Made by a program: the position numbers and the translations under genes. Source: Geothrix sp. (GTDB lineage: Bacteria; Acidobacteriota; Holophagae; Holophagales; Holophagaceae). From it: 64,000 bases of DNA. Each line of letters opens with the position of its first letter. The stretch's first letter is position 1. Below are positions 1 to 64,000 of this stretch, piece after piece. The stretch spans positions 1 to 64,000 of the forward strand of contig NZ_CP126625.1 of NCBI RefSeq assembly GCF_030219325.1, read 5' to 3'. Below the pieces are notes generated by a model, which was not told the origin of the DNA, made no database searches, and worked only from the letters and a program-made list of their open reading frames with translations.

Positions 1-108
1 GTGCTAGATTGGGTTCCCCCCCGCGAGCCCAGCGTGGACGGAGCGTGCGCGGCACCCTCCGTCACTGTCGCGCGCCCGCGCCTCCGCCCCGCCCCTGCCG
101 GTGAAACC

Positions 109-1488
109 ATGCGCTCCGCCGATCCCACAGCCCTCTGGGACACCATCCGACTGGGCCTGTCCAAGCAGCTGCCCGAGGCCAGCTTCAAGGAGTGGATCGC
201 GCCCTGCGAGCCCCTGAAGGTCGCGGATGGCGCGCTGTGGATCCAGGTCCCCAGCGCGGCCGCCAAGCTCTGGATCGAGCAGCAGCTGCCCGAGGAGTTC
301 AACGACGCCTTGGCCCAGGGGGGCCTGGCGGATCTGCGCCTGGAATTCCACATCAATGGCGCCCCGGCGCTGGAGCCGAAGGCGCCCCCGAAGAAGGCCG
401 CCACCACGGCTTCCGCGGGTCCGGTCGAGACGTCGGTCTCCTTCCCCCACCTCTTCAACCGCTACACGCTGGACCGCTTCGTGGTGGGGCCCGGCAGCCA
501 GCTGGCTTTTGCCGCGGCCAGGGCGGTGGTGGACAGCTTCGGCAAGGCCGCCACGCCCCTCAGCATGAACCCGCTGTTCATCTACGGGGGCGCCGGGCTC
601 GGCAAGACGCACCTGATGGTCGGCATCGGCAAGGGCCTGCTGGAGCGCGATCCCAAGCTGCGCGTGGTCTACCTCAAGGTGGACAACTTCTTCAACGAGC
701 TCACCGTGGCCATCCGGGCCAAGAACACCGAGCCCATGCGGAAGAAATACCAGCAGAACGACGTGCTGCTGCTGGACGACGTGCAGACTCTGGGGAAGAT
801 GGAGCGCACCCAGGAGGAGATCTTCCACATCCTCGAACACCTGCTGCAGCACGGGAAGCAGATCGTCATCACCTCGGACAAGCCCCCCCAGCGGCTGGAG
901 GGCTGCCACGAGCGCCTGATCACGCGCTTCAAGTGGGGCCTGACGGCGGACATCCAGCCCCCGGACTTCGAAACCAGGATCGCGATCCTGAAGAAGAAGC
1001 TGGAGGACGTGGATTTCCGGCACGTCCCCACCATCCCCGAGGACGTCCTCACCTTCATCGCCCACAAGGCGAAGGGCAGCGTGCGCGACCTGGAGGGCTT
1101 CCTCACCCGGGTCATCTTCCAGGCCAGCCTCATCGGGGTGCCCCCCTCGCTGGAGGTGGCCCACGCCGCGTTCCAGGGCCAGAGCGGCGAGGAGCCGACC
1201 GCGCCCGTCCATCCGGATCGCATCTACCGCATGACGGCCGAGACCTTCAATGTGTCCTTCGTGGACCTCATGAAGAAGCGGTCCCGCCAGCAGGCCATCC
1301 TCCTCCCGCGCCAGGTGGCCATGTATCTCGCACGGGAGATCGCCTCCCTGCCCTTCGCGGACATCGGACGGGCCTTCAACATGCACCACTCCACCGTGAT
1401 GAACGCCATTGATTCCGTCCGGGACCGCATGAAGCGCGATCCCGAATTCCACAAGATGGTCCAGGCACTCCTCAACAGCATCCACTGA
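109..1488 (+). CDS. dnaA: Chromosomal replication initiator DnaA
   Basis: DnaA binds DnaA boxes at oriC, melts the duplex and loads the helicase. The 459-residue product has the full architecture: an N-terminal domain I (about 1-75), a variable linker, an AAA+ domain III with Walker A GGAGLGKT at about residues 160-167 and Walker B LLLDD near residue 223, and a C-terminal domain IV with the DnaA signature HHSTVMNAI. The reading frame stays open to a GTG at base 1, but those 36 extra residues are Pro/Arg-rich and unlike any DnaA N-terminus. The ATG at 109 places the conserved LWDTIRLGL segment close to the start, so I prefer it. The true upstream region is outside the window. It is followed by the oriC candidate and dnaN, the usual bacterial order. 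Confidence 0.96.
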   Translation: MRSADPTALWDTIRLGLSKQLPEASFKEWIAPCEPLKVADGALWIQVPSAAAKLWIEQQLPEEFNDALAQGGLADLRLEFHINGAPALEPKAPPKKAATTASAGPVETSVSFPHLFNRYTLDRFVVGPGSQLAFAAARAVVDSFGKAATPLSMNPLFIYGGAGLGKTHLMVGIGKGLLERDPKLRVVYLKVDNFFNELTVAIRAKNTEPMRKKYQQNDVLLLDDVQTLGKMERTQEEIFHILEHLLQHGKQIVITSDKPPQRLEGCHERLITRFKWGLTADIQPPDFETRIAILKKKLEDVDFRHVPTIPEDVLTFIAHKAKGSVRDLEGFLTRVIFQASLIGVPPSLEVAHAAFQGQSGEEPTAPVHPDRIYRMTAETFNVSFVDLMKKRSRQQAILLPRQVAMYLAREIASLPFADIGRAFNMHHSTVMNAIDSVRDRMKRDPEFHKMVQALLNSIH

Positions 1489-1702
1489 TTTGATTGGTAT
1501 TGCGTCCTTATGCACAGACTCGGTCCCGATGGGATCCACAATGCCACCGCCAAGCGGGTTCCGGGGCTCGCCAGACCCGCTGTTCCGCGGGGTTCCAGGG
1601 GCTTTCCACAGCCTGTCCCGGGCAGTGAAACTCCGGTAGGATAGGACTTTGACTCGCCTTTCCACAGGTTGCCCAGGTCCTCAGCATCATCAAGGGTGAT
1701 TC
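1489..1702. other. Candidate oriC in dnaA-dnaN intergenic region
   Basis: This 214-bp spacer holds four same-orientation sequences resembling the DnaA box (TTATNCACA). TTATGCACA at 1508-1516 is a full match to the relaxed consensus. GGATCCACA at 1532-1540 and CTTTCCACA at both 1602-1610 and 1658-1666 each have two mismatches. A short AT-richer stretch begins at the dnaA stop. Position between dnaA and dnaN is a common oriC site. The promoter of dnaN must also lie here. The weaker boxes could be chance, and the window does not show the region upstream of dnaA, which could hold the origin instead. Confidence 0.5.
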
Positions 1703-2836
1703 ATGAATCTTCAGTTACAGGTTTCCAAGGATCGTCTGGACCGGACACTGGGTCTGCTGAAGCATGCCCTCGACCGCCGGGTAACCCTTCCGATCCTTCA
1801 GCACATCCTCGTGGACGTCCGCCCCAAGGAAGTGGTCCTGAAGGCCACGGACATGGAACTGGCCTTCGAGGCCACCGTGCCCGGTGAGGGGCAGGGCGAA
1901 TGGACCATGGCCGTTCCGGGCAAGAAGTTCATCGAGACCGTGCGGGTCTTCCCCGAAGGCATCCTGAGCCTCGAGTGCCCCGACGCCGGTGGCCGCCTCT
2001 GGCTGCGGGCCAAGGGCATGAACTCCGAGCACAACATCCAGCCTGGCGAGGGCTTCCCCGAGCTTCCTGCACCGAGCAAGGAACTTCCGGTGGTGAAGAT
2101 CCCCGTGCTCCGCTTCAAGCGGGCCATCCAGCTGGGTTCCATCGCGGTCAGCAAGGATGCCACCAAGCCCACCCTGTCGGCCGTGCTGGTACACCTGTCC
2201 AAGCACCACGTCCGCGTGGTCTCCACCGATGGCTTCCGCCTCGCGGTGGCCGAGGTGCCCTGCGACACGAAGCTCAAGGATGAGGTCCGCCTCATCGTGC
2301 CCAAGAGGGCCCTGGACCTGATCCCCACGCTGCTGGGCGATGAGGGCGAGGTGGAGCTCTGCTGGGACGGCACGACGCTGTTTCTGGATCAGCCCGGCCT
2401 GAAGTTCAGCACCCGCCTGGTGACCGGCAACTACCCCGCCTACGAGAAGGTGCTACCCGCCGAGTTGCCCAAGCGCGTGATCATGGACCGCGAGGTCTTC
2501 CTGCGAACCCTGCGTTTCGTGGGCCTGAAGAAGGACGACTACAACAAGAACGTGCGGCTGTTCTACGAATTCCCCAACCTCCGCACCGTATTCCAGCACC
2601 CCGACGAGGGCGTGAACCAGGCCACGCTGCCGTTCACGGGCGAGGAGCACCCCTTCGAGCTGGCCTTCAACATCGACTACCTCACGGAGCTGCTGGAGCG
2701 GCTGCCCGGCGAAGAGGTGGTCTACCAGTTCAAGGACGAGGTGGGGCAGGGCGTCTTCATGTCCCCCAGCCTCGAGGACTTCAGCTTCCGCTACGTCCTC
2801 ATGCCCGTCCGCTTCGCCAACAGCGCCACCGCCTGA
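1703..2836 (+). CDS. dnaN: DNA polymerase III beta sliding clamp DnaN
   Basis: The sliding clamp tethers DNA polymerase III to DNA and is the docking ring for replication and repair proteins. At 377 residues it has the usual length and the three-fold repeated clamp fold. Recognisable parts are the N-terminal MNLQLQVSKDRL, the internal RRVTLPILQHILVD segment, the middle-domain region around STDGFRLAVAEV, and a C-terminal end at MPVRFAN close to the typical MPMR terminus. The ATG at 1703 has an AAGGGTG ribosome-binding site 6 bases upstream. It lies 45 bp ahead of gyrB in the same direction, so the two may be co-transcribed. Confidence 0.96.
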   Translation: MNLQLQVSKDRLDRTLGLLKHALDRRVTLPILQHILVDVRPKEVVLKATDMELAFEATVPGEGQGEWTMAVPGKKFIETVRVFPEGILSLECPDAGGRLWLRAKGMNSEHNIQPGEGFPELPAPSKELPVVKIPVLRFKRAIQLGSIAVSKDATKPTLSAVLVHLSKHHVRVVSTDGFRLAVAEVPCDTKLKDEVRLIVPKRALDLIPTLLGDEGEVELCWDGTTLFLDQPGLKFSTRLVTGNYPAYEKVLPAELPKRVIMDREVFLRTLRFVGLKKDDYNKNVRLFYEFPNLRTVFQHPDEGVNQATLPFTGEEHPFELAFNIDYLTELLERLPGEEVVYQFKDEVGQGVFMSPSLEDFSFRYVLMPVRFANSATA

Positions 2837-2878
2837 GCCGCGCTGGAACACCGCACTTCACCGTACCCAACCAAGTGA

Positions 2879-5440
<2,562 letters not shown>

Positions 5441-5468
5441 GCCGTTGTTTTTCAGGCCTGTCGAGCAG

Positions 5469-5484
5469 CGTTCCACGTAGAACA
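5469..5484. promoter_or_regulatory. parS-like palindrome upstream of gyrA
   Basis: The sequence CGTTCCACGTAGAACA matches the ParB-binding consensus TGTTNCACGTGNAACA at all but two positions (base 1 and base 11). It lies in the gyrB-gyrA spacer, about 5.4 kb from dnaA, where origin-proximal parS sites are expected. No parA or parB gene is in the window. It could also be a chance palindrome or an operator for gyrA. Confidence 0.35.
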
Positions 5485-5495
5485 CCGAAGGACAC

Positions 5496-8099
5496 ATGAA
5501 CCAGAACCGAATCGAGCCGCTGGAAATCGAAAAGGAAATGCGGAAGTCCTACCTGGACTACGCCATGAGCGTCATCGTGGGCCGGGCCCTGCCCGACGTC
5601 CGCGACGGCCTGAAGCCCGTCCACCGGCGCGTGCTCTTCGCCATGAAGGAGGCCGGGAACGACTGGAACCGGGCCTACAAGAAGTCCGCCCGCACCGTCG
5701 GCGACGTGATGGGTAAGTACCATCCGCACGGCGACTCGGCCATCTACGACACCCTGGTGCGCATGGCCCAGCCCTTCTCCATGCGCCACGTGCTGGTGGA
5801 TGGCCAGGGCAACTTCGGCTCCATCGACGGCGACTCCGCGGCGGCCATGCGCTACACCGAGGCCCGCCTCTCCCGGCTCGCGGCGGAATTGATGGGCGAC
5901 ATCGACCAGGACACGGTGGATTTCGGGCCCAACTACGACGGCAGCATGGAGGAGCCCCTCGTCCTGCCCTCCCGGTTCCCCAACCTGCTGGTGAACGGCT
6001 CCCAGGGCATTGCCGTGGGCATGGCCACCAGCATCCCTCCCCACAACCTGCGGGAGTGCTGTGGCGCCCTGGTGGACCTCATCGACAATCCGGCCCTGGG
6101 CATGGATGGGTTGATGGCCCACATCAAGGGCCCCGACTTCCCGGGCGGCGGCATGATGCTGGGGACGGAGGGCGTGCTGGATGCCTACCGCACCGGCCGC
6201 GGGCGCTGTGTGGTCCGTGCCAAGTCCCACGTGGAGCAGATCCGGCGGGCAGGGGACCGGGAGCAGATCGTCTTCACCGAGCTGCCCTACCAGGTGAACA
6301 AGTCCACCCTGATCGAGAAGATCGCCGAGCTGGTCCGCGACAAGAAGATCGACGGCATCAGCGACCTGCGGGACGAGTCCGACCGCGAGGGCATCCGCCT
6401 GGTGGTGGAGCTCAAGAAGAACGAGCCCAGCGACATCGTCCTGAACCAGCTCTACCAGCAGACCCAGCTCCAGAACAGCTTCCCCATCACCATGCTGGCC
6501 ATCGTGAACGGCCAGCCCCGCGTCTGCACGCTTCGCGAGATCCTGCAGGAGTTCATCGGCTTCCGCCGCGAGGTGGTCACCCGCCGCACCCTGTTCCAGC
6601 TGCGGAAGGCCGAGGAGCGCCACCACGTCCTCATGGGCCTCAAGATCGCCCTGGATCACCTGGACGCGGTCATCAAGCTCATCCGCGCCGCCAAGAGCCC
6701 CGAAGAAGCCAAGGCCGGCCTCATGGCGGGCGCCTTCGCCACCGCCGCGGCGCTCAAGAAGGATCCCAGCCTCTGCCTGTCGGCCGTGCAGGCCCAGGCC
6801 ATCCTGGACATGCGGCTCCAACGCCTCACCGGTCTGGAGCGGGAGAAGATCCTCGACGAACTGGCCGAGCTCGAAAAGACCATCGCCAAGCTCAAGGCCA
6901 TCCTGGCCGACGAGAGCCTGCTTCTGAAGGTGATCAAGGAAGAGCTGCAGCAGGTGGCCGACCAGTTCGGCAACGACCGCCGCACGGAAATCACCGGGTA
7001 TTCCGGGGAGATCCGGATGGAGGACGTGGTTCCGGACGACCCCATGGTCGTCACCATGTCCAAGGCCGGCTACATCAAGCGCACGGACCTCAACGCCTAC
7101 CGCCGTCAGCGCCGGGGCGGGAAGGGCAAGGTGGGCATGAAGACCAAGGACGAGGATTTCGTCGAGCAGCTCTTCATGACCAAGGCCCACGACACCCTCA
7201 TGGCCTTCACCGACAAGGGCATTGTCTATGCCCTCAAGGTTTACGACCTGCCCGAGGCGGCCGCCTCCACGCGCGGCAAGCACATCCGCAACCTCATCTC
7301 CCTGAAGGACGGGGAGAACGTGGTGACCCTCATGGCCCTGCGGGACTTCCCCGAGGGCGAATACCTGGTCTTCGCCACCAGCGACGGCACGGTGAAGAAG
7401 TCCAGCCTGGCGGCCTACGCCAACATCCGGGCCAACGGCCTCATCGCCCTCAACATCGATGACGACAACCGCCTGGTGACGGTGCGGCGGTCCACGGGCA
7501 CCCAGCAGATCGTCCTGGCCACGGCCCAGGGCAAGGCCATCCGCTTCCCCGAGGAGGACGTTCGGGCCACCGGCCGCGCCACCACCGGCGTCCGGGGCAT
7601 GAAGCTGGCGTCCAAGGACCACATCGTGGATATGGAAGTTGCCGACCCCCTGCCGGACCTGCCGGAGGGCGTGGAGCCCGACGAGAGCACCGAGGACCAC
7701 GGCATGCTGCTGACGGTTTGCGAAAAGGGCTACGGCAAGCGCAGCCTCCTCCAGGACTACCGGCTCCAGGGCCGGGGCGGCACGGGCGTCATCAACATCC
7801 GGGCCGGGGTCCGCAACGGCCAGGTGGTGGGCTTCAAGCTGGTCAAGCCCGGGGAAGGGTGCCTCCTCATCAGCCAGGAGGGCATGGTCATCCGCTTCCT
7901 CATCGACGAGGTCCGCAAGACGGGTCGCAACGCCCAGGGCGTCGGCCTCCTCAAGCTGGCCAGCGCCGAGGACCGCGTGGTGGGTCTGGCCAAGATCGAT
8001 GCCAGCGCCATGGCCCTGGACGAGGAGGACGAGCTGACCGAGGCCGAGCTGGCCCACCCGGGTCCCGACGAGGGTGGCGAGCAGCCCAAGCTGTTGTAG
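5496..8099 (+). CDS. gyrA: DNA gyrase subunit A
   Basis: Breakage-reunion subunit of gyrase. The 867-residue protein has the N-terminal winged-helix/tower domain with the catalytic tyrosine in [10 protein letters not shown]. The quinolone-resistance region reads [19 protein letters not shown], with the wild-type serine and aspartate at the positions equivalent to E. coli Ser83 and Asp87, so no target-site resistance mutation is visible there. The C-terminal beta-pinwheel carries the GyrA-box QRRGGKG, which marks a true gyrase rather than topoisomerase IV. The C-terminus is acidic. The ATG at 5496 has GAAGGA upstream. Transcription ends at a strong palindromic terminator 16 bp downstream. Confidence 0.97.
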
Positions 8100-8115
8100 C
8101 CGACGGTCCTTTCGT

Positions 8116-8159
8116 CTAACGCAAAGCGGTGCGGACCTGTCCGCGCCGCTTTGCGTTAG
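8116..8159. terminator. Bidirectional hairpin terminator between gyrA and convergent gene
   Basis: A near-perfect 44-nt palindrome: outer arms CTAACGCAAAGCGG and CCGCTTTGCGTTAG (14 bp), then a T/G wobble and inner arms GCGGAC and GTCCGC. It sits just after gyrA and contains the stop codon (8156-8158) of the convergent minus-strand gene. The stem is symmetrical, so it can serve both directions. There is no long T-run on either side. Confidence 0.75.
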
Positions 8160-8587
8160 AGGTAGGGCGCCCAGTCCCCATCCCGGATCTCCACCGCTTC
8201 CCGCTCCAGCCGGGGGAGGCGTTCCACATGGAACACATAGGCCCAGGCGTGGTACCTTTGGCCCCCCTCCAGGACCACGGGCAGGATCTCCCGGGTGAAG
8301 AGCCCCTCCTCCACGCCCTCCAGGGGGTCGAGGTCCGCCAGGGCGGAATCGAGGTCGGCGAGGTCCTCGTAGCCCACGAAATCGCCCCGCACCCAGCCGG
8401 GACCGGAGGGCGGGGCGCCGGGTTCCGTCCCGGGCACCAGGGCAGGGTAGCCCGCCGGGAGGTGGAACAACCGCCCCGCCACCCAGGCCCGGGTGAGGCC
8501 TTCCGGGTGCGTGCGCTGCAGCCAGGCGTGGTTCGACCCACCCTCCCGCAGCGTTCCATAGACGAACAGCCCATCGGCCTCGGCCAT
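8156..8587 (-). CDS. Gamma-glutamylcyclotransferase (AIG2-like) family protein
   Basis: Small protein of the gamma-glutamylcyclotransferase/AIG2 fold, whose members release 5-oxoproline from gamma-glutamyl amines or remodel gamma-glutamyl peptides. The N-terminal signature LFVYGTLREGG (about residues 7-17) is the substrate-binding loop of the family. An acidic DPLEGVEEG segment near residue 85 contains the likely catalytic glutamate. There is no signal peptide, so it is cytoplasmic. Two adjacent ATG codons (8590, 8587) follow a GGGGGG ribosome-binding site; the second has the better spacing. The real substrate cannot be told from sequence. It is convergent with gyrA, and its stop codon lies within the shared terminator. 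Confidence 0.82.
   Translation of the reverse strand: MAEADGLFVYGTLREGGSNHAWLQRTHPEGLTRAWVAGRLFHLPAGYPALVPGTEPGAPPSGPGWVRGDFVGYEDLADLDSALADLDPLEGVEEGLFTREILPVVLEGGQRYHAWAYVFHVERLPRLEREAVEIRDGDWAPYL
8220..8235. promoter_or_regulatory. Second parS-like palindrome, inside the cyclotransferase gene
   Basis: CGTTCCACATGGAACA differs from the ParB-binding consensus TGTTNCACGTGNAACA at two positions (bases 1 and 9). It falls in coding sequence, which is common for genuine parS sites. With the 5469 site it makes a pair within 8.3 kb of dnaA. Either could be fortuitous. Confidence 0.3.
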
Positions 8588-8599
8588 CATGCCCCCCTA

Positions 8600-8634
8600 A
8601 AAACATACCGCCAAAACGCGAGGCGTCTTGGCGG
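8600..8634 (-). terminator. Rho-independent terminator of glyA
   Basis: On the minus strand the stem CCGCCAA (with a mismatch, then ACGC) loops over CTC and closes with GCGT and TTGGCGG, and is followed by TATGTTTTT. It lies 20 bp past the glyA stop, as expected for a glyA terminator. The GGCGTCTTGGCGG arm resembles the octamer units of the palindrome at 37478-37555. Confidence 0.75.
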
Positions 8635-8654
8635 CGGGAGGAGGTCGAAACGGG

Positions 8655-9893
8655 TTATTCGGGGATCGGGAACTGGTCGGTCAGGTGGAAGACCTCCTGG
8701 CGGACCCGGGCGAAGGTGCTCTCGTCGGCCCGGTGGCGCAGCGTCACGTCGAAGAAGCGGGCGATCTGATCCATCTCCTCCTCCTTCATGCCCCGGGTGG
8801 TGAGGGCGGGGCTGCCCAGACGGATGCCGGAAGGCTTGAGGGGAGGGTTGGGGTCGAAGGGGATGCCGTTTTTGTTGGTGGTCATGCCGGCGCGGTGGAG
8901 GCAGTCCTCGGCCTCGTGGCCCAGCAGGCCGTGGTCGCGCAGGTCCACCAGGAAGAGGTGGTTGTCCGTGCCGCCGCTGACGATGCGCCAGCCGCGCTCC
9001 TGGAGGCCCTTGGCCAGGGCGTGGGCATTGCGGATCACCTGCCCACTGTAGGCCTTGAAATCAGGCTGTTGGATCTCGTGGAGGGCCACTGCCTTGGCGG
9101 CGATGACGTGCATGAGGGGGCCGCCCTGGACGCCGGGGAAGACGGCGCGGTCGAGATCCTTGGCGTATTGGGACTTGCAGAGGATCATGCCGCCGCGGGG
9201 GCCGCGCAGGGTCTTGTGGGTGGTGGTGGTGACATAATCCGCGTGGGGCACGGGGTTCGGGTGGTGTCCGGTGGCGACCAGGCCGGCGATGTGGGCCATG
9301 TCCACCATCAGCAGGGCGCCCACCTCGTCGCAGATCTCGCGGAAGCGCTTGAAGTCCCAGGTGCGGCTGTAGGCGGAGGCGCCCACCACGATCATCTTGG
9401 GGCGGTGCTGCAGGGCCAGGGCGCGGACTTCGTCCATGTCCACCCGCTCGTCCTCCTGGCGCACGTGGTAGGGCACGAACTTGTAGAGGATGCCGGAGCT
9501 GTTCAGGGGGTGGCCGTGGGTGAGGTGGCCGCCGTGGGCGAGGTCGAGGCCCATGACCGTGTCGCCGGGCTTCAGGGCCGCGAGGTAGACGGCCATGTTG
9601 GCCTGGGCGCCACTGTGGGGCTGCACGTTGGCATGCTCGGCGCCGAAGATCTGCTTGGCGCGGTCGCGGGCCAGGTTCTCGATGATGTCCACCTGGCTGC
9701 AGCCGCCGTAGTAGCGCTTGCCCGGGTAGCCTTCTGCGTACTTGTTGGTGAAGTGGGAGCCCATGGTTTGCATGACGGCGCGGGAGGCGTAGTTCTCCGA
9801 GGCGATGAGTTCCAGGTGGTGCCGCTGGCGCTGGACCTCCAGCTCCAGGGCCTGGAACACAGCGGGGTCGGAGGTTCGGATCACTTCATACAT
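8655..9893 (-). CDS. glyA: Serine hydroxymethyltransferase
   Basis: PLP enzyme interconverting serine and glycine while charging tetrahydrofolate with a one-carbon unit. It is central to purine, thymidylate and methionine synthesis. The 412-residue length is typical. Conserved blocks are [12 protein letters not shown] near residue 30, [11 protein letters not shown], the PLP-binding lysine in [14 protein letters not shown] (about residue 225), and a C-terminal [14 protein letters not shown]. The ATG at 9893 has GGAG eight bases upstream. It is divergent from purB across a 118-bp spacer, so both promoters lie there; the pairing makes sense because purine synthesis consumes its one-carbon units. 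Confidence 0.97.
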
Positions 9894-10011
9894 GGCGGGG
9901 GCTCCCGGGTGATGCCCCTATCCTAGCGGCTGGGGGCCTTTGCGGGGCGCGCTGTTCGTGAGCGGGATCACAGGTCGGCGGCGTGTGAGACACTGGAGGG
10001 CCGGAGTTCTC

Positions 10012-11463
10012 ATGCCCTTCCTGCCGCCCCACGATGGTCCCGAACTGGAGCGATTCGAGCATCCCCTGGCCAGCCGCTATGCCAGCAAGGCCATGGTGCG
10101 CCTGCTCTCGCCCCTCTACCGCCAGCGCGTGTGGCGGCGCCTCTGGATCGCCCTGGCCGAATCCGAGTCCGAGCTGGGTCTGCCCGTGACGGCCGCGCAG
10201 ATCGCCGAGCTGAAGGCCAGCCAGGACGACGTGGATTTCGACGCCATCGCGCGCCACGAAGCCGCCCTGCGCCACGACGTGATGGCCGCCATCCACGCCT
10301 GGGGCGAGCAGGCGCCGGGCGCGCGGCCCATCATCCACCTGGGGGCCACCAGCTGCTTCGTCACGGACAACGGCGACCTGCTCATCACCCAGGAGGCGCT
10401 GCAGCTGCTGCGCCGCCGCCTGCAGGACGTGCTCGCCGCCCTGGCGGCCTTTGCGGCCCAGTGGCAGGATCAGCCCACCCTGGGCTTCACCCACTTCCAG
10501 CCCGCCCAGCCCACCACCGTGGGCAAGCGGGCCTGCCTGTGGCTGCAGGATCTCCTCCTCGATCTGGAGGACCTGGACCACGTCATCGCCACCACCCCGG
10601 TCCGCGGCGTGAAGGGCGTGACCGGCACCCAGGCCACCTTCCTGGAATTGTTCGAAGGGGATGGCGCCAAGGTCGAGGAGCTGGAGCGGCGCTTCTGCGC
10701 CAAGGTGGGCTTCCCCGCGATCCCCGTCTGTGGCCAGACGGCCACGCGCAAACTGGAAGACCGCGTCGGCCAGGTGCTCTGCGGCATCGCCGCCAGCGCC
10801 TCCAAGTTCGCCTGCGACCTGCGCCTGCTCCAGCATTTGAAAGAGGTGGAGGAACCCTTCGAGACCAAGCAGATCGGCTCGTCGGCCATGCCCTACAAGC
10901 GCAACCCCATGCGCAGCGAGCGCATCAACAGCCTGGCGCGCTTCGTCCTGGGGCTCATGCCCAGCAGCTACCAGACCACGGCCACCCAGTGGATGGAGCG
11001 CACCCTGGATGACTCGGCCCATCGCCGCCTCACCATCAGCCAGGGCCTGCTGGCGGTGGACGCCATCCTGGTGCTGCTCAAGAACGTGGCCTCGGGGCTG
11101 GTGGTGAACCCCCGGATGATCGAGGCCCGCCTCATGAGCGAGCTGCCCTTCATGGCCGCCGAGGTGATGCTCATGGAGGGCGTGAAGCGCGGTGGGGATC
11201 GGCAGGACCTGCACGAGGCCTTCCGCGTGGCCTCCCTGGAGGCCGGCCGGCGCATCAAGCAGGAGGGGCGTCCCAACGAGCTGCTCTCTCTGCTGGCGGC
11301 GGATCCCGCCTGGGCCATGGACGAGGCCGAGCTGACCACCCTCCTGGATGCCGCCCGGTTCACGGGCCGGGCCGGCGAGCAGGTGCGCCAGTTCCTGGCC
11401 GGCCCCGTGGCCGGGGCCCTGAAGGGCCATGTCCCGGCGGACGAAGCCGCCGTCCGCGTCTGA
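10012..11463 (+). CDS. purB: Adenylosuccinate lyase
   Basis: Fumarase/aspartase-superfamily lyase acting twice in purine synthesis: SAICAR to AICAR plus fumarate, and adenylosuccinate to AMP plus fumarate. The 483-residue product has the three superfamily regions: HLGATSCFVTDN (about residue 105), the THFQPAQPTTVGKR block, and the signature loop GSSAMPYKRNPMRSE near residue 290. Its length and loop wording match the larger, eukaryote-like PurB branch. The ATG at 10012 is preceded by CCGGAG; the frame is open further upstream, but those residues (Arg-rich) are not family-like. The next gene follows after 16 bp. Confidence 0.93.
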   Translation: MPFLPPHDGPELERFEHPLASRYASKAMVRLLSPLYRQRVWRRLWIALAESESELGLPVTAAQIAELKASQDDVDFDAIARHEAALRHDVMAAIHAWGEQAPGARPIIHLGATSCFVTDNGDLLITQEALQLLRRRLQDVLAALAAFAAQWQDQPTLGFTHFQPAQPTTVGKRACLWLQDLLLDLEDLDHVIATTPVRGVKGVTGTQATFLELFEGDGAKVEELERRFCAKVGFPAIPVCGQTATRKLEDRVGQVLCGIAASASKFACDLRLLQHLKEVEEPFETKQIGSSAMPYKRNPMRSERINSLARFVLGLMPSSYQTTATQWMERTLDDSAHRRLTISQGLLAVDAILVLLKNVASGLVVNPRMIEARLMSELPFMAAEVMLMEGVKRGGDRQDLHEAFRVASLEAGRRIKQEGRPNELLSLLAADPAWAMDEAELTTLLDAARFTGRAGEQVRQFLAGPVAGALKGHVPADEAAVRV

Positions 11464-11479
11464 GATCGAAAGGTATTCC

Positions 11480-12307
11480 ATGCTGAAACTTGCCGTCATC
11501 GGCGCCCAGACGCTCCTGGGGCGCGAACTCGTCAACGCCCTCGAGGCCCGCGAGGCCTCTGTGGTGCCCCTCTCCATCGGCGCCCTCACGGTGGAGGAGG
11601 AGGTCGGCGACCTGGTGGTCTTTGCGCCCAGCAGGCTGCTCCTGGAGGGGCTCGATGCCGTCCTCCTGGCGGACACGCCCGACCTCGATCTGCTCGAGGG
11701 CTTCCCGGGCCGCATCCTGGACCTGCGGGCCGAGCCCGAGGCGCGCATCGATCCCATGCCCCTGGCCGGGCCCTGGCCCCAGGGCGCCAAGTCCCTGCGG
11801 GGGCGCCCCGCCCTGGAACAGGTGCTGGCCCTGCTGCCCAGCCTGCTGGAGGGCCTGGGCGACGTGGGCGGCACCCACCTGCGCTCCGTGGCCTGGATGG
11901 GGGACCGGGGCCTGGAGGGCCTGGTCGAGCAGACCCTGGCCGTGCTCAACGGCGAGGACCCCGATCTGAAGAAGCTGGGCTACCGCCAGGCCTTCGAGGT
12001 GGTACCCGTGACGCCCACCGTGGGGAAGGGGCGGCTCATGGAGATCCGCGTGCCCTCCTTCCATGGCGACCTGATGATCCTGCAGGTGCGCGCCCTGGAC
12101 GGGCAATCGCTGGCGACGAAGGAGGCCCCCGCCGGCGTGAAGTGGGTGGACGCCGCGCCCAGCTCCCGCGACGTGGCCGTCAGCCCCGAGCTGCTGGCCC
12201 ACCTGGACCTCACCAGCGACGGGAAGGCCGCCGTCCTCACCCTGGGCTTCGACCCCGTGCTCTGGGGCGTGCTGCGGCCCACCATGCGGGTCTTGGGTTT
12301 GATGTAG
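11480..12307 (+). CDS. Aspartate-semialdehyde-dehydrogenase-like protein, catalytic Cys not seen
   Basis: The 275-residue protein starts with a Rossmann nucleotide-binding segment (LKLAVIGAQTLLGRELVNAL). Its C-terminal half (VPVTPTVGKGRLMEIRVPSFHGDLM) resembles the dimerisation domain of aspartate-semialdehyde dehydrogenase. It lacks the NCT/NCS cysteine motif that catalyses the reaction; no cysteine is present in the product. It is also about 70 residues shorter than ASADH. A true asd gene is present at 32628-33683, so this is probably a non-catalytic paralogue comparable to the UsgI type. AAAGG precedes the ATG at 11480. It sits between purB (16 bp) and a ferredoxin-type gene (8 bp), likely one operon. 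Confidence 0.6.
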   Translation: MLKLAVIGAQTLLGRELVNALEAREASVVPLSIGALTVEEEVGDLVVFAPSRLLLEGLDAVLLADTPDLDLLEGFPGRILDLRAEPEARIDPMPLAGPWPQGAKSLRGRPALEQVLALLPSLLEGLGDVGGTHLRSVAWMGDRGLEGLVEQTLAVLNGEDPDLKKLGYRQAFEVVPVTPTVGKGRLMEIRVPSFHGDLMILQVRALDGQSLATKEAPAGVKWVDAAPSSRDVAVSPELLAHLDLTSDGKAAVLTLGFDPVLWGVLRPTMRVLGLM

Positions 12308-12315
12308 GGAGCCCC

Positions 12316-12963
12316 ATGGCCAAGAAGCTCGACGAACCCCAGGAACGCGGCGACTTCTTCAAGTCCCTGGGGACCCTGTTCGCCGGTTTCGTGGCCAACC
12401 GGGTCGAGGATGCGGTGACGGGCCTGGGGCCCAAGCTGCTGCGGCCGCCCGGGGCCCTGGACGAGTTCGAGTTCCTGACCAAGTGCACCCGCTGCGACCG
12501 CTGCATGCGGGCCTGCCCCGAGAACGCCATCCTGGTGGCGGCGCCCTCGGCGGGACTGGCGCTGAAGACACCCTACATCGATCCCCGCAGCGTCCCCTGC
12601 TTCCTCTGCACCACGCTGCCCTGCATCGCCGAGTGCGACGACGGCGCCCTGGTCTGGCCGACCTTCAAGAAGGCCGACGGCACGGTGATCGAGGGCCCGA
12701 AGGCCGTCCGCATGGGCACCGCCCGCGTGAAGCCAAGCCAGTGTGTCACCTGGGACACCCTGGAGCGGGAGGCCCGCGCCTGCCGCATCTGCGTGGACCG
12801 CTGCCCCTACCCCGAGGAGGCCATCCGCATCGCGCCCTCCGCCGAAGGCGAGACCATCGGCCACCCCATGGTGGAGGCCGATGTCTGCACGGGCTGCGGT
12901 CTCTGCGTCTTCGCGTGCCCGGCGGAACCGACCGCCATCGTGGTGGAGCCACGGCGGGACTGA
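12316..12963 (+). CDS. NapG/MauM-type ferredoxin with four [4Fe-4S] clusters
   Basis: A 215-residue iron-sulfur electron carrier. Cysteine motifs in order are CTRCDRCMRACP (about residue 57), CFLCTTLPCIAEC (about 95), a cysteine followed by CRICVDRCP (about 140-160), and CTGCGLCVFACP (about 195). This is the four-cluster pattern of NapG/MauM-family quinol-dehydrogenase partners. No twin-arginine signal is visible at the N-terminus, so it is probably cytoplasmic, unlike periplasmic NapG. No napA, napH or mauN gene is nearby, so its redox partner is unknown. Its stop TGA abuts the stop of the lipA remnant on the other strand (TGATCA). Confidence 0.75.
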   Translation: MAKKLDEPQERGDFFKSLGTLFAGFVANRVEDAVTGLGPKLLRPPGALDEFEFLTKCTRCDRCMRACPENAILVAAPSAGLALKTPYIDPRSVPCFLCTTLPCIAECDDGALVWPTFKKADGTVIEGPKAVRMGTARVKPSQCVTWDTLEREARACRICVDRCPYPEEAIRIAPSAEGETIGHPMVEADVCTGCGLCVFACPAEPTAIVVEPRRD

Positions 12964-13175
12964 TCAGGCGATGCTGATGCCCTCGAATCCCGCCACCTCG
13001 TGGGCGTTGAAGCTGGAGCGCACCAGGGGAGCTGGTGGCGGGTGGGGCGCAGGTACCGGCCCCGGGTGAGGATGTCCACCTTGGCTTTAGCCGGGCTTCG
13101 AAGGTCTGCATCAGCTTGGCCTCGGCCCCACCAAGTCCGAGCATGAGATCGCTCTTGGTGTCGTAGGCCGGGCGC
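12964..13175 (-). pseudogene. Decayed duplicate of the lipA 3' end
   Basis: This stretch aligns with the 3' end of the intact lipA (14062 to about 14350). The first ~65 bases including the stop position and the GISIA C-terminus are almost identical. About 85 bases are then deleted at a GGGG repeat, and the alignment resumes at the LRPTRHQLP segment and continues to about 13170 with many substitutions and frameshifts. It has no start and cannot make LipA. The intact gene lies 0.9 kb away in the same orientation, so the two copies bracket the gene at 13398-14027. This suggests insertion or duplication at the lipA 3' end. Confidence 0.85.
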
Positions 13176-13290
13176 TTTGACAACCTGATCCCAAGCCCCC
13201 GATCTGTGCCACCGGCATTCGTTCAGTGATCGTCTTCGGTCAGAATCTCAACCCGCTTCTGGGGACCCGCCCCGGTCAAGAATCGAAAGG

Positions 13291-13339
13291 GGGCGCTCGA
13301 ATCTCTATCCATTGAAAACGGTTGATTTGGGCGCTCGAA
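13291..13339 (+). repeat. 11-bp direct repeat upstream of the W/Y-rich protein gene
   Basis: GGGCGCTCGAA occurs at 13291-13301 and 13329-13339, 38 bp apart start to start, in the 222-bp spacer before the gene at 13398. Paired sites close to a start could bind a regulator. Nothing else recognisable is in this spacer (13176-13397). Confidence 0.3.
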
Positions 13340-13397
13340 ACCATCCGCCTGTAACCAAGTCTTCCCGGTGGGAGTCTAATTGACTGGAGGTTCGGCC

Positions 13398-14027
13398 ATG
13401 AAAACCCTGTTTGGCACTCTGGCGATAGCAGCAAGCCTGGCGATCCTTCCTCTCAAGTCGGCTTCCCGCGATCAGGACAAGGCTCCGGCAAGGCCCAGCC
13501 CCGAAGCGAGTGAGCCATCCACCCAGGCCCCGGCTGAGCCGCCGCCGCCCCCCCCGGCCGTGCTTCCCGCGCCTCCGCCAGGCGCCACGCCAGCTCCGCG
13601 GCAGGAAAAGCCCGCGGACGCCGGTCAGTGGGTCCACACCGAGCAGTACGGCTGGGTGTGGATGCCCTACGGGGACCGGTACACCAACCTGCCGCCAGAC
13701 GGGGGTACCCCGCACATGTACGTGTACTACCCGGAGGCCGGCTGGTGTTGGGTCGTGGCGCCTTGGCTATGGGGCTGGGGGCCCATGCCCTACTTCGGGG
13801 TGTGGGGCCCGCGGTACTACGGCTGGTATGGGGTCGGGTTGGGCCACTGGTATGGCTACTCCGGAAGGTACGCCTACTGGGGTGACCGCGCCTATTGGCA
13901 TGGCGGGCGTTGGAATGGGGTCGACAGGTCCTATGACCACGGGGCCCGGGGGAGCTACGGTCGAGGAGGCGGATTCTGGGGTGGTGGCGGTCATTCGCGG
14001 GGATTGACGCCCGGTTGGCGTCGCTGA
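13398..14027 (+). CDS. Secreted Pro-rich / Trp-Tyr-Gly-rich protein of unknown function
   Basis: Not a protein with a known role. The 209-residue product has a signal peptide (MKTLFGTLAIAASLAILPL), then a proline-rich linker to about residue 75. A compact aromatic block follows (GQWVHTEQYGWVWMPYGDRY through APWLWGWGPMPYFG, about residues 77-140) and a tail of Gly/Tyr/Trp/Arg repeats. The YGWVWMPY wording resembles short WV-motif secreted proteins that recur in Acidobacteria and deltaproteobacteria. It is likely periplasmic or outer-surface. GGAGG lies 8 bases before the ATG. The gene stands alone between the lipA remnant and intact lipA, so it may have come in with the duplication. Confidence 0.7.
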   Translation: MKTLFGTLAIAASLAILPLKSASRDQDKAPARPSPEASEPSTQAPAEPPPPPPAVLPAPPPGATPAPRQEKPADAGQWVHTEQYGWVWMPYGDRYTNLPPDGGTPHMYVYYPEAGWCWVVAPWLWGWGPMPYFGVWGPRYYGWYGVGLGHWYGYSGRYAYWGDRAYWHGGRWNGVDRSYDHGARGSYGRGGGFWGGGGHSRGLTPGWRR

Positions 14028-14061
14028 ACCGTGCAGCCAGCACTACCGAGTTCTCGACGCC

Positions 14062-14988
14062 CTACGCGATGCTGATGCCCTCGAATTCCGCCACCTCGTG
14101 GGCGTTGAAGCTGGAGCGCACCAAGGGGCCGGCGTAGACGGTGGTGAAGCCGAAGGCCTTGGCCTTCTGGCCCAGGGCGGCGAATTCGTCCGGGTGCACG
14201 TAGCGCTTCACGGGGAGCTGGTGGCGCGTGGGGCGCAGGTACTGGCCCAGGGTGAGGATGTCCACCTGGGCCTTGGCCAGGGCTTCGAAGGTGGAGAGCA
14301 GCTCGGACTCGGTCTCGCCAAGCCCGAGCATGAGACCGCTCTTCGTGCGGAAGGAGGTGCCGTACAAGGCCTTCCCCATCTCCTTCGCGTGCGACAGCAC
14401 GCGAAGCGACCGCTCGAACCTCCCCGCGGGCCGCACCTCAGCGTAGAGGCTCGGCACGGTCTCGGTGTTGTGGTTGAACACGGTGGGCCCGGCGGCCACC
14501 ACCCGGGCCACGGCCTCCAGGTCGCCCAGGAAGTCGGGCACCAGCACCTCTACGCCCACGCCGGGATTGCGGCGCTTGATGGCCAGCACCGTCTCGGCGA
14601 AGTGGGCGGCCCCGCCGTCCGGCAGGTCGTCGCGGTTCACGCTGGTGAGCACCGCGAAGCGCAGCTGCATGGCCGCCACCCGCTCCGCTGTTTCGGAGGG
14701 CTCCTGCGGATCCAGTAGCCGCGGCTTGCCGCTCTGGATGCTGCAGAAGCCGCAGGCCCGGGTGCAGACATCGCCCATGAGGAGGAAGGTGGCGGTGCCG
14801 TTCGTGAAGCAGTGGGTGCGGTTGGGACAGCGAGCCTCTTCGCAGACCGTGTGCAGGTGGGAGTCCCGCAGGTCGCGCTTCATGCCGTGCAGGTCGGCGA
14901 GGTTCACCCGCTCCTTGGTGATCCACTCGGGGAGGCGGGGGTGGCCTGCCAGCACTTCGCGACCGACGCGCTTTGAGAAACGGGCCAT
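14062..14988 (-). CDS. lipA: Lipoyl synthase
   Basis: Radical-SAM enzyme that inserts two sulfur atoms into octanoyl-lipoyl domains to give lipoyl cofactors of pyruvate and oxoglutarate dehydrogenases and the glycine cleavage system. The 308-residue protein has the auxiliary-cluster motif CEEARCPNRTHC (about residue 48) and the radical-SAM motif CTRACGFC (about residue 75). VNRDDLPDGGA, NHNTETVP and a near-C-terminal RSSFNAHEV serine, which ligates the auxiliary cluster, are also present. The ATG at 14988 has AGGAG with five-base spacing; 11 residues of open frame upstream are not used. No lipB is in the window. A decayed second copy of its 3' end lies at 12964. Confidence 0.95.
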   Translation of the reverse strand: MARFSKRVGREVLAGHPRLPEWITKERVNLADLHGMKRDLRDSHLHTVCEEARCPNRTHCFTNGTATFLLMGDVCTRACGFCSIQSGKPRLLDPQEPSETAERVAAMQLRFAVLTSVNRDDLPDGGAAHFAETVLAIKRRNPGVGVEVLVPDFLGDLEAVARVVAAGPTVFNHNTETVPSLYAEVRPAGRFERSLRVLSHAKEMGKALYGTSFRTKSGLMLGLGETESELLSTFEALAKAQVDILTLGQYLRPTRHQLPVKRYVHPDEFAALGQKAKAFGFTTVYAGPLVRSSFNAHEVAEFEGISIA

Positions 14989-15027
14989 TCGGACTCCTGA
15001 TCTTCCAGTTTCCCGTAGCATTCAGGA

Positions 15028-15933
15028 ATGTCCAAGCCGCTTTCCAGGTTGCTGCGCCGGGAGCAGTGGGCCTTCCTGGCCCGGGACCGCTCCGCCTGGG
15101 GCGAGCACCTGGCGCGGGTGCGCGCCTTCCTGGGCGAGGGCCTCCAGGCGGCGGATCCCTCCCGGCCCGTGCTCATCCTGGGGGCCGGCCCGGGGCTGGA
15201 GGTGCCCTGGGCCCTGGCGCCACCGGGCACCACGGGCTGGGATGCGGATCCCTGGAGCCGGGTCTGGACGGCCCTGCGCCACCGCCGCTGGGCGCCCTGG
15301 GTCTTCGCGGACCTGACGGGCGGTCTGGCGGAGCTGGAGACCACGGCCCGCCGGGCGGCCCGGGAATCCTGGACGGGCCGGCGCCGGGATCCCGAGGTCG
15401 CGGCCCTGCGCCTGGCGGGGCTCCTGCCCTCCCTGCAGCCGGACCCAGTGCCCCTGCGGGCCTGGATCGACGCGCACCGCCCGGGCACCATCCTGGTGGC
15501 CAATGTCATGGGCCAGTTCGGCGTGGTGGCGGAACGCCTGGTGGAAGCCGCCTTCCCCCAGCCGCCCTGGGAGGCGGATCCAGAGCGTCCCGATCCCCTG
15601 GCCACGGCCCTGGAAGCCTGGACGGGCCGGGCCATCCGGGCCTTCCTGGGGACGCTGGCGGCCAGCGGCGCGGACCTGTGGCTGGTGCATGACCGGGCCG
15701 TGGTCTTCAGCGGCGGGGACCTGGATCTGGGGCCCTGGGACGGCGATTGGTGCCGCCAGCTGCGCTCGCCGGGAACGCCCATCGAGGCCAGTGACGCGCT
15801 GGCGGGCCTCGAGGTGCCCCCGCTGCTGACCGGAAGCAGACTCTGCCTGGCCCACCGGGAGCGGTGGCTCTGGCCCGTGGGCCGGGGGCAGCGGCACCTC
15901 GTTGAGGCGCTGGCCTTCCGCCGCCCGGCATGA
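15028..15933 (+). CDS. Hypothetical protein with a methyltransferase-like nucleotide-binding motif
   Basis: I do not recognise a family. The 301-residue protein is rich in Ala, Arg and Trp and has no signal peptide or membrane segment. Residues 47-57 (PVLILGAGPGLEV) look like motif I of a SAM-dependent methyltransferase fold. WDADPWSR and VFADLTGGLAELE could be the following acidic loop and motif II. A later stretch, GTILVANVMGQFGVVAERL, would fit the beta-4/beta-5 region. The start at 15028 follows a weak CAGGA. It is divergent from lipA (39-bp spacer) and followed by an 11-bp inverted repeat. Substrate and activity are unknown. Confidence 0.6.
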   Translation: MSKPLSRLLRREQWAFLARDRSAWGEHLARVRAFLGEGLQAADPSRPVLILGAGPGLEVPWALAPPGTTGWDADPWSRVWTALRHRRWAPWVFADLTGGLAELETTARRAARESWTGRRRDPEVAALRLAGLLPSLQPDPVPLRAWIDAHRPGTILVANVMGQFGVVAERLVEAAFPQPPWEADPERPDPLATALEAWTGRAIRAFLGTLAASGADLWLVHDRAVVFSGGDLDLGPWDGDWCRQLRSPGTPIEASDALAGLEVPPLLTGSRLCLAHRERWLWPVGRGQRHLVEALAFRRPA

Positions 15934-15974
15934 GCCGCCTGTGGCGTCAGTCAACCCTTGTCCCCACAGGCGGC
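15934..15974. terminator. Perfect 11-bp inverted repeat after the methyltransferase-like gene
   Basis: GCCGCCTGTGG at 15934-15944 is matched exactly by CCACAGGCGGC at 15964-15974 with a 19-nt loop, immediately after the preceding stop codon. No T-run follows. It may act as an intrinsic or Rho-assisted terminator, or as an operator for the EamA gene 40 bp downstream. Confidence 0.45.
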
Positions 15975-16013
15975 CGCAACAGCCATAATGGTTTCCCTTG
16001 GAGCGTATCGAGT

Positions 16014-16424
16014 ATGGCGTGGTTGGGTTGGGCGTTGGCGGCGATGGGATTCATGGGCCTCGCCAATCTGGGGATGAAGGCGGCGGGCCTGCGCGGGCTG
16101 GAACCGGCGTCGGTGCTCCTCTGGGTGGTGCTGGGCGAGATCCCGGTGGCCCTGGCCTACTGGTTCTGGCGCGGCCGGCCCGTGGGTACCGCGGGCGGCG
16201 TGGCCTGGGGCCTCGGGGCCGGCCTCCTCACGGCCCTGGCCCTGATCCTCCTGAACGAGAGCTTCTCCCGCGGCGCCAAGGCCGCCCTGGCGGTGGGCAT
16301 CATGAACGCCAACTTCGTGCTGGTGGCCCTCCTGGCTTTCATCCTCTTCCGCGAGCAGCTCCAGCCCTCCAAGCTGGTGGGTCTCGCGGCCACCCTTTCC
16401 GGCCTGTGGCTGATGGCCCGATGA
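16014..16424 (+). CDS. Small EamA/DMT-superfamily membrane protein
   Basis: A 136-residue integral membrane protein with four predicted hydrophobic segments (about residues 3-24, 32-50, 62-82 and 92-134). It matches a single EamA half-domain rather than the usual 10-TM tandem transporter, so it probably acts as a dimer like the small multidrug-resistance proteins. The ending LFREQLQPSKLVGLAATLSGLWLM is a typical EamA terminal motif. The substrate cannot be inferred. The start at 16014 is chosen because the first helix begins there; a loosely spaced GGAGCG lies upstream. It is 17 bp before the KimA-like permease gene and likely co-transcribed. Confidence 0.72.
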   Translation: MAWLGWALAAMGFMGLANLGMKAAGLRGLEPASVLLWVVLGEIPVALAYWFWRGRPVGTAGGVAWGLGAGLLTALALILLNESFSRGAKAALAVGIMNANFVLVALLAFILFREQLQPSKLVGLAATLSGLWLMAR

Positions 16425-16441
16425 ACCAGGAACGCTGAACC

Positions 16442-18385
16442 ATGGCCACCTTCCGAAGATTCCTCCTGGGACAGCGCCTCGCCAGCGGGGATTCGTCCCA
16501 CACCAAGGTCAGCAACGTCATCGGCCTGTCCGTGTTCAGCTCGGACGCCCTCTCCTCGGTGGCGTATGCCACCCAGGAGATCATGGCCAGCCTGTCCAGC
16601 AACCTGCACACGGCGGCGGCGGCCGTGACCGTGGCCGCGGTCCATCCGCTCTTCGGCCTGTCGGTGCCCGTGGCCCTCGGCATCGTGGGCCTCCTCGCCA
16701 TCCTCGGCGTCAGCTACCGGCAGACCATCCTCGCCTATCCCACCGGCGGCGGTGCCTACATCGTGGCCAAGTCCAACCTGGGCGAGCTGGCGGCCCTGGT
16801 GGCCGGCTCCAGCCTGCTGCTGGACTACATCCTGACCGTCTCGGTGTCCGTCTCCTCCGGCGTGGCGGCCATCACGGCGGCCTTTCCCCTGCTGGACGGC
16901 CACAACGTCTCGCTGACCCTCTTCGCCATCGTGTTCATCGCCCTCGCCAACCTCCGCGGGGTGAAAGAGAGCGGAGCCCTCTTCGCCATCCCCACCTACG
17001 GCTTCGTGGCCCTCATGCTGATCCTGCTGGGGGTGGGGACGGTCCGCACCATGGTCGGCGGCGGTCCCACGCCCGTCCAGGCGCAGCAGGCCCTGGAGCA
17101 CACCCAGCACTTCGGGGGCCTGGCCCTGGTCTGGATCTTCATGCGGGCCTATTCCGCCGGCTGCACCGCGCTGACCGGAGTGGAAGCCGTCTCCAACGGC
17201 GTGCAGGCCTTCAAGGACCCCGCCGAGCACAACGCCTCGAAGACCCTGGTCTACATGGTGCTCCTGCTGGGCGTGATGTTCCTGGGCATCACCCTGCTGT
17301 CCCAGCGCTTCGGCATCGCCTACCAGCACAGCACCGACCCCAGCGTCGTGGCGGAAACCCTGCTGTCCAAGCTGGCCAAGGCCATCTACGGCGACGTCAG
17401 CCACGGCCTGCCCAAACTGATGTACTACCTGACCCAGACCTTCACCTTTGCCATCCTGGTGGTCGCGGCCAACACCGCCTATGCGGACTTCCCGCGCCTG
17501 GCGGCGCTCATGGGCCGGGACAACTACCTGCCCCGCCAGTTCGCCAGCCAGGGCGACCGCCTGGTCTTCTCCAACGGCATCCTGATCCTCACCGCCGTCA
17601 GCTGCTTCCTGGTGTGGATCCTCCACGCCAACACGGACCTGCTGCTGCCCCTCTACGCCCTGGGCGTGTTCACGGGATTCACCATCTCCCAGGCGGGCAT
17701 GGTCGTCCACTGGCTCAGGCTCAAGACCAGCGAGCCCCGCTGGCTGAGCAAGGCCCTCATCAACGGCGTGGGCATGGCCGCCTCGGGCATCGTCATGGTG
17801 GACATCGCCATCACCAAGTTCGCCCACGGGGCCTGGCTGGTGGTGGTGCTGATCCCGATGATGGTGTGGCTGTTCCTGCAGATCCACCGGCACTACATCC
17901 GGGTGAAGTCCATCCTCGCGGCCAGCCGGGCGGAATTCCTCCCCCACCGCCGGAACCGCGTGGTGGTGCTGGTCTCCGGCATCCACTCGGGGGTCGTCCA
18001 GGCCCTGAACTACGCCAAGGTGATCGCCGACCACGGCGAGGTGGAGGCCATCACCGTGGACTTCCCCGACGAGCACGGCCGCGAGAGCGCCGCCCTGGAG
18101 CGGCTGCGGTCGGACTGGCCCCGGTACTGCGAGGGCATCCCCCTCCGCGCCATCCGCAGCCCCTACCGCAAGATCGTGGAGCCCATCGTGGATGAGCTCG
18201 ACCGCATGCGCCGGGTGGAGCCGGAGTACACCATCACCGTGATCCTGCCGGAGTTCGTCACGGGGCACTGGTGGGCCAACCTGCTCCACAACCAGACCGC
18301 CTGGCGCATCAAGGGCACCCTGCTGATGAAGCCCAAGACCGTGGTGATCTCCATCCCGTACCACCTGGAGCCCATCATCGAGTGA
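16442..18385 (+). CDS. KimA-like APC-superfamily permease (probable K+ importer)
   Basis: A 647-residue inner-membrane permease: about 12 transmembrane helices over residues 25-480, then a soluble C-terminal domain of about 160 residues. The first helix contains VFSSDALSSVAYATQE. In it Asp35 and Tyr42 match the spacing of the potassium-coordinating Asp36 and Tyr43 known for Bacillus KimA (YdaO). The GGGAYIVAKSNLG motif is also typical of this APC branch. KimA-type proteins import K+ with protons and are often controlled by c-di-AMP, but I see no c-di-AMP riboswitch here. An amino-acid substrate remains possible. Its stop abuts that of the convergent RDD gene. Confidence 0.75.
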   Translation: MATFRRFLLGQRLASGDSSHTKVSNVIGLSVFSSDALSSVAYATQEIMASLSSNLHTAAAAVTVAAVHPLFGLSVPVALGIVGLLAILGVSYRQTILAYPTGGGAYIVAKSNLGELAALVAGSSLLLDYILTVSVSVSSGVAAITAAFPLLDGHNVSLTLFAIVFIALANLRGVKESGALFAIPTYGFVALMLILLGVGTVRTMVGGGPTPVQAQQALEHTQHFGGLALVWIFMRAYSAGCTALTGVEAVSNGVQAFKDPAEHNASKTLVYMVLLLGVMFLGITLLSQRFGIAYQHSTDPSVVAETLLSKLAKAIYGDVSHGLPKLMYYLTQTFTFAILVVAANTAYADFPRLAALMGRDNYLPRQFASQGDRLVFSNGILILTAVSCFLVWILHANTDLLLPLYALGVFTGFTISQAGMVVHWLRLKTSEPRWLSKALINGVGMAASGIVMVDIAITKFAHGAWLVVVLIPMMVWLFLQIHRHYIRVKSILAASRAEFLPHRRNRVVVLVSGIHSGVVQALNYAKVIADHGEVEAITVDFPDEHGRESAALERLRSDWPRYCEGIPLRAIRSPYRKIVEPIVDELDRMRRVEPEYTITVILPEFVTGHWWANLLHNQTAWRIKGTLLMKPKTVVISIPYHLEPIIE

Positions 18386-19099
18386 TCAGCGCATCCGTGC
18401 GGTGGGCCGGGAGAGCAGCTCCTGGCCGCTGAGCAGTTCGGCCAGGGTCTGGTGGCGGGGGCTCAGGATCATGCAGAGGAAGCTCAACGGGAAGCAGGCC
18501 ACGGACAGCAGGTGGACCAGGGAGAAGGTCATGCGCCGTTCGGCGGAGTTCTCGGGCAGGGTGACGCCAAAGAGTCCCATCATCGGGGACTGCCCGGCGA
18601 GCACCAGCGGGGCCATGAAGAAGACCCACGAGATCGCCAGCAGGTAGGGGAGGACCAGGGGCCAGGCGCCCAGCAGCAGGCGGGCCGGGGGGACGCCCAG
18701 GGCCCAGGCGGGCAGGGCCAGGGCCAGGGCCTGCACCAGGAGCAGGAGCAGGGCCTCGGCGGCCTCGACCTTGACCAGGGGCCAGAAGCTGGCGGCGGGT
18801 TCCTGATGGCCCAGGGCGGGCTGCGTCGGGGCCGGTGCCTGCGGTGCGAGTTCCCCAGGGCGCTGGAGCTCGTCCAGGCTCACCTCCACAGCCACCGGGG
18901 CCACCCGTCCCAGCGCGGGGGCGGTCAGCGAGCGGGGCGGGGGCTCGTACGAGGCCTGGGCCAGGGCGGAGGCCTGGAAGAGCAGGGGGCGGCCCTGGCG
19001 GGGCGGAGCCAGGGCCAGGCCGCACTCCGGGCACTCCGCCGCGAGGGGCGACAGGCGGGTCTGGCAGCTGGGACAGAGGCGACGGGTCGGGTTGGCCAT
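18386..19099 (-). CDS. Zinc-ribbon RDD-family membrane protein
   Basis: The 237-residue protein opens with a double-CxxC zinc ribbon (CPSCQTRLSPLAAECPECG, residues 9-27). A proline-rich cytoplasmic linker of about 85 residues follows, then an RDD-type membrane domain with roughly four helices (about 115-215). RDD domains are small membrane modules linked in some bacteria to ion or compatible-solute transport, but here no function can be assigned. It ends TARMR. The stop codon abuts the KimA-like gene's stop on the other strand (shared TGATCA). It is divergent from the MFS gene. Confidence 0.72.
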   Translation of the reverse strand: MANPTRRLCPSCQTRLSPLAAECPECGLALAPPRQGRPLLFQASALAQASYEPPPRSLTAPALGRVAPVAVEVSLDELQRPGELAPQAPAPTQPALGHQEPAASFWPLVKVEAAEALLLLLVQALALALPAWALGVPPARLLLGAWPLVLPYLLAISWVFFMAPLVLAGQSPMMGLFGVTLPENSAERRMTFSLVHLLSVACFPLSFLCMILSPRHQTLAELLSGQELLSRPTARMR

Positions 19100-19183
19100 C
19101 AGAGACCACTATCCGACAAAGCGAGTGGATGGTGAACCGCCGGGGTAAAAGACCCTGTCGTACCTTGCGGCGGCTGTGGGACC

Positions 19184-19217
19184 ATCGGGGGTTCGGGCCA
19201 GCTGGCCCACCCCCGAT
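19184..19217. promoter_or_regulatory. Long palindrome in the leader of the MFS gene
   Basis: ATCGGGGGT at 19184-19192 pairs with ACCCCCGAT at 19209-19217, and between them GGGCCAGCTGGCCC is itself a perfect palindrome; a two-base TC bulge breaks the symmetry. It ends 34 bp before the MFS start codon. It could be an operator, or an mRNA hairpin limiting translation. Confidence 0.45.
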
Positions 19218-19251
19218 AGCGGCAATGCCCCGGCCCACCAAAGGACCCGCA

Positions 19252-20574
19252 ATGACGACCGGCACTCTGGGTGTCTTTCATCCAAGCACCCGCCTCTACC
19301 GTTTCACCATCCTGATCTTCATCAGCCTCCTGGTGCTCGGCAGCTACTTCGCCTACGACAGCATCGGGGCCCTTGAGAATACGCTGATGGCGGAGCTGCA
19401 CCTGGACCGGAGCACCATCGGGTCGCTTTACACGGCCTATTCCGTGGCCGCCATCGCCATCGTGTTCTTCGGCGGCATGCTCTACGACAAGCTGGGACCC
19501 CGCAAGGCCAGCCTGCTTTTCAGCGTGCTGGTGTTCGTGGGGGCGGTCATCGTGGCCGTGGCCAAGGGCAAGTGGATGCTCATTTTTGGGCGCCTGATCT
19601 TCGGCGCGGGCTCCGAGTCGCTCATCGTGGTCCAGAGCGCCATCATCAGCCGCTGGTTCAAGGGCAAGGAGATGGCCATGGCCTTCGGCATCGCCCTCAC
19701 CCTTAGTCGGGTGGGCACGGTGTTCGCCTTCAACACTGAAGAACTCATCGCCGACCATTTCCACAGCTTCCGCGTCGCCCTTTGGGCTGCGGCCCTGCTC
19801 TGTCTGTTTTCGGTGCTCTGCAACCTGGTCTTCATTGTCATGGACCGGCACGGGGAGAAGGTGCTCTCCCTCCAGAAGGCCGAGGCCGGCGACAAGATCG
19901 TCTTCGCCGACCTCAAGAAATTCACCTCGTCCTACTGGTTCGTGGTGCTGCTCTGCGTGACCTTCTACAGCGCCATCTTCCCCTTCACGGCCCTGTCCTC
20001 GGACATGTTCCACGACAAGTGGGGCATTCCCAACGTGACCGTGATGACGGGCAGTTTCCTGTCCAAGGTGTTCTACAACTTCACCCACATGTTCAACACG
20101 GCGGGTGGCATCACCAGCATCACCATCGCTGCCTCGATGGTGTTCGCACCCTTTGCCGGTGGCCTTGTGGACCGCATCGGGCGACGGGCCTCCCTGATGG
20201 TGGTGGGGGCCCTGATCATGATTCCTGCCCACCTGCTATTGGGGATCACACACTGGAACCCCATTCCCATGATGGCGCTGCTGGGCGTGGCCTTCGTGCT
20301 GGTGCCCGCCGCCATGTGGCCCTCGGTGCCCCTGGTGGTGGAGGAGAAGCGCGTCGGCACGGCCTTCGGCCTGATGACCGCCATCCAGAATGGCGGCCTG
20401 GCGCTCTTCCCGCTGCTCAATGGTTGGCTGCGGGACAAGACGGGCACCTACACCTCCACCCAGGTCATGTTCGCGGGCCTGGGTGCGGTGGGACTCCTCT
20501 TCGCCTTCCTGCTGCTGCGCTCGGATCGGCGCCTGGGGGGCGTTCTCGAGGCGGGCGCCTCAACCAAGGCCTGA
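19252..20574 (+). CDS. Major facilitator superfamily transporter (MFSD1-like)
   Basis: A 440-residue inner-membrane secondary transporter with 12 predicted helices. The MFS motif A is seen between helices 2 and 3 (GGMLYDKLGPRKA, about residue 77) and again in the second half (GGLVDRIGRRAS, about residue 305). Central loop residues 205-225 are charged. The overall pattern resembles MFSD1-type carriers rather than drug exporters; the substrate is not predictable from sequence. I chose the ATG at 19252 because AAAGGA precedes it; another in-frame ATG is nine codons upstream. A large palindrome lies in the leader. Confidence 0.8.
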   Translation: MTTGTLGVFHPSTRLYRFTILIFISLLVLGSYFAYDSIGALENTLMAELHLDRSTIGSLYTAYSVAAIAIVFFGGMLYDKLGPRKASLLFSVLVFVGAVIVAVAKGKWMLIFGRLIFGAGSESLIVVQSAIISRWFKGKEMAMAFGIALTLSRVGTVFAFNTEELIADHFHSFRVALWAAALLCLFSVLCNLVFIVMDRHGEKVLSLQKAEAGDKIVFADLKKFTSSYWFVVLLCVTFYSAIFPFTALSSDMFHDKWGIPNVTVMTGSFLSKVFYNFTHMFNTAGGITSITIAASMVFAPFAGGLVDRIGRRASLMVVGALIMIPAHLLLGITHWNPIPMMALLGVAFVLVPAAMWPSVPLVVEEKRVGTAFGLMTAIQNGGLALFPLLNGWLRDKTGTYTSTQVMFAGLGAVGLLFAFLLLRSDRRLGGVLEAGASTKA

Positions 20575-20623
20575 TGTCGGCCGCAGGGCGCGGCTAGACT
20601 GAAACCCGTCCCCTGGAGCAGCC

Positions 20624-21028
20624 ATGACCCGCTGGAGAAGCACCCTCGCATGCCTGGCCGCGGGCCTGGTGTGTCTGGCCGCTCTCCTCCTGCCCGCCGG
20701 CTGCGGCCCCCAGGCCTCGGCGCCGCCGCCCGTCCTGGTTCAGGCCGCCGTGCAGGATCCCATCCCGGTCCACGCCCGGGAGACGCTCGCGTACGTCCGG
20801 CAGCACGGCTATGCCCCGCCGGGCTATGTGGGCGGGCGGGTCTTCGGGAACTACGAGGGGCAGCTGCCCCGCTACAACGCGAAGCGGAAGCGCATTGAGT
20901 ACCGCGAGTGGGACGTCCGGCCCCGGGCCGAGGGCAGGAACCGGGGCGCCGAGCGCCTGGTGACGGGGAACGACGGCCGGGCCTGGTACACCGCCGACCA
21001 CTACCGCAGCTTCCTCGAAGTGAAGTGA
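20624..21028 (+). CDS. Exported barnase-type guanyl-specific ribonuclease
   Basis: A 134-residue N1/T1/barnase-family RNase that cleaves RNA after G. The mature part has GGRVFGNYEGQLP and the catalytic triad: Glu95 in EYREWDV as general base, Arg111 in GAERLV, and His126 in TADHYRSF as general acid. The Arg-His spacing is the same as barnase Arg87/His102. The N-terminus is a signal sequence ending LPAGC (Cys27). This could make it a lipoprotein, although proline at -3 is atypical; otherwise it is secreted. GGAG precedes the ATG. Its stop overlaps the start of the barstar gene by one base (TGATG). Role could be nutrient acquisition or contact/extracellular toxicity. Confidence 0.88.
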   Translation: MTRWRSTLACLAAGLVCLAALLLPAGCGPQASAPPPVLVQAAVQDPIPVHARETLAYVRQHGYAPPGYVGGRVFGNYEGQLPRYNAKRKRIEYREWDVRPRAEGRNRGAERLVTGNDGRAWYTADHYRSFLEVK

Positions 21029-21447
21029 TGGGCCTGTCCTTTCAGGGGCCGGCCCTGTTCCAACCCTGGCGGGGCACCGCCGGGGACCTGGTGGACGCAG
21101 CAGCGGGGCACCCGGCCCTCTGGTGGCTGCGGGGCTCCCGCATGCGCACGCGCCGGGGGCTGATGGACGAGTGGGCCGCGGCCGCGCAGTTTCCGCCCCA
21201 CTTCGGTGGCACCTGGGACGCCCTGCGGGATGCCCTGGCCGACCTGCCCGAAGGCGGCACCTTCCTGGTCCTGGAGGCGGAACAGCTGCTGCAGGAGGCG
21301 CCCCCCGGCGACTTCACGACCCTGGTGGCGGTGCTGGGCGCCGTCCAGGAGGACCTGGCACCCAAGGCCTTCCGGATGGTCCTCCAGGCCGAGGAAGCGG
21401 ATTTCGACACCCTGGTCTCGGGCCTGCGGGCCATGGGGATCGGCTAG
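21028..21447 (+). CDS. Barstar-family ribonuclease inhibitor
   Basis: A 139-residue cytoplasmic barstar, the immunity partner of the barnase-type RNase encoded immediately upstream. It is longer than the 90-residue Bacillus barstar, with about 45 extra N-terminal residues. The recognisable core is FPPHFGGTWDALRDALADL (about residues 56-74), equivalent to the barstar helix that plugs the RNase active site, with acidic residues in place. A terminal strand region FRMVLQAEEADFDTL follows. The start at 21028 overlaps the RNase stop, so translation is probably coupled. This ensures inhibitor is made with any RNase not yet exported. Its stop overlaps the stop of the convergent SnoaL-like gene. Confidence 0.85.
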   Translation: MGLSFQGPALFQPWRGTAGDLVDAAAGHPALWWLRGSRMRTRRGLMDEWAAAAQFPPHFGGTWDALRDALADLPEGGTFLVLEAEQLLQEAPPGDFTTLVAVLGAVQEDLAPKAFRMVLQAEEADFDTLVSGLRAMGIG

Positions 21448-21917
21448 GTCCCGGCGGTCTTCGCCCGGAAGCCGGCCAGGCCACGGAGGGCCTCGGCCCG
21501 CACCTTGGTCTGGAACCAGGGCGTCCAGCCCAGCAGGAGTCCCGCGGGGCCGAAGGCCTGGCGGGCCCAGGCCCAGAAGCTGAAGTGGTCCCGGTGGGTA
21601 CGGATGAGGCCGTCCTCGAGGATGACGGTGGCCTCGATGCGGTTGAGCACGGGCCGCCCGGTACGGGTGAAGGTGTAGCGGGCCTCCCAGCGGGCCCGGA
21701 CCTCGGAACCGGCTTCTCCTAGCACCTGATGGGTGATCACGAGGTCGGTGGCGCGGGCCAGGAGCATGGCCCACATGGCGCCGGCGGCCTCCCGATCCAG
21801 GGGGCCGAAGGCCGGATCCTCGAAGGTGGCGTCGGGGTGGTAGCAGGCGGCCATGGCCGCGGCATCCCGCCGGGCGAAGGCCTCGTAGAAGCGGTCCACC
21901 ACCAGGGGCTGGGGCAT
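21444..21917 (-). CDS. SnoaL-like / NTF2-fold protein
   Basis: A 157-residue cytoplasmic protein of the NTF2-like (SnoaL/ketosteroid isomerase-like) fold. The N-terminal helix pattern VDRFYEAFARRDAAAMAACYHPDATFEDPAFGP is characteristic of the family. Central strands (VRARWEARYTFTRTGRPVLN, VILEDGLIRTHRDHFSF) would form the cone-shaped sheet. Members can be isomerases, dehydratases or binding proteins, so a reaction cannot be given. The start at 21917 overlaps the stop of yceH upstream by one base (TGATG), indicating a two-gene operon. The C-terminus overlaps the barstar stop codon on the opposite strand. Confidence 0.75.
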   Translation of the reverse strand: MPQPLVVDRFYEAFARRDAAAMAACYHPDATFEDPAFGPLDREAAGAMWAMLLARATDLVITHQVLGEAGSEVRARWEARYTFTRTGRPVLNRIEATVILEDGLIRTHRDHFSFWAWARQAFGPAGLLLGWTPWFQTKVRAEALRGLAGFRAKTAGT

Positions 21918-22555
21918 CAGAACTGGGCCTTGAAGGCTTCGAATTCCCTCCGCAGCTCCGCGAGTTCCTCGCGGAGAGAGGAGAGATCGGCCTCCAACTG
22001 TTCGATGCGCCCTGCACGGGCGGGCGCGGCATTCGGGGCGGGAGGAACGGCACCACCCGCCTCCACGGGGCCGGACAGCAGGTGTGCCACCCGCGCCTCC
22101 CGCGCGCCGGGAACCCGGGCCAGGCGGACCACCAGGGGCGGTTCGGCCTCCATCAGGACCGCCAGGCAGCCCTCCACCTCGTCGAGGTCGGGAAAGGCGT
22201 ACATGCGGCGGGTGTTGGTGCGCAGCTCGCCCGGGGTCTGGGGGCCGCGCAGGAGCAGCTCCCCGAGGAGGGCCCCCTCCTGCACCGACAGGTTCCAGGT
22301 GGGCTTGGCGGTGTGGGCCACCTTCAGCACCCGGCCAGGCCAGTGCTCGGCGAGGCCCCGGGCGATGAGGGCGTCCACGGCTTCCCGGACGTCGGACTCC
22401 ACCAGGGAAAGCACGGGCTCCCTGTTGCTGGACTGGTTGCAGGCGTTCAGCAAGCCGTTCATGGACAGGGGGTACACATCCGGCGTGCTCAGCTGCTTCT
22501 CCAGAAGGCAGCCGAGCACGCGGGATTCCAGGGGGCTCAGGTCGAAGTCGGGCAT
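21917..22555 (-). CDS. YceH family (DUF480) protein
   Basis: A 212-residue cytoplasmic member of the YceH/DUF480 family, a tandem winged-helix protein of unknown function. The family-typical opening LSPLESRVLGCLLEKQLSTPDVYPLSMNGL is followed by NQSSNREPV (about residue 40) and a second winged-helix unit (about 90-170). After a Pro/Ala linker it ends in a 35-residue coiled-coil (IEQLEADLSSLREELAELRRE). Family wisdom does not give a function beyond likely nucleic-acid binding. It is the first gene of the yceH-SnoaL pair, and is divergent from the nitrite reductase gene across a 185-bp spacer. Confidence 0.88.
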   Translation of the reverse strand: MPDFDLSPLESRVLGCLLEKQLSTPDVYPLSMNGLLNACNQSSNREPVLSLVESDVREAVDALIARGLAEHWPGRVLKVAHTAKPTWNLSVQEGALLGELLLRGPQTPGELRTNTRRMYAFPDLDEVEGCLAVLMEAEPPLVVRLARVPGAREARVAHLLSGPVEAGGAVPPAPNAAPARAGRIEQLEADLSSLREELAELRREFEAFKAQF

Positions 22556-22740
22556 GGGGCATTATCCACCACCCCAAGCTGTGACTTCGAACCCCTGGTT
22601 TTTTATTCGGACCGCCGTATCCTTAACCCATCTCTCGAAAGAGGACACACGCCTCTTAAACGCGGCGGGCCTCTTCTGATGTCGCCCTTCCTTCCCGCCT
22701 CCACCTTCGCGGCAGCCACCGCGCCCCACAGGAGCCTTCG

Positions 22741-24378
22741 ATGTCCACCCCATCCGCCCCGCGTCGAGCCCTCTGGGGCGCGGCCGGTTCTCTTAGCCTG
22801 CTGCTGGCCCTCGGATTCCAGCCCGCCAAGCCCAAGGCCAGCCCGGTCAAGGCCGCCGGCCTCGGCAAGGAGACCTGCTACCAGTGCCACGACCAGATCC
22901 AGACCATGAAGGAGGGCTCGAAGCACGCCAAGCTGGCCTGCACCGTCTGCCATGACGAGCTCGGCAAGCACGTGGACAGCTCGGGCGACGTGAAGCCCGT
23001 GACCAAGCTGGATCCCGCCATCTGCGGCAGCTGCCACAAGGACCAGTACCAGAGCTTCTTCAAGGTGAACCTGGAGGGGGGAGCCCGCAAAGAGAAGGGC
23101 AATCCCACCGGCCGTTCCCCCATGCAGGACAAGCTGCTGGCGGGCCACGGCTTCACCTTCGAGCACAACGAGCCCCGAGGCCACGCCTTCATGGTGATCG
23201 ACCAGTTCGTGGTGGACCGCTTCCAGGGCGGGCGCTTCCAGTTCAAGAACGGCTGGAAGGGCATCACCGAAGTCGGCAGGACCTGGGACGTGCTGGTGGA
23301 CAAGGGACCCCAGTTCAAGCTGCCCGAGACGGCCATGGCCGCCAATCCGACCTGCATGCAGTGCAAGACCTCGGACCACATCCTGGCCTGGAGGTTCATG
23401 GGCGACAAGGATGCCAAGGCCCGCTGGGACCGCACCTCCAGCCCCGTGGACGTGGCGAAGGCCACGCACAATCCCGTGGGCTGCATCCAGTGCCACGACC
23501 CGCATGGCACCAGGCCCCGCATCGTGCGCGACGCCCTCATCCAGGCCATCGGCCGCGAGGGCGACAAGAACATCTTCGCCAGGAACGGCAAGACCGACCT
23601 GAAGGTCGTGGACTTCCGCGACGGCTTCCGCAAGATCGGCCTCATGGAGAAGACCGATTCGCGCATGATGTGCGCCCAGTGCCACGTGGAGTACGCCTGC
23701 AACGCGGGCTTCCAGTGGTCCGACAACAAGAAGGTGGGCTACGACGACCAGCGCACCAACCACTTCCCCCTCAAGAACGCCAAGCAGTTGCTGGAGCACT
23801 ACAAGAAGGTCGACTTCTACGACTTCAGGCACGCCATCACCGGCGCGCGCCTCATCAAGATGCAGCATCCCGAGGCCGAGGCCTTCGCGGGCAGCGTCCA
23901 TGACAAGGCCGGCATCCAGTGCCACCAGTGCCATATGCCCAAGCAGAAGGGGAAGGACGGGAAGATCTTCTCCACCCATGGTGTGATCCGACCCCTGGCG
24001 GATGTGAAGGCCTCCTGCCTGGGCTGCCACCCGAAGGACGGGGTGGACGCGAAGAAGTACGAGATCGAGACCATCCGCAACTACGTGAAGGGCAAGATGC
24101 GGAAGTCCGAGTTCTGGATCGGCCGCCTCATCGACACCTATGTCGTCGCCAGACGCGCCGGCGTGGCTGAGGACGTGCTGGCCAAGGCCCGTGAGAAGCA
24201 CGAGGAGGCCCACGTGCTGTGGGAGTTCTGGACTGCCGAGAACAGCGACGGCTTCCACAACCCCGAGCTGGCCCGCGAGACCCTGACCGGCGCCATCAAG
24301 GCCGCGAAGGATGGCGTGGACCTGCTGAACCAGGCCATCGACGCCAAGGGCGCCGCCCCGGCCGTGGCCGCGAAGTAG
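22741..24378 (+). CDS. Octaheme ammonia-forming cytochrome c nitrite reductase (TvNiR type)
   Basis: Periplasmic multiheme enzyme reducing nitrite to ammonia. The 545-residue precursor has a signal peptide (about 1-30) and eight heme sites: CYQCH 46, CTVCH 67, CGSCH 95, the lysine-ligated CMQCK 205-209, CIQCH 248, CAQCH 311, CHQCH 394 and CLGCH 426. Heme four with CXXCK followed by four CXXCH reproduces the NrfA catalytic core, with three extra N-terminal hemes as in Thioalkalivibrio octaheme nitrite reductase. Tyr318-Ala-Cys320 after CAQCHVE matches the Tyr-x-Cys that forms a thioether cross-link in that enzyme. Gln375-His376 match the active-site Gln-His pair, with the same 57-residue spacing. 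AGGAG precedes the ATG. No nrfH-type partner is adjacent, and a terminator follows. Confidence 0.9.
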   Translation: MSTPSAPRRALWGAAGSLSLLLALGFQPAKPKASPVKAAGLGKETCYQCHDQIQTMKEGSKHAKLACTVCHDELGKHVDSSGDVKPVTKLDPAICGSCHKDQYQSFFKVNLEGGARKEKGNPTGRSPMQDKLLAGHGFTFEHNEPRGHAFMVIDQFVVDRFQGGRFQFKNGWKGITEVGRTWDVLVDKGPQFKLPETAMAANPTCMQCKTSDHILAWRFMGDKDAKARWDRTSSPVDVAKATHNPVGCIQCHDPHGTRPRIVRDALIQAIGREGDKNIFARNGKTDLKVVDFRDGFRKIGLMEKTDSRMMCAQCHVEYACNAGFQWSDNKKVGYDDQRTNHFPLKNAKQLLEHYKKVDFYDFRHAITGARLIKMQHPEAEAFAGSVHDKAGIQCHQCHMPKQKGKDGKIFSTHGVIRPLADVKASCLGCHPKDGVDAKKYEIETIRNYVKGKMRKSEFWIGRLIDTYVVARRAGVAEDVLAKAREKHEEAHVLWEFWTAENSDGFHNPELARETLTGAIKAAKDGVDLLNQAIDAKGAAPAVAAK

Positions 24379-24395
24379 CACCGCTCCACCCCAGG

Positions 24396-24422
24396 AAAAG
24401 CGGGCCAGCCGGCCCGCTTTTT
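24396..24422 (+). terminator. Rho-independent terminator of the nitrite reductase gene
   Basis: GCGGGCC, loop AGCC, GGCCCGC followed by TTTTT, with AAAA before the stem; 17 bp after the stop codon. Confidence 0.9.
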
Positions 24423-24752
24423 CGTGCCGGTCGGGAGGCGGGTCCGGCAGGGGCCCGGCCCGGGGGCAGCTCTGCGATCAGGCCCCTCCCGGCGCGCCGG
24501 GAATGCGGATCGAGGCCAGAAAAAAACGGCAATAAAATTGCGGTCCAGAGGTTAGACCGGTTGGGATAACCACCATTGAAACCAATGAAAAATTGACGAT
24601 GGTCACATCAACTATTGAGGCATCGGCCCATAGTGGCTTCCATCCACATGATGCCAACCGCCGATCGTCCCAGCCTGCCGTCCTCTGCCGCAAGGTGAGC
24701 TTCACCTTGTGAGATCCGTTTGCCAACTCGCTTTGTGGAAAGGATCAACCGC
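24423..24752 (+). promoter_or_regulatory. Leader and promoter region of the lactate-permease operon
   Basis: This 330-bp gene-free stretch becomes AT-rich after about 24520, unlike its surroundings. It holds a GGTC/GACC inverted pair around 24542-24558 (GGTCCAGAGGTTAGACC), a possible site for a GntR-type regulator of lactate genes. There is a TTGACG at 24593-24598 usable as a -35 box. A perfect 8-bp hairpin, CAAGGTGA / TCACCTTG with loop GCT, lies at 24691-24709, ending 43 bp before the start codon. No regulatory gene is next to it. The promoter assignment is tentative; the hairpin is seen directly. Confidence 0.45.
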
Positions 24753-26417
24753 ATGCCCTGGAATCAGAACTACGCCGCGCTGAACGGAAGCCTGCTCTTG
24801 ACGGCCCTGGTGGTGGCCATCCCCATCTTCTTCCTCTTCTGGGCCCTGGCCGTGAAGCGCATGAAGGGCCACGTGGCCGGGCTCATCACGCTGCTCCTCA
24901 CCATCATCATCAGCGTCGCCGTGTATCGCATGCCGATCAGCGCCGCGCTCTCGGCGTCGGCCCTGGGCATGGTGACCGGCCTGTTCCCCATCGGCTGGAT
25001 CATCCTGACGGCGGTCTTCCTCTTCAACCTCACGGTTGAGTCCGGCCAGTTCGAGATCATCAAGAGCTCCATCTCGTCTCTGTCTCCGGATCGCCGCATC
25101 CAGGCCCTGCTCATCGCCTTCTCCTTCTCCGCCTTCATGGAAGGCGTGGCGGGGCAGGGCGCGCCCGTGGCGGTGGCCGCAGCCATGCTCATCGGCCTGG
25201 GCTTCCCGCCGCTGCCGGCGGCCGTCATCTGCCTGGTGGCCAACACGCCGCCTGTGCCCTTCGGCCCCGTGGGCGTCCCCACGATGATGATGTCCACCGT
25301 GACGGGCATCCCCGCCACGACCATGGCCCGCGCCGTGGGCATCGACATGGCCTTCATGGCCCTGATCATCCCCTTCTTCATGCTCGTGGTCATGGTGGGC
25401 TTCAAGCGGGCCAAGGAAGTGATTCCGGCGGCGCTGGTGGCGGGCACCAGCTACGGCGCCACCTCGCTCGTGATCTCCACCTACTTCGGGCCCGAGCTGC
25501 CCGCCATCACGGCCTCCGTGGTGTCGCTGCTCTGCCTGGTGATCTTCATCCGCTTCTGGCAGCCCAAGACCACCTGGACCTTCGAGGAGGACAAGGCCGC
25601 CAGCCAGACCGCCAGCACCACCAGCTACTCCGCGGGGCAGATCTTCAAGGCCTGGTCGCCCTTCCTCATCCTCATGGTGGTCATGGGCATCTGGGGCACC
25701 CCCGCCTTCAAGAACTACGCGGAGAAGACCCACCACTGGTTCCTGGCCGTTCCCAAGTGGCCCGGGCTGGATGGCGTCGTCTTCAAGGCCGCGCCCATCG
25801 TCGCCAAGCCCGCCGCCTATGCCGCCAGCTACAAGTGGCAGTGGCTCACGGCCCCCGGCACGGCGATGTTCCTGTCGTCCCTGATCTCCATGGTCGTGCT
25901 GGGCATCGGCCCCGCCACCGGCGGCCGGGTCTTCCTGAAGACCTTCAAGCAGCTCCGCTTCGCCCTCGTCACGCTGTCCGCGGTGATCGGACTGGGCTTC
26001 CTGGCCAACTATTCCGGCATGTCCTTCACCCTGGGCCTGACCTTCGCCGCCCTGACGGGCATGGCCTTCCCCATCTTCTCCCCGGTCATCGGCCTCATCG
26101 GCGTCTTCCTCACCGGCTCGGTGACCTCGTCCGCGGCCCTGTTCGGCAAGCTCCAGCAGGTCACCGCCATCCAGCTGGGGATGAACCCCGTGCTCACCAC
26201 CTCGGCGAACCTCTTCGGCGGCGTCATGGGCAAGCTGATCTCGCCCCAGTCCATCGCCGTGGCCTGCGCCGCCGTGGGCCTGGTGGGCAAGGAGACGGAC
26301 ATCTTCCGGAAGACCCTCAAGTATTCCCTGATCCTCCTGGGGATCGTGATCGTCGTGGTGCTTCTGCAGGCCTTCGTCATTCCCTGGATCCTGCCCGTCG
26401 CGCCCGTCGCCAGCTGA
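24753..26417 (+). CDS. L-lactate permease (LctP/LldP family)
   Basis: A 554-residue inner-membrane symporter of the lactate permease family, importing L-lactate, D-lactate or glycolate with a proton. About 12-14 hydrophobic helices are visible. Family blocks include FSAFMEGVAGQGAPVAVAAA (about residue 128), NTPPVPFGPVGVPT and the C-terminal GSVTSSAALFGKLQQVTA and KLISPQSIAVACAAVGL. I chose the ATG at 24753, with GGAAAGGA nine bases upstream; a TTG 11 codons earlier is less likely. It heads an operon with a cupin (40 bp) and a class V aminotransferase. This links uptake of a 2-hydroxy acid with amino-group transfer, for instance glycolate-glyoxylate-glycine. The actual substrate is inferred only. 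Confidence 0.88.
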   Translation: MPWNQNYAALNGSLLLTALVVAIPIFFLFWALAVKRMKGHVAGLITLLLTIIISVAVYRMPISAALSASALGMVTGLFPIGWIILTAVFLFNLTVESGQFEIIKSSISSLSPDRRIQALLIAFSFSAFMEGVAGQGAPVAVAAAMLIGLGFPPLPAAVICLVANTPPVPFGPVGVPTMMMSTVTGIPATTMARAVGIDMAFMALIIPFFMLVVMVGFKRAKEVIPAALVAGTSYGATSLVISTYFGPELPAITASVVSLLCLVIFIRFWQPKTTWTFEEDKAASQTASTTSYSAGQIFKAWSPFLILMVVMGIWGTPAFKNYAEKTHHWFLAVPKWPGLDGVVFKAAPIVAKPAAYAASYKWQWLTAPGTAMFLSSLISMVVLGIGPATGGRVFLKTFKQLRFALVTLSAVIGLGFLANYSGMSFTLGLTFAALTGMAFPIFSPVIGLIGVFLTGSVTSSAALFGKLQQVTAIQLGMNPVLTTSANLFGGVMGKLISPQSIAVACAAVGLVGKETDIFRKTLKYSLILLGIVIVVVLLQAFVIPWILPVAPVAS

Positions 26418-26457
26418 ACCGGCAACCGCAACCCCGAATCACTTAGGAGAACCCGAC

Positions 26458-26865
26458 ATGACCACCTGCGCACCCGAGACCCTGAAGGGCCTCATCGACT
26501 CGACTCCGAACGTGGCCGTACTCATCAACCTGATCGACTACTACACCCAGCGGGCGCTGCCCGAGAAGGGCGTGGACAGCGAGGTGGTCTACGAATGCCC
26601 ACGCACCCAGCTGATGATCCGCACGGCCGTGAAGGGCACCACCATCGGCACCCACTTCCATACCGTCTGCGACGAGTACGTGATCGTGGTGGGTGGCAAG
26701 GGTGAGATCCTGGTGAACGGCGAGTGGAAGCCCGTGAAGACGGGCGACGTGCACGTCTGCCCCCGGGGCATCGCGCACGACACCCGGGCCCTGGAGGAGA
26801 ACCTCCAGTACCTCTCGATCTTCACGCCGCACCTGCCCGCCGGCACCGACATCAATTGGCTCTAA
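26458..26865 (+). CDS. Single-domain cupin protein
   Basis: A 135-residue cytoplasmic cupin. The first metal-binding motif is GTHFHTVCDEYVIVVGGKG (about residues 62-80), with two histidines and a glutamate. The second includes PVKTGDVHVCPRGIAHDTRA (about 91-110), with the third histidine. Cupins of this size may be dioxygenases, isomerases or ligand sensors. AGGAG sits eight bases before the ATG. Placement between the lactate permease and the aminotransferase suggests it handles or senses the same small carboxylate, but no reaction can be assigned. Confidence 0.75.
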   Translation: MTTCAPETLKGLIDSTPNVAVLINLIDYYTQRALPEKGVDSEVVYECPRTQLMIRTAVKGTTIGTHFHTVCDEYVIVVGGKGEILVNGEWKPVKTGDVHVCPRGIAHDTRALEENLQYLSIFTPHLPAGTDINWL

Positions 26866-26888
26866 GCACCACTCTGAGGAGGACACCC

Positions 26889-28040
26889 ATGACCGCACTG
26901 CTTCCCAACGTCGACCCCGACGGCCTGCTCGAATTCTCCGTGGTCTACACCGACCGCGCCCTGAACCACATGTCCAAGCGCTTCCAGAACGTGATGCGCG
27001 AAATGAACCGCATCCTCAAGGATGTCTACCATGCCCAGGAGGCCGTGCTGGTGCCCGGTGGCGGCACCTTCGGCATGGAGGCCGTGGCCCGGCAGTTCGC
27101 CACGGGCAAGAAGGCCATGGTGATCCGCGATGGCTTCTTCAGCTACCGCTGGACGCAGATCTTCGACATGGGAGGGATCCCCGCCTCCCACACCGTGCTC
27201 AAGGCCCGCCGCACCGGCACGGACCGCCAGTCCCCCTGGATTCCGACGCCCATCGCCGAAGTGGTCGCCGCCATCGCCGCCGAAAAGCCCGACCTGGTGA
27301 TCGCCCCCCACGTGGAAACCGCGTCCGGCATCATCCTCCCTGACGACTATATGATGGCGGTGGCGCAGGCCACCCACGCGGTAGGCGGTCTCTTCGTCCT
27401 GGACTGTGTCGCCTCCGGCTGCATGTGGGTCGACATGAAGGCCATCGGCGTGGATGTGCTCGTGACGGCCCCACAGAAGGGCTGGAGCGGCAGCCCCTGC
27501 GCCGCCATGGTCATGCTCTCCGAGCAGGCCAAGGGCGTGATGGAGGGCACCACCAGCAGCAGCTTCGCCTGTGACCTCAAGAAGTGGTCCGCGATCATGG
27601 ACGCCTTCCTCAAGGGCGGCCACGCCTACCACGCCACCATGCCCACCGATGCCCTGGCCAAGGTCTGCGCGGTGATGCAGGAGATGGAGGCCTACGGCTT
27701 CGAGAAGCTGCGGACCGAGCAGGCGGAGCTGGGCGCCAAGGCCCGCCTCCTGCTGGAGAGCTGCGGCCTGCCCAGCGTGGCCGCGGAAGGCTTCAAGGCC
27801 CCGGGCGTGGTGGTGAGCTACACCACGGATCCCGAGATCCAGTCCGGGAAGAAGTTCCTGGCCGCGGGCCTGCAGGTGGCCTCCGGCGTGCCGCTGCAGT
27901 GTGACGAACCGGCGGATTTCATGACCTTCCGCATCGGCCTCTTCGGGCTCGAGAAGCTGCACAACGTGGACCGCACCGTGGCGCACCTGGCCACCGCCCT
28001 GGCCGAGATCGGCCTGCACGAAGCCGTCCAGACCCGCTAA
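26889..28040 (+). CDS. Class V PLP-dependent aminotransferase (alanine/serine-glyoxylate type)
   Basis: A 383-residue fold-type I PLP enzyme of aminotransferase class V. The PLP lysine is in VTAPQKGWSGSP (about residue 196). The cofactor-anchoring aspartate lies in LFVLDCVASGCM, and the N-terminal PGGGTFGMEAVARQ loop binds phosphate. Relatives transfer amino groups between alanine, serine or aspartate and glyoxylate or pyruvate. In this operon a glyoxylate or pyruvate acceptor would fit the lactate/glycolate-type permease. GAGGAGG precedes the ATG at 26889. It is the last gene of the operon, closed by a strong terminator. Confidence 0.78.
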   Translation: MTALLPNVDPDGLLEFSVVYTDRALNHMSKRFQNVMREMNRILKDVYHAQEAVLVPGGGTFGMEAVARQFATGKKAMVIRDGFFSYRWTQIFDMGGIPASHTVLKARRTGTDRQSPWIPTPIAEVVAAIAAEKPDLVIAPHVETASGIILPDDYMMAVAQATHAVGGLFVLDCVASGCMWVDMKAIGVDVLVTAPQKGWSGSPCAAMVMLSEQAKGVMEGTTSSSFACDLKKWSAIMDAFLKGGHAYHATMPTDALAKVCAVMQEMEAYGFEKLRTEQAELGAKARLLLESCGLPSVAAEGFKAPGVVVSYTTDPEIQSGKKFLAAGLQVASGVPLQCDEPADFMTFRIGLFGLEKLHNVDRTVAHLATALAEIGLHEAVQTR

Positions 28041-28060
28041 CGAAAAGCACCCGAACGGAG

Positions 28061-28093
28061 AAGCGCCCGGCAACCGCCGGGCGCTTTCTTTTA
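28061..28093 (+). terminator. Rho-independent terminator of the lactate-permease operon
   Basis: AAGCGCCCGGC, loop AACC, GCCGGGCGCTTT, then CTTTT; starts 20 bp after the aminotransferase stop. Confidence 0.9.
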
Positions 28094-28176
28094 GCTCTTC
28101 CGGGTCCTCAGGGAAAGAGGTTTCACCGCAGATTTCTTCGCACTAGGGCGGGGCACTACATGGGCTAAAAAAATGG

Positions 28177-28371
28177 AACCGCGAATGGCGCGAATGCAGC
28201 GGTGATGGGCCGCCTGGGCCAACGGCCCCCAGCCGCGCCTCGCGTGGCTGGCCGAGCACGGGGCGGCGCTGCCGGCCCTCTGGAGCCGGCGAATCCGCCC
28301 CGTGCTCGGAGGCGGGGGACTGCCCGTTCGCCCTTCGCGCGCCCGAAGGGCGATTCGCGTCATTCGCGGTT
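28177..28371. repeat. 195-bp nested palindromic intergenic element
   Basis: The ends are 19-bp inverted repeats with one mismatch: AACCGCGAATGGCGCGAAT at 28177-28195 and ATTCGCGTCATTCGCGGTT at 28353-28371. Each is made of 9-base units (ATTCGCGnn). Inside are a perfect 15-bp pair at 28252-28266 and 28295-28309 (CCGAGCACGGGGCGG and complement), a GCCGGC pair within its loop, and a 9-bp hairpin CGCCCTTCG / CGAAGGGCG at 28329-28352. No coding capacity is evident. It fills most of the 390-bp gap before thiG; the rest, 28094-28176 and 28372-28429, shows nothing else. It looks like a dispersed repeat or small non-autonomous element. Confidence 0.7.
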
Positions 28372-28429
28372 GGCTTTTCTTGGCCCTGGATTCCCGGATG
28401 AACCTTCTTTGGGCCCGGGAGGGATTGCC

Positions 28430-29206
28430 CTACCTGCCGATGACGCCCGCCAGGGGGCTGCTGGCGCTGGCATAGAGGCGCTTGGGCATGCGCCCGCTCT
28501 CGAAGGCGAGGCGGCCCGCCTGCACGGCGAAGTCCATGGCCTGGGCCATCCTGGTGGGCTCGCCGGCTTCGGCCACGGCGGTGTTCAGCAGCACGCCATC
28601 GGCGCCCAGCTCCATGGCCAGGGCCGCGTCGGAGGCCGTGCCCACGCCCGCGTCGACGATCATGGGCAGCTTGTAGCCTTCGACCACCTCCTTGATCAGG
28701 AGCAGGGTCATGGGGTTCTGCACGCCCAGGCCCGAGCCGATGGCGCTGCCCAGGGGCATGACCGCGGCACAGCCCGCATCGCAGAGCTTCTTGGCGAGGA
28801 TGGGATCGGCGTTCACGTAGGGCAGCACGACGAAGCCCTCCTTCACGAGGATCTTCGCGGCCTCCAGGGTCTCCTCGTTGTCGGGATAGAGGGACTTCGC
28901 GTCGCCGATGACCTCCAGCTTCACCCAGTCCGTGCCCAGGGCCTCCCGGGCCAGCCGCGCCACGCGCAGGGCATCCTCGCGGGTGTAGCAGCCGGCGGTG
29001 TTGGGCAGGAGGGCGATGTCCTTGGGGATCCAGTTCAGGATGTTGTCCTCGCCCTTGGCCGCCAGGTCGAAGCGGCGCACGGCCAGGGTGACCATCTGCA
29101 CCCGGGCGGCCCGGTAGCAGGCCTGCATGGTGGCGAAGTCTTTGTATTTCCCGGTGCCGAGGACCAGGCGGTTGTCGAAGGTCTTGCCGGCGATGACGAG
29201 GGACAT
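28430..29206 (-). CDS. thiG: Thiazole synthase
   Basis: ThiG forms the thiazole phosphate of thiamine from deoxyxylulose phosphate, dehydroglycine and ThiS-thiocarboxylate. The 258-residue TIM barrel has [19 protein letters not shown] at the N-terminus and the Schiff-base lysine in WVKLEVIGD (about residue 97). The phosphate-binding segments [17 protein letters not shown] and [12 protein letters not shown] are present, and it ends with [12 protein letters not shown]. The start at 29206 has GGAG upstream. No thiS, thiH, thiO or thiF is nearby and no TPP riboswitch is visible in the 38 bp before it, so the rest of the thiamine pathway must be elsewhere. It may be read through from the rhombosortase operon. 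Confidence 0.95.
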
Positions 29207-29244
29207 GGGGCGCTCCGGAGCACCAGTGTACCCCGCTGGGGGCC

Positions 29245-29742
29245 TCAGATCCGGCGCGCGGCGTCCGGACGCTGGACCGGAAAGCCGGGCACGGTGAGGC
29301 ACAGGCCGAGCAGGGCCCCCCAGGCGTGGGCCGGAGGGAGCGTCTGCCAGCTGGGATGGTCGGCGAGGAAGCAGACCCCGAGGGCGCTCTCCAGGGACAG
29401 CTTCAGGGCCAGTCCACCCAGCATGAGCAGGCCCGGGGCGACGGACTCGCGGCGCATCGCCAGCCGCAGGCCCACCCAGGCCCAGAGGGCGCAGGCCAGG
29501 CCCGAGGCGCCACGGTACTGAGCGTCCCCGAGGCCGGGGAGGAGCGCCAGGCTCAGGAGGGGCGCGATCACGAGGGTGGCGAGCAGGAACCGCCCGCGGT
29601 CCTGGCGCCGAACGAGGATCGCGGGCACCGCCAGGGCCAGGGTGTTGGCCAGGGCGTGCTCCCAGCCGAAGTGGACCAGGTGTCCAGTCCACAGGCGCCA
29701 GGGCTCGCGGAGGGCCTCGGCGGTGAGGGCCAGGGGATCCAT
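29245..29742 (-). CDS. Rhombosortase-type rhomboid intramembrane protease
   Basis: A 165-residue six-helix rhomboid-family serine protease. The catalytic serine is Ser80 in the GASG motif, and the paired histidine is His139 in [24 protein letters not shown] (His24, His29, Asn33) matches the conserved helix-2 region. The small size fits rhombosortase, which cleaves GlyGly-CTERM tails during export. The gene immediately upstream encodes a lipoprotein ending in exactly such a tail, and its stop overlaps this start by one base (TGATG). This is strong context for an enzyme-substrate pair. It acts in the inner membrane. Confidence 0.82.
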
Positions 29743-30617
29743 CAGGCCCGCCGCAACCGCAGGGCAACCCCGAGGATCAGCAGGGCGCCGAGTACCTCGA
29801 TCCAGGAGAGGCTGCCGCCGAAGTTGCGGCCGCCGCTCTGGCGCAGGGACACGCCCTGGCGGTCCACCACATCGACATCCTTGCGGTCGCCGCTGGCGAT
29901 CTCGGCCTTGAAGGAGGCCACCTCGGCGTCCAGGTTCTTGGCCAGGTCCGTCATGGCGGCCTGGAGGCCCTTGGCGGAGTGCTCGCGGAGCTGGACCTCA
30001 CGGTACGCCCAGGTGGAACTGCCCTTCATCTGGCTCTGGCCGGGGGCCCGGAGCAGGAAGGTGTGGCTGGCGACATCGTAGACCGCCGCGTCGATGAGGG
30101 TGCGGGTGTCGTTGGCGTCACCCGGCAGCACGTAGGCGCCCACGACGGAGAGGTAGGTGAAGCTGTACCAGCGAGGATCCGTGTACTGGATCTGGTCCAC
30201 GCTGACCAGGGCCATCACGTCCACGCCGTACATGCGGGCCACCTGGTCCATGTTCTCGAAGCCGCCGCCCGGGCGCAGGTAGGTGCTAGGGACCAGCTTG
30301 ATCTCGGAGACCCAGGGCTTGTCCTTGAAGCTCTGCCTCACCACGTCCAGGAGGGGTTTCTCCTGCCCGGGAGCCAGCAGGCTCTGCACGCGCCAGGAGG
30401 CGGAACCGCCGGGCACGAAGGCGATGCCGAGCTTCAGGGGCAGCTTGAGCCGCGCCCCGGCCGGGTTTGGCGCGGGAGCGGACTTCTCCTTGGGGTAGAG
30501 GTAGTCCATGAGGCTGCTGCGGCGGACGGTGGTCTGCGGGGTGTTGCAGCCAAGGGCAGCCACGAGGGCCAAGATCGCTCCGGCGGATCGGAGCAGGTGG
30601 AAGGCGGGGGATCGCAT
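29742..30617 (-). CDS. Rhombosortase-target lipoprotein with GlyGly-CTERM tail
   Basis: A 291-residue exported protein. The N-terminus is a signal sequence ending AALGC with Cys24 as the likely lipidation site. The body (residues 40-255) has no recognised enzyme motif. The C-terminus has the tripartite GlyGly-CTERM signature: a Gly-rich NFGGS, a hydrophobic helix [16 protein letters not shown] and a basic end RLRRA. It resembles the rhombotarget lipoprotein family, known to sit beside rhombosortase genes. AGGAG precedes the ATG at 30617. It overlaps the rhombosortase gene and is divergent from a TetR gene across a 63-bp palindrome-rich spacer. Presumably it is cleaved and re-anchored or released. 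Confidence 0.8.
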
Positions 30618-30643
30618 GGGGGGCTCCTGGTTCAATACGGCAG

Positions 30644-30668
30644 CGTATGGTTTTTCCATACGGTATGG
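30644..30668. promoter_or_regulatory. Palindromic operator between lipoprotein/rhombosortase operon and tetR
   Basis: CGTATGG (30644-30650), TTTTT, CCATACG (30656-30662) is a perfect palindrome. CCATAC-G-GTATGG (30656-30668) is a second one overlapping it, followed by another TATGG. Three GTATGG/CCATAC half-sites in 25 bp, placed between divergent start codons, are typical of a TetR-family autoregulatory operator that would also control the lipoprotein operon. Confidence 0.7.
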
Positions 30669-30680
30669 TATGGTAAGCTG

Positions 30681-31307
30681 ATGGAGTCACCTGTCAAGGC
30701 CGCCATGTCCGCACCCAAGAAGAAGGCCCGATCCACCGTCCCCCTCTCCCGGGAGGCCTGGGTGAAGGCAGCCACGAACCTCATCGCCCAGGAGGGCGTG
30801 CAGGCCGTGGCGGTGGAGCCCCTGGCGCTGGCCCTGGGGGTCACCAAGGGCAGCTTCTATTGGCATTTCCAGAACCGGGACGAGCTCATCCACGCAGCGC
30901 TGGAGCTCTGGGAGCAGGATCAGAGCGCCGACGTGGTGACCCGCTATGGCGGCATCGAGGATCCCCGGCGGCGCCTGCGGGTGCTGCTCTTCGCGGCCTT
31001 CGAGGACGTGGAGAACGGGCGCTTCTTCGCCGCCCTGGCGGTGTCCAGCGAGGACCCGCGCGTGCAGCCCTACCTGCGCCGGGCCTCCGAGCGGCGGCTC
31101 GCCTTCGGGGTGGAGGCCTTCAGGGCCCTGGGGCTGACGGAGGAGGAGGCCAAGGAGCGGGCCCTGCTGGCCTATGCCGCCTACGCGGGTTACTTCCAGC
31201 TGCTCCGCACCACGCCCGAGGCCGTGGCGGCCGTGACCGACCTGAGCGGCTACGTGCGGCGGCTGGCGGATGCCCTCGTGCCGGCGAAGGCGGCCCGCAG
31301 GTCCTGA
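30681..31307 (+). CDS. TetR-family transcriptional regulator
   Basis: A 208-residue repressor. The N-terminal helix-turn-helix (about residues 18-65) contains AWVKAATNLIAQEGVQAVAVEPLALALGVTKGSFYWHFQNRDELI, a textbook TetR segment with the GSFYWHF recognition helix end. The C-terminal helical domain (70-200) would bind an unknown ligand. ATG codons at 30681 and 30705 are both in frame; the second has AAGG upstream, and either could be used. It is divergent from the rhombosortase-target lipoprotein with the palindromic operator between them. Repression of that operon and of itself is the likely role. Confidence 0.88.
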   Translation: MESPVKAAMSAPKKKARSTVPLSREAWVKAATNLIAQEGVQAVAVEPLALALGVTKGSFYWHFQNRDELIHAALELWEQDQSADVVTRYGGIEDPRRRLRVLLFAAFEDVENGRFFAALAVSSEDPRVQPYLRRASERRLAFGVEAFRALGLTEEEAKERALLAYAAYAGYFQLLRTTPEAVAAVTDLSGYVRRLADALVPAKAARRS

Positions 31308-31356
31308 GACCCGGGCAGTTGCCACGGGGCCCCCGGCCATGGGAAGGTGGAGCTTC

Positions 31357-31552
31357 CGATGGAGGAGCGGTTCCCATCAGTACCGGCGGCGAGGGCGATG
31401 AACCCGATGACCCGACGGGAAAGGGGCGGATCGCCGAAGGGAACGCGGCTCATCGACGCGCCCCCTGGACGACGAGGGGAAACCCCGCCGGCTGTCGTGC
31501 CGGTCACCCGGCGCGGAGGGCCTGAGGCGCAGCGGCGGGACTCCTCCCATCG
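31357..31552 (+). ncRNA. Lysine riboswitch (L box)
   Basis: The 282-bp spacer before the diaminopimelate operon carries the conserved core of the lysine riboswitch. It includes an AGGAGCGG entry segment (31362-31370) and a GGGGCGGATCGCCGAAGGG block (about 31423-31441), equivalent to the GGCGAGGGCGCCGAAGGG element of Thermotoga lysC. Then come an AGGGGAAACCCC hairpin and a GGCTGTC...CGGAGGGCC P5/junction segment (about 31492-31532). The ends CGATGGAGGAG and CTCCTCCCATCG are complementary and could close P1. There is no obvious terminator before the start codon 37 bp downstream, so control may be translational. Every gene downstream belongs to lysine synthesis, which supports the call. Confidence 0.82.
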
Positions 31553-31589
31553 CGTTCCTGAGGGCACCGTCGGCACGCCGAGGTAGACC

Positions 31590-32624
31590 ATGAACGCAGC
31601 CCCCGCAGACCTCCGCAGCTGGCTCAGCGCCAGGCTGATGACCCTCTGCGCCGCGGAGACCACCTCCGGCCGCGAGGATGCGGGCCTGCCCGGCCTGCGG
31701 GCCCTCCTGGGGGAGCTGGGCGCCACCGTGGTGGAGCAGCCGGTGGCCGCGGGCCGCACCAACGTGCTGGCCCTGTGGGGTCGGCCGAAGGTGCTCTTCT
31801 CCACGCACCTGGACACCGTGCCGCCCTATCTGCCCCCGCGTCTGGAGGGGGACGTGCTATTCGGCCGCGGCACCTGCGACGCCAAGGGCCAGATCGTGGC
31901 CCAGCTGGCGGCGGTGAGGACCCTGCTGGCCGCAGGCCGCGAGGGCCTCGCCTGGCTGGGCGTGGTGGGCGAGGAGACCGACAGCGCGGGCGCCGCGGCG
32001 GCCCTGGGTCTGGCGGATCGGCTTGGGGATCTGCGCGTGCTCATCAACGGCGAGCCCACGGAGCTGAAGCTGGCCACGGGGCAGCGGGGCGTGCAGCACG
32101 TATGCCTCCACTGCCGCGGCAGGGCCGCCCACAGCGGCAGCCCCCAGCTGGGCCACAACGCCACCTGGCCCCTGCTGGACTGGCTGCAGCGCCTGCGGGA
32201 GCAGGAGCGGCCCGTGGACGCGCAGCTGGGTCCCGAGCTCTGGAACCTGGGCCTGCTCCAGGCGGGCGAGGCGCTCAACTCGGTGCCCGCCAAGGCCGAG
32301 GCGCACCTCATGGCCCGCGTGGTGCCAGGCAGCACCTTCCTCGCCGAGGTGCGGCGTCTGGCCCCCCCCGAGGGTTCCGTGGACCTGCGCCTGGACGAAC
32401 CCGCCGACCTCTATCCGAGCGTGCCGGGCTTCGACCAGGCGCCCATGCCCTTCGGCTCGGATGCGCCCGCGCTGCGCGCCCTGGTGCCGGATCGCACGGT
32501 GGTGCTGGCGGGGCCCGGCAGCATCACGGTGGCGCACACCCTCGACGAGCACCTGACCCTGGCCGACCTTGAGGCCGGGATGGACCTGAACCGGCGCCTG
32601 GCCCTGCATTTCCTGGGAGACTGA
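31590..32624 (+). CDS. M20-family deacylase, probable succinyl-diaminopimelate desuccinylase
   Basis: A 344-residue cytoplasmic two-zinc amidohydrolase of the DapE/ArgE/LysK group. Metal and catalytic residues are visible in FSTHLDTVPP (about residue 70), GRGTCDAKG (about 93), GEETDSAG (about 128) and INGEPTELK (about 153). The dimerisation domain contains RAAHSG, and a C-terminal histidine lies in VAHTLDEH. The motif set does not by itself distinguish desuccinylase, deacetylase or LysK. Its place as first gene after a lysine riboswitch, with dapD in the same operon, favours DapE. GAGGT lies six bases before the ATG. It is shorter than E. coli DapE (375). Confidence 0.78.
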   Translation: MNAAPADLRSWLSARLMTLCAAETTSGREDAGLPGLRALLGELGATVVEQPVAAGRTNVLALWGRPKVLFSTHLDTVPPYLPPRLEGDVLFGRGTCDAKGQIVAQLAAVRTLLAAGREGLAWLGVVGEETDSAGAAAALGLADRLGDLRVLINGEPTELKLATGQRGVQHVCLHCRGRAAHSGSPQLGHNATWPLLDWLQRLREQERPVDAQLGPELWNLGLLQAGEALNSVPAKAEAHLMARVVPGSTFLAEVRRLAPPEGSVDLRLDEPADLYPSVPGFDQAPMPFGSDAPALRALVPDRTVVLAGPGSITVAHTLDEHLTLADLEAGMDLNRRLALHFLGD

Positions 32625-32627
32625 ACC

Positions 32628-33683
32628 ATGACCACGAAAATCCCCGTCACCGTTCTCGGCGCCACCGGTGTCGTCGGCCAGCGCTTCGTGCGCCGCCTGG
32701 CCAACCACCCGCTCTTCCGCGTGGAGCACCTCGCCGCCAGCGAGCGCAGCTCCGGCAAGCGCTACCGCGATGCCTGCGCCTGGCGCCTGGATGGCGAGGC
32801 CTATGGCGGCCTGGGCGACCAGATGATGGTGGACGGCACACCGGAGTTCGCGCTGTCGCCCGTGGTATTCAGCGCCCTGGACACGGGCCCCGCCAAGGAG
32901 CTGGAACCCCAGTTTGCCAAGGCCGGAGCCATGGTCTTCTCCAACGCCGCGGCTTTCCGCATGTCGCCCGACGTGCCCTTGCTGGTGCCTGAGGTGAACG
33001 CGCCCCACCTGGGCCTGCTGGACCTCCAGCGCCACCACCACGGCTGGAGCGGTGGCATCGTCACCAACGCCAACTGCACGGCCACCGTGCTGGTCATGGC
33101 CCTGGCCCCCCTGCACGAGGCCTTCGGCGTCGAGGCCGTGATGATGACCTCCATGCAGGCGATCAGCGGTGCCGGCTACCCCGGCGTGGCCAGCCTGGAC
33201 ATCCTGGGCAACGTCATCCCCTTCATCCGCAACGAGGAGCCCAAGGTCGAGGAGGAGACCCCCAAGATGCTGGGCCGCTTCACGGGCCAGGGCGTGGAAC
33301 TGGCGTCCATGACCGTGAGTGCCCTCTGCCACCGCGTCCCTGTCATCGAAGGCCACACCGAGGCCGTGAGCGTGCGGCTGAAGGGCGACCCATCCATCGA
33401 AGCCGTGCGCGCGGCCTTCCTGGCCTGGAAACCCGAGCCGCAGCAGCTGGGGCTCTTCTCGGCACCCGCGGTGCCCATCCACGTCCACGACCTGGAGGAC
33501 CGCCCCCAGGTTCGCCGCGACGTGGAGAAGGACGAGGGGATGAGCGTCCACGTGGGCCGCATCCGCGCCTGCCCCATCCTGGGCATCAAGTTCGCGCTGC
33601 TGGGCCACAACACGGAAAGGGGCGCCGCCGGTGGCAGCATCCTCAACGCCGAGTTGGCCCATGCGAAGGGGTACCTCCGATGA
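32628..33683 (+). CDS. asd: Aspartate-semialdehyde dehydrogenase (archaeal/fungal type)
   Basis: NADPH-dependent reduction of aspartyl phosphate to aspartate semialdehyde, the branch-point step to lysine, methionine and threonine. The 351-residue protein has the Rossmann start VTVLGATGVVGQRFVRRL and the catalytic cysteine in TNANCTAT (about residue 150). SGAGYPGV and an active-site histidine in the C-terminal part (ASMTVSALCHRVPVIEGHTE) are also present. The wording is that of the archaeal/yeast branch rather than the E. coli one. It starts three bases after the previous stop and overlaps lysC by four bases (ATGA). Confidence 0.93.
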   Translation: MTTKIPVTVLGATGVVGQRFVRRLANHPLFRVEHLAASERSSGKRYRDACAWRLDGEAYGGLGDQMMVDGTPEFALSPVVFSALDTGPAKELEPQFAKAGAMVFSNAAAFRMSPDVPLLVPEVNAPHLGLLDLQRHHHGWSGGIVTNANCTATVLVMALAPLHEAFGVEAVMMTSMQAISGAGYPGVASLDILGNVIPFIRNEEPKVEEETPKMLGRFTGQGVELASMTVSALCHRVPVIEGHTEAVSVRLKGDPSIEAVRAAFLAWKPEPQQLGLFSAPAVPIHVHDLEDRPQVRRDVEKDEGMSVHVGRIRACPILGIKFALLGHNTERGAAGGSILNAELAHAKGYLR

Positions 33684-35017
33684 TCGTCCTCAAGTTCGGT
33701 GGCAGCAGCGTGGCGGATGCCGCCTGCATGCGGCAGGTGGCGGGGCTGGTGGCGGCGGCGCTGCCCAAGGCGCCCCTGGTGGTGCTCTCGGCCATGGGCA
33801 AGACCACGAACGGCCTCTTTGATGCGGCGAAGGCCGCCGAGGCCGGCGACCTGGCCGGGGCCATGGAGCGCCAGCGGGCCCTCATGGCCGCCCACCGCAA
33901 GGCCGCTTCGGAGCTCTTCGGGGGCGCCGTGCCCGAGGCCTTGGATGTGGCCCTGACGGACTTCTTCGGGGAGCTGGAGCTGCTGCTGCGCGGCGTGGCC
34001 CTGCTCCGCGAGCTGAGCCCCCGCAGCATGGATGCCATCGCCTCGCTGGGCGAGCGGCTCTCCACGCGGATCTTCGCGGCCTTCGTGGGGGGTGCCTGGG
34101 TGGATGCCCGCACCGTGCTGCGCACGGACGAGGTGTTCGGCGAGGCCGTGCCCCAGCAGGACGCCATCCGCGCCCTGGCGGCGGAGCACATGAAGCCCCT
34201 GCTGGGCCCGGGCCGGGCCGTGGTCACCCAGGGCTACATCGGCGCCACGGAGGATGGCCTCACCACCACCCTGGGCCGCGGCGGCAGCGACTATTCCGCA
34301 GCCCTCTTCGGCGCGGCCCTGGCCGCGGAGGAAGTGCAGATCTGGACCGACGTGGAGGGCGTGCTCACCTGCGATCCCCGCATCGTGCCCGAGGCCCTGC
34401 CCATCCCCGACCTCAGCTTCGCCGAGGCCGCCGAGCTGGCGGCCTTCGGCGCCAAGGTGCTGCACCCCGCCACCATCCAGCCCGCCGTGGAAGCCCGCAT
34501 CCCCGTCACGGTGCGGCACACCCAGAAGCCCGAGGGCCGCTTCACCACCATCTCGGCCGAGGTGCGCACGGGCCGCCCCATCACCGCGTTGGCGAGCCGG
34601 GGCCCCGTGACGGTGCTCACGGTGAGCAGCACGCGGATGCTGGCCCAGAGCGGCTTCCTGGCGCGGCTCTTCGAGGTGTTCGGCCGCCGCGGCGTGAGCG
34701 TGGACCTGGTGGCCACCGCCGAAGTGAGCGTCTCCCTCACGGTCGAGGCGGACGAGCCCCTCAAGGCCCTGCTGGAGGATCTGGCGGCCTTCGCCACGGT
34801 GGAGATCCACGAGCACCGTGCCATCATCGCGGCCGTGGGCGAGCGGCTGAAATCCACGCCGGGCCTGGGTGCGAAGCTGCTCACGGCCCTGGGCGACATC
34901 AACGTCGAGATGATCAGCATGGGCGCCAACGAGATCAACCTCAGCCTCGTGGTGAAGCAGGAGAGCACCGCCGAGGCCCTGCGGCGCCTGCACCGCGTGC
35001 TGGTGGGGGCGCCATGA
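33680..35017 (+). CDS. lysC: Aspartate kinase
   Basis: Phosphorylates aspartate as the first committed step of the aspartate pathway. The 445-residue protein has the amino-acid-kinase start VLKFGGSSVADA and the aspartate-binding region around TLGRGGSDYSAALFG (about residue 193). WTDVEGVLTCDPRIVPEA follows, and two C-terminal ACT domains (about 310-445) bind regulatory amino acids. The length fits a single-function lysine-sensitive enzyme. It overlaps asd upstream and dapB downstream by four bases each, so the three are translationally coupled. Control is doubly likely: allosteric through the ACT domains and transcriptional or translational through the lysine riboswitch. Confidence 0.94.
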   Translation: MIVLKFGGSSVADAACMRQVAGLVAAALPKAPLVVLSAMGKTTNGLFDAAKAAEAGDLAGAMERQRALMAAHRKAASELFGGAVPEALDVALTDFFGELELLLRGVALLRELSPRSMDAIASLGERLSTRIFAAFVGGAWVDARTVLRTDEVFGEAVPQQDAIRALAAEHMKPLLGPGRAVVTQGYIGATEDGLTTTLGRGGSDYSAALFGAALAAEEVQIWTDVEGVLTCDPRIVPEALPIPDLSFAEAAELAAFGAKVLHPATIQPAVEARIPVTVRHTQKPEGRFTTISAEVRTGRPITALASRGPVTVLTVSSTRMLAQSGFLARLFEVFGRRGVSVDLVATAEVSVSLTVEADEPLKALLEDLAAFATVEIHEHRAIIAAVGERLKSTPGLGAKLLTALGDINVEMISMGANEINLSLVVKQESTAEALRRLHRVLVGAP

Positions 35018-35730
35018 GCCTGCGCATCGGCCTCTTCGGACGGGGGCGCCTGGGCTCGGCCATCGCGGCCGAGGTCGGGGACCTCGCCTGGCAGGTGGAC
35101 CAGGGCGAGTCGCCCACGGGGCCTGTGGACGTGGCCATCGACGCCAGCGTGGCCGAGGCCGTGGAAGCGCACCTGGCCTGGGCCCAGGAAACTGGCACGG
35201 ACCTGGTGATCGGGGCCACGGGCTGGACGATGCCGGATCTGGAGGCTCGCGTGGCGGGCCGCATCGGCGTGCTCACCTCCTCGAACTTCTCGCTGACGGT
35301 GGCCCTCATGACCCGCCTCGCCACGGTCATGGGCCGCTTCGCTGCCCTGGATGCGACCCGGGATCCCTACCTGGTGGAGCACCACCACCGCTTGAAGGCC
35401 GACGCGCCCTCGGGCACCGCCAAAACCCTGGCCGCGGCCGTCCTGGCCGGTTGTCCGCGCAAGACCGAGTGGACCCTGGGCACGCCTGCCGCGCACCAGC
35501 TGAACATCGGCGTCGTGCGCGCCGGAGCGGAGTTCGGCACCCATACCGTGGGCCTGGATGCCCCGGCCGAGGTACTCGAACTCACCCACACGGCGCGGTC
35601 CCGGGCCCCCTTCGCGCAGGGCGCCCTGGCGGCGGCCCACTGGCTGCACGGGCGGAAGGGGCTGTTCACCATGGCTGATCTGGCGGCGGACCTGCTCGAT
35701 CCCCTATTCGTTTTCGGAGGCAAGCCATGA
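35014..35730 (+). CDS. dapB: 4-hydroxy-tetrahydrodipicolinate reductase
   Basis: Reduces hydroxy-tetrahydrodipicolinate with NAD(P)H. The 238-residue protein is slightly short for DapB, with a compact dinucleotide-binding start RIGLFGRGRLGSAIAAEV. The family signature is EHHHRLKADAPSGTA (about residues 125-139), containing the catalytic His-His and Lys. GATGWTMPDLEA and SSNFSLTVALMTRLA mark the cofactor and substrate regions. It overlaps lysC (ATGA) before it and dapA (ATGA) after it. Confidence 0.93.
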   Translation: MSLRIGLFGRGRLGSAIAAEVGDLAWQVDQGESPTGPVDVAIDASVAEAVEAHLAWAQETGTDLVIGATGWTMPDLEARVAGRIGVLTSSNFSLTVALMTRLATVMGRFAALDATRDPYLVEHHHRLKADAPSGTAKTLAAAVLAGCPRKTEWTLGTPAAHQLNIGVVRAGAEFGTHTVGLDAPAEVLELTHTARSRAPFAQGALAAAHWLHGRKGLFTMADLAADLLDPLFVFGGKP

Positions 35731-36629
35731 CCCTGGATCTGTCCGGTCTCGCCGTCGCCCTGGCCACGCCCTTCACGCCCGCAGGGACGGTGGACCTGCC
35801 CGCCTTCCGGAAGCTGGTGCGTCACGTGGTGGCCGGCTGCGTGGACACGCTGGTGCCCCTGGGCACCACGGGCGAGGCCTCCACCCTGCTCGATGCGGAG
35901 CGGGATGCGGTCATCGCCGCCTGCCTGGAGGAGAGCAGCGGCCGCCCTGTGATCGTGGGCACGGGCCACAACGCCACGCAGCAGGCCGCAGCCATGACGA
36001 AGCGGGCCCAGGCGCTGGGCGCCGCGGGGGCCCTGGTGGTCACGCCCTACTACAACAAGCCGAACCCCGACGGGCTGGTGGCCCACTACGCCGTCGTCGC
36101 CGAGGCCGCACCGGGCTTCCCCCTCATCGCCTACAACGTGCCGGGCCGCACGGGCCTGAACGTGACGCCGACCGTGCTGATGCGGCTGTGGCAGAACCCC
36201 CAGGTGGTGGCCGTGAAGGAGAGCAGCGGCAGCCTCGCGCAGATCGCCGAGGTGGCCCGCACCCTGCCCCATGGCAAGACCCTGCTCTCCGGCGATGACA
36301 ACCTGGCCCTGGCCTCCATGGCCGTGGGGGCCTCGGGGCTGGTCTCGGTGCTGGGCAACGTCCTGCCCGCCGAGACCGCCGCCATGATCGCCGCGGCCCG
36401 GCGGGGCAACACCCTCGAGGCTCTGCGCCTGCACCAGCAGCTGTTGCCCCTCATGGATGCGCTGTTCGTGGAAAGCAACCCGGTGCCGCTGAAGGCGGCC
36501 CTCAAGCTGCTGGGGATCGGCGAGGACATCGTGCGCCTGCCCCTCATGCCCGCCTCCGCGGCCACCCGCACCCTTCTCGCCGAGGCCCTCTGCCTCGCCA
36601 CCGACGGCACCCTGCCAGGAGTGAAGTGA
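35727..36629 (+). CDS. dapA: 4-hydroxy-tetrahydrodipicolinate synthase
   Basis: Condenses pyruvate and aspartate semialdehyde. The 300-residue TIM barrel has the [14 protein letters not shown] start, [11 protein letters not shown] (about residue 45) and [12 protein letters not shown]. The catalytic tyrosine is in AYNVPGRTG (about residue 135) and the Schiff-base lysine in VAVKESSGS (about residue 163). It has the usual length. Its start overlaps the dapB stop by four bases and its stop overlaps the dapD start by one base, so it is embedded in the coupled lysine operon. Confidence 0.96.
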
Positions 36630-37450
36630 TGGTCGTCGACCTCGATTCCATCCACGCCTTCTTCAGCCGCCCTCCCGAAGTGCTGGCGGCCGATCCCGAG
36701 GCCCCGGCCTGGCATCAGATCCTGCTGGTGGCCCTGGAGACCGGCGCCATCCGCGCCGCCGAGCGGCAGGAGGACGGCACCTGGCAGGCCAACACCTGGG
36801 TGAAGCAGGCCATCCTCTGCGGCTTCCGCCGGACGAATCTCGTGGAGATGCCGGGCCCCGGCTTCCCCATGTTCGACAAGACCGCCTACCCGGTGCGCCA
36901 CTTCGGCCTGGAGGATGGCGTGCGGCTCGTCCCGGGTGGCTCCGCCGTGCGGCGCGGGGCCCACATCGCCCGCAGCGTGGTGCTCATGCCCCCGGCCTAC
37001 GTGAACGTGGGCGCCTTCGTCGATGAGGGCACCATGGTGGACAGCCACGCCCTGGTGGGCAGCTGCGCCCAGATCGGCAAGCGCGTGCACCTGTCCGCCG
37101 CGGCCCAGATCGGCGGCGTGCTGGAGCCCGCGGGCGCACGCCCCGTGATCGTGGAGGACGACGCCTTCGTGGGCGGTCTCGTGGGCCTCTTCGAGGGCAT
37201 CGTGGTGCGCAAGCGCGCCGTGCTGGCCTCGGGCGTGGTCATCACGGGGAGCAGCATCATCTACGATCTGGTGAACGGGCGCGAGCTGCGCCAGGAGGTG
37301 CCGGAAGGCGCCGTGGTGGTGCCGGGTTCCCGCCCCGCCTCGGGCGACTATGCCAAGGCTCACGGACTGCAGCTGGCTGCGCCTTGTATCGTGAAGTACC
37401 GCGATGACAAGACCGACGCGGCCACCGCCCTGGAACAGGCCCTGCGCTAG
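36629..37450 (+). CDS. dapD: Tetrahydrodipicolinate N-succinyltransferase
   Basis: Transfers succinyl from succinyl-CoA to tetrahydrodipicolinate, committing this organism to the succinylase branch of diaminopimelate synthesis. The 273-residue protein has the helical N-terminus and a left-handed beta-helix of hexapeptide repeats ([43 protein letters not shown] region, about 110-150). [22 protein letters not shown] follows, and the C-terminal end is [20 protein letters not shown] prefer ATG 36629, overlapping the dapA stop as TGATG; a GTG one codon earlier is in frame. It is the last gene before the octamer-repeat palindrome, so the coupled operon may end here. Confidence 0.94.
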
Positions 37451-37477
37451 TCCACGCCAGAGGGAAGACAAATGATT

Positions 37478-37555
37478 ACCGCCAAGACACCAAGGCGCCA
37501 AGAACTGCAAATGCCCTTTCTGTTTCTTTCCTTGGCGTCTTGGCGTCTTGGCGGT
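37478..37555. repeat. 78-bp palindrome built from CGCCAAGA octamers
   Basis: A 25-bp arm at 37478-37502 and its complement at 37531-37555 differ at two positions and flank a 28-bp AT-rich loop. Each arm consists of about three 8-base units (CTTGGCGT on one strand, CGCCAAGA on the other). It fills the spacer between dapD and the aminotransferase gene. It could terminate the dap operon, but the tandem-unit structure and the similar arm at the glyA terminator suggest a dispersed intergenic repeat. The design parallels the 9-base-unit element at 28177. Confidence 0.75.
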
Positions 37556-37581
37556 GAGTCTTTTTCAAGCGCTTGTCTCGT

Positions 37582-38709
37582 ATGGAACCTTCCATGATCC
37601 CCGCCGACCGCCTATCCCTTCTGAAGCCCTCGCCCATCCGCGCCATCACGGATGGCACGCCGCCCGGGGCCATCCCCCTGGGCCTGGGCGAGCCCACTTG
37701 GGACCTGCCGGAGGTGGCCCGCAAGGCCCTGCTCCGCGAGCCCGGCCCCTGCGCCTACGTGCCCCACGTGGGCCTGCTGGAATTGCGCCGTGCCGTGGCC
37801 GCCTTCCACGGCGCCCAGGTGGACGAGGTGCTCATCACCACGGGTTCGCAGGGGGCGCTGTTCTCCCTGTTCCAGGCCTGGGTGGAGCCCGGCACCCAGG
37901 TGCTGATGCCCGATCCCGGCTTCGTGGCCTACCCGGCCCTGGCCCGCATGGCCGGCGCCGAGCCCGTGACCTACCGGCTCTCCGCCGACCGCTTCCGCCT
38001 GGACGCCGACGAGCTCATCCGCGTGCTGGACGCCACGCCCGGCGCCTCCGCCGTGATCCTCAACCTGCCCTCCAATCCCACGGGCGGCGGCGGTGACCTC
38101 ACGGCCCTGAAGCGCGTGGCCGATGCCTGCACGGCCCGGGGCGTGCTGCTCATCTCCGACGAGGTATACCGCGACCTGCACTTCGGCGTGCGTGCGCCCA
38201 GCCTGCGGGACGTCACCGACCGCGGCGTGGTGACCAGCTCCGTGAGCAAGGGCTGGGGCGCGCCGGGCCTGCGGGTGGGCTGGGCCGTGGGCGATCCCGC
38301 CTGGCTGCTGCCCGCCCGCGTGGTGCATGGCTACGCGGTCACCGGCACCGCCACCCCGGCCCAGTGGGCCGCGCTGGCCCTCCTCGAACACTCCGACACC
38401 GTGCTGGCCGAGGCCCGAGCCGCCGTGCAGCTGCGCTGGCAGGCCCTCGCCGAGGCCCTCCGCGAGGAGCTGGGCCACGCCGTGACCCCGCCCGACGGCA
38501 CCTTCTACCACTTCATGCCCCTGCCCCCCACGGCCCACGCCGATCCCCTGGCCTTCTGCCTGCGCCTGCGCGACGAGGCCAAGGTGGTGCTCATCCCCGG
38601 CCTCGCCTTCGGCGAAGGCGGCCGCGGCCACGCTAGGCTCAGCTTCGCCGCCACGCCGGAGCAGCTGAAGGAGGGTGTGCGGCGCTTGGCGCCGTACTGG
38701 ACGTCATAA
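37582..38709 (+). CDS. Class I/II PLP aminotransferase, probable succinyldiaminopimelate aminotransferase
   Basis: A 375-residue fold-type I aminotransferase. The PLP lysine is in SSVSKGWGAPGLRVGW (about residue 223) and the cofactor-contacting residues are in NLPSNPTGGG (about 160) and ISDEVYRDLHFG (about 192). A C-terminal arginine in GRGHARLSFAA would bind the substrate carboxylate. The position next to dapD, with a lysA-like gene further on, suggests the DapC step (N-succinyl-2-amino-6-ketopimelate to N-succinyl-DAP). Aspartate or aromatic transamination cannot be excluded. In-frame ATGs at 37582 and 37594 are possible; the second has GGAA upstream. It is separated from dapD by the octamer palindrome. 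Confidence 0.72.
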   Translation: MEPSMIPADRLSLLKPSPIRAITDGTPPGAIPLGLGEPTWDLPEVARKALLREPGPCAYVPHVGLLELRRAVAAFHGAQVDEVLITTGSQGALFSLFQAWVEPGTQVLMPDPGFVAYPALARMAGAEPVTYRLSADRFRLDADELIRVLDATPGASAVILNLPSNPTGGGGDLTALKRVADACTARGVLLISDEVYRDLHFGVRAPSLRDVTDRGVVTSSVSKGWGAPGLRVGWAVGDPAWLLPARVVHGYAVTGTATPAQWAALALLEHSDTVLAEARAAVQLRWQALAEALREELGHAVTPPDGTFYHFMPLPPTAHADPLAFCLRLRDEAKVVLIPGLAFGEGGRGHARLSFAATPEQLKEGVRRLAPYWTS

Positions 38710-38763
38710 CGAGGGTTGCCTGCTGTCTAGGCCCATTCCAAGAACGGAGTCAGAATCTCCTAC

Positions 38764-39846
38764 ATGGCCAATCTTCCACCCAAACCATCCGAACAGACCT
38801 TTCCTGGCGGATCTAAGTCCCGTGTCAATCGCGCCGGAGAAAAGGTTCGGGTGAATCTCGCAACGAGTGATGACCTTCACGTCATCGACGAGTGGCGGGC
38901 GGCGCATCGTGCGGTTCTAAATACATTTAAGGCCATCCTCATCCAACGTGGCCGAGGAAAGGGGATCATCTTTGCTCAAAGACACAAGCGTAAGCGCACG
39001 ATCTTCGACAAATTAAAACGATTTCCCGGCATGAATCTATCTCGAATGGACGACGTGGCGGGCTGCCGCCTCATATTCAAAAGCATTAAGGAGCTTTATT
39101 CGTTCAGGGAGAAATTTCATCAAGCTCGATTCAACCATAAGAGAAGAAATTCGGATGAAAAGGACAAATACGACTACATCAAAAAGCCCAAAGAAACGGG
39201 CTATCGCGGTGTCCACGATGTATACGAATACGACGTCAACTCTGTTGTAGGTCGGCCTCTCGCGGGGCTCTATGTTGAAATCCAGTACCGCACCCTTGTA
39301 CAACACGCATGGGCAACCACGGTCGAGGTGATCGGGTTCATTACTGAAAGCCAACCAAAATTTCAACAAGGCGACACGAGATTTGAGCATGCCATGCAAA
39401 TGGCAAGTGAGCTTCTGGCTCGTGCTCATGAGCGAATGAAGGGCCCACTGCCTGAAATATCAGATCGTGACCTTGTTGCTCAGTTTCTAGCTGCAGATCA
39501 AGAGTTAGGCTTGTTGCAAATGCTGCGTGGGTTGAATGCCGCAGACAAGGTCGTATCGTCAAAGAGAAATGCAATTTTGATTTTTTCAGAAGGGAAACCC
39601 CTTGAGGTAAAACAGTACCGCGATGCAACTGATGCGCTTCGTGCGCTGTTTGACCTTGAAAAGCAGATGCCTGATCGAGACATCGTACTTGTTCGCGCAG
39701 ACACCGGCGAGGAGGTTCGATTGGCATTCAAGAACTACTTCTCAGATGCTCGAGACTTCATTCGTTTAATTGAGGATGCGTGCACTAAGCTCACCAAGGC
39801 AAAGAACCTCCTCGACGTATCGTCCTTCAAGGCAGGACAGTCTTAA
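38764..39846 (+). CDS. RelA/SpoT-domain nucleotide pyrophosphotransferase, low-GC acquired gene
   Basis: A 360-residue protein with a lone RelA/SpoT synthetase domain and no HD hydrolase, TGS or ACT. Key segments are RHKRKRTIFDKLKR (about 73-86, ATP/G-loop basic patch), MDDVAGCRLIF (95-105; Asp97 is the metal ligand), KPKETGYRGVHDVYEY (141-156) and VEIQYRTLVQHAW (171-183; Glu172 catalytic). About 70 basic residues precede the domain and about 150 unassigned residues follow it. The gene is visibly AT-richer than all neighbours, with A/T-ending codons, and splits the lysine genes, so it was probably acquired. Lone synthetases of this kind may be alarmone synthetases, toxic tRNA- or nucleotide-modifying enzymes, or phage-defence effectors. 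No antitoxin gene is adjacent and no good ribosome-binding site is seen. Confidence 0.8.
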   Translation: MANLPPKPSEQTFPGGSKSRVNRAGEKVRVNLATSDDLHVIDEWRAAHRAVLNTFKAILIQRGRGKGIIFAQRHKRKRTIFDKLKRFPGMNLSRMDDVAGCRLIFKSIKELYSFREKFHQARFNHKRRNSDEKDKYDYIKKPKETGYRGVHDVYEYDVNSVVGRPLAGLYVEIQYRTLVQHAWATTVEVIGFITESQPKFQQGDTRFEHAMQMASELLARAHERMKGPLPEISDRDLVAQFLAADQELGLLQMLRGLNAADKVVSSKRNAILIFSEGKPLEVKQYRDATDALRALFDLEKQMPDRDIVLVRADTGEEVRLAFKNYFSDARDFIRLIEDACTKLTKAKNLLDVSSFKAGQS

Positions 39847-39910
39847 TCACGAGCGTGACTAGGCGAAACACAAGCAATCAACTCTGCACGCCCACCAGGT
39901 TGAACTTGAA

Positions 39911-41065
39911 ATGAAACCTCTTTTTCCCCTCGAGGACGCCACCTGCCGCCACCTCGCGGAAGCCCACGGCACGCCCTGCTTCGCCTACTCCGCCGCGGCA
40001 GCGGCGGAGCAATTCTCCTCACTACGCAAAGTAATGCCCCCCCGGATGCGTCTGGCCTACGCGGTGAAGGCCAACCCGCACCGGGACCTGCTGGCCTGCT
40101 TCGCGGCCCTGGGCGCCAGCTTCGACTGTGCGTCGATCGGTGAATTGGAGCGGGTGGAGGCGCTGGGGCTGCCGCCCGGCCGCACCTTCTTCGCGGGGCC
40201 GGGCAAGCGGGAGGCGGAGTTGAAGAAGGCCCTGGCCATGGGCGTGCGGGTCCAGGCCGAGGGCTTCGAGGACCTGGCGCGCCTCGACGTGCTGGTGGAC
40301 CGCGAGACCGCCGTGAACCTGCGGGTGCACCCCGCCTTCGACATCGACGAGGGCAACCGCATCATCGGCGGCAGCGGGCCCTCGGCCTTCGGCGTGGACG
40401 AGGAGGCTGTGCCCGCCCTGCTCCAGAAGGCCGCGAACCTGCGCCACGTGCGCATCCGCGGTCTGCACGTGTTCGCCGCCAGCAACCAGCGCGACGCGGC
40501 CAAGCTGCTGGCCATCCACGGCGCGGTGCTGTCCCTGGCGCAGCGCCTGCACGAGGCCCACGGATTGGCCTTCGAGCAGATCGATCTGGGCGGTGGCCTG
40601 GGCATCCCCTACGCGTCGGAGCAGGCCCCGCTGGACCTCGCGACCCTGGGGCGCGGCCACGCCGAGCTGCTGGCGCGGCATCCCTGGTTCACGGGTGAGC
40701 TGATCCTGGAGCCCGGCCGCTTCCTGGCGGGGCCCTGCGGCATGTACCTGGCCCGGGTGGTGCGGATCAAGGAGAGCCGCGGCACGCGCTTCGCCATCCT
40801 GGAGGGCGGCATCAACCACCTGATCCGCCCCCTGCTCACGGGCGAGCCCTTCCCCGTGAAGGCCGTGGGCAAGGGCGAAGGCTCCGTGCAGTACACGCTG
40901 GCCGGGCCCCTCTGCACCAGCCTGGATCGCCTGGGGGAGGCGCGCCTGCCGGAGCTGGCCGCGGGCGATCTGCTGGCCTTCGGCAGCACCGGCGCCTATG
41001 GCCTGAACGAAGGCATGACCCACTTCCTGAGCCATCCGGTACCGCCAGAAGTATGGGTAGGTTGA
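39911..41065 (+). CDS. Fold-III PLP decarboxylase, candidate diaminopimelate decarboxylase (lysA-like)
   Basis: A 384-residue alanine-racemase-fold decarboxylase. The PLP lysine is in AYAVKANPHRDLL (about residue 53). HVFAASNQRD and LGGGLGIPY bind the phosphate and EPGRFLAGPCGMY follows. The specificity motif reads GPLCTSLDRLG where canonical LysA has GPxCESGD; glutamate is replaced. This wording also occurs in fold-III decarboxylases outside lysine synthesis, such as exosortase-associated and glutamyl-carrier decarboxylases. The location beside the dap genes favours the last lysine step, but the motif weakens it. It follows the low-GC RelA/SpoT gene after 64 bp and is convergent with the TPR gene. 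Confidence 0.65.
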   Translation: MKPLFPLEDATCRHLAEAHGTPCFAYSAAAAAEQFSSLRKVMPPRMRLAYAVKANPHRDLLACFAALGASFDCASIGELERVEALGLPPGRTFFAGPGKREAELKKALAMGVRVQAEGFEDLARLDVLVDRETAVNLRVHPAFDIDEGNRIIGGSGPSAFGVDEEAVPALLQKAANLRHVRIRGLHVFAASNQRDAAKLLAIHGAVLSLAQRLHEAHGLAFEQIDLGGGLGIPYASEQAPLDLATLGRGHAELLARHPWFTGELILEPGRFLAGPCGMYLARVVRIKESRGTRFAILEGGINHLIRPLLTGEPFPVKAVGKGEGSVQYTLAGPLCTSLDRLGEARLPELAAGDLLAFGSTGAYGLNEGMTHFLSHPVPPEVWVG

Positions 41066-41066
41066 G

Positions 41067-42878
41067 CTAGCTGAGCAGCGGGATCCAGGCGGGCTGCTGG
41101 TTCTTGGGCAGGGCCTTCACCTTTTCCAGGAGCTTCAGGCGCACCTGCCAGATCTTGTCGCCGGGGAAGAGGGCGCGGCCCCGCAGCAGGTCCTCCTCGG
41201 CCTCGTCCCACTTGGCCTGGCTGGCGTGGGCGAAGCAGAGGGTGAGGTGCAACCGCCCCGCCCGGCTGCGCAGATCCGCGCTGTCGGGCTGGGCGCGCAG
41301 CAGCGCGTCCACCACCTTGCGGGCAGCCTCGAGGTCGCCGTTCTGCAGGTGCTTCTGGAACTCGGGCAGGCTGGCGCCGCTGACCCCGCCCGCGAGGCCG
41401 GCCCGCGCCTTCTCCAGCAGCTGGGCGCCGGCGGCATCGTTGGGGCTGGCTTTCACCAGGGCCTCGGCCCGCAGGTAGGCGCGCAGGGGATCGGCGCCCA
41501 TGGCGCTCTCGGCCTCCTGCCGCAGGGCGCCGGGGGATTCGGTCAGGTCGGGGGCCTGGGCCTGCTGGGCCACGGGGGCCACGGCGGCAGCCCGGGCGGC
41601 GCGGACCTCCTCCTTCAGGGCCTGGTCCTTGCGGTAGCCGTGGACGAGGGCCAGCACCACGATCACGGCCAGCAGGCCGCCGCCGATGGCCGCGAGGAAC
41701 TTGGGCTCCCTCAGCCAGGGCATCTGCTCGGTGGCCTCCCGCAGGCGGTCCGGTAGGGAGGGGCCCTCCCGGGGGGCGGTGGAGGTCTGCTGCAGGGCGG
41801 CCGGGGGCTCGACGCCCTGGGGCTCGCCGGGAGCCGGGTAGTCGTCCACGGCCATGGCGATGCGGCCCTGGGCATCCAGGGTCATCACGGGGGCCGCGGG
41901 GCGGGTTTCGGGCGCGGGGCGGCCGGCGGGCTTCCGGCAGCGCTCCAGGCCGTTCAGGGCCCGGGCGTTGCCCGGATCCAGGCGCAGGGCCTGCTGGAAG
42001 GTGAAGGCGGCCTCCTCGTGGCGCTGGAGGCTGAGCAGGTGTTCGGCCTGCCGGAGCTTCAGGTCGAGGCTGTCGGGTTCCACGGGGGCGGTGGGAGCGG
42101 ACGCCGGAGCCGTCAACGCCGAGGTGGCCTGGCCCACCTCCTTGCGGGCCTCCCGCAGGTAGCCCGCGATCTCGTGCCGCTCAGGTTCCAGGGCGAGGAT
42201 CCGCTCCCACTTGGTGATGGCCTCTTCGGTCAGGCCCATGTCGTAGAGCTGGACGGCCTCCCGCAGCAGCTTGTCGATGTCCTCATCGGCATGATGGGCC
42301 GCCACGGACACGGGGGCCGGAGCGGGCTCGGCGTGGATGGGCCCCAGGCCCAGCTCGCGGCGGGCCCCGTTGGCGTAGCCCCGGGCGAGGGCGTGGGCCG
42401 GATCCAGCGTCAGGACCTGGTCCCATTTCTTCAGGGCGTCCTGGAGCTGGCCCATGTCGTAGAGGGTGCAGCCCTCGGCCAGCAGGCGCTCGGGATCCAG
42501 CTGGCCCGTGATCACCTTCGGCGGCTCCGCCACGGCGGCCAGGGCCGCCTCCGGCGACGTGGAGCGAGGATCCGCCTGGACTGGGGCCGGAACCGGCGCG
42601 GGGACGGGCTCGGGTGCGGGCGGGGGCTCGGGTGCGGCCACAACCGCCGGCTCGGGCTCGGGCTCGGGCTCGGGGGGAGCGGGCGGCGCGGCCTGGGCGG
42701 CGGCCTCCCGGAGGGCCAGGAGGTGCTGCTTCACGGCAAGCAGGCGCTCCCTGGCTTCGCCGTGGGTGGGGTTCTGCTTGAGGATGGCCTGCCAGATCTG
42801 TCCAGCCTTGACGACCTCCCCCTGGGCGAAGAGATCATCCGCCTGGCGGAGGTAGGGCGCGTAGGGATCGGTGGTCAT
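41067..42878 (-). CDS. TPR-repeat membrane protein with internal transmembrane helix
   Basis: A 603-residue protein of unknown role. It has an N-terminal TPR-like unit (PYLRQADDLFAQGEVVKAGQIWQAILKQNPTHGEA, residues 5-39), a Pro/Glu-Ala linker, and further TPR units at about 125-165, 195-235 and 265-305. A single transmembrane helix (AAIGGGLLAVIVVLALVHG, about residue 400) is followed by a periplasmic C-terminal part with two more repeat-like helical pairs. The N-terminal repeats would be cytoplasmic. It is last in an operon with an FHA protein (14 bp upstream), LolA-like and MBL genes. The FHA neighbour suggests a phosphothreonine-dependent scaffold. Confidence 0.75.
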   Translation of the reverse strand: MTTDPYAPYLRQADDLFAQGEVVKAGQIWQAILKQNPTHGEARERLLAVKQHLLALREAAAQAAPPAPPEPEPEPEPAVVAAPEPPPAPEPVPAPVPAPVQADPRSTSPEAALAAVAEPPKVITGQLDPERLLAEGCTLYDMGQLQDALKKWDQVLTLDPAHALARGYANGARRELGLGPIHAEPAPAPVSVAAHHADEDIDKLLREAVQLYDMGLTEEAITKWERILALEPERHEIAGYLREARKEVGQATSALTAPASAPTAPVEPDSLDLKLRQAEHLLSLQRHEEAAFTFQQALRLDPGNARALNGLERCRKPAGRPAPETRPAAPVMTLDAQGRIAMAVDDYPAPGEPQGVEPPAALQQTSTAPREGPSLPDRLREATEQMPWLREPKFLAAIGGGLLAVIVVLALVHGYRKDQALKEEVRAARAAAVAPVAQQAQAPDLTESPGALRQEAESAMGADPLRAYLRAEALVKASPNDAAGAQLLEKARAGLAGGVSGASLPEFQKHLQNGDLEAARKVVDALLRAQPDSADLRSRAGRLHLTLCFAHASQAKWDEAEEDLLRGRALFPGDKIWQVRLKLLEKVKALPKNQQPAWIPLLS

Positions 42879-42892
42879 GGTGTCTTTCGCGG

Positions 42893-43507
42893 TCAGTGCA
42901 GCGGGAACTCTTCCGTGTTGCGCACCAGGAGCATGAAGGTGCTGTTCCCGCAGGTGAATTCCTGCTGGCTGATGAGCTGGACCGGGCCCGTGATGCGCTC
43001 GCCGTTCACCAGGGTGCCGTTGGTGGACTGCTGGTCGCTGATCCACACCGTGCCGTCCTTGTGGATCTCCAGCAGGGCGTGCCGGCGCGAGGTCTCCGGA
43101 TCGCGCGTGACCACGTCGCCCTCCTCCCGGCCGATGACGATCTGGGGCTGCTCGAGGACCTGCACGGTGGAGGCCTGGGGCCCGGTCAGGAAGGCCAGGG
43201 TGAACTTCAGGCCCGGGGGCATGCCCGGCACCTGGAGGCCGGCGGCCACCAGCATGGCTTCCCGGTCCCGCTTGGCGGTGGTGCGGGCCGCGGGGATGGG
43301 TGTGGGGGGCGTGGGCTCGGCTTCGGGCATGAAGGCCGGCATGGGATGGGCGAGGGTGCCGTCCAGGGGTGCCTGGGCCAGGGCCGGATTGGCCACTTCG
43401 AAGACATGGCTGCACTTGGGGCACTTGAACCGCTTGCTCCGGGCGGCACCGAAACGGCCGTCATCGTACTGGAAGCGGGCCTGGCAGGCCGGGCACACCA
43501 CAATCAT
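42893..43507 (-). CDS. Zinc-ribbon FHA-domain protein
   Basis: A 204-residue cytoplasmic protein. The first 40 residues form an MJ0042-type zinc ribbon (VVCPACQARFQYDD with CPKCSHVFEV). A linker follows, then an FHA domain (about 115-200) with the phosphothreonine-binding GREEGDVVTRDPETSRRHALLE and STNGTLVNGERI. FHA domains read phosphothreonine, but no Ser/Thr kinase is in the window. It sits 14 bp before the TPR membrane protein gene, which is a likely partner. Confidence 0.85.
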   Translation of the reverse strand: MIVVCPACQARFQYDDGRFGAARSKRFKCPKCSHVFEVANPALAQAPLDGTLAHPMPAFMPEAEPTPPTPIPAARTTAKRDREAMLVAAGLQVPGMPPGLKFTLAFLTGPQASTVQVLEQPQIVIGREEGDVVTRDPETSRRHALLEIHKDGTVWISDQQSTNGTLVNGERITGPVQLISQQEFTCGNSTFMLLVRNTEEFPLH

Positions 43508-43536
43508 CGAGCCCCCGTGAAGCTTTTGAAGTGTAC

Positions 43537-44214
43537 CTACTTCTTGCGCGTGGCGAAGAAGCTGAATTCACTGCGCAGGGGGATGCCCTCCGGCAGCTTG
43601 AAGCCGATGACCCCGGAGGGCAGGGCCTGGTTGATCCTCAGGGCGCCCAGCTCCAGGAACCAGGAATCCCCGCTGCGCTCGATCCACTGGATCTGGCGCG
43701 GCAGCCAGGTCTCCTTATCCACCCAGAGGTTGAGGGCCTGCATCCGCTTGCGCAGGGACAGGGTGCGGGGGGCGAGGGCCAGGAACCAGGTGTTGGAGCC
43801 GTCCTTCGCCTCGCTCAGCGAGATCTGGAAGTAGTCGGAGAGGTAGCTGAGTTTCTGGCCGAGGCCGAGGAACTTGCGGTCGGAGTTCTTGATGAGGCCG
43901 ATCTTCATGAGCTCGCCTTCGCGGGCCTCGGGGCTGTACGAGATGAGGGCCTTGGGGGTGAGGTGCAGGACCAGGTCTTCCGGGGGCTGGAAGGCGAAGT
44001 GGGCGAAGTCGGAGCCCTGGAGGTACATGGTGCCCTTGGTGACCGAGGGCGTCTTCAGCAGGGCCCGGCGCAGGGTGAGGGTGAAGGGGCACTGGAGGGT
44101 CTGGACCTGGGCCTGGGCAGCATCGAAGCGCTCCACCACCTCCTTCAGGGGGGGCGGGGCCTGGCCGGCCAGGGGCAAGGCGAGGAGGAGCAGGGCGAGG
44201 GTGGATCGGAACAT
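43537..44214 (-). CDS. LolA-like outer-membrane lipoprotein carrier
   Basis: A 225-residue periplasmic protein with a signal peptide (MFRSTLALLLLALPLAGQA) and the LolA fold pattern. That pattern consists of an N-terminal helix (LKEVVERFDAAQAQVQTLQCPFTL), repeated beta-strands (KGTMYLQGSDFAHFAF, LVLHLTPKALISYSP) and a late LPRQIQWIERSGDSWFLELGALRIN. LolA carries lipoproteins from LolCDE to LolB. LolA-like proteins are also found in aryl-polyene loci, but this one lies 9.5 kb from the cluster. It is 8 bp after the MBL-hydrolase gene and 29 bp before the FHA gene, so it is in their operon. Confidence 0.78.
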   Translation of the reverse strand: MFRSTLALLLLALPLAGQAPPPLKEVVERFDAAQAQVQTLQCPFTLTLRRALLKTPSVTKGTMYLQGSDFAHFAFQPPEDLVLHLTPKALISYSPEAREGELMKIGLIKNSDRKFLGLGQKLSYLSDYFQISLSEAKDGSNTWFLALAPRTLSLRKRMQALNLWVDKETWLPRQIQWIERSGDSWFLELGALRINQALPSGVIGFKLPEGIPLRSEFSFFATRKK

Positions 44215-44222
44215 GGAGGCTC

Positions 44223-45002
44223 TCAGGCGGGTGCGGCGGACAGGCTCAGGGGTTCCCGCTGGTGGGCCACGTGCAGGGCCACGGCGCTGCCCCGCAGAAC
44301 CTCCTCCGCGGCGAAGCGGGCCAGGTCGGGATGGTTGTTGGACTCGCTGAGGTGGGCGAGGACGAGGGCCTTCAGCCGGGGCGAGCAGACCCGGGCCAGC
44401 AGCTCGGCCATGGACGCGTTGCTGAGGTGACCCACCCGGCTGAGGATGCGGGCCTTGAGCTGGGGCGGATAGTCGCCCTCGCGCAGCATGTCCACATCGT
44501 GGTTGGCCTCCAGCACCAGGAGGTCCAGGTCCTGCAGGTGGTCAGCCACCAGGGCCGTGGGGTGCCCCAGGTCCGTGACCACGGCGCAGGCGACCCCGCC
44601 GGCCTCGACCCGGAAGGCCACGGGATCGGCGGCGTCATGGGGCAGGGCGAAGGGCAGCACGCGCCAGCCCTCCCAGTCCAGGGCCCGGCCCGCTTCCAGC
44701 GCGATCCAGCGCTCGGCGGGGATCTGGACGCCCTGGGCCCACTCCGCCGCCCGCCGCGTCTCCGGCGTGGCGAGGATGGCCCAGTCCGTGCGGCGGAGGA
44801 TGACGCCCAGGGCCCCCACGTGGTCGGAGTGCTCGTGGGTCAGGGCCAGGGCCCGGACCTCGCCGCCCTGCAGGCCCAGTCCGTCGAGGCGCTGGCGGAT
44901 CTGGCGCAGCGAGATGCCGGCGTCGATGAGCAGCGTCCGTCCGCCCTCGGACAGGGCGTGGCAGTTCCCCTTGGAACCGGAGGCGAGCGCCGCATAGTGC
45001 AT
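44223..45002 (-). CDS. MBL-fold hydrolase (YycJ/WalJ-like)
   Basis: A 259-residue cytoplasmic metallo-beta-lactamase-fold hydrolase. The start YAALASGSKGNCHAL is that of the YycJ (WalJ) group, and THEHSDHVGAL (about residues 54-64) is the HxHxDH metal motif. Further ligands lie in VVTDLGHPT (about 143) and VLAHLSESNNHPD (about 217). YycJ-type enzymes are linked to 5' exonuclease activity and cell-wall/DNA coordination in Firmicutes; the role here is not known. It is the first gene of the MBL-LolA-FHA-TPR operon, divergent from the GNAT gene. Confidence 0.85.
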   Translation of the reverse strand: MHYAALASGSKGNCHALSEGGRTLLIDAGISLRQIRQRLDGLGLQGGEVRALALTHEHSDHVGALGVILRRTDWAILATPETRRAAEWAQGVQIPAERWIALEAGRALDWEGWRVLPFALPHDAADPVAFRVEAGGVACAVVTDLGHPTALVADHLQDLDLLVLEANHDVDMLREGDYPPQLKARILSRVGHLSNASMAELLARVCSPRLKALVLAHLSESNNHPDLARFAAEEVLRGSAVALHVAHQREPLSLSAAPA

Positions 45003-45030
45003 GGCTCAGCATAACGCTTACACTGTCGGC

Positions 45031-45543
45031 ATGAGCCCGACGCCGACCCCCACCCTGCGCCCCTCCAAGCCCGCCGACCTCGAGACCCACGTGGCCCATC
45101 GCGTCGCCATGTTCCGCGACATGGAGATGGGTTCGGAGGAGGGCCTCAAACGCATGGCGGAGGCCTTCCGGAACCAGCTGCGCGGCTGGCTGGTGACGGG
45201 CCAGTGCCGGGGCCTGGTGCTGGAGGAGCAGGGCCGCATCGTGGCCAGCGTGCTGATGCTCATGAAGGACACGCTGCCCACGCCGGTGACGCCGCTGTCC
45301 GTGCGGGGCTACCTGTTCAACGTCTACACCGAGCCCTCCCACCGGCGCAAAGGCTTGGCCGCCCGCCTCACGGACGCGGCCCTGGACCTGGCCCGGGACC
45401 TGGGCATCGAGATCGTGGAGCTGCACGCCAGCCTGGAAGCCGAGGGCATGTATCAGCGCATGGGCTTCGTCCCCACCAGCGAGATGCGCCTGGTGATGGG
45501 CGCGGGCATCAAGACGCCGAAGCAGTGGAAGCATCGCCGCTAG
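45031..45543 (+). CDS. GNAT-family N-acetyltransferase
   Basis: A 170-residue GNAT acetyltransferase using acetyl-CoA on an unknown amine. The acetyl-CoA loop is YTEPSHRRKGLAARLTDAALDLA (about residues 99-121), with the R/Q-x-x-G-x-G/A pattern. The C-terminal LHASLEAEGMYQRMGFVPTSEMRL is the usual GNAT motif B. An in-frame ATG ten codons earlier (45001) overlaps the start codon of the divergent MBL gene; I prefer 45031, though neither has a good ribosome-binding site. Its last 35 bases overlap the end of the convergent CPBP gene. Confidence 0.8.
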   Translation: MSPTPTPTLRPSKPADLETHVAHRVAMFRDMEMGSEEGLKRMAEAFRNQLRGWLVTGQCRGLVLEEQGRIVASVLMLMKDTLPTPVTPLSVRGYLFNVYTEPSHRRKGLAARLTDAALDLARDLGIEIVELHASLEAEGMYQRMGFVPTSEMRLVMGAGIKTPKQWKHRR

Positions 45544-46396
45544 GAATCGTTCCCTTCCAGCGCCACAGCAGCAGGATGAAGGCCCCGCACACCAGGGCGC
45601 AGGGCAGGCTGGCCTCCAGGCCGAAGGCGCCGCCGGTGAGCCACTCGGGCTTCCCGTGGAAGATGGGCGTCCACAGCCCCGGGGTGTCGGTGGTGCCGCT
45701 GACGCCGAAGCCGAGCAGGCTGCCCTGGGCCCAGTTCCAGCCCAGGTGCACGCCGATGGGCAGGGCCAGGCTCCGGGTCCGCAGGTAGCAGAAGCCCAGC
45801 AGGATGGCCGCCAGCCCGATGTTCAGGGTGGCCCAGACCCGCGTGGCCCCGTGCATGCCCGGGTTGCCCCAGTGGCCCAGCGCGAAGAGCGCCGCGAAGA
45901 CCAGCTGGCCCACCCAGGTGCCCGCGCCCTCCACCAGCCGCTGGAAGGGGAAGCCGCGGGACATGATCTCCTCGAAGAAGGCCACGCCGAGGAAGGCCCA
46001 GGCCGCCGCGAGCAGCTGCCGGGGGCCGATGCCCGCCGCCCGCTCCCAGTGGAAGCCATCCAGGCCCTTCACGATGAGGGCCGTCACCAGGATGAGGAGG
46101 ATGCCACCCAGGGTGCCCGCCACCAGCTCGCCGAGCCAGCGGGGCCCCAGGCGAAAGCCCAGGTCGCGAAAGGAGCGCTTCTCGAGCCGCACGCAGACGA
46201 AGCTGGCCAGGGCCACGATCGCGGCGTTGATCCAGACGACGACGCCCATGCCCATGCGGGGCACGTGGAGGGCCTTGGCGATCAGGCTGAAGGCCAGGCC
46301 CAGGGCGGGGAACAGCACCATGAACCCCAGCGCCTTCCAGCCGCTGCGGACGGAGCCCTGCTCGTTGATGAAGCACGTGGCGAGCCATGCGGGCAT
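45509..46396 (-). CDS. CPBP-family intramembrane glutamic endopeptidase
   Basis: A 295-residue inner-membrane protein with about eight helices. The CPBP (Abi/CAAX-like) motifs are FFEEIMSRGFPFQRL (EExxxR, about residue 140), FALGHWGN (about 170) and IGVHLGWNWAQG (about 213). Together they supply the catalytic glutamates and histidines. Relatives process prenylated or bacteriocin-like peptides or act in immunity; a substrate is not evident. AGGAGA lies before the ATG at 46396. It overlaps the GNAT gene antisense by 35 bases. Confidence 0.85.
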   Translation of the reverse strand: MPAWLATCFINEQGSVRSGWKALGFMVLFPALGLAFSLIAKALHVPRMGMGVVVWINAAIVALASFVCVRLEKRSFRDLGFRLGPRWLGELVAGTLGGILLILVTALIVKGLDGFHWERAAGIGPRQLLAAAWAFLGVAFFEEIMSRGFPFQRLVEGAGTWVGQLVFAALFALGHWGNPGMHGATRVWATLNIGLAAILLGFCYLRTRSLALPIGVHLGWNWAQGSLLGFGVSGTTDTPGLWTPIFHGKPEWLTGGAFGLEASLPCALVCGAFILLLWRWKGTIPSGDASTASAS

Positions 46397-46447
46397 GAAT
46401 TCTCCTGGAGAGCGGGGCTACGGCCTGGGCCCCCGTGGCGTTGAGTC

Positions 46448-47062
46448 CTACATCACGCTCTGGGTCTCGGCGAAGGTGCGGGAGATCTCGAGGAAGATCT
46501 TCTCCTCGTTGGGCTTCAGGGCCACCGCGCGGGCGAACCAGGGGGCCGCCTTCTTGCGCTGGCCGGCCACCAGCAGGGCCCGGCCGAACTGAAGGAAGCG
46601 CTGCCAGTCGCCCTTCTCCAGGGCGGCCAGCACGCCCATGTAGCGCTCGGCCTCGTTCACCAGGCCCACTTCCGCGAGATCCACGCCGGCTTGGGTGATG
46701 GCGTCCTTGTTCTTGGGATCCCGCTGGACGATCTTCTCGTAGCTCTCCAGGGCCTCGGTCTTGTAGCCGTGCTTCAGCCAGGCCACCGCGATGAGGCGCA
46801 GCACCTCGCCGTCCTTGGATTCGCGGGTCTCGGCGTCCTTGAAGGCCGCCTCGGCCCTGGGCTTGTCCAGGGCCGCCAGGTAGGCCCGCCCGCACTCGGC
46901 GAGGTACTTCGCGTCCTTGGGCTTGAGGGCCCGGGCCTTGTCGGCGCAGCCCGCGAGGACAGCCCGCCGGTCGCCCGCGAAGAAGGCTTCGTCGAATGTG
47001 GGGGGCGCCTGGGCTTGGGCGCAGAGACCAAGGGCCGTGAAGAGCAGAGCAGTGAGGCGCAT
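46448..47062 (-). CDS. Secreted TPR-repeat protein
   Basis: A 204-residue exported protein with signal peptide MRLTALLFTALGLCAQAQA and about four TPR-like helical pairs (for example DAKYLAECGRAYLAALDKPRAEAAFKDAE and GEVLRLIAVAWLKHGYKTEALESYEKIV). It is clearly related to the larger TPR protein at 48244-49497: same signal-peptide style and the shared phrase KALALKPK/KARALKPK. It is presumably periplasmic, a protein-binding scaffold of unknown partner. AAGGAG precedes the start. It follows the gene at 47072 by nine bases. Confidence 0.78.
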   Translation of the reverse strand: MRLTALLFTALGLCAQAQAPPTFDEAFFAGDRRAVLAGCADKARALKPKDAKYLAECGRAYLAALDKPRAEAAFKDAETRESKDGEVLRLIAVAWLKHGYKTEALESYEKIVQRDPKNKDAITQAGVDLAEVGLVNEAERYMGVLAALEKGDWQRFLQFGRALLVAGQRKKAAPWFARAVALKPNEEKIFLEISRTFAETQSVM

Positions 47063-47071
47063 GGGAACTCC

Positions 47072-48181
47072 TTATGATCCGGGAGGTGCGACGGGGGGGT
47101 GCGTCTCGGGAAAGCTCTCCACGAGCTGCATGTCCCACTCTGTATCAAAGGTGACGATGAAGGCCGGGGGCTTGTTGTCGGGGGCGCTTGCAAGTCGAGC
47201 GATGAGGGTGTTCAAACCCTTCCACCGGTGGGGCTGCGTGGGGTCGGGTCGCATGTCCCAGACCTGCATCTGGGTCCCCGCATCTTGGCCACCCTTGGTC
47301 TCGCGATATCCCACCATGTAGAGGCGATCGGGGGAAAGGAACCCACTGACCGGCGGCTGAGCGGCACCCTCGATCCAGTGGGCGGCGGCGCCCACCTGGA
47401 GCAGCTGGGTCATGGCGTCCGGCTTGTCTGTCCAGGTCCGGGGCCACCCGCTGGCCATGCGGACCAGGTCGCGATGGGAGCCGCCCACCTCCTTCACCCG
47501 CACGCGCCACTTGGTGATTCCCCAGCTTGCGACGGCCAGCGGTTTAGCGGGGATCGGGGGCATCTGGCCCCTGATGGCGCTGAGGAGGGACTCGTAGTCG
47601 AAGGTGGTGAGGTTGTGCTCGGCGGCCTGATGGAAGCCGGCGAGGTTCGCGCCACGGGACTCCAGTTCCTGGCCGAAGGCTTTGGCGGCGCCCCAGTCCC
47701 CCAGGTGCATGGACACCATGAAGCAGTGGGTCAACTCGCGAATATCCATGTGGGAGCGGGTGGAAATGCGCTCATAGGCGAGCCGCATGCGATCCAGATC
47801 CAGGAGTCGCCAACCCAGTTCGAGGAGCAGGGCGTCCCGTTCCCGGGCCTTTGCCGCACCCAGCGTTTCGAGCAGGCTCCATGCCTTCAGCAGGTCTGGC
47901 TGTTGGCGACTAGCTTGCAGGTATGAACGGTCTGAGCCATAGGAGAATCCACCCAGGAGGTTGGCCTGCCACAGCCAGGAGGCCGCCTCGAACCGCGTCG
48001 CCTCGTCGGCAGCCGACCCGGTGGCCATTGCGGCTGCACGGACCGGGCTGCCAGCATGCAGGTCCTTCCGGGCCGAGGCATCGCCGGCCTGGAGCTTGCG
48101 CAGCGAAGCCAGGATGGGGGATGTCTCCTGGGCGGATACGCCGAGCGCCGCGGTGACGCAGAGGAAGGCGACAAGGCGCAT
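47072..48181 (-). CDS. Secreted hypothetical protein in TPR cluster
   Basis: Not recognised. The 369-residue protein has a signal peptide (MRLVAFLCVTAALGVSAQ). An alpha-helical, repeat-like middle follows (LLKAWSLLETLGAAKARERDALLLELGWRLLDLDRMRLAYERI, about 110-160). The more strand-like C-terminal part includes WRVRVKEVGGSHRDLV and FIVTFDTEWDMQLVESFPE. It lies between two secreted TPR proteins with the same MRL-type signal peptides, so the three probably work together in the periplasm. GGAG precedes the ATG. Confidence 0.65.
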   Translation of the reverse strand: MRLVAFLCVTAALGVSAQETSPILASLRKLQAGDASARKDLHAGSPVRAAAMATGSAADEATRFEAASWLWQANLLGGFSYGSDRSYLQASRQQPDLLKAWSLLETLGAAKARERDALLLELGWRLLDLDRMRLAYERISTRSHMDIRELTHCFMVSMHLGDWGAAKAFGQELESRGANLAGFHQAAEHNLTTFDYESLLSAIRGQMPPIPAKPLAVASWGITKWRVRVKEVGGSHRDLVRMASGWPRTWTDKPDAMTQLLQVGAAAHWIEGAAQPPVSGFLSPDRLYMVGYRETKGGQDAGTQMQVWDMRPDPTQPHRWKGLNTLIARLASAPDNKPPAFIVTFDTEWDMQLVESFPETHPPVAPPGS

Positions 48182-48243
48182 GAGGGCTCCGGCAGGGATC
48201 GGCCCATGATAGGGCATTCCCGAGACCGAACGGATCTGTGGCC

Positions 48244-49497
48244 TCAGGGCAGCAGCGTTACGGCAGTTGTGCTGGCACGGCGGAGGATGGCATCCGCATG
48301 GGCCTGGGCGACGAGGAGCCAGACCTCCCAGTCCTTGGGATCGGCCTGGATGGCCTTCTGGAAGAAGCGGGCGGCATCTTCCCGACGGCCGGCCTCGAGG
48401 GCCATGCGGCCGAACTTCGCCAGCTCGTTCTGGTCCTTGGCGTCCGAGAGGAACACCTCTTCCATCAGGGGCATGGCCTTGTCGAAGTGGCCTGCGGCAG
48501 CAAGGTCCACCGCGGCGTCGGAAAGGGCCCGCTTCTTGTTGATGCGGGAGAGGTCGACGCTCACCAGGGGCCCCCAGCTGCGGCCGGAGACATCCGTCCC
48601 CCGGGAGCCGAAGCCGACCACGCCGCCCTCGCCCCGGGCCGAGGGCAGCACCTCGTAGGCCCGGAAGGCCTCGGCCTGGAAGCCGGCCCGCAGCCAGGCC
48701 TGGCCGATGAGCTGGAAGGACTCCGCGTGGACCTCCTTGGATTTCATGATCGCCAGGAAGAGGGCCTCGGCCTCGGCGCGCTGACCGGCCGCCAGGTTTA
48801 TGCGGGCACGGGCGGCCATGGCCTCGTTGTCCTTGTCGGTGCCATAGAAGCCGATCTCCGTGGCCGCGAGCATCCGGGCCTTCAGCTCGGGGAGGTCGGC
48901 CTTGCGGGCGTGGTCCGCGCAGGCCAGGGCGATGTCCCGGTAGGTGCCCACCTTCGCCGGGTTGGCCGCCGTGGCGCGATCGAACCAGATGGCCGCTTCC
49001 TTGGGCTGCCCGGCCCGGAGCAGGGCGGCCCCGAAGTCGACGAAGTTCCCGGTTCGCCGCGGGCTCACCTTGAAGGCCTGGTCCATCATGGCCCGCGCCT
49101 CGTCGGGAAAGCCCGAATCGAGCAGCACGGTGGCGAAGTCGGCCAGGTCGCCCGCATCCCGGGAGGTCCGGGTCATGGCCTTGTCCACGATGCCCCTGAC
49201 CTGGTCCCGCCTTCCGGCCCGGATCCAGGCCTGCGCGATGAGGCGGTAGGTCTCGGCGTCCCCGCCCTTCAGCCGTTCGGTCCGCGTGAAGCAGTCCTCG
49301 GCCTTCTTGAGTTCGCCCTTGGCCGCCTGGATCTGCCCGAGGCAGGTGAGGACCTCCACGGACTTGGGTTTCAGGGCGAGGGCCTTTTCGGCGCAAGCCT
49401 GGGCGACCTGTTCCGGGGTCTCCAGGAAGAAGGAGGGGGCCGGGACCTGGGCCTGGAGGCAGACCAGGGCGGTGAGGGGCAGCAGCTGGAGGCGCAT
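48244..49497 (-). CDS. Secreted TPR-repeat protein, larger paralogue
   Basis: A 417-residue exported protein with signal peptide MRLQLLPLTALVCLQAQ and roughly nine tandem helical pairs of TPR type, including SVEVLTCLGQIQAAKGELKKAEDCFTRTERLKG and a C-terminal RREDAARFFQKAIQADPKDWEVWLLVAQAHA. The middle (about 285-320) is Gly-rich and may be a break between repeat blocks. It looks like a longer paralogue of the protein at 46448. AAAGGA precedes the ATG. It follows the small lipoprotein gene by nine bases. Confidence 0.78.
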   Translation of the reverse strand: MRLQLLPLTALVCLQAQVPAPSFFLETPEQVAQACAEKALALKPKSVEVLTCLGQIQAAKGELKKAEDCFTRTERLKGGDAETYRLIAQAWIRAGRRDQVRGIVDKAMTRTSRDAGDLADFATVLLDSGFPDEARAMMDQAFKVSPRRTGNFVDFGAALLRAGQPKEAAIWFDRATAANPAKVGTYRDIALACADHARKADLPELKARMLAATEIGFYGTDKDNEAMAARARINLAAGQRAEAEALFLAIMKSKEVHAESFQLIGQAWLRAGFQAEAFRAYEVLPSARGEGGVVGFGSRGTDVSGRSWGPLVSVDLSRINKKRALSDAAVDLAAAGHFDKAMPLMEEVFLSDAKDQNELAKFGRMALEAGRREDAARFFQKAIQADPKDWEVWLLVAQAHADAILRRASTTAVTLLP

Positions 49498-49506
49498 GGG
49501 GTCCTT

Positions 49507-50016
49507 TTAGGGGGCGAGGAGGCCGTCTTGGCGCATGGCTTCGAGGATGGCCTGGGCGAGTTTCTCGGGATCGCCGCCTCCCCAGCTGCCGCTCAGGGAG
49601 GTCCGGGCCCTCCAGACGGGCTCCTCCACCCCGGGCTCGGTCAGCAGGAGGTCGAAGGTGGCCGCGGTCTGGGAGCCGTTGGTGTAGGTGGCGGCGACCT
49701 GGGAGATCCGGAGGAGGTAGTGGGGCTGGAAGGCGACCAGCTCGGCCTTCAGCTTGTCGGCATCGGCCAGGTCCAGGATGTTGCTCATCCAGGTGCGCGT
49801 GGCCACCTGGCGGGCGGCCAGCGTCCGGGCCAGCCGTTCCTGCAGGTCGTTGGCCCGGAAGGCCGAACCCGAGGGGCCGGCCGTGCAGAGCAGGAAGACC
49901 CGATCGAGGGGCTTCGACCAGCCCCTGCGGGGCAGGGAGTTCACCTGGACGGTTCCCCCGCAGTGGAACAGAAGCAGGGGGATCACCAGCAGGAGGGGGC
50001 GGGTCATTCGCGGCAT
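49507..50016 (-). CDS. Predicted lipoprotein of unknown function
   Basis: A 169-residue protein with a signal sequence ending LLLFHC (Cys19 likely lipidated), giving a probable outer-membrane lipoprotein. The mature part has an alpha/beta pattern (RVFLLCTAGPSG, LQERLARTLAARQVATRTWM, QPHYLLRISQVAATYTNGSQTAATFDLLL) that recalls small Gram-negative lipoproteins with a Rossmann-like sandwich; no family is certain. GGAG precedes the ATG. It stands between the acyl-CoA carboxylase gene (71 bp) and the TPR gene (9 bp), and more likely belongs with the TPR operon. Confidence 0.7.
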   Translation of the reverse strand: MPRMTRPLLLVIPLLLFHCGGTVQVNSLPRRGWSKPLDRVFLLCTAGPSGSAFRANDLQERLARTLAARQVATRTWMSNILDLADADKLKAELVAFQPHYLLRISQVAATYTNGSQTAATFDLLLTEPGVEEPVWRARTSLSGSWGGGDPEKLAQAILEAMRQDGLLAP

Positions 50017-50087
50017 GGGTACTCCGGACAGGCCAACGGAAGGGCCTCCATGGCGAGCCCTGGAGGAGGCCTCGGCTGGTTGGAATG

Positions 50088-51626
50088 CTACAAGGGGATG
50101 TTCCCGTGCTTCTTGGGCGGCATGGTGTCGCGCTTGGTGTCGAGGAAGGCCAGGGCCTTGATGAGTTTCAGGCGCGTTTCACGGGGCAGGATCACCTCGT
50201 CGATAAATCCGAACTCGGCGGCGATGTAGGGATTGGCGAACTTCTCGTTGTACTCGGCCACCAGCTCGGCCTTCTTGGCAACGGGATCGGGCGCGATGGC
50301 GATGGACTTGCCGTGCAGCACGTTCATGGCGCCTTCCGCGCCCATGACGGCGATCTCCGCCGTGGGGTAGGCGAAGTTGAAGTCCGTGCGGATGTGCTTG
50401 CTGGCCATGACGCAGTAGGCGCCGCCGTAGGCCTTGCGGGTGATGACGGTGATCTTGGGCACCGTGGCCTCGCAGAAGGCGAAGAGCAACTTGGCGCCGT
50501 GGCGGATGATGCCGCCGTGCTCCTGGGTCACGCCCGGCAGGAAGCCCGGCACATCCTCGAAGGTGATGAGCGGGATGTTGAAGGCGTCACAGAAGCGCAC
50601 GAACCGGGCGCCCTTCTCGCTGGAGGCGATGTCCAGCACGCCGGCATAGAAGGCGGGCTGGTTGGCCACGATGCCGATGCTGCGGCCGTCGATGCGGGCG
50701 AAGCCCACCACCAGGTTGGGAGCGAAGGCCTCGTGCACCTCGAAGAAGTGCGCGTCGTCCACCACGCCCCGGATGATGTCGCGGATGTCGTAGGGCTTGC
50801 TGGCGTCATCGGGCACGACCTTGTCGAGGTCGGGGTTCTCCAGGGGCATCTCACGCTTGGGGGCGCGACGGGGCGCCTCGCCGAGGTTGTTGCTGGGCAG
50901 GAAGGAGAGCAGCTCGCGGGTGTGGGCCAGGGCCGCCAGGTCGCTCTGGCACACGAAGTGGGCCACGCCGCTCTTGGCGCTGTGCGTGGAGGCACCGCCC
51001 AGCTCCTCCTTGGTGACTTCTTCGTGGGTGACAGCCTTGATGACATCCGGGCCGGTCACGAACATGTAGCTGGTGCCCTTCACCATGGTGATGAAGTCCG
51101 TGATGGCGGGGCTGTAGACCGCGCCGCCGGCACAGGGGCCCATGATAAGGCTGATCTGGGGGATGACGCCGCTGGCCAGGGTGTTGCGCAGGAAGATGTC
51201 GGCGTAGCCGCCGAGCGAAACGACCCCCTCCTGGATGCGGGCACCGCCGCTGTCGTTGAGGCCAATGACGGGGCAGCCCACCTTCATGGCCAGGTCCATG
51301 ACCTTGCAGATCTTCTTGGCGTAGGCCTCGGACAGCGAACCCCCGAACACCGTGAAGTCCTGGGCGAAGATGGCCACCGGCCGGCCATCCACCCGCCCGA
51401 AGCCGGTGACCACGCCGTCGCCGGGGATCTTCTCCACGCCCCAGTTGCGGTGGACCATGAGGGCATCCATCTCCTCGAAGGAGCCCTCGTCCAGGAAGGC
51501 CGCCACCCGCTCTCGGGCCGTGAGCTTGCCGCCCTCGTGCTGTTTCTGCACCCGGGCGTCGCCGCCACCGGCCAGGGCCTGGGCATGCTTGGCTTTCAGC
51601 AGCTCGATCTTCTTTTCGAGGGACAT
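50088..51626 (-). CDS. Acyl-CoA carboxylase / methylmalonyl-CoA decarboxylase carboxyltransferase subunit
   Basis: A 512-residue carboxyltransferase (PccB/MmdA family) that moves CO2 between carboxybiotin and an acyl-CoA, usually propionyl/methylmalonyl-CoA. Tandem crotonase folds are seen. The N-terminal domain has [18 protein letters not shown], the oxyanion pocket [12 protein letters not shown], and [17 protein letters not shown]. The C-terminal domain has [41 protein letters not shown] and the end [13 protein letters not shown]. No biotin carboxylase, biotin carrier or sodium-pump subunit is adjacent, so carboxylase versus decarboxylase cannot be decided here. Confidence 0.9.
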
Positions 51627-51711
51627 GGCATCTCCCGGGCGGGGCGGGGTTGGCTGATCGTGGGGAATCAGCCTCCATGTTAGCGCGGGCCGGGCTCCGG
51701 CGCGCTGGGCT

Positions 51712-53571
51712 CTAGCGGATGGGCCGGGGCTGGGTCATGGCCTCCAGGCTGAAGGCCTCGTCCAGCTCGGCCTGGCTCAGCCAGCCCTTGCGGAGGATGA
51801 GTTCTCGCACGGGGACGCCGGTCTCCAGGGCCTCCTTGGCCACCTCGGTGGCGCGCTTGTAGCCGATGGCGGGCATGACGGCGGTGACGATGCCGATGCT
51901 GTGCTCCACCAGGTCCAGGCAGCGCTCGCGGTTGGCGGTGATCCCCACGATGCACTTGCTGGTGAGCACGTTCACGGCGGCGGTCAGGGTGCGCATGCTG
52001 GTGGCCAGGGCGTAGGCCAGCACGGGCTCCATGACGTTCAGCTGGAGCTGGCCGGCCTCGGCGGCGAGCGTGATGGTGAGGTCGTTGCCGATGACCGAGA
52101 AGGCCACCTGGTTCACCACCTCGGGGATCACGGGGTTCACCTTGCCGGGCATGATGCTGCTGCCGGGCTGCATGGCGGGCAGGTTGATCTCGCCGAAGCC
52201 GCAGCGGGGGCCGCTGCTGAGCAGGCGCAGGTCGTTGCAGAGCTTGCTCAGCTTCACGGCGGCGCGCTTGACCACGCCGGAGAACATGACGAAGGCGCCG
52301 GTATCGGGGGTGGCCTCCACCAGGTTTTCCGCCAGGACGATGTCCAGGCCGGTCACCTTGCGCAGTTCCTCGACCACGATCTCGGGGTACCGGGGATCGG
52401 CGCAGATGCCCGTGCCGATGGCCGTGCCACCCATGTTCACTTCCAGGAACAGCCGGGCGGTCTCCCGCAGGCGCTGGATGTCCTCGCCGGTGGTGACGGC
52501 GTAGGCCTCGAACTCCTGGCCCAGCGTCATGGGCACGGCGTCCTGCAGCTGAGTGCGGCCCATCTTGATGACATCGGAGAACTCCTTCCCCTTGGCGTGG
52601 AGGGCCGCCTTCAGGCGGTCCATGGCCTCCAGCAGGCTCTTCAGCATGAAGATCGTGGTGAGGCGCAGGGCCGTGGGGTAGACGTCGTTGGTGCTCTGGC
52701 CCAGGTTCACGTGGTCATTGGGATGGCAGAAGGCGTACTCGCCCCGCTTGTGGCCCAGCAGCTCCAGGGCCCGGTTGGCGATGACCTCGTTGGCGTTCAT
52801 GTTGGTGGAGGTGCCCGCGCCGCCTTGCACCATGTCCGTGGGGAAGTGGCCGTGCCAGTGGCCATCGATGATCTCCTGGGAGGCCCGGTCGATGGCGTCG
52901 GCGATGGCGGGTTCCAGCAGGCCCAGCTTGGCGTTGGCCCGGGCGGCGCCCTGCTTGACCATGGCCAGGGCCCGGATCATGGCGGGGAAGTGGCTGGTGG
53001 GCGTGCCCGTGATGGGGAAGTTGTGCACGGCGCGCAGGGTCTGCACGCCGAAGAGGGCGTCCTCGGGCACGTCCATGGGGCCGATGAGGTCCGACTCTTT
53101 GCGGATGCGGCCGCTGGCGTAGGCCTGCTCCCGGCCCGTGCGGGGCGTGGCCGAGTAGAGCAGCCGCTGGTGCAGGACGCTGGCGACCTTGCTGAGCACG
53201 GCGATGGCGGCGGTGCCGTCCTGGCTCAGGTTGGCGAGGACCATCTCGCGGTCGAGGTCGAGGAGCACCACCGGCGTGAGGGCCACGCCACTGGCGGTGT
53301 GGGTGCTGACGGCCAGGAAGGACTGCTCGCCCGCCACGTCCCCGGGGCCCAGGATCACGACGGGTTCCGGGCCATCCCCGTTGTCGCGGAGGATCTCCAC
53401 GCGGCCCTCGGCGATGACCGTGGCCCCGCGACGGGGTTCGCCCTGGGTGAAGAGGGCCGTTCCGGCCGGCACCTCCCGGCGCCGGGCGGCCCGGGCGATG
53501 AGGCTGAGGTCCGCGTCGGAGAGACCGGAGAAGATTTCGCAGCGGCGCAGGACAGACGTGATCGCATCCAT
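51712..53571 (-). CDS. Aspartate ammonia-lyase fused to an N-terminal cyclic-nucleotide-binding domain
   Basis: A 619-residue fusion. Residues 1-125 form a Crp-type cNMP-binding domain ([38 protein letters not shown], then [24 protein letters not shown]), lacking a DNA-binding helix-turn-helix. From about residue 155 a complete aspartase/fumarase-type lyase follows: [57 protein letters not shown] and the signature [15 protein letters not shown]. Aspartase (aspartate to fumarate plus ammonia) is favoured over fumarase by the overall wording. The N-terminal domain may regulate activity in response to a nucleotide. GGAGG precedes the ATG. It stands alone, between the APE cluster and the carboxyltransferase gene. 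Confidence 0.88.
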
Positions 53572-53682
53572 GGAAGACACCTCCGGCCCCAGTGCAGGCC
53601 ATCAGCCATGGTAGTGAGCCTGCCGACGATTCGGTCACGAATGCGCCGCGGGCCCCGCATTTCCGTCAGTTCGTCAAGATTC

Positions 53683-54909
53683 TCAGGCGGGGCAGCGGAA
53701 GACCAGGGCCGTGTTGATGCCCCCGAAGGCGAAGTTGTTGCTCACGAAGCAGGTGGCATCCAGGTGGCGGGGGGTGGTCTGGATGTAGTCCAGCTCGGCG
53801 CAGCGGGGATCGGGGTTCACCAGGTTGAGGGTGGGGGCGACGCGCTTGGCCAGGGTCATGTGGATGCCCACCCAGGCCTCGATGGAGCCGCAGGCGCCCA
53901 GGGGATGGCCGAAGTAGCTCTTGAACGACACGATGGGGATGGGGCGCTGGAAGACCTCGAAGGTCGCGTGGCTCTCGGCGATGTCGCCATGCTCAGTGGC
54001 GGTGCCGTGGGCATTGACCCAGTCCACCTCTTCGGGCCGGAGGTCCGCATCCCGAAGGGCCAGGCGGATGGTCTCGGCCATGGTCTCCTTCTGGGGCTGG
54101 GTGATGTGGGCGCCGTCGGAATTGGTGCCGAAGCCCAGCACCTCGGCGTAGATCCGGGCACCGCGGGCCAGGGCGTGGTCGCGGTCCTCGAGGATGAGGG
54201 TGCAGCCCCCCTCGCCCACCACGAGGCCGTCGCGGTCCGTGTCGAAGGGGCGCGGAGTGGCTTCGGGGGTGTCGTTCTTCAGGCTGGTGGCATACAGCGT
54301 GTCGAAGACGGCGGCCGTGTAGATGGTGAGCTCGTCGCAGCCCCCGGCGATCATCACGGTCTGCCGGCCCTGCTGGATGGTCTCGTAGGCGTAGCCGATG
54401 GCCTGGCTGCTGGAGGTGCAGGCGGTGCTGGTGGGGATCACGCGGCCCGTGAGGCCGAAGAAGACGCCGATGTTCACGGCCGCCGTGTGGCTCATGGCCT
54501 GGATGTAGCCCGTGGCGCCGATGCCGCTGATGCGGCCCACGGCGAGGCTCTTCCCCAAGGCCACCATGGGCTCCACGCTGCCGAAGGAGGAGCCGTAGGC
54601 CACGCCGGTGTGGCCGCTGCGCAGGATGGGATCGCCCAGGAGGCCCGCGTCGGCCAGGGCCAGCTCGGTGGCGCGCACGCCCAGCAGGGCCACGCGGCCC
54701 ATGGAGCGCACCATCTTGCGGGGGTAGTGCTCCGGCACGTCGAAGTGCTCGATGGGGACGCCGAGGCGGGTCTGGATCTCGGGGTACTGGTCCCAGGCGG
54801 TCATGGTCTTCACGCCGCTGCGGCCCGCCTCCATGGCGGGGCCGATGGCCTCCCAGCTGTCTCCGAGGGGCGTGACGCCGCCCATGCCGGTCACGACCAC
54901 GCGATGCAT
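53683..54909 (-). CDS. Beta-ketoacyl-ACP synthase (ApeR-like) of aryl-polyene cluster
   Basis: A 408-residue FabF-type condensing enzyme. The Cys-His-His triad is visible: cysteine in TSTACTSSSQAIGYA (about residue 165), histidine in VNAHGTATEHGD (about 300) and histidine in KSYFGHPLGACGS (about 337). It elongates ACP-bound chains by decarboxylative condensation with malonyl-ACP. The ATG at 54909 overlaps the stop of the ketoreductase gene (TGATG). Last gene of the cluster; no convincing T-rich terminator follows. A second, divergent KS is at 56074, the usual pair in aryl-polyene loci. Confidence 0.87.
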   Translation of the reverse strand: MHRVVVTGMGGVTPLGDSWEAIGPAMEAGRSGVKTMTAWDQYPEIQTRLGVPIEHFDVPEHYPRKMVRSMGRVALLGVRATELALADAGLLGDPILRSGHTGVAYGSSFGSVEPMVALGKSLAVGRISGIGATGYIQAMSHTAAVNIGVFFGLTGRVIPTSTACTSSSQAIGYAYETIQQGRQTVMIAGGCDELTIYTAAVFDTLYATSLKNDTPEATPRPFDTDRDGLVVGEGGCTLILEDRDHALARGARIYAEVLGFGTNSDGAHITQPQKETMAETIRLALRDADLRPEEVDWVNAHGTATEHGDIAESHATFEVFQRPIPIVSFKSYFGHPLGACGSIEAWVGIHMTLAKRVAPTLNLVNPDPRCAELDYIQTTPRHLDATCFVSNNFAFGGINTALVFRCPA

Positions 54910-55655
54910 CAGACCAGTCCTCCGTTGACGCCGAGCACCTGGCGCGTGATGTAGTTCGCCCCGTCCGAACACAGGAAGGCCACGGCGGCGGCCACATCCT
55001 CGGGCTGGCCCACCCGGTCCATGGGGATGGCCTGCAGGGCCCGCTCCAGCACGGTCTCGTCCACCATCTCCGACTCGATGAGCCCGGGGGCGACGCAGTT
55101 GACGGTGATGCCGCGGCTGGCGACCTCCACCGCCAGGGCCTTGGCGGCCCCGATGAGGCCGGCCTTGGCGGCGCTGTAGTTCACCTGGCCCCGGTTCCCC
55201 ACCACGCCCGAGACGCTGGAGATGCAGACGATGCGGCCGCCCTTGCGGGTCTTGATCATGGGGAGGATCAGGGGATGCACCACGTTGAAGAAGCCATCCA
55301 GCCCGACGCTGAGGACCTGGTCCCAGTCCTCGCCGCTGAGGGCGGGGAAGGCGCCATCCCGGGTGATGCCCGCGTTGCAGACGATGCCGTAGAAGGGGCC
55401 CTGGGCGGCCACCCGGGCCTCGAGCTGGCGCTGGGCCGCCTCGCGGTCCGCCACGTCGAAGGCGATCCAGTCCGCGCTGCCGCCCGCGGCCGAGATGGCC
55501 GCGCAGACCGCTCGGGCCTCGTCCACCTTGCGGTGGCAGTGGGCCGTGACGTGGAAGCCATCCTGGGCCAGACGGAGGGCGATGGCCCGCCCCAGGCGGC
55601 CGCTGGCGCCGGTGACGAGGACCTGTCTGGAGGGGATGGAGGGGGTGGCGGTCAT
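54909..55655 (-). CDS. 3-oxoacyl-ACP reductase (FabG/ApeQ-like)
   Basis: A 248-residue NADPH-dependent short-chain dehydrogenase. The cofactor motif is VLVTGASGRLGRAIA (about residue 12), CNAGITRDGAF is conserved, and the catalytic Ser, Tyr and Lys are in CISSVSGVVGNRGQVNYSAAKAGL (about 140-162). It reduces the beta-keto group in each elongation round. It overlaps the dehydratase gene upstream and the KS gene downstream, consistent with coupled translation of a polyene synthase set. Confidence 0.88.
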   Translation of the reverse strand: MTATPSIPSRQVLVTGASGRLGRAIALRLAQDGFHVTAHCHRKVDEARAVCAAISAAGGSADWIAFDVADREAAQRQLEARVAAQGPFYGIVCNAGITRDGAFPALSGEDWDQVLSVGLDGFFNVVHPLILPMIKTRKGGRIVCISSVSGVVGNRGQVNYSAAKAGLIGAAKALAVEVASRGITVNCVAPGLIESEMVDETVLERALQAIPMDRVGQPEDVAAAVAFLCSDGANYITRQVLGVNGGLV

Positions 55656-56077
55656 GGGGTTTCGATCGCCTTCAACCTAGCACGGGCAAGGGTTTCGCCT
55701 TTGTGGCGAACCTCACATGTGAACGCGCCGGGGCCGGAATCATCCAAGAAGAGGACTTCCGCTTCCACCTCCAGCTCGAGTCCCACCGGAAAGCTTGGGA
55801 CCAGGGCCTCGTAGGTGCGGGTGCCCAGCAGGAAGCCGATGCGGGGCTCCCGGCCCGCCTCGCGGTGGCGGTGGCCACTGAAGGCCGCGGCGGCCTGGGC
55901 CATCCACTCCAGGCCCACCCAGGCGGGGGCGCTGCCGTCCGCCTGCAGGTACCAGGCCCCGGGTTCGAGGCGCACCGAGGCGCGGCAGCGGGTGGCGGAC
56001 ACCTCCAGGATGCGCGCCAAAAGCACCGAGGGGCCCCGGTGGAGGATCAGGTCCGTGACCTGCGGCAGGGAGCTCAT
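55652..56077 (-). CDS. Hotdog-fold 3-hydroxyacyl-ACP dehydratase (ApeP-like)
   Basis: A 141-residue hotdog-fold protein. ILHRGPSVLLARILEV near the N-terminus contains the expected histidine, and WVGLEWMAQAAAAFSGHRHR (about 64-83) is the FabA/FabZ-like central helix with a catalytic glutamate. FLLGTRTYEA matches ApeP-type dehydratases of aryl-polyene loci. It would introduce the conjugated double bonds. It overlaps both neighbours by four bases. Confidence 0.8.
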   Translation of the reverse strand: MSSLPQVTDLILHRGPSVLLARILEVSATRCRASVRLEPGAWYLQADGSAPAWVGLEWMAQAAAAFSGHRHREAGREPRIGFLLGTRTYEALVPSFPVGLELEVEAEVLFLDDSGPGAFTCEVRHKGETLARARLKAIETP

Positions 56078-57270
56078 GGCGTCGCCCCGATGATCAGGCT
56101 GAGGTTGTTGCCGCCGAAGGCGAAGGCGTTGGACATGCAGACCCGGGGGCCGTCCAGGCGGCTGGCCTCGGTGGTGAGCCGCAGCGCCGGCAGGGCCGGA
56201 TCCGCCTCGCCATCCCAGCGGTGGGGCGGGAGGCGCCGTTCGGGATTCCAGCGCGGGTGGAGCGCGAGCCAGCCGAAGGCCAGCTCCGCCGCCGCCGAAG
56301 CGCCCAGGGCATGGCCCGTGAGGGGCTTCGTCCCGCTGCAGGGCACGCCGTCCGGGAAGACCCGGGCCGTGGCGAGGCTCTCCATCTCGTCGTTCTTCAG
56401 CGTGGCGGTGGCGTGGAGGTTGAGGTAGCCGATCCCCCCGGGGCGCAGCCCGGCCTCGGCGAGGGCGGCGCGCATGGCGGCCTCCGCGCCGCGACCCGAG
56501 GGCTCGGGCGAGGAGATGTGGTGGGCGTCGCTGGAGGCCCCGGCCCCGAGCAGGGCCACCTCGGCGGGCTCCCGGCGGAGGAGGAACAGCACGGCGGCCT
56601 CGCCCACGTTGATGCCGCAGCGGTTCCGGCTCAGGGGGTTGCAGAGGGTGGCCGTGGCGGATTCCAGGGAGGCGAAGCCGTTGAGGGTCAGCTTGCAGAG
56701 GGAATCGGAACCCCCGGTGATCACGGCGTCGCAGAGGCCGAGCCGCAGCAGGTTGCGGGCGGTGACGAGGGCCTTGCCGCTGGAGGTGCAGGCCGTGGAC
56801 ACGGTCAGGGCGGGGCCCGTGAGGCCCAGATACTCAGCGAGGAAGGGGGCCAGGCGGCCGATCTCCTGCTGCCGGTAGTGGAACTCCGGGGGCAGGGAGC
56901 CCTCCGTCAGGGCATGGGCCAGGGCCCGCTCGGAGGCCTCGATGCCCGAGGTGCTGGTGCCCAGCACCACGCCGATCCGATGGCGCCCGTGGCGGCTGAT
57001 CTCGCGGTCCACCTCGTCCTGGATCTCTCCCAGCGCCGCCAGCAGCAGCCGGGTGTTGCGGGAGTCGTCGTCGGCGAAACGGGCAGGAAGGGCCTCCAGC
57101 TGCCCAGGCACCCGGCCCACGCGGGCCGGACCTTCCGGCAGCCAGCCCTCCTCCAGCACCAGTCCCGTCGTGGTGCCGCGGAACAGGCCCGTCGCCACGG
57201 CCTCCTTGCCACGGCCCAGCGCGGTCACCAGCCCCAGGGCCGAGAGGTGGCAGCGCTCGGGTCCGGTCAT
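56074..57270 (-). CDS. Beta-ketoacyl-ACP synthase (ApeO-like) of aryl-polyene cluster
   Basis: A 398-residue FabB/F-like condensing enzyme with the triad cysteine in VSTACTSSGKALVTARN (about residue 163), histidine in NLHATATLKNDE (about 287) and histidine in PLTGHALGASAAAELAFGW (about 322). Unlike FabF, it begins LSALGLVTALGRGKEAV. Together with the chain-length factor encoded at 61059 it likely forms the elongating heterodimer seen in aryl-polyene synthases. It overlaps the thioesterase and dehydratase genes by four bases each. Confidence 0.85.
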   Translation of the reverse strand: MTGPERCHLSALGLVTALGRGKEAVATGLFRGTTTGLVLEEGWLPEGPARVGRVPGQLEALPARFADDDSRNTRLLLAALGEIQDEVDREISRHGRHRIGVVLGTSTSGIEASERALAHALTEGSLPPEFHYRQQEIGRLAPFLAEYLGLTGPALTVSTACTSSGKALVTARNLLRLGLCDAVITGGSDSLCKLTLNGFASLESATATLCNPLSRNRCGINVGEAAVLFLLRREPAEVALLGAGASSDAHHISSPEPSGRGAEAAMRAALAEAGLRPGGIGYLNLHATATLKNDEMESLATARVFPDGVPCSGTKPLTGHALGASAAAELAFGWLALHPRWNPERRLPPHRWDGEADPALPALRLTTEASRLDGPRVCMSNAFAFGGNNLSLIIGATP

Positions 57271-57686
57271 GCCCTGGCCCGCTCGATGGCCTCGACCAGG
57301 CCTGCCGGCGTCTCGTAGCGGGTCTCGCCAGTGGTGGCGTCCACGGGGAACTGCACCGTGGTGGCGCGGGTCAGCCGCTCGCCGCTGGCGGGGTCGGAGA
57401 TGGCGTAGGCGATCTTGAGCCGGCAGTCGTAGTCCTGAAGGGTGGCCTCCACGCGGAAGACCTGGCCATAGCGCAGGGGCCGGAGGTACTTCACGTCGCA
57501 GGTGACCACGGGCCAGACGCAGCCCGAGGCGTTCATCTCCGCCAGGTCCATGCCGACGCGCCGCAGGAGGGCCGTCCGGGCGATCTCGAAGTACTTGAGG
57601 TAGTGCCCGTGCCAGACGATGCCCATGGAGTCCACGTCATGGAACGGGACTTCCAGGGTCACGACGGCGGTGAGGGGAGGCGTCAT
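57267..57686 (-). CDS. 4-hydroxybenzoyl-CoA-type thioesterase (ApeH-like)
   Basis: A 139-residue hotdog thioesterase. VPFHDVDSMGIVWHGHYLKYFEIARTALL (about 14-42) contains the catalytic aspartate and the H/N-x-x-Y helix typical of the YbgC/4-HBA-thioesterase group. It would release or proofread acyl chains during polyene assembly. It overlaps the glycosyltransferase-acyltransferase gene and the KS gene. Confidence 0.82.
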   Translation of the reverse strand: MTPPLTAVVTLEVPFHDVDSMGIVWHGHYLKYFEIARTALLRRVGMDLAEMNASGCVWPVVTCDVKYLRPLRYGQVFRVEATLQDYDCRLKIAYAISDPASGERLTRATTVQFPVDATTGETRYETPAGLVEAIERARA

Positions 57687-59413
57687 GGGGCGGCCGGGGA
57701 TGCGGGTGGAGGAACGGATGGCGAGGCGGAAAGGGCAGACACCGGGCCCCAGAAATCATAGAAATTAAACCACTGGAAGGGGGCCCGCCGGCAGTGCGCC
57801 TCCACCGCCGCCGCATACCGCGTCACCCAGTCCTTCAGCGCCGCCTCCCGGCCGCGGCGGGGCAGGTCGATGCGGTCGGCGAAGGTCTCCATGTGGACCC
57901 GGTAGGCGGTTCCCTCCTTGATGCAGAAGAACAGGTACACCGGGCACTGGAGCAGGTGGGCCAGGAAGATGGGGCCCATGGGGAAGGGTGCCTCGCGGCC
58001 CAGGAAGGGCACGGGGACCGTGCGACCGTTCTCGGAGGCGGGGGGCCGGTCCCCCACCAGGAACAGGCTCTCGCCCTTGGCGACCTTGTCCTCCAGGGCC
58101 ATGGCGGTGCCCACGGTCACCTCTGGCAGGTGGATGAGGTTCGATTCGTAGCCGGGGTTGATCTCCTTGAGGAGGTCCTGGAAGCGCACCACGTGCTCGG
58201 AATACACCACCGCGTTCAGGCCCTGGATGCCGCGGAGCGCGCCCAGGCCCCGCAGCATGTCCAGGTTGCCCAGGTGGGCGCTGAGAAACAGGGCGCCCCG
58301 GCCCGAGGCCAGCTGGGCGTGGAAGGCGGCCTCTTCCGGGAAGTCGACGGTGGCGTCCCCCGCATCCATCCAGGCCAGGAAGCGGTCCACGTAGGACAGG
58401 GCGAAGGTGCGCACGTGGCGGTACTGGTCCCGGAGCCGGGGTGGCCGGGGCAGCTCCGGCAGGGGCCCCGAGCTGTCGTGGAGACGCTGCAGGTAGTCCC
58501 GAGAGGCCCGCCTCGCCTCGCGCCCCGTGACGAAGAAGTAGGCCGCCACGAACTCGGTGATGAAGCGCAGCCCCCGGCGCCCCAGGAGGCGGTAGGTCCA
58601 CAGGGCGATGCGCAGGCCCAGGGCGGTGCCCCGCTCCTGGATCCGGGACCAGTGGGCGGGGTTCGAGCCACGGGGGCGGATCTTGCGCGCAAGGAGGCGC
58701 GGCAGGCGGAGCAGCATTCCGCAGACCAGGCGGGTGTGCATCCGCGTAATCCGGAGGTTGTCCCGGAGGACATCGAAGTGGGACACGCCGTCGGCCGGGT
58801 AGGTGACCCGCACCGGGGCGTTCAGGATGGGCAGACTCGCCCAGTGGAGGCGGACGATGATGGCGGTGTCGAAGTCCATGCGCAGGGGCAGGGCCACGCG
58901 CCCGGCGAGCCTCACGGCGGCTTCGAGCGGGTAGAGGCGGAACCCGCAGAGCGAGTCTCCGATGGCGAAGGAGAGGGTCTCCAGCCAGACCCAGGCATGG
59001 GTGAACCAGCGCCCGTAGCGGCGGGCCGTGGGCACGGGACCCTCATAGCGGGGCACGCCGGCGATGATGGCGTCCGGGTGGGCCTCGCCCAGGACCAGGA
59101 AGGGGCCCACGGCTTCGGGGTCGTGCTGGCCATCGGCGTCCACCTGGAGGCCGTGGGTGAAGCCTGCCGCATGGGCCCGGCGCAGGGCCTCGACCACCGC
59201 GGCGCCCTTGCCCTGGTTCCGGTCCCAGCGGCCGAGGCGGATCAGGGGCTGGCTGGCGGCCAGGGCCTCCAGCTCCAGCCGGGTGGCCTCGGTGCTGCCG
59301 TCGTCCTGCACGAAGATGGGCAGGCGGTGCAGGAGCAGGGCCCCGAGGGTGCGGCCCAGCGCGGGGCCGGGATTGAACACCGGCACGATGAGGCAGGGCC
59401 TGAAGTCGGTCAT
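57683..59413 (-). CDS. Fused family-2 glycosyltransferase / lipid-A-type acyltransferase (ApeJ-like)
   Basis: A 576-residue fusion. The N-terminal GT2 domain (about 1-235) has LIVPVFNPGPALGRTLGALL, FVQDDGSTEATR and LQVDADGQHDPEA, which supply the nucleotide-sugar and metal residues. The C-terminal domain (about 270-560) resembles LpxL/HtrB acyltransferases, with the HxxxxD motif in SAHLGNLDML (about residue 385) and LVGDRPPASENGR. Such fusions occur in aryl-polyene loci and probably attach the polyene to a lipid or glycan anchor at the inner membrane. It is tightly overlapped by both neighbours. Confidence 0.87.
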   Translation of the reverse strand: MTDFRPCLIVPVFNPGPALGRTLGALLLHRLPIFVQDDGSTEATRLELEALAASQPLIRLGRWDRNQGKGAAVVEALRRAHAAGFTHGLQVDADGQHDPEAVGPFLVLGEAHPDAIIAGVPRYEGPVPTARRYGRWFTHAWVWLETLSFAIGDSLCGFRLYPLEAAVRLAGRVALPLRMDFDTAIIVRLHWASLPILNAPVRVTYPADGVSHFDVLRDNLRITRMHTRLVCGMLLRLPRLLARKIRPRGSNPAHWSRIQERGTALGLRIALWTYRLLGRRGLRFITEFVAAYFFVTGREARRASRDYLQRLHDSSGPLPELPRPPRLRDQYRHVRTFALSYVDRFLAWMDAGDATVDFPEEAAFHAQLASGRGALFLSAHLGNLDMLRGLGALRGIQGLNAVVYSEHVVRFQDLLKEINPGYESNLIHLPEVTVGTAMALEDKVAKGESLFLVGDRPPASENGRTVPVPFLGREAPFPMGPIFLAHLLQCPVYLFFCIKEGTAYRVHMETFADRIDLPRRGREAALKDWVTRYAAAVEAHCRRAPFQWFNFYDFWGPVSALSASPSVPPPASPAAP

Positions 59414-59754
59414 GGGGTCGGGCGGAAGACCGCGATGCCCTGGGATTTCCGGCCCTCCCGGCCCGAATAGCAGAATTCCAGATGGCCCGCGGCAGCGTCC
59501 CAGGTGAGGTCCAGCTCCAGGGGCTCCTCGGGGCGGATGGGAGCCTGGAACTTGAGGTGCTCCAGGCCCTGGAAGGTGCCCGGGCAGGCGAAGACCTCCC
59601 GTCCCAGGCGGATGGCCCAGTCCACCTGGATGAGGCCGGACAGGATCGGTTCGTGGGGGAAGTGCCCCTCGAAGGCGGGATGGTTCTCTTCCACCTGGAG
59701 GGCGAAGGTCCCCGGGTCTCCGGCCTTGGCCCGCAGCTCCCCGGGGAAGGGCAT
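59410..59754 (-). CDS. ApeI-like 3-hydroxyacyl-ACP dehydratase
   Basis: A 114-residue FabZ-like hotdog protein. HPAFEGHFPHEPILSGLIQVDWAI (about 25-48) contains the FabZ catalytic HFP histidine; FabA/FabZ often have a Pro-Gly-Val here, replaced by EPILSG. It works with the ApeP-like dehydratase in forming double bonds. A GTG one codon upstream is in frame; the ATG at 59754 forms a TGATG overlap with the ACP stop. Confidence 0.82.
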   Translation of the reverse strand: MPFPGELRAKAGDPGTFALQVEENHPAFEGHFPHEPILSGLIQVDWAIRLGREVFACPGTFQGLEHLKFQAPIRPEEPLELDLTWDAAAGHLEFCYSGREGRKSQGIAVFRPTP

Positions 59755-60029
59755 CACGACTGGAGCATCCTGTGGATGGTGGTCACCACGTCACCCACGG
59801 TGCGCACGTCCTTGAACTCCTGGGCCTTCACGCGGCGGCCCGTGAAGTCCTGGAGCTGGATGGCCAGCTCGACGGCGTCGATGCTGTCCAGGTCGAGGTC
59901 CTTGAAGAGGTGGGAATCCAGCGTGATCTTCTCCGGATCCAGGCGGAACGAATCCGCGAGGACTTCCTTCAGTTTGTTGAAGATGTCCTGCTCGGTCATG
60001 GTCATGGAGGCGGCTCCGGAATCGCTCAT
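59754..60029 (-). CDS. Acyl carrier protein (second of pair)
   Basis: A 91-residue ACP with phosphopantetheine attachment serine in LDLDSIDAVELA (about residue 48). Helix 1 (EQDIFNKLKEVLADSFRL) and helix 3 fit the ACP fold. It matches ApeF in gene order. The ATG at 60029 overlaps the other ACP's stop by four bases. Confidence 0.9.
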   Translation of the reverse strand: MSDSGAASMTMTEQDIFNKLKEVLADSFRLDPEKITLDSHLFKDLDLDSIDAVELAIQLQDFTGRRVKAQEFKDVRTVGDVVTTIHRMLQS

Positions 60030-60301
60030 GGGGACACCTGGCGGTGGGTTGCGACGAAGGCGGCCAGGGTGGCCGGGGTGCGGAAATGGTGGGCGAAGCC
60101 CGAGGTCTTCTCGCCATCCAGCTGGAGGCCATAGGCCTTCTTCAGGGCGATGCCCAGCTCGAAGGCGTCGATGGAATCCAGGCCCAGGCCCCCCGCGAAC
60201 AGGGGCTGGTCATCGCCGATGTCCTCGGGCGTGGTGTCCTCGAGGTCAAGGGTCCTGACGATGAACCGCTTCATGTCGAGCGGCGTGATGTCCTGCAACA
60301 T
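60026..60301 (-). CDS. Acyl carrier protein (first of pair)
   Basis: A 91-residue ACP with the attachment serine in LGLDSIDAFELG (about residue 42). It differs clearly from its neighbour, so the two may carry starter and extension chains. AGGAG precedes the ATG at 60301. The start lies within the last 56 bases of the acyltransferase gene, an unusually long same-strand overlap for this cluster. Confidence 0.9.
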   Translation of the reverse strand: MLQDITPLDMKRFIVRTLDLEDTTPEDIGDDQPLFAGGLGLDSIDAFELGIALKKAYGLQLDGEKTSGFAHHFRTPATLAAFVATHRQVSP

Positions 60302-61052
60302 GGATCTCCTGGTTGAACCGGTCCTCGAGCCAAGCCGTCACCTTGCGGGCGGCCTGGGACGGTGGGAGGTCGGTGAGGCCAGGCCAGGGCAGGTCAAGGG
60401 GCGCGATGGCGCGGAAGCTATAATCGCATGGATCGTGGGGCATCTCGTACCATCGGTGACCTTTGGCCAGGAGGGGCGGTTCGCAGGCGACCAGGATGGG
60501 CAAAATCGGCGCGCGGGACTGCAGGGCCAGGTGGGCGGCCCCCCGGTGGAAGGCGTAGGGCTCTCCAGGCAGGGTGCGGGTTCCCTCCGGGAAGAGGAGG
60601 ATGGTCTCGCCCCGGGCCAGGGCCCTGGCACCCTCCTCGATGACCATGGTGGGGTCCAGGGCCGGGATGTAGCCCGCGGCCTTGACCACCCAGCCGAAGA
60701 GGAGGTTGTTCCAGATGCCGGCCTTCACCACGCAGGTGAGCTGGTCGATGAGCGACAGGAGGATCACCACGTCCAGGTAGCCCGGGTGCGTGGCGAGGAT
60801 GAGCACGCCGTCAAGGTCCTTCCGGGGTGGCATGGATTCGGTGCGCAGGTCGAAGATCCCGGCCCACTCCAGGAAGGCGGCCAGGGCGCGGAAGTACCGG
60901 AACACGAACCAGCGGGTCCGCCGGTGCAACGTCTCCAGGCCCCCCGGGAGGAGGTGCAGGACGGGCAGTCCCAGCAGGGAGAACAGCACGCCGAACACAC
61001 CCAGGGAGGAGAAGCCGATGCCGCTGGCGATGACCTTGAGGAAGCGCTTCAT
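60246..61052 (-). CDS. 1-acyl-sn-glycerol-3-phosphate-type acyltransferase (ApeD-like)
   Basis: A 268-residue membrane-bound PlsC-like acyltransferase. A hydrophobic N-terminus (VIASGIGFSSLGVFGVLFSLLGL) is followed by the HxxxxD motif in ATHPGYLDVVILL (about residue 88) and the FPEGTRT motif (about 153). It transfers an ACP- or CoA-bound acyl group to a lipid. It begins six bases after the chain-length-factor gene, and its end overlaps the first ACP gene by 56 bases. Confidence 0.87.
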   Translation of the reverse strand: MKRFLKVIASGIGFSSLGVFGVLFSLLGLPVLHLLPGGLETLHRRTRWFVFRYFRALAAFLEWAGIFDLRTESMPPRKDLDGVLILATHPGYLDVVILLSLIDQLTCVVKAGIWNNLLFGWVVKAAGYIPALDPTMVIEEGARALARGETILLFPEGTRTLPGEPYAFHRGAAHLALQSRAPILPILVACEPPLLAKGHRWYEMPHDPCDYSFRAIAPLDLPWPGLTDLPPSQAARKVTAWLEDRFNQEIHVAGHHAARHEAVHRQDP

Positions 61053-61058
61053 GCCGGT

Positions 61059-61775
61059 CTATTCCACGGTCCAGCGCCAGGTCCCGCCCGCCTCGGCCCA
61101 GGGTCCCTGGGGGAGGCCCGAATGGAGGGTCTGGAGGGCCTGCAGGGACTGGGGAACTGGGGCCGGGTCCCCAGCGCCGCCGGGCTTCCGCTCAAGCACC
61201 AGCTGCCTGGTGGCGGGAAGGCCGATGAGCAGGGCCACCGCGTGCAGGGGCGCCTCGCGGTCGGCGAAGGTCGCGAAGGGGGCGGGCAGGGGCTCATCGG
61301 CGTAGACGAACAGCACGGGCTGGGATGGGTCGGCATCGTGGAGGCTGAGGGCCTCCAGCAGGCCCAGGCCGAAGGTTTCGGGCCCGGCCGCCACCGAGAT
61401 GGAAGGGCTGGGGTCCTGCCGCGCGATGGACCAGACGCCCGCCACGGCATTGTGGACGTTCATGGAGAACTGCGTGGGGGAGGAGGGAAGTCCCCGGGCC
61501 AGGTCCTCCAGGATGGGGAGGGAGCGGGCCACCTCGCCATGGCGGGAGGCGAAGACGGAGGGCAGGGGCCCCAGGCCCTCCGCCACACGGCCCGCGCAGT
61601 GCAGCATGGCGCGGCCCAGGGGGCTGAGGCGGCGGCGCAGCAGCGGCTCCACGAAACCCAGGCTGGGCACGCCCGTGGCCAGCTCCAGCAGGCCGCCACC
61701 CTCCGGCGGGAGCAGGGGCTCCACAGACCATACCGCTGCGCGAAGGAGGGGAACCGAGAAGCGGTGGGGCTGCAT
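61059..61775 (-). CDS. Beta-ketoacyl synthase chain-length-factor-like protein (ApeC-like)
   Basis: A 238-residue protein similar to the truncated KS-like chain-length factors of aryl-polyene loci (PF13723 type). VFASRHGEVARSLPILEDLARG and SPTQFSMNVHNAVAGVWSIA (about 75-113) are family hallmarks. It has no TACTSS catalytic cysteine motif, so it is non-catalytic. Partner of the ApeO-like KS. First clear APE gene of the operon. Confidence 0.85.
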   Translation of the reverse strand: MQPHRFSVPLLRAAVWSVEPLLPPEGGGLLELATGVPSLGFVEPLLRRRLSPLGRAMLHCAGRVAEGLGPLPSVFASRHGEVARSLPILEDLARGLPSSPTQFSMNVHNAVAGVWSIARQDPSPSISVAAGPETFGLGLLEALSLHDADPSQPVLFVYADEPLPAPFATFADREAPLHAVALLIGLPATRQLVLERKPGGAGDPAPVPQSLQALQTLHSGLPQGPWAEAGGTWRWTVE

Positions 61776-61820
61776 GCGATCCGGAATGGGGTGGCGGGAG
61801 CCGGGCGGGCCTCCCGGCGT

Positions 61821-62456
61821 TCAGCGGGCGGCGGGTGCAGCCTGGGCGGGGGCCTGTCCGGCCAGGGCCTCCAGGAAGGTCTTGTCGGAGAGCAGGTGGG
61901 ACACGGCCTCGACGAGGCTGTCGCTCAGCACCTCGTGGTAGTTCTCAGCCTTGTAGGAGCGGCCGAAGCGCGTGGCCTGGCCCACCGCCAGCCCCTTCCA
62001 GAGGACCTTGCCCGCCGATTCGACCTGGAGCAGGGCCCGGAAGTCACCCACGTAGGTGTCCTTCTCGATGACGTAGAACCGCTGGAGCTCACCGCTCAGG
62101 GTGATGGCGGCGCCTTCGGTCTTGTCGGTCAGGGGGAGGCCGGGCTGCTGCAGCAGGGCGAGCAGGTGTTTCGTGACGTAGGGGGCCACGTCCTCGGCGG
62201 TGCCGATGTAGCGGGTCACCGGCTTCTCCACGTTCTCGCCCAGGCGGGCCTTCTCGGGCCGGTTGTCCGCCAGCGGCCGGATCGCGATCTTGAGCGTGGC
62301 GAAGGGCGTGAGGTTCACCGTGCCCGAGGACAGGAGGGCGGAGGTCGGCTTCCAGACGAGCGGGGTCATGACGGTGGGCCCGTCGGCAGCGGTCAGGGCC
62401 AGGGTGCCGAGGGCGGCCAGGCCGAGCAGGAAGGGGCGGAGGTGGAGACGTCGCAT
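61821..62456 (-). CDS. Secreted hypothetical protein at head of the aryl-polyene operon
   Basis: Unrecognised. The 211-residue protein has a signal peptide (MRRLHLRPFLLGLAALGTLALTA). Its central part (TLKIAIRPLADNRPEKARLGENV, then AITLSGELQRFYVIEKDTYVGDF and VLSDSLVEAVSHLLSDKTFLEAL) resembles YajG/FlgO-like periplasmic or lipoprotein folds, without a lipobox. It may be a periplasmic accessory for outer-membrane delivery. It ends 45 bp before the chain-length factor gene. GGAG lies seven bases before the ATG at 62456; a longer frame upstream is not family-like. Confidence 0.62.
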   Translation of the reverse strand: MRRLHLRPFLLGLAALGTLALTAADGPTVMTPLVWKPTSALLSSGTVNLTPFATLKIAIRPLADNRPEKARLGENVEKPVTRYIGTAEDVAPYVTKHLLALLQQPGLPLTDKTEGAAITLSGELQRFYVIEKDTYVGDFRALLQVESAGKVLWKGLAVGQATRFGRSYKAENYHEVLSDSLVEAVSHLLSDKTFLEALAGQAPAQAAPAAR

Positions 62457-62509
62457 GGGAAAGCTCCAAAAAAAATCGATCCAGGCCCGGGGGTTCCGGG
62501 CTGGACGGT

Positions 62510-62968
62510 TCAAGGGCCCTTGGGCAGATCCTTCGTGATGGCGTCCTCTCGCAGCTTCTCGCCGCCCACCACATGGAAGTGGAGGTGGAAGACGCTCTGG
62601 CTGGCGTCCTTGCCGGCATTGGAGATCACCCGGAAACCATCGTCCAGGATCCCCTGCTCCCGCGCCACGCGGACGCAGGCGCTGAGCAGGGCGGCCCGGG
62701 TCTCCACCGGCAGGTCATCCAGCTCCTTGAGGCTGGCCACGTGCTGCTTGGGGATGACCAGCAGGTGCACCTTGGCCCGGGGACGGATGTCCCAGAAGGC
62801 CAACACGAACCGGTCCTCGTAGACCTTCCGGGAGGGGGCCTTGCCCGCCACGATCTGGCAGAAGATGCAGTCGGCGGGGACAGCCTTGGAGGAGGGTGTC
62901 GTTGGGGCAGCGGATGGCGCCTGGGCCGCCAGGGCCGTGGCCAGGAGGAAGGGGAGCAGGCGGCGCAT
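62510..62968 (-). CDS. HIT-family protein with an apparent signal peptide
   Basis: A 152-residue histidine-triad protein. The HIT domain has CIFCQIVAGKAPSRKVYEDRFVLAFWDI (about 35-62) and the catalytic triad in SVFHLHFHVVGG (about 130-141). Unusually, the N-terminus is [20 protein letters not shown], a signal-peptide-like segment preceding the normal start of HIT proteins. HIT enzymes hydrolyse nucleotide conjugates and are normally cytoplasmic. Its start overlaps the transaldolase stop (TGATG), and it ends 53 bp before the secreted hypothetical protein gene. Confidence 0.85.
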   Translation of the reverse strand: MRRLLPFLLATALAAQAPSAAPTTPSSKAVPADCIFCQIVAGKAPSRKVYEDRFVLAFWDIRPRAKVHLLVIPKQHVASLKELDDLPVETRAALLSACVRVAREQGILDDGFRVISNAGKDASQSVFHLHFHVVGGEKLREDAITKDLPKGP

Positions 62969-63615
62969 CAGCGGCCGCTCTTTTTCCAATCCGCCAGGAA
63001 CCCCTCCACGCCCTTGTCGGTCAAGGGGTGCTTCAGCATCTGATCGAAGACCTTGGTGGGGATGGTGGCCACGTGGGCGCCAGCCAGGGCGGAATCGGTG
63101 ACGTGGCGGGGGCTGCGGATGCTGGCGGAGAGCACCTGGGTGTCGAAGGCGTAGTTCTCGAAGATGGCGCAGATCTCGCGGATGAGGTCCATGCCCTCGA
63201 GGTTGATGTCGTCCAGGCGGCCCACGAAGGGACTCACGTAGGTGGCGCCGGCCTTGGCCGCCATGAGGGCCTGGGTGGAACTGAAGCAAAGCGTCACGTT
63301 GGTGTGGATGCCTTCGCCGGACAGCACCTTGCAGGCCTTCAGGCCCTCGGCGATGAGGGGCAGCTTCACCACCACGTTCTTGTGGATCTTCGAGAGGCGG
63401 CGCCCCTCCTCGATCATGCCCGGGGCCTCCAGGCCGATGACTTCGGCGCTGATGGGGCCGTCCACGATGCCGCAGATCTCCTCGATGATCGCCTCGAAAG
63501 GCTTGCCCGTCTCCTTGGCGATGAGGCTGGGGTTGGTGGTCACCCCGTCCAGCACGCCCAGGGCGTTGATGCGCTTGATCTCGTCGATGTTGGCGGTGTC
63601 GATGAAGAATTTCAT
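62968..63615 (-). CDS. Small transaldolase / fructose-6-phosphate aldolase (TalC/Fsa type)
   Basis: A 215-residue TIM-barrel aldolase of the short transaldolase subfamily. It has [16 protein letters not shown] at the start and [15 protein letters not shown]. The Schiff-base lysine is in [12 protein letters not shown] (about residue 85), and [10 protein letters not shown] and ASIRSPRHV are conserved. It transfers dihydroxyacetone units in the pentose phosphate pathway or cleaves fructose-6-phosphate. GGAG precedes the ATG at 63615. Overlaps the HIT gene, so it probably leads this operon. Confidence 0.92.
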
Positions 63616-63723
63616 GATCGTCTCCAGGAACCCTCCAGGATACCAGGGGGTCCGGGCGGCTCGCGAACCCGGATCCAGCCTGGAAACCAGGTACCGAAGA
63701 ACCCTGATTGGAACCAAGGCTTT

Positions 63724-63753
63724 ATCCGTGTTCATCCGGGTCTATCTGTGGCA
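63724..63753. repeat. Three degenerate decamer units in tal-thyX spacer
   Basis: ATCCGTGTTC, ATCCGGGTCT and ATCTGTGGCA stand in tandem at 63724-63753. I know similar ATCCGTGTTCATC phrases as dispersed intergenic repeats in several phyla. The rest of the 199-bp spacer (63616-63814) holds divergent promoters for transaldolase and thyX that I cannot locate. Confidence 0.45.
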
Positions 63754-63814
63754 AACCAGGCTTTTCCATCGGAGGTATTCCTGCGCGATACGCTAGGAGC
63801 CAGGAGTCGTCCCC

Positions 63815-64000
63815 ATGGCCCATCCCGAGATCAAGGTTCTAGACAAAGGCTTTGTCCGCCTCGTCGACCACATGGGCTCGGACCTGTCCGTGGTGAACGC
63901 GGCGCGGGTGTCCTTCGGGAAGATGAAGGCGACCTTCGAGGACGGCGACGCCAAGCTGGTGGACTACCTGGCCGAGCACGAGCACACCTCGCCCTTCCGC
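63815..64000 (+). CDS. thyX: Flavin-dependent thymidylate synthase ThyX (5' part only)
   Basis: The first 62 codons are present before the window ends. They read MAHPEIKVLDKGFVRLVD, then SVVNAARVSFGKMK and LVDYLAEHEHTSPFR, which are the N-terminal hallmarks of ThyX. This FAD enzyme makes dTMP from dUMP using methylene-tetrahydrofolate and NADPH. The RHRxxSxNE motif lies beyond the window. AGGAG precedes the ATG. It is divergent from the transaldolase gene. Confidence 0.92.
   Translation, partial: MAHPEIKVLDKGFVRLVDHMGSDLSVVNAARVSFGKMKATFEDGDAKLVDYLAEHEHTSPFR

Follow-up and report, generated by a model that had tools for sequence, protein, structure and literature searches.

Between two lysine biosynthesis genes in the window (the whole stretch of 64,000 nt that was analysed, bases 1–64000 of the 3.73-Mb, single-contig host genome), we identified a gene, very probably gained by horizontal transfer, that would act as a one-gene antiphage system: a fused toxSAS toxin–antitoxin of the CapRel family. 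By analogy with characterised relatives, its product is predicted to be an autoinhibited tRNA pyrophosphokinase that a phage protein would release.

A foreign gene in the lysine cluster

The first-pass annotation had drawn attention to a low-GC gene among lysine genes, and the composition of the window bears this out. The CapRel-type gene has a GC content of 0.491, whereas the 41 ORFs of the window that reach 150 aa average 0.690 (sd 0.043); it is the lowest of them all, the next lowest being at 0.633. Sliding GC content falls from ∼0.74 to ∼0.48 and recovers inside ∼1.2 kb, between dapC and lysA. The features of this region are as follows:

37573..38709, + strand: upstream native flank, dapC-type aminotransferase of the lysine cluster (84–93% identical in genus relatives)
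38727..39890, no strand assigned: inserted segment, approximate and with uncertain ends, placed by the empty sites of relatives
38764..39846, + strand: CapRel-family fused toxin–antitoxin gene, 360 aa, intact, ATG start (profile, alignment, fold)
39911..41065, + strand: downstream native flank, lysA, diaminopimelate decarboxylase (77–86% identical in genus relatives)

The surrounding cluster, whose genes we take from their translations to be asd, aspartokinase, dapB, dapA, dapD, dapC and lysA, is tightly packed and lies entirely on the + strand. A scan found no consensus sigma-70 promoter near the CapRel-type gene, such scans being weak evidence. Given the shared strand, the short gaps (54 bp on the dapC side and 64 bp on the lysA side) and the lack of a recognisable promoter of its own, the gene is probably co-transcribed with the lysine operon.

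Vertical inheritance within the genus with matching composition, which had been named as the pattern that would speak against the first-pass reading, is not what we found. Among 46 same-genus genomes, from a database that covers one genome per species, a full-length homologue was present in only two, G042 (72% identity) and G046 (32%). The G042 homologue sits at a site other than dapC–lysA, next to what we presume from its sequence to be a peptidase-like gene. The foreign origin of the CapRel-type gene is demonstrated. The gene is under purifying selection, with synonymous differences saturated (0.83–0.89) and nonsynonymous differences at 0.14–0.22.

Full-length homology to CapRel

In Pfam, the sole match of the 360-aa protein was RelA_SpoT (residues 72–185, E = 1.5e-13) and no HD hydrolase domain was found, as the first-pass annotation had concluded from the translation. 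PADLOC assigned the protein to one family, PDC-S33 (E = 1.2e-100, 335 bits, residues 14–342). CapRel-SJ46, encoded by Salmonella phage SJ46 (PDB 7ZTB and 9ERV; PMC9712102), itself matches the same model (E = 7e-87, 290 bits), so PDC-S33 covers CapRel. When a profile of 29 homologues was searched against the PDB, CapRel (7ztb/9erv) was matched over its full length (E = 2.4e-43), whereas RelQ (4e-13) and other synthetases were matched over the catalytic domain only. A direct alignment to CapRel-SJ46 with hhalign scored 99.9% over 314 columns. Structure prediction, which the first-pass annotation had suggested for the C-terminal part, led to the same family: the AlphaFold2 model, with a mean pLDDT of 82, shows a C-terminal strand-strand-helix-strand, and the top Foldseek matches were 9erv and 7ztb (E = 2e-17, TM 0.70/0.73), with the fold matching these crystal structures over ∼350 columns, compared with only ∼190 columns for housekeeping SAS. 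Profile, alignment, key residues and fold all place the protein, over its whole length, in the CapRel family (PDC-S33).

Like CapRel-SJ46, it combines in a single ORF a toxSYNTH domain, a cysteine-free pseudo-zinc-finger and a switch, and the two proteins share their donor, catalytic and G-loop residues as well as the PADLOC family. They are only ∼27% identical (360 aa compared with 373 aa for CapRel-SJ46), and the window protein lacks insertions found in the CapRel-SJ46 sensor region. Furthermore, the window gene is chromosomal, whereas CapRel-SJ46 is phage-borne.

Close relatives are integron gene cassettes

Homologues 45–80% identical to the window protein occur in several phyla, and their genes have a GC content of mostly 0.37–0.48 whatever the host. 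The nearest, L001 (79% identity), comes from the metagenome-assembled genome of a gammaproteobacterium, a member of another phylum. In the tree, the window gene groups with L001 (100/99 support), then with L002–L004, and apart from the Holophagaceae copies L006 and L034; as one Holophagaceae homologue groups with the same-genus copy, we take the host to be probably a member of Holophagaceae (Acidobacteriota). This placement suggests two acquisitions in Holophagaceae.

The L001 locus encodes an integron integrase, IntI, 57% identical to that of the window's host, and contains attC copies that are 85–89% alike, one of which ends right before the CapRel homologue. L003 is flanked by attC copies that are 92% alike, and attC of the host type are found at L006 and L034. 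Judged by these attC copies and the integrase, the four close relatives for which we claim this status (L001, L003, L006 and L034) are demonstrably integron gene cassettes. Other homologues reside on plasmids, in a Mu-like prophage region and on viral contigs, the latter up to 71% identical. The host of the window gene also carries an integron:

702200–715301 of the host contig (G000:C1; L087, L088), strand not given: chromosomal integron, IntI and 16 attC

Its IntI is a true integrase (463 bits, cut-off 265), and the array consists of 16 near-identical attC of 124 bp each across about 10.5 kb, with mostly uncharacterised cassettes of mostly 0.43–0.56 GC. One RidA-like and one PD-T4-2_B-like cassette are among them.

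With cassettes as its nearest relatives and an integron in its host genome, the window copy may well descend from an integron gene cassette too, and we regard this ancestry as plausible. As no attC could be detected at the window copy, its route of entry is something that we infer. Neither a pattern scan, nor a comparison with shuffled sequences (a coarse control), nor a profile of the 16 host attC revealed an attC near 38764–39846, and neither a recombinase nor a significant terminal repeat was found there. These negative results favour direct insertion without an integron step, whether through illegitimate recombination, transformation or a phage, as does the presence of relatives in prophage and plasmid contexts. 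Against such a route stand the cassette status of the nearest relative and of two other Holophagaceae copies, and the host integron with its cassettes of the same low GC; we give direct insertion nearly an even chance. A short repeat at the ends of the insert (TGTCTAGGC/TGACTAGGC) was considered as a remnant or duplication and rejected, as by our estimate chance alone would give ∼0.3 such matches. The flanks of the window gene and those of its homologues showed no similarity.

Toxin–antitoxin cassettes are known stabilisers of integron arrays. The gene could accordingly be a toxin–antitoxin module that stabilises a mobile element or array by addiction and has no anti-phage role, an idea with which the occurrence of homologues in integrons, plasmids and prophages would agree. 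However, with both activities on a single polypeptide, a cell that loses the gene would lose toxin and antitoxin at once, and post-segregational killing should not arise; moreover, the window copy lies outside any element. We therefore consider addiction improbable and antiphage defence the better reading.

The first-pass annotation had pointed to defence islands as a place to look for homologues, and this expectation was disappointed: few of the 148 ORFs next to homologues have a PADLOC family in common, so we claim no strong enrichment, and the gene neighbours are mostly not defence genes. Two loci deserve separate mention. At L001 (5203–5694), an ORF shortly before the CapRel homologue and in the same integron belongs to PDC-S08, another phage-defence candidate. 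At L044 (NZ_CP077203.1, 7992–8552), a shortened CapRel relative (66%) lies in the Mu-like prophage region of an Aeromonas plasmid and is followed by an apparent transposase gene.

Active site and predicted C-terminal lock

Alignment to CapRel-SJ46 and FaRel2, together with the Pfam match and the AlphaFold2 model, delimits three elements of the protein:

38875..39363, + strand: toxSYNTH pyrophosphokinase domain, about residues 38–200 (Pfam; aligned to CapRel-SJ46 and FaRel2)
39556..39699, + strand: pseudo-zinc-finger antitoxin/sensor domain, about residues 265–312 (strand-strand-helix-strand, AlphaFold2)
39727..39738, + strand: neutralising switch F322-K-N-Y325 (FXXY), counterpart by alignment of YXXY 352–355 in CapRel-SJ46

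The toxSYNTH residues are R73, K75, T79, K83, R86, D97, R102, Y147, E172 and Q174. Asp97 and Glu172, described as intact in the first-pass annotation, are invariant across 35 aligned homologues including CapRel-SJ46, and so are the donor arginines R73 and R102 and the G-loop residue Y147. The donor-site set of FaRel2 (R64, K66, S70, K74, R77, D90, R95, E145 and Q147; PMC11782079) aligns to R73, K75, T79, K83, R86, D97, R102, E172 and Q174. The basic N-terminus noted in the first pass is only mildly so, with six K/R and four D/E in residues 1–40.

The C-terminal 150 residues had been suggested to be a built-in sensor or neutraliser, and in alignment and model they correspond to a putative pseudo-zinc-finger antitoxin/sensor module. 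AlphaFold2 predicts strands at 269–274, 281–284 and 306–311, a helix at 288–301 and a further helix from 315. The pseudo-zinc-finger region is of moderate confidence (pLDDT 58–69), and the hinge (313–323) has low pLDDT. The only cysteine beyond residue 200 is C340, so the pseudo-zinc-finger is devoid of zinc cysteines. Most interface residues of CapRel-SJ46, and all of its catalytic and donor residues, are present in the aligned window protein: R79, R116, Y155 and A77 of CapRel-SJ46 correspond to R73, R102, Y147 and A71, and in the C-terminal part V338, L339, A351 and Y355 correspond to V308, L309, A321 and Y325.

Two positions of the lock differ. Y352 of CapRel-SJ46 aligns with F322, giving FXXY instead of YXXY; across the wider family, the first switch position is F or Y, while the second tyrosine and the F that follows are invariant in the alignment, and in the clade of the window gene the first position is F. 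In addition, A341 of CapRel-SJ46 is replaced by R311, and this position is mostly K/R in the clade. The substitution A341K turned CapRel-SJ46 constitutively toxic (PMC9712102), so the lock of the clade must differ in detail and accommodate a basic residue. On the toxSYNTH strand, the residue beside R79 of CapRel-SJ46 is R78, for which the window protein has Q72; we speculate that this exchange might relieve a charge clash. Conservation is 0.82 in the switch segment (313–335), 0.81 in the catalytic domain, 0.72 in the pseudo-zinc-finger and 0.66 in the linker, as would be the case for a sensor that diversifies next to a lock that is preserved.

Proposed mechanism

CapRel-SJ46 is locked by its pseudo-zinc-finger, which sits on the ATP site with the YXXY motif between R79 and R116; a phage capsid protein releases this lock, and tRNA is pyrophosphorylated (PMC9712102). 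We infer the substrate, autoinhibition and trigger of the window protein by analogy. In uninfected cells, its pseudo-zinc-finger would fold back so that F322-K-N-Y325 occludes the adenine-binding site, which lies between R73 and R102. Upon infection, a phage protein, or a host protein altered by the phage, would bind the C-terminal module and open the switch. The toxSYNTH domain would then use ATP as pyrophosphate donor, with the 3′ CCA end of tRNA as the most likely acceptor, and translation would stop, resulting in abortive infection. The first-pass proposal of a toxic alarmone synthetase or phage-triggered effector with a built-in sensor or neutraliser in essence describes CapRel and is largely supported by the homology; within this family, the expected product is a pyrophosphorylated tRNA and not an alarmone.

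tRNA is the likelier substrate because translation-targeting toxSAS go with a YXXY-type pseudo-zinc-finger lock (PMC11782079). A metabolism-targeting toxSAS, which depletes ATP by making (p)ppApp, would have the same catalytic residues, and the substrate is not readable from sequence alone; but the (p)ppApp makers Tas1 and FaRel are neutralised by Tis1-like domains (PMC11782079), while the window protein has the pseudo-zinc-finger module, and we regard (p)ppApp synthesis as less likely again than addiction. Least likely of all is an accessory housekeeping small alarmone synthetase of the RelQ/RelP type that makes ppGpp and has an unrelated C-terminal regulator: the synthetase domain does match RelQ and the NCBIfam model GTPPhKinYjbM, but with 46.5 bits it stays far below the model cut-off of 320 for this family, CapRel is the sole full-length match, distribution is patchy and composition foreign, and a separate long RSH encoded elsewhere in the host genome means that the protein is not needed for ppGpp.

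Relation to known defence systems

The tRNA pyrophosphokinase with a built-in lock that we favour has several precedents. Fused CapRels are already known (PMC9712102). By their description, CapRel-Ebc and CapRel-Kp are similar, tested fused toxSAS with antiphage activity; their C-terminus determines specificity, and triggers differ among members (PMC9712102, PMC13423816). FaRel2–ATfaRel2 also pairs a tRNA-targeting toxSYNTH domain, with equivalent donor-site residues, with a pseudo-zinc-finger whose YXXY locks the ATP site, but consists of two separate genes whose products form a heterotetramer (PMC11782079), whereas the window protein is fused. Integron-borne defence genes are known as well: PMC12409362, citing Darracq 2025 and Kieffer 2025, describes small single-gene antiphage systems as cassettes. 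Unlike those cassettes, the window copy lies outside an array and has no detectable attC.

The main added value of our analysis is the integron link for CapRel; the switch variant is also noteworthy. No integron link was found in the literature searched, which did not extend to subscription papers; a Morganella genome survey mentions both CapRel and integrons, unlinked. To our knowledge, this family of direct phage sensors has not been studied in an acidobacteriotal host. The clade is a natural setting in which to test how well the autoinhibition model holds, as it combines the type of residue that unlocks CapRel-SJ46 (K/R at 341) with F at the first switch tyrosine and is under purifying selection despite both. 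We tentatively propose, with the balance somewhat against it, that this cross-phylum clade, marked by the FXXY switch and the basic residue at the A341 position, spreads chiefly as cassettes, and that strays become fixed in housekeeping operons such as dap–lysA, which would supply expression of a promoterless immune gene. A single immune gene in a lysine operon is also an example of how the expression of housekeeping operons could serve defence genes.

The dapC–lysA gap as a variable spot

In genus relatives, the dapC–lysA gap mostly measures 2–144 bp, with 33 bp in G018 and G042. Some relatives have other genes there, which makes the gap a variable spot. Single genes occupy it in several of them (L052, L058, L062, L068, L061, L069 and L074), one of them encoding a type IV restriction-like enzyme (L052, in G043); from their sequences, we take others to be DinB-like proteins and, in L068, possibly a regulator-like protein. 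In several empty sites (L055, L056, L050, L063 and L072), an imperfect palindromic repeat, CCGCAGAGNNCGCAGAG...CTCTGCGTTCTCTGCGGTTAG, precedes lysA and is possibly a small mobile repeat.
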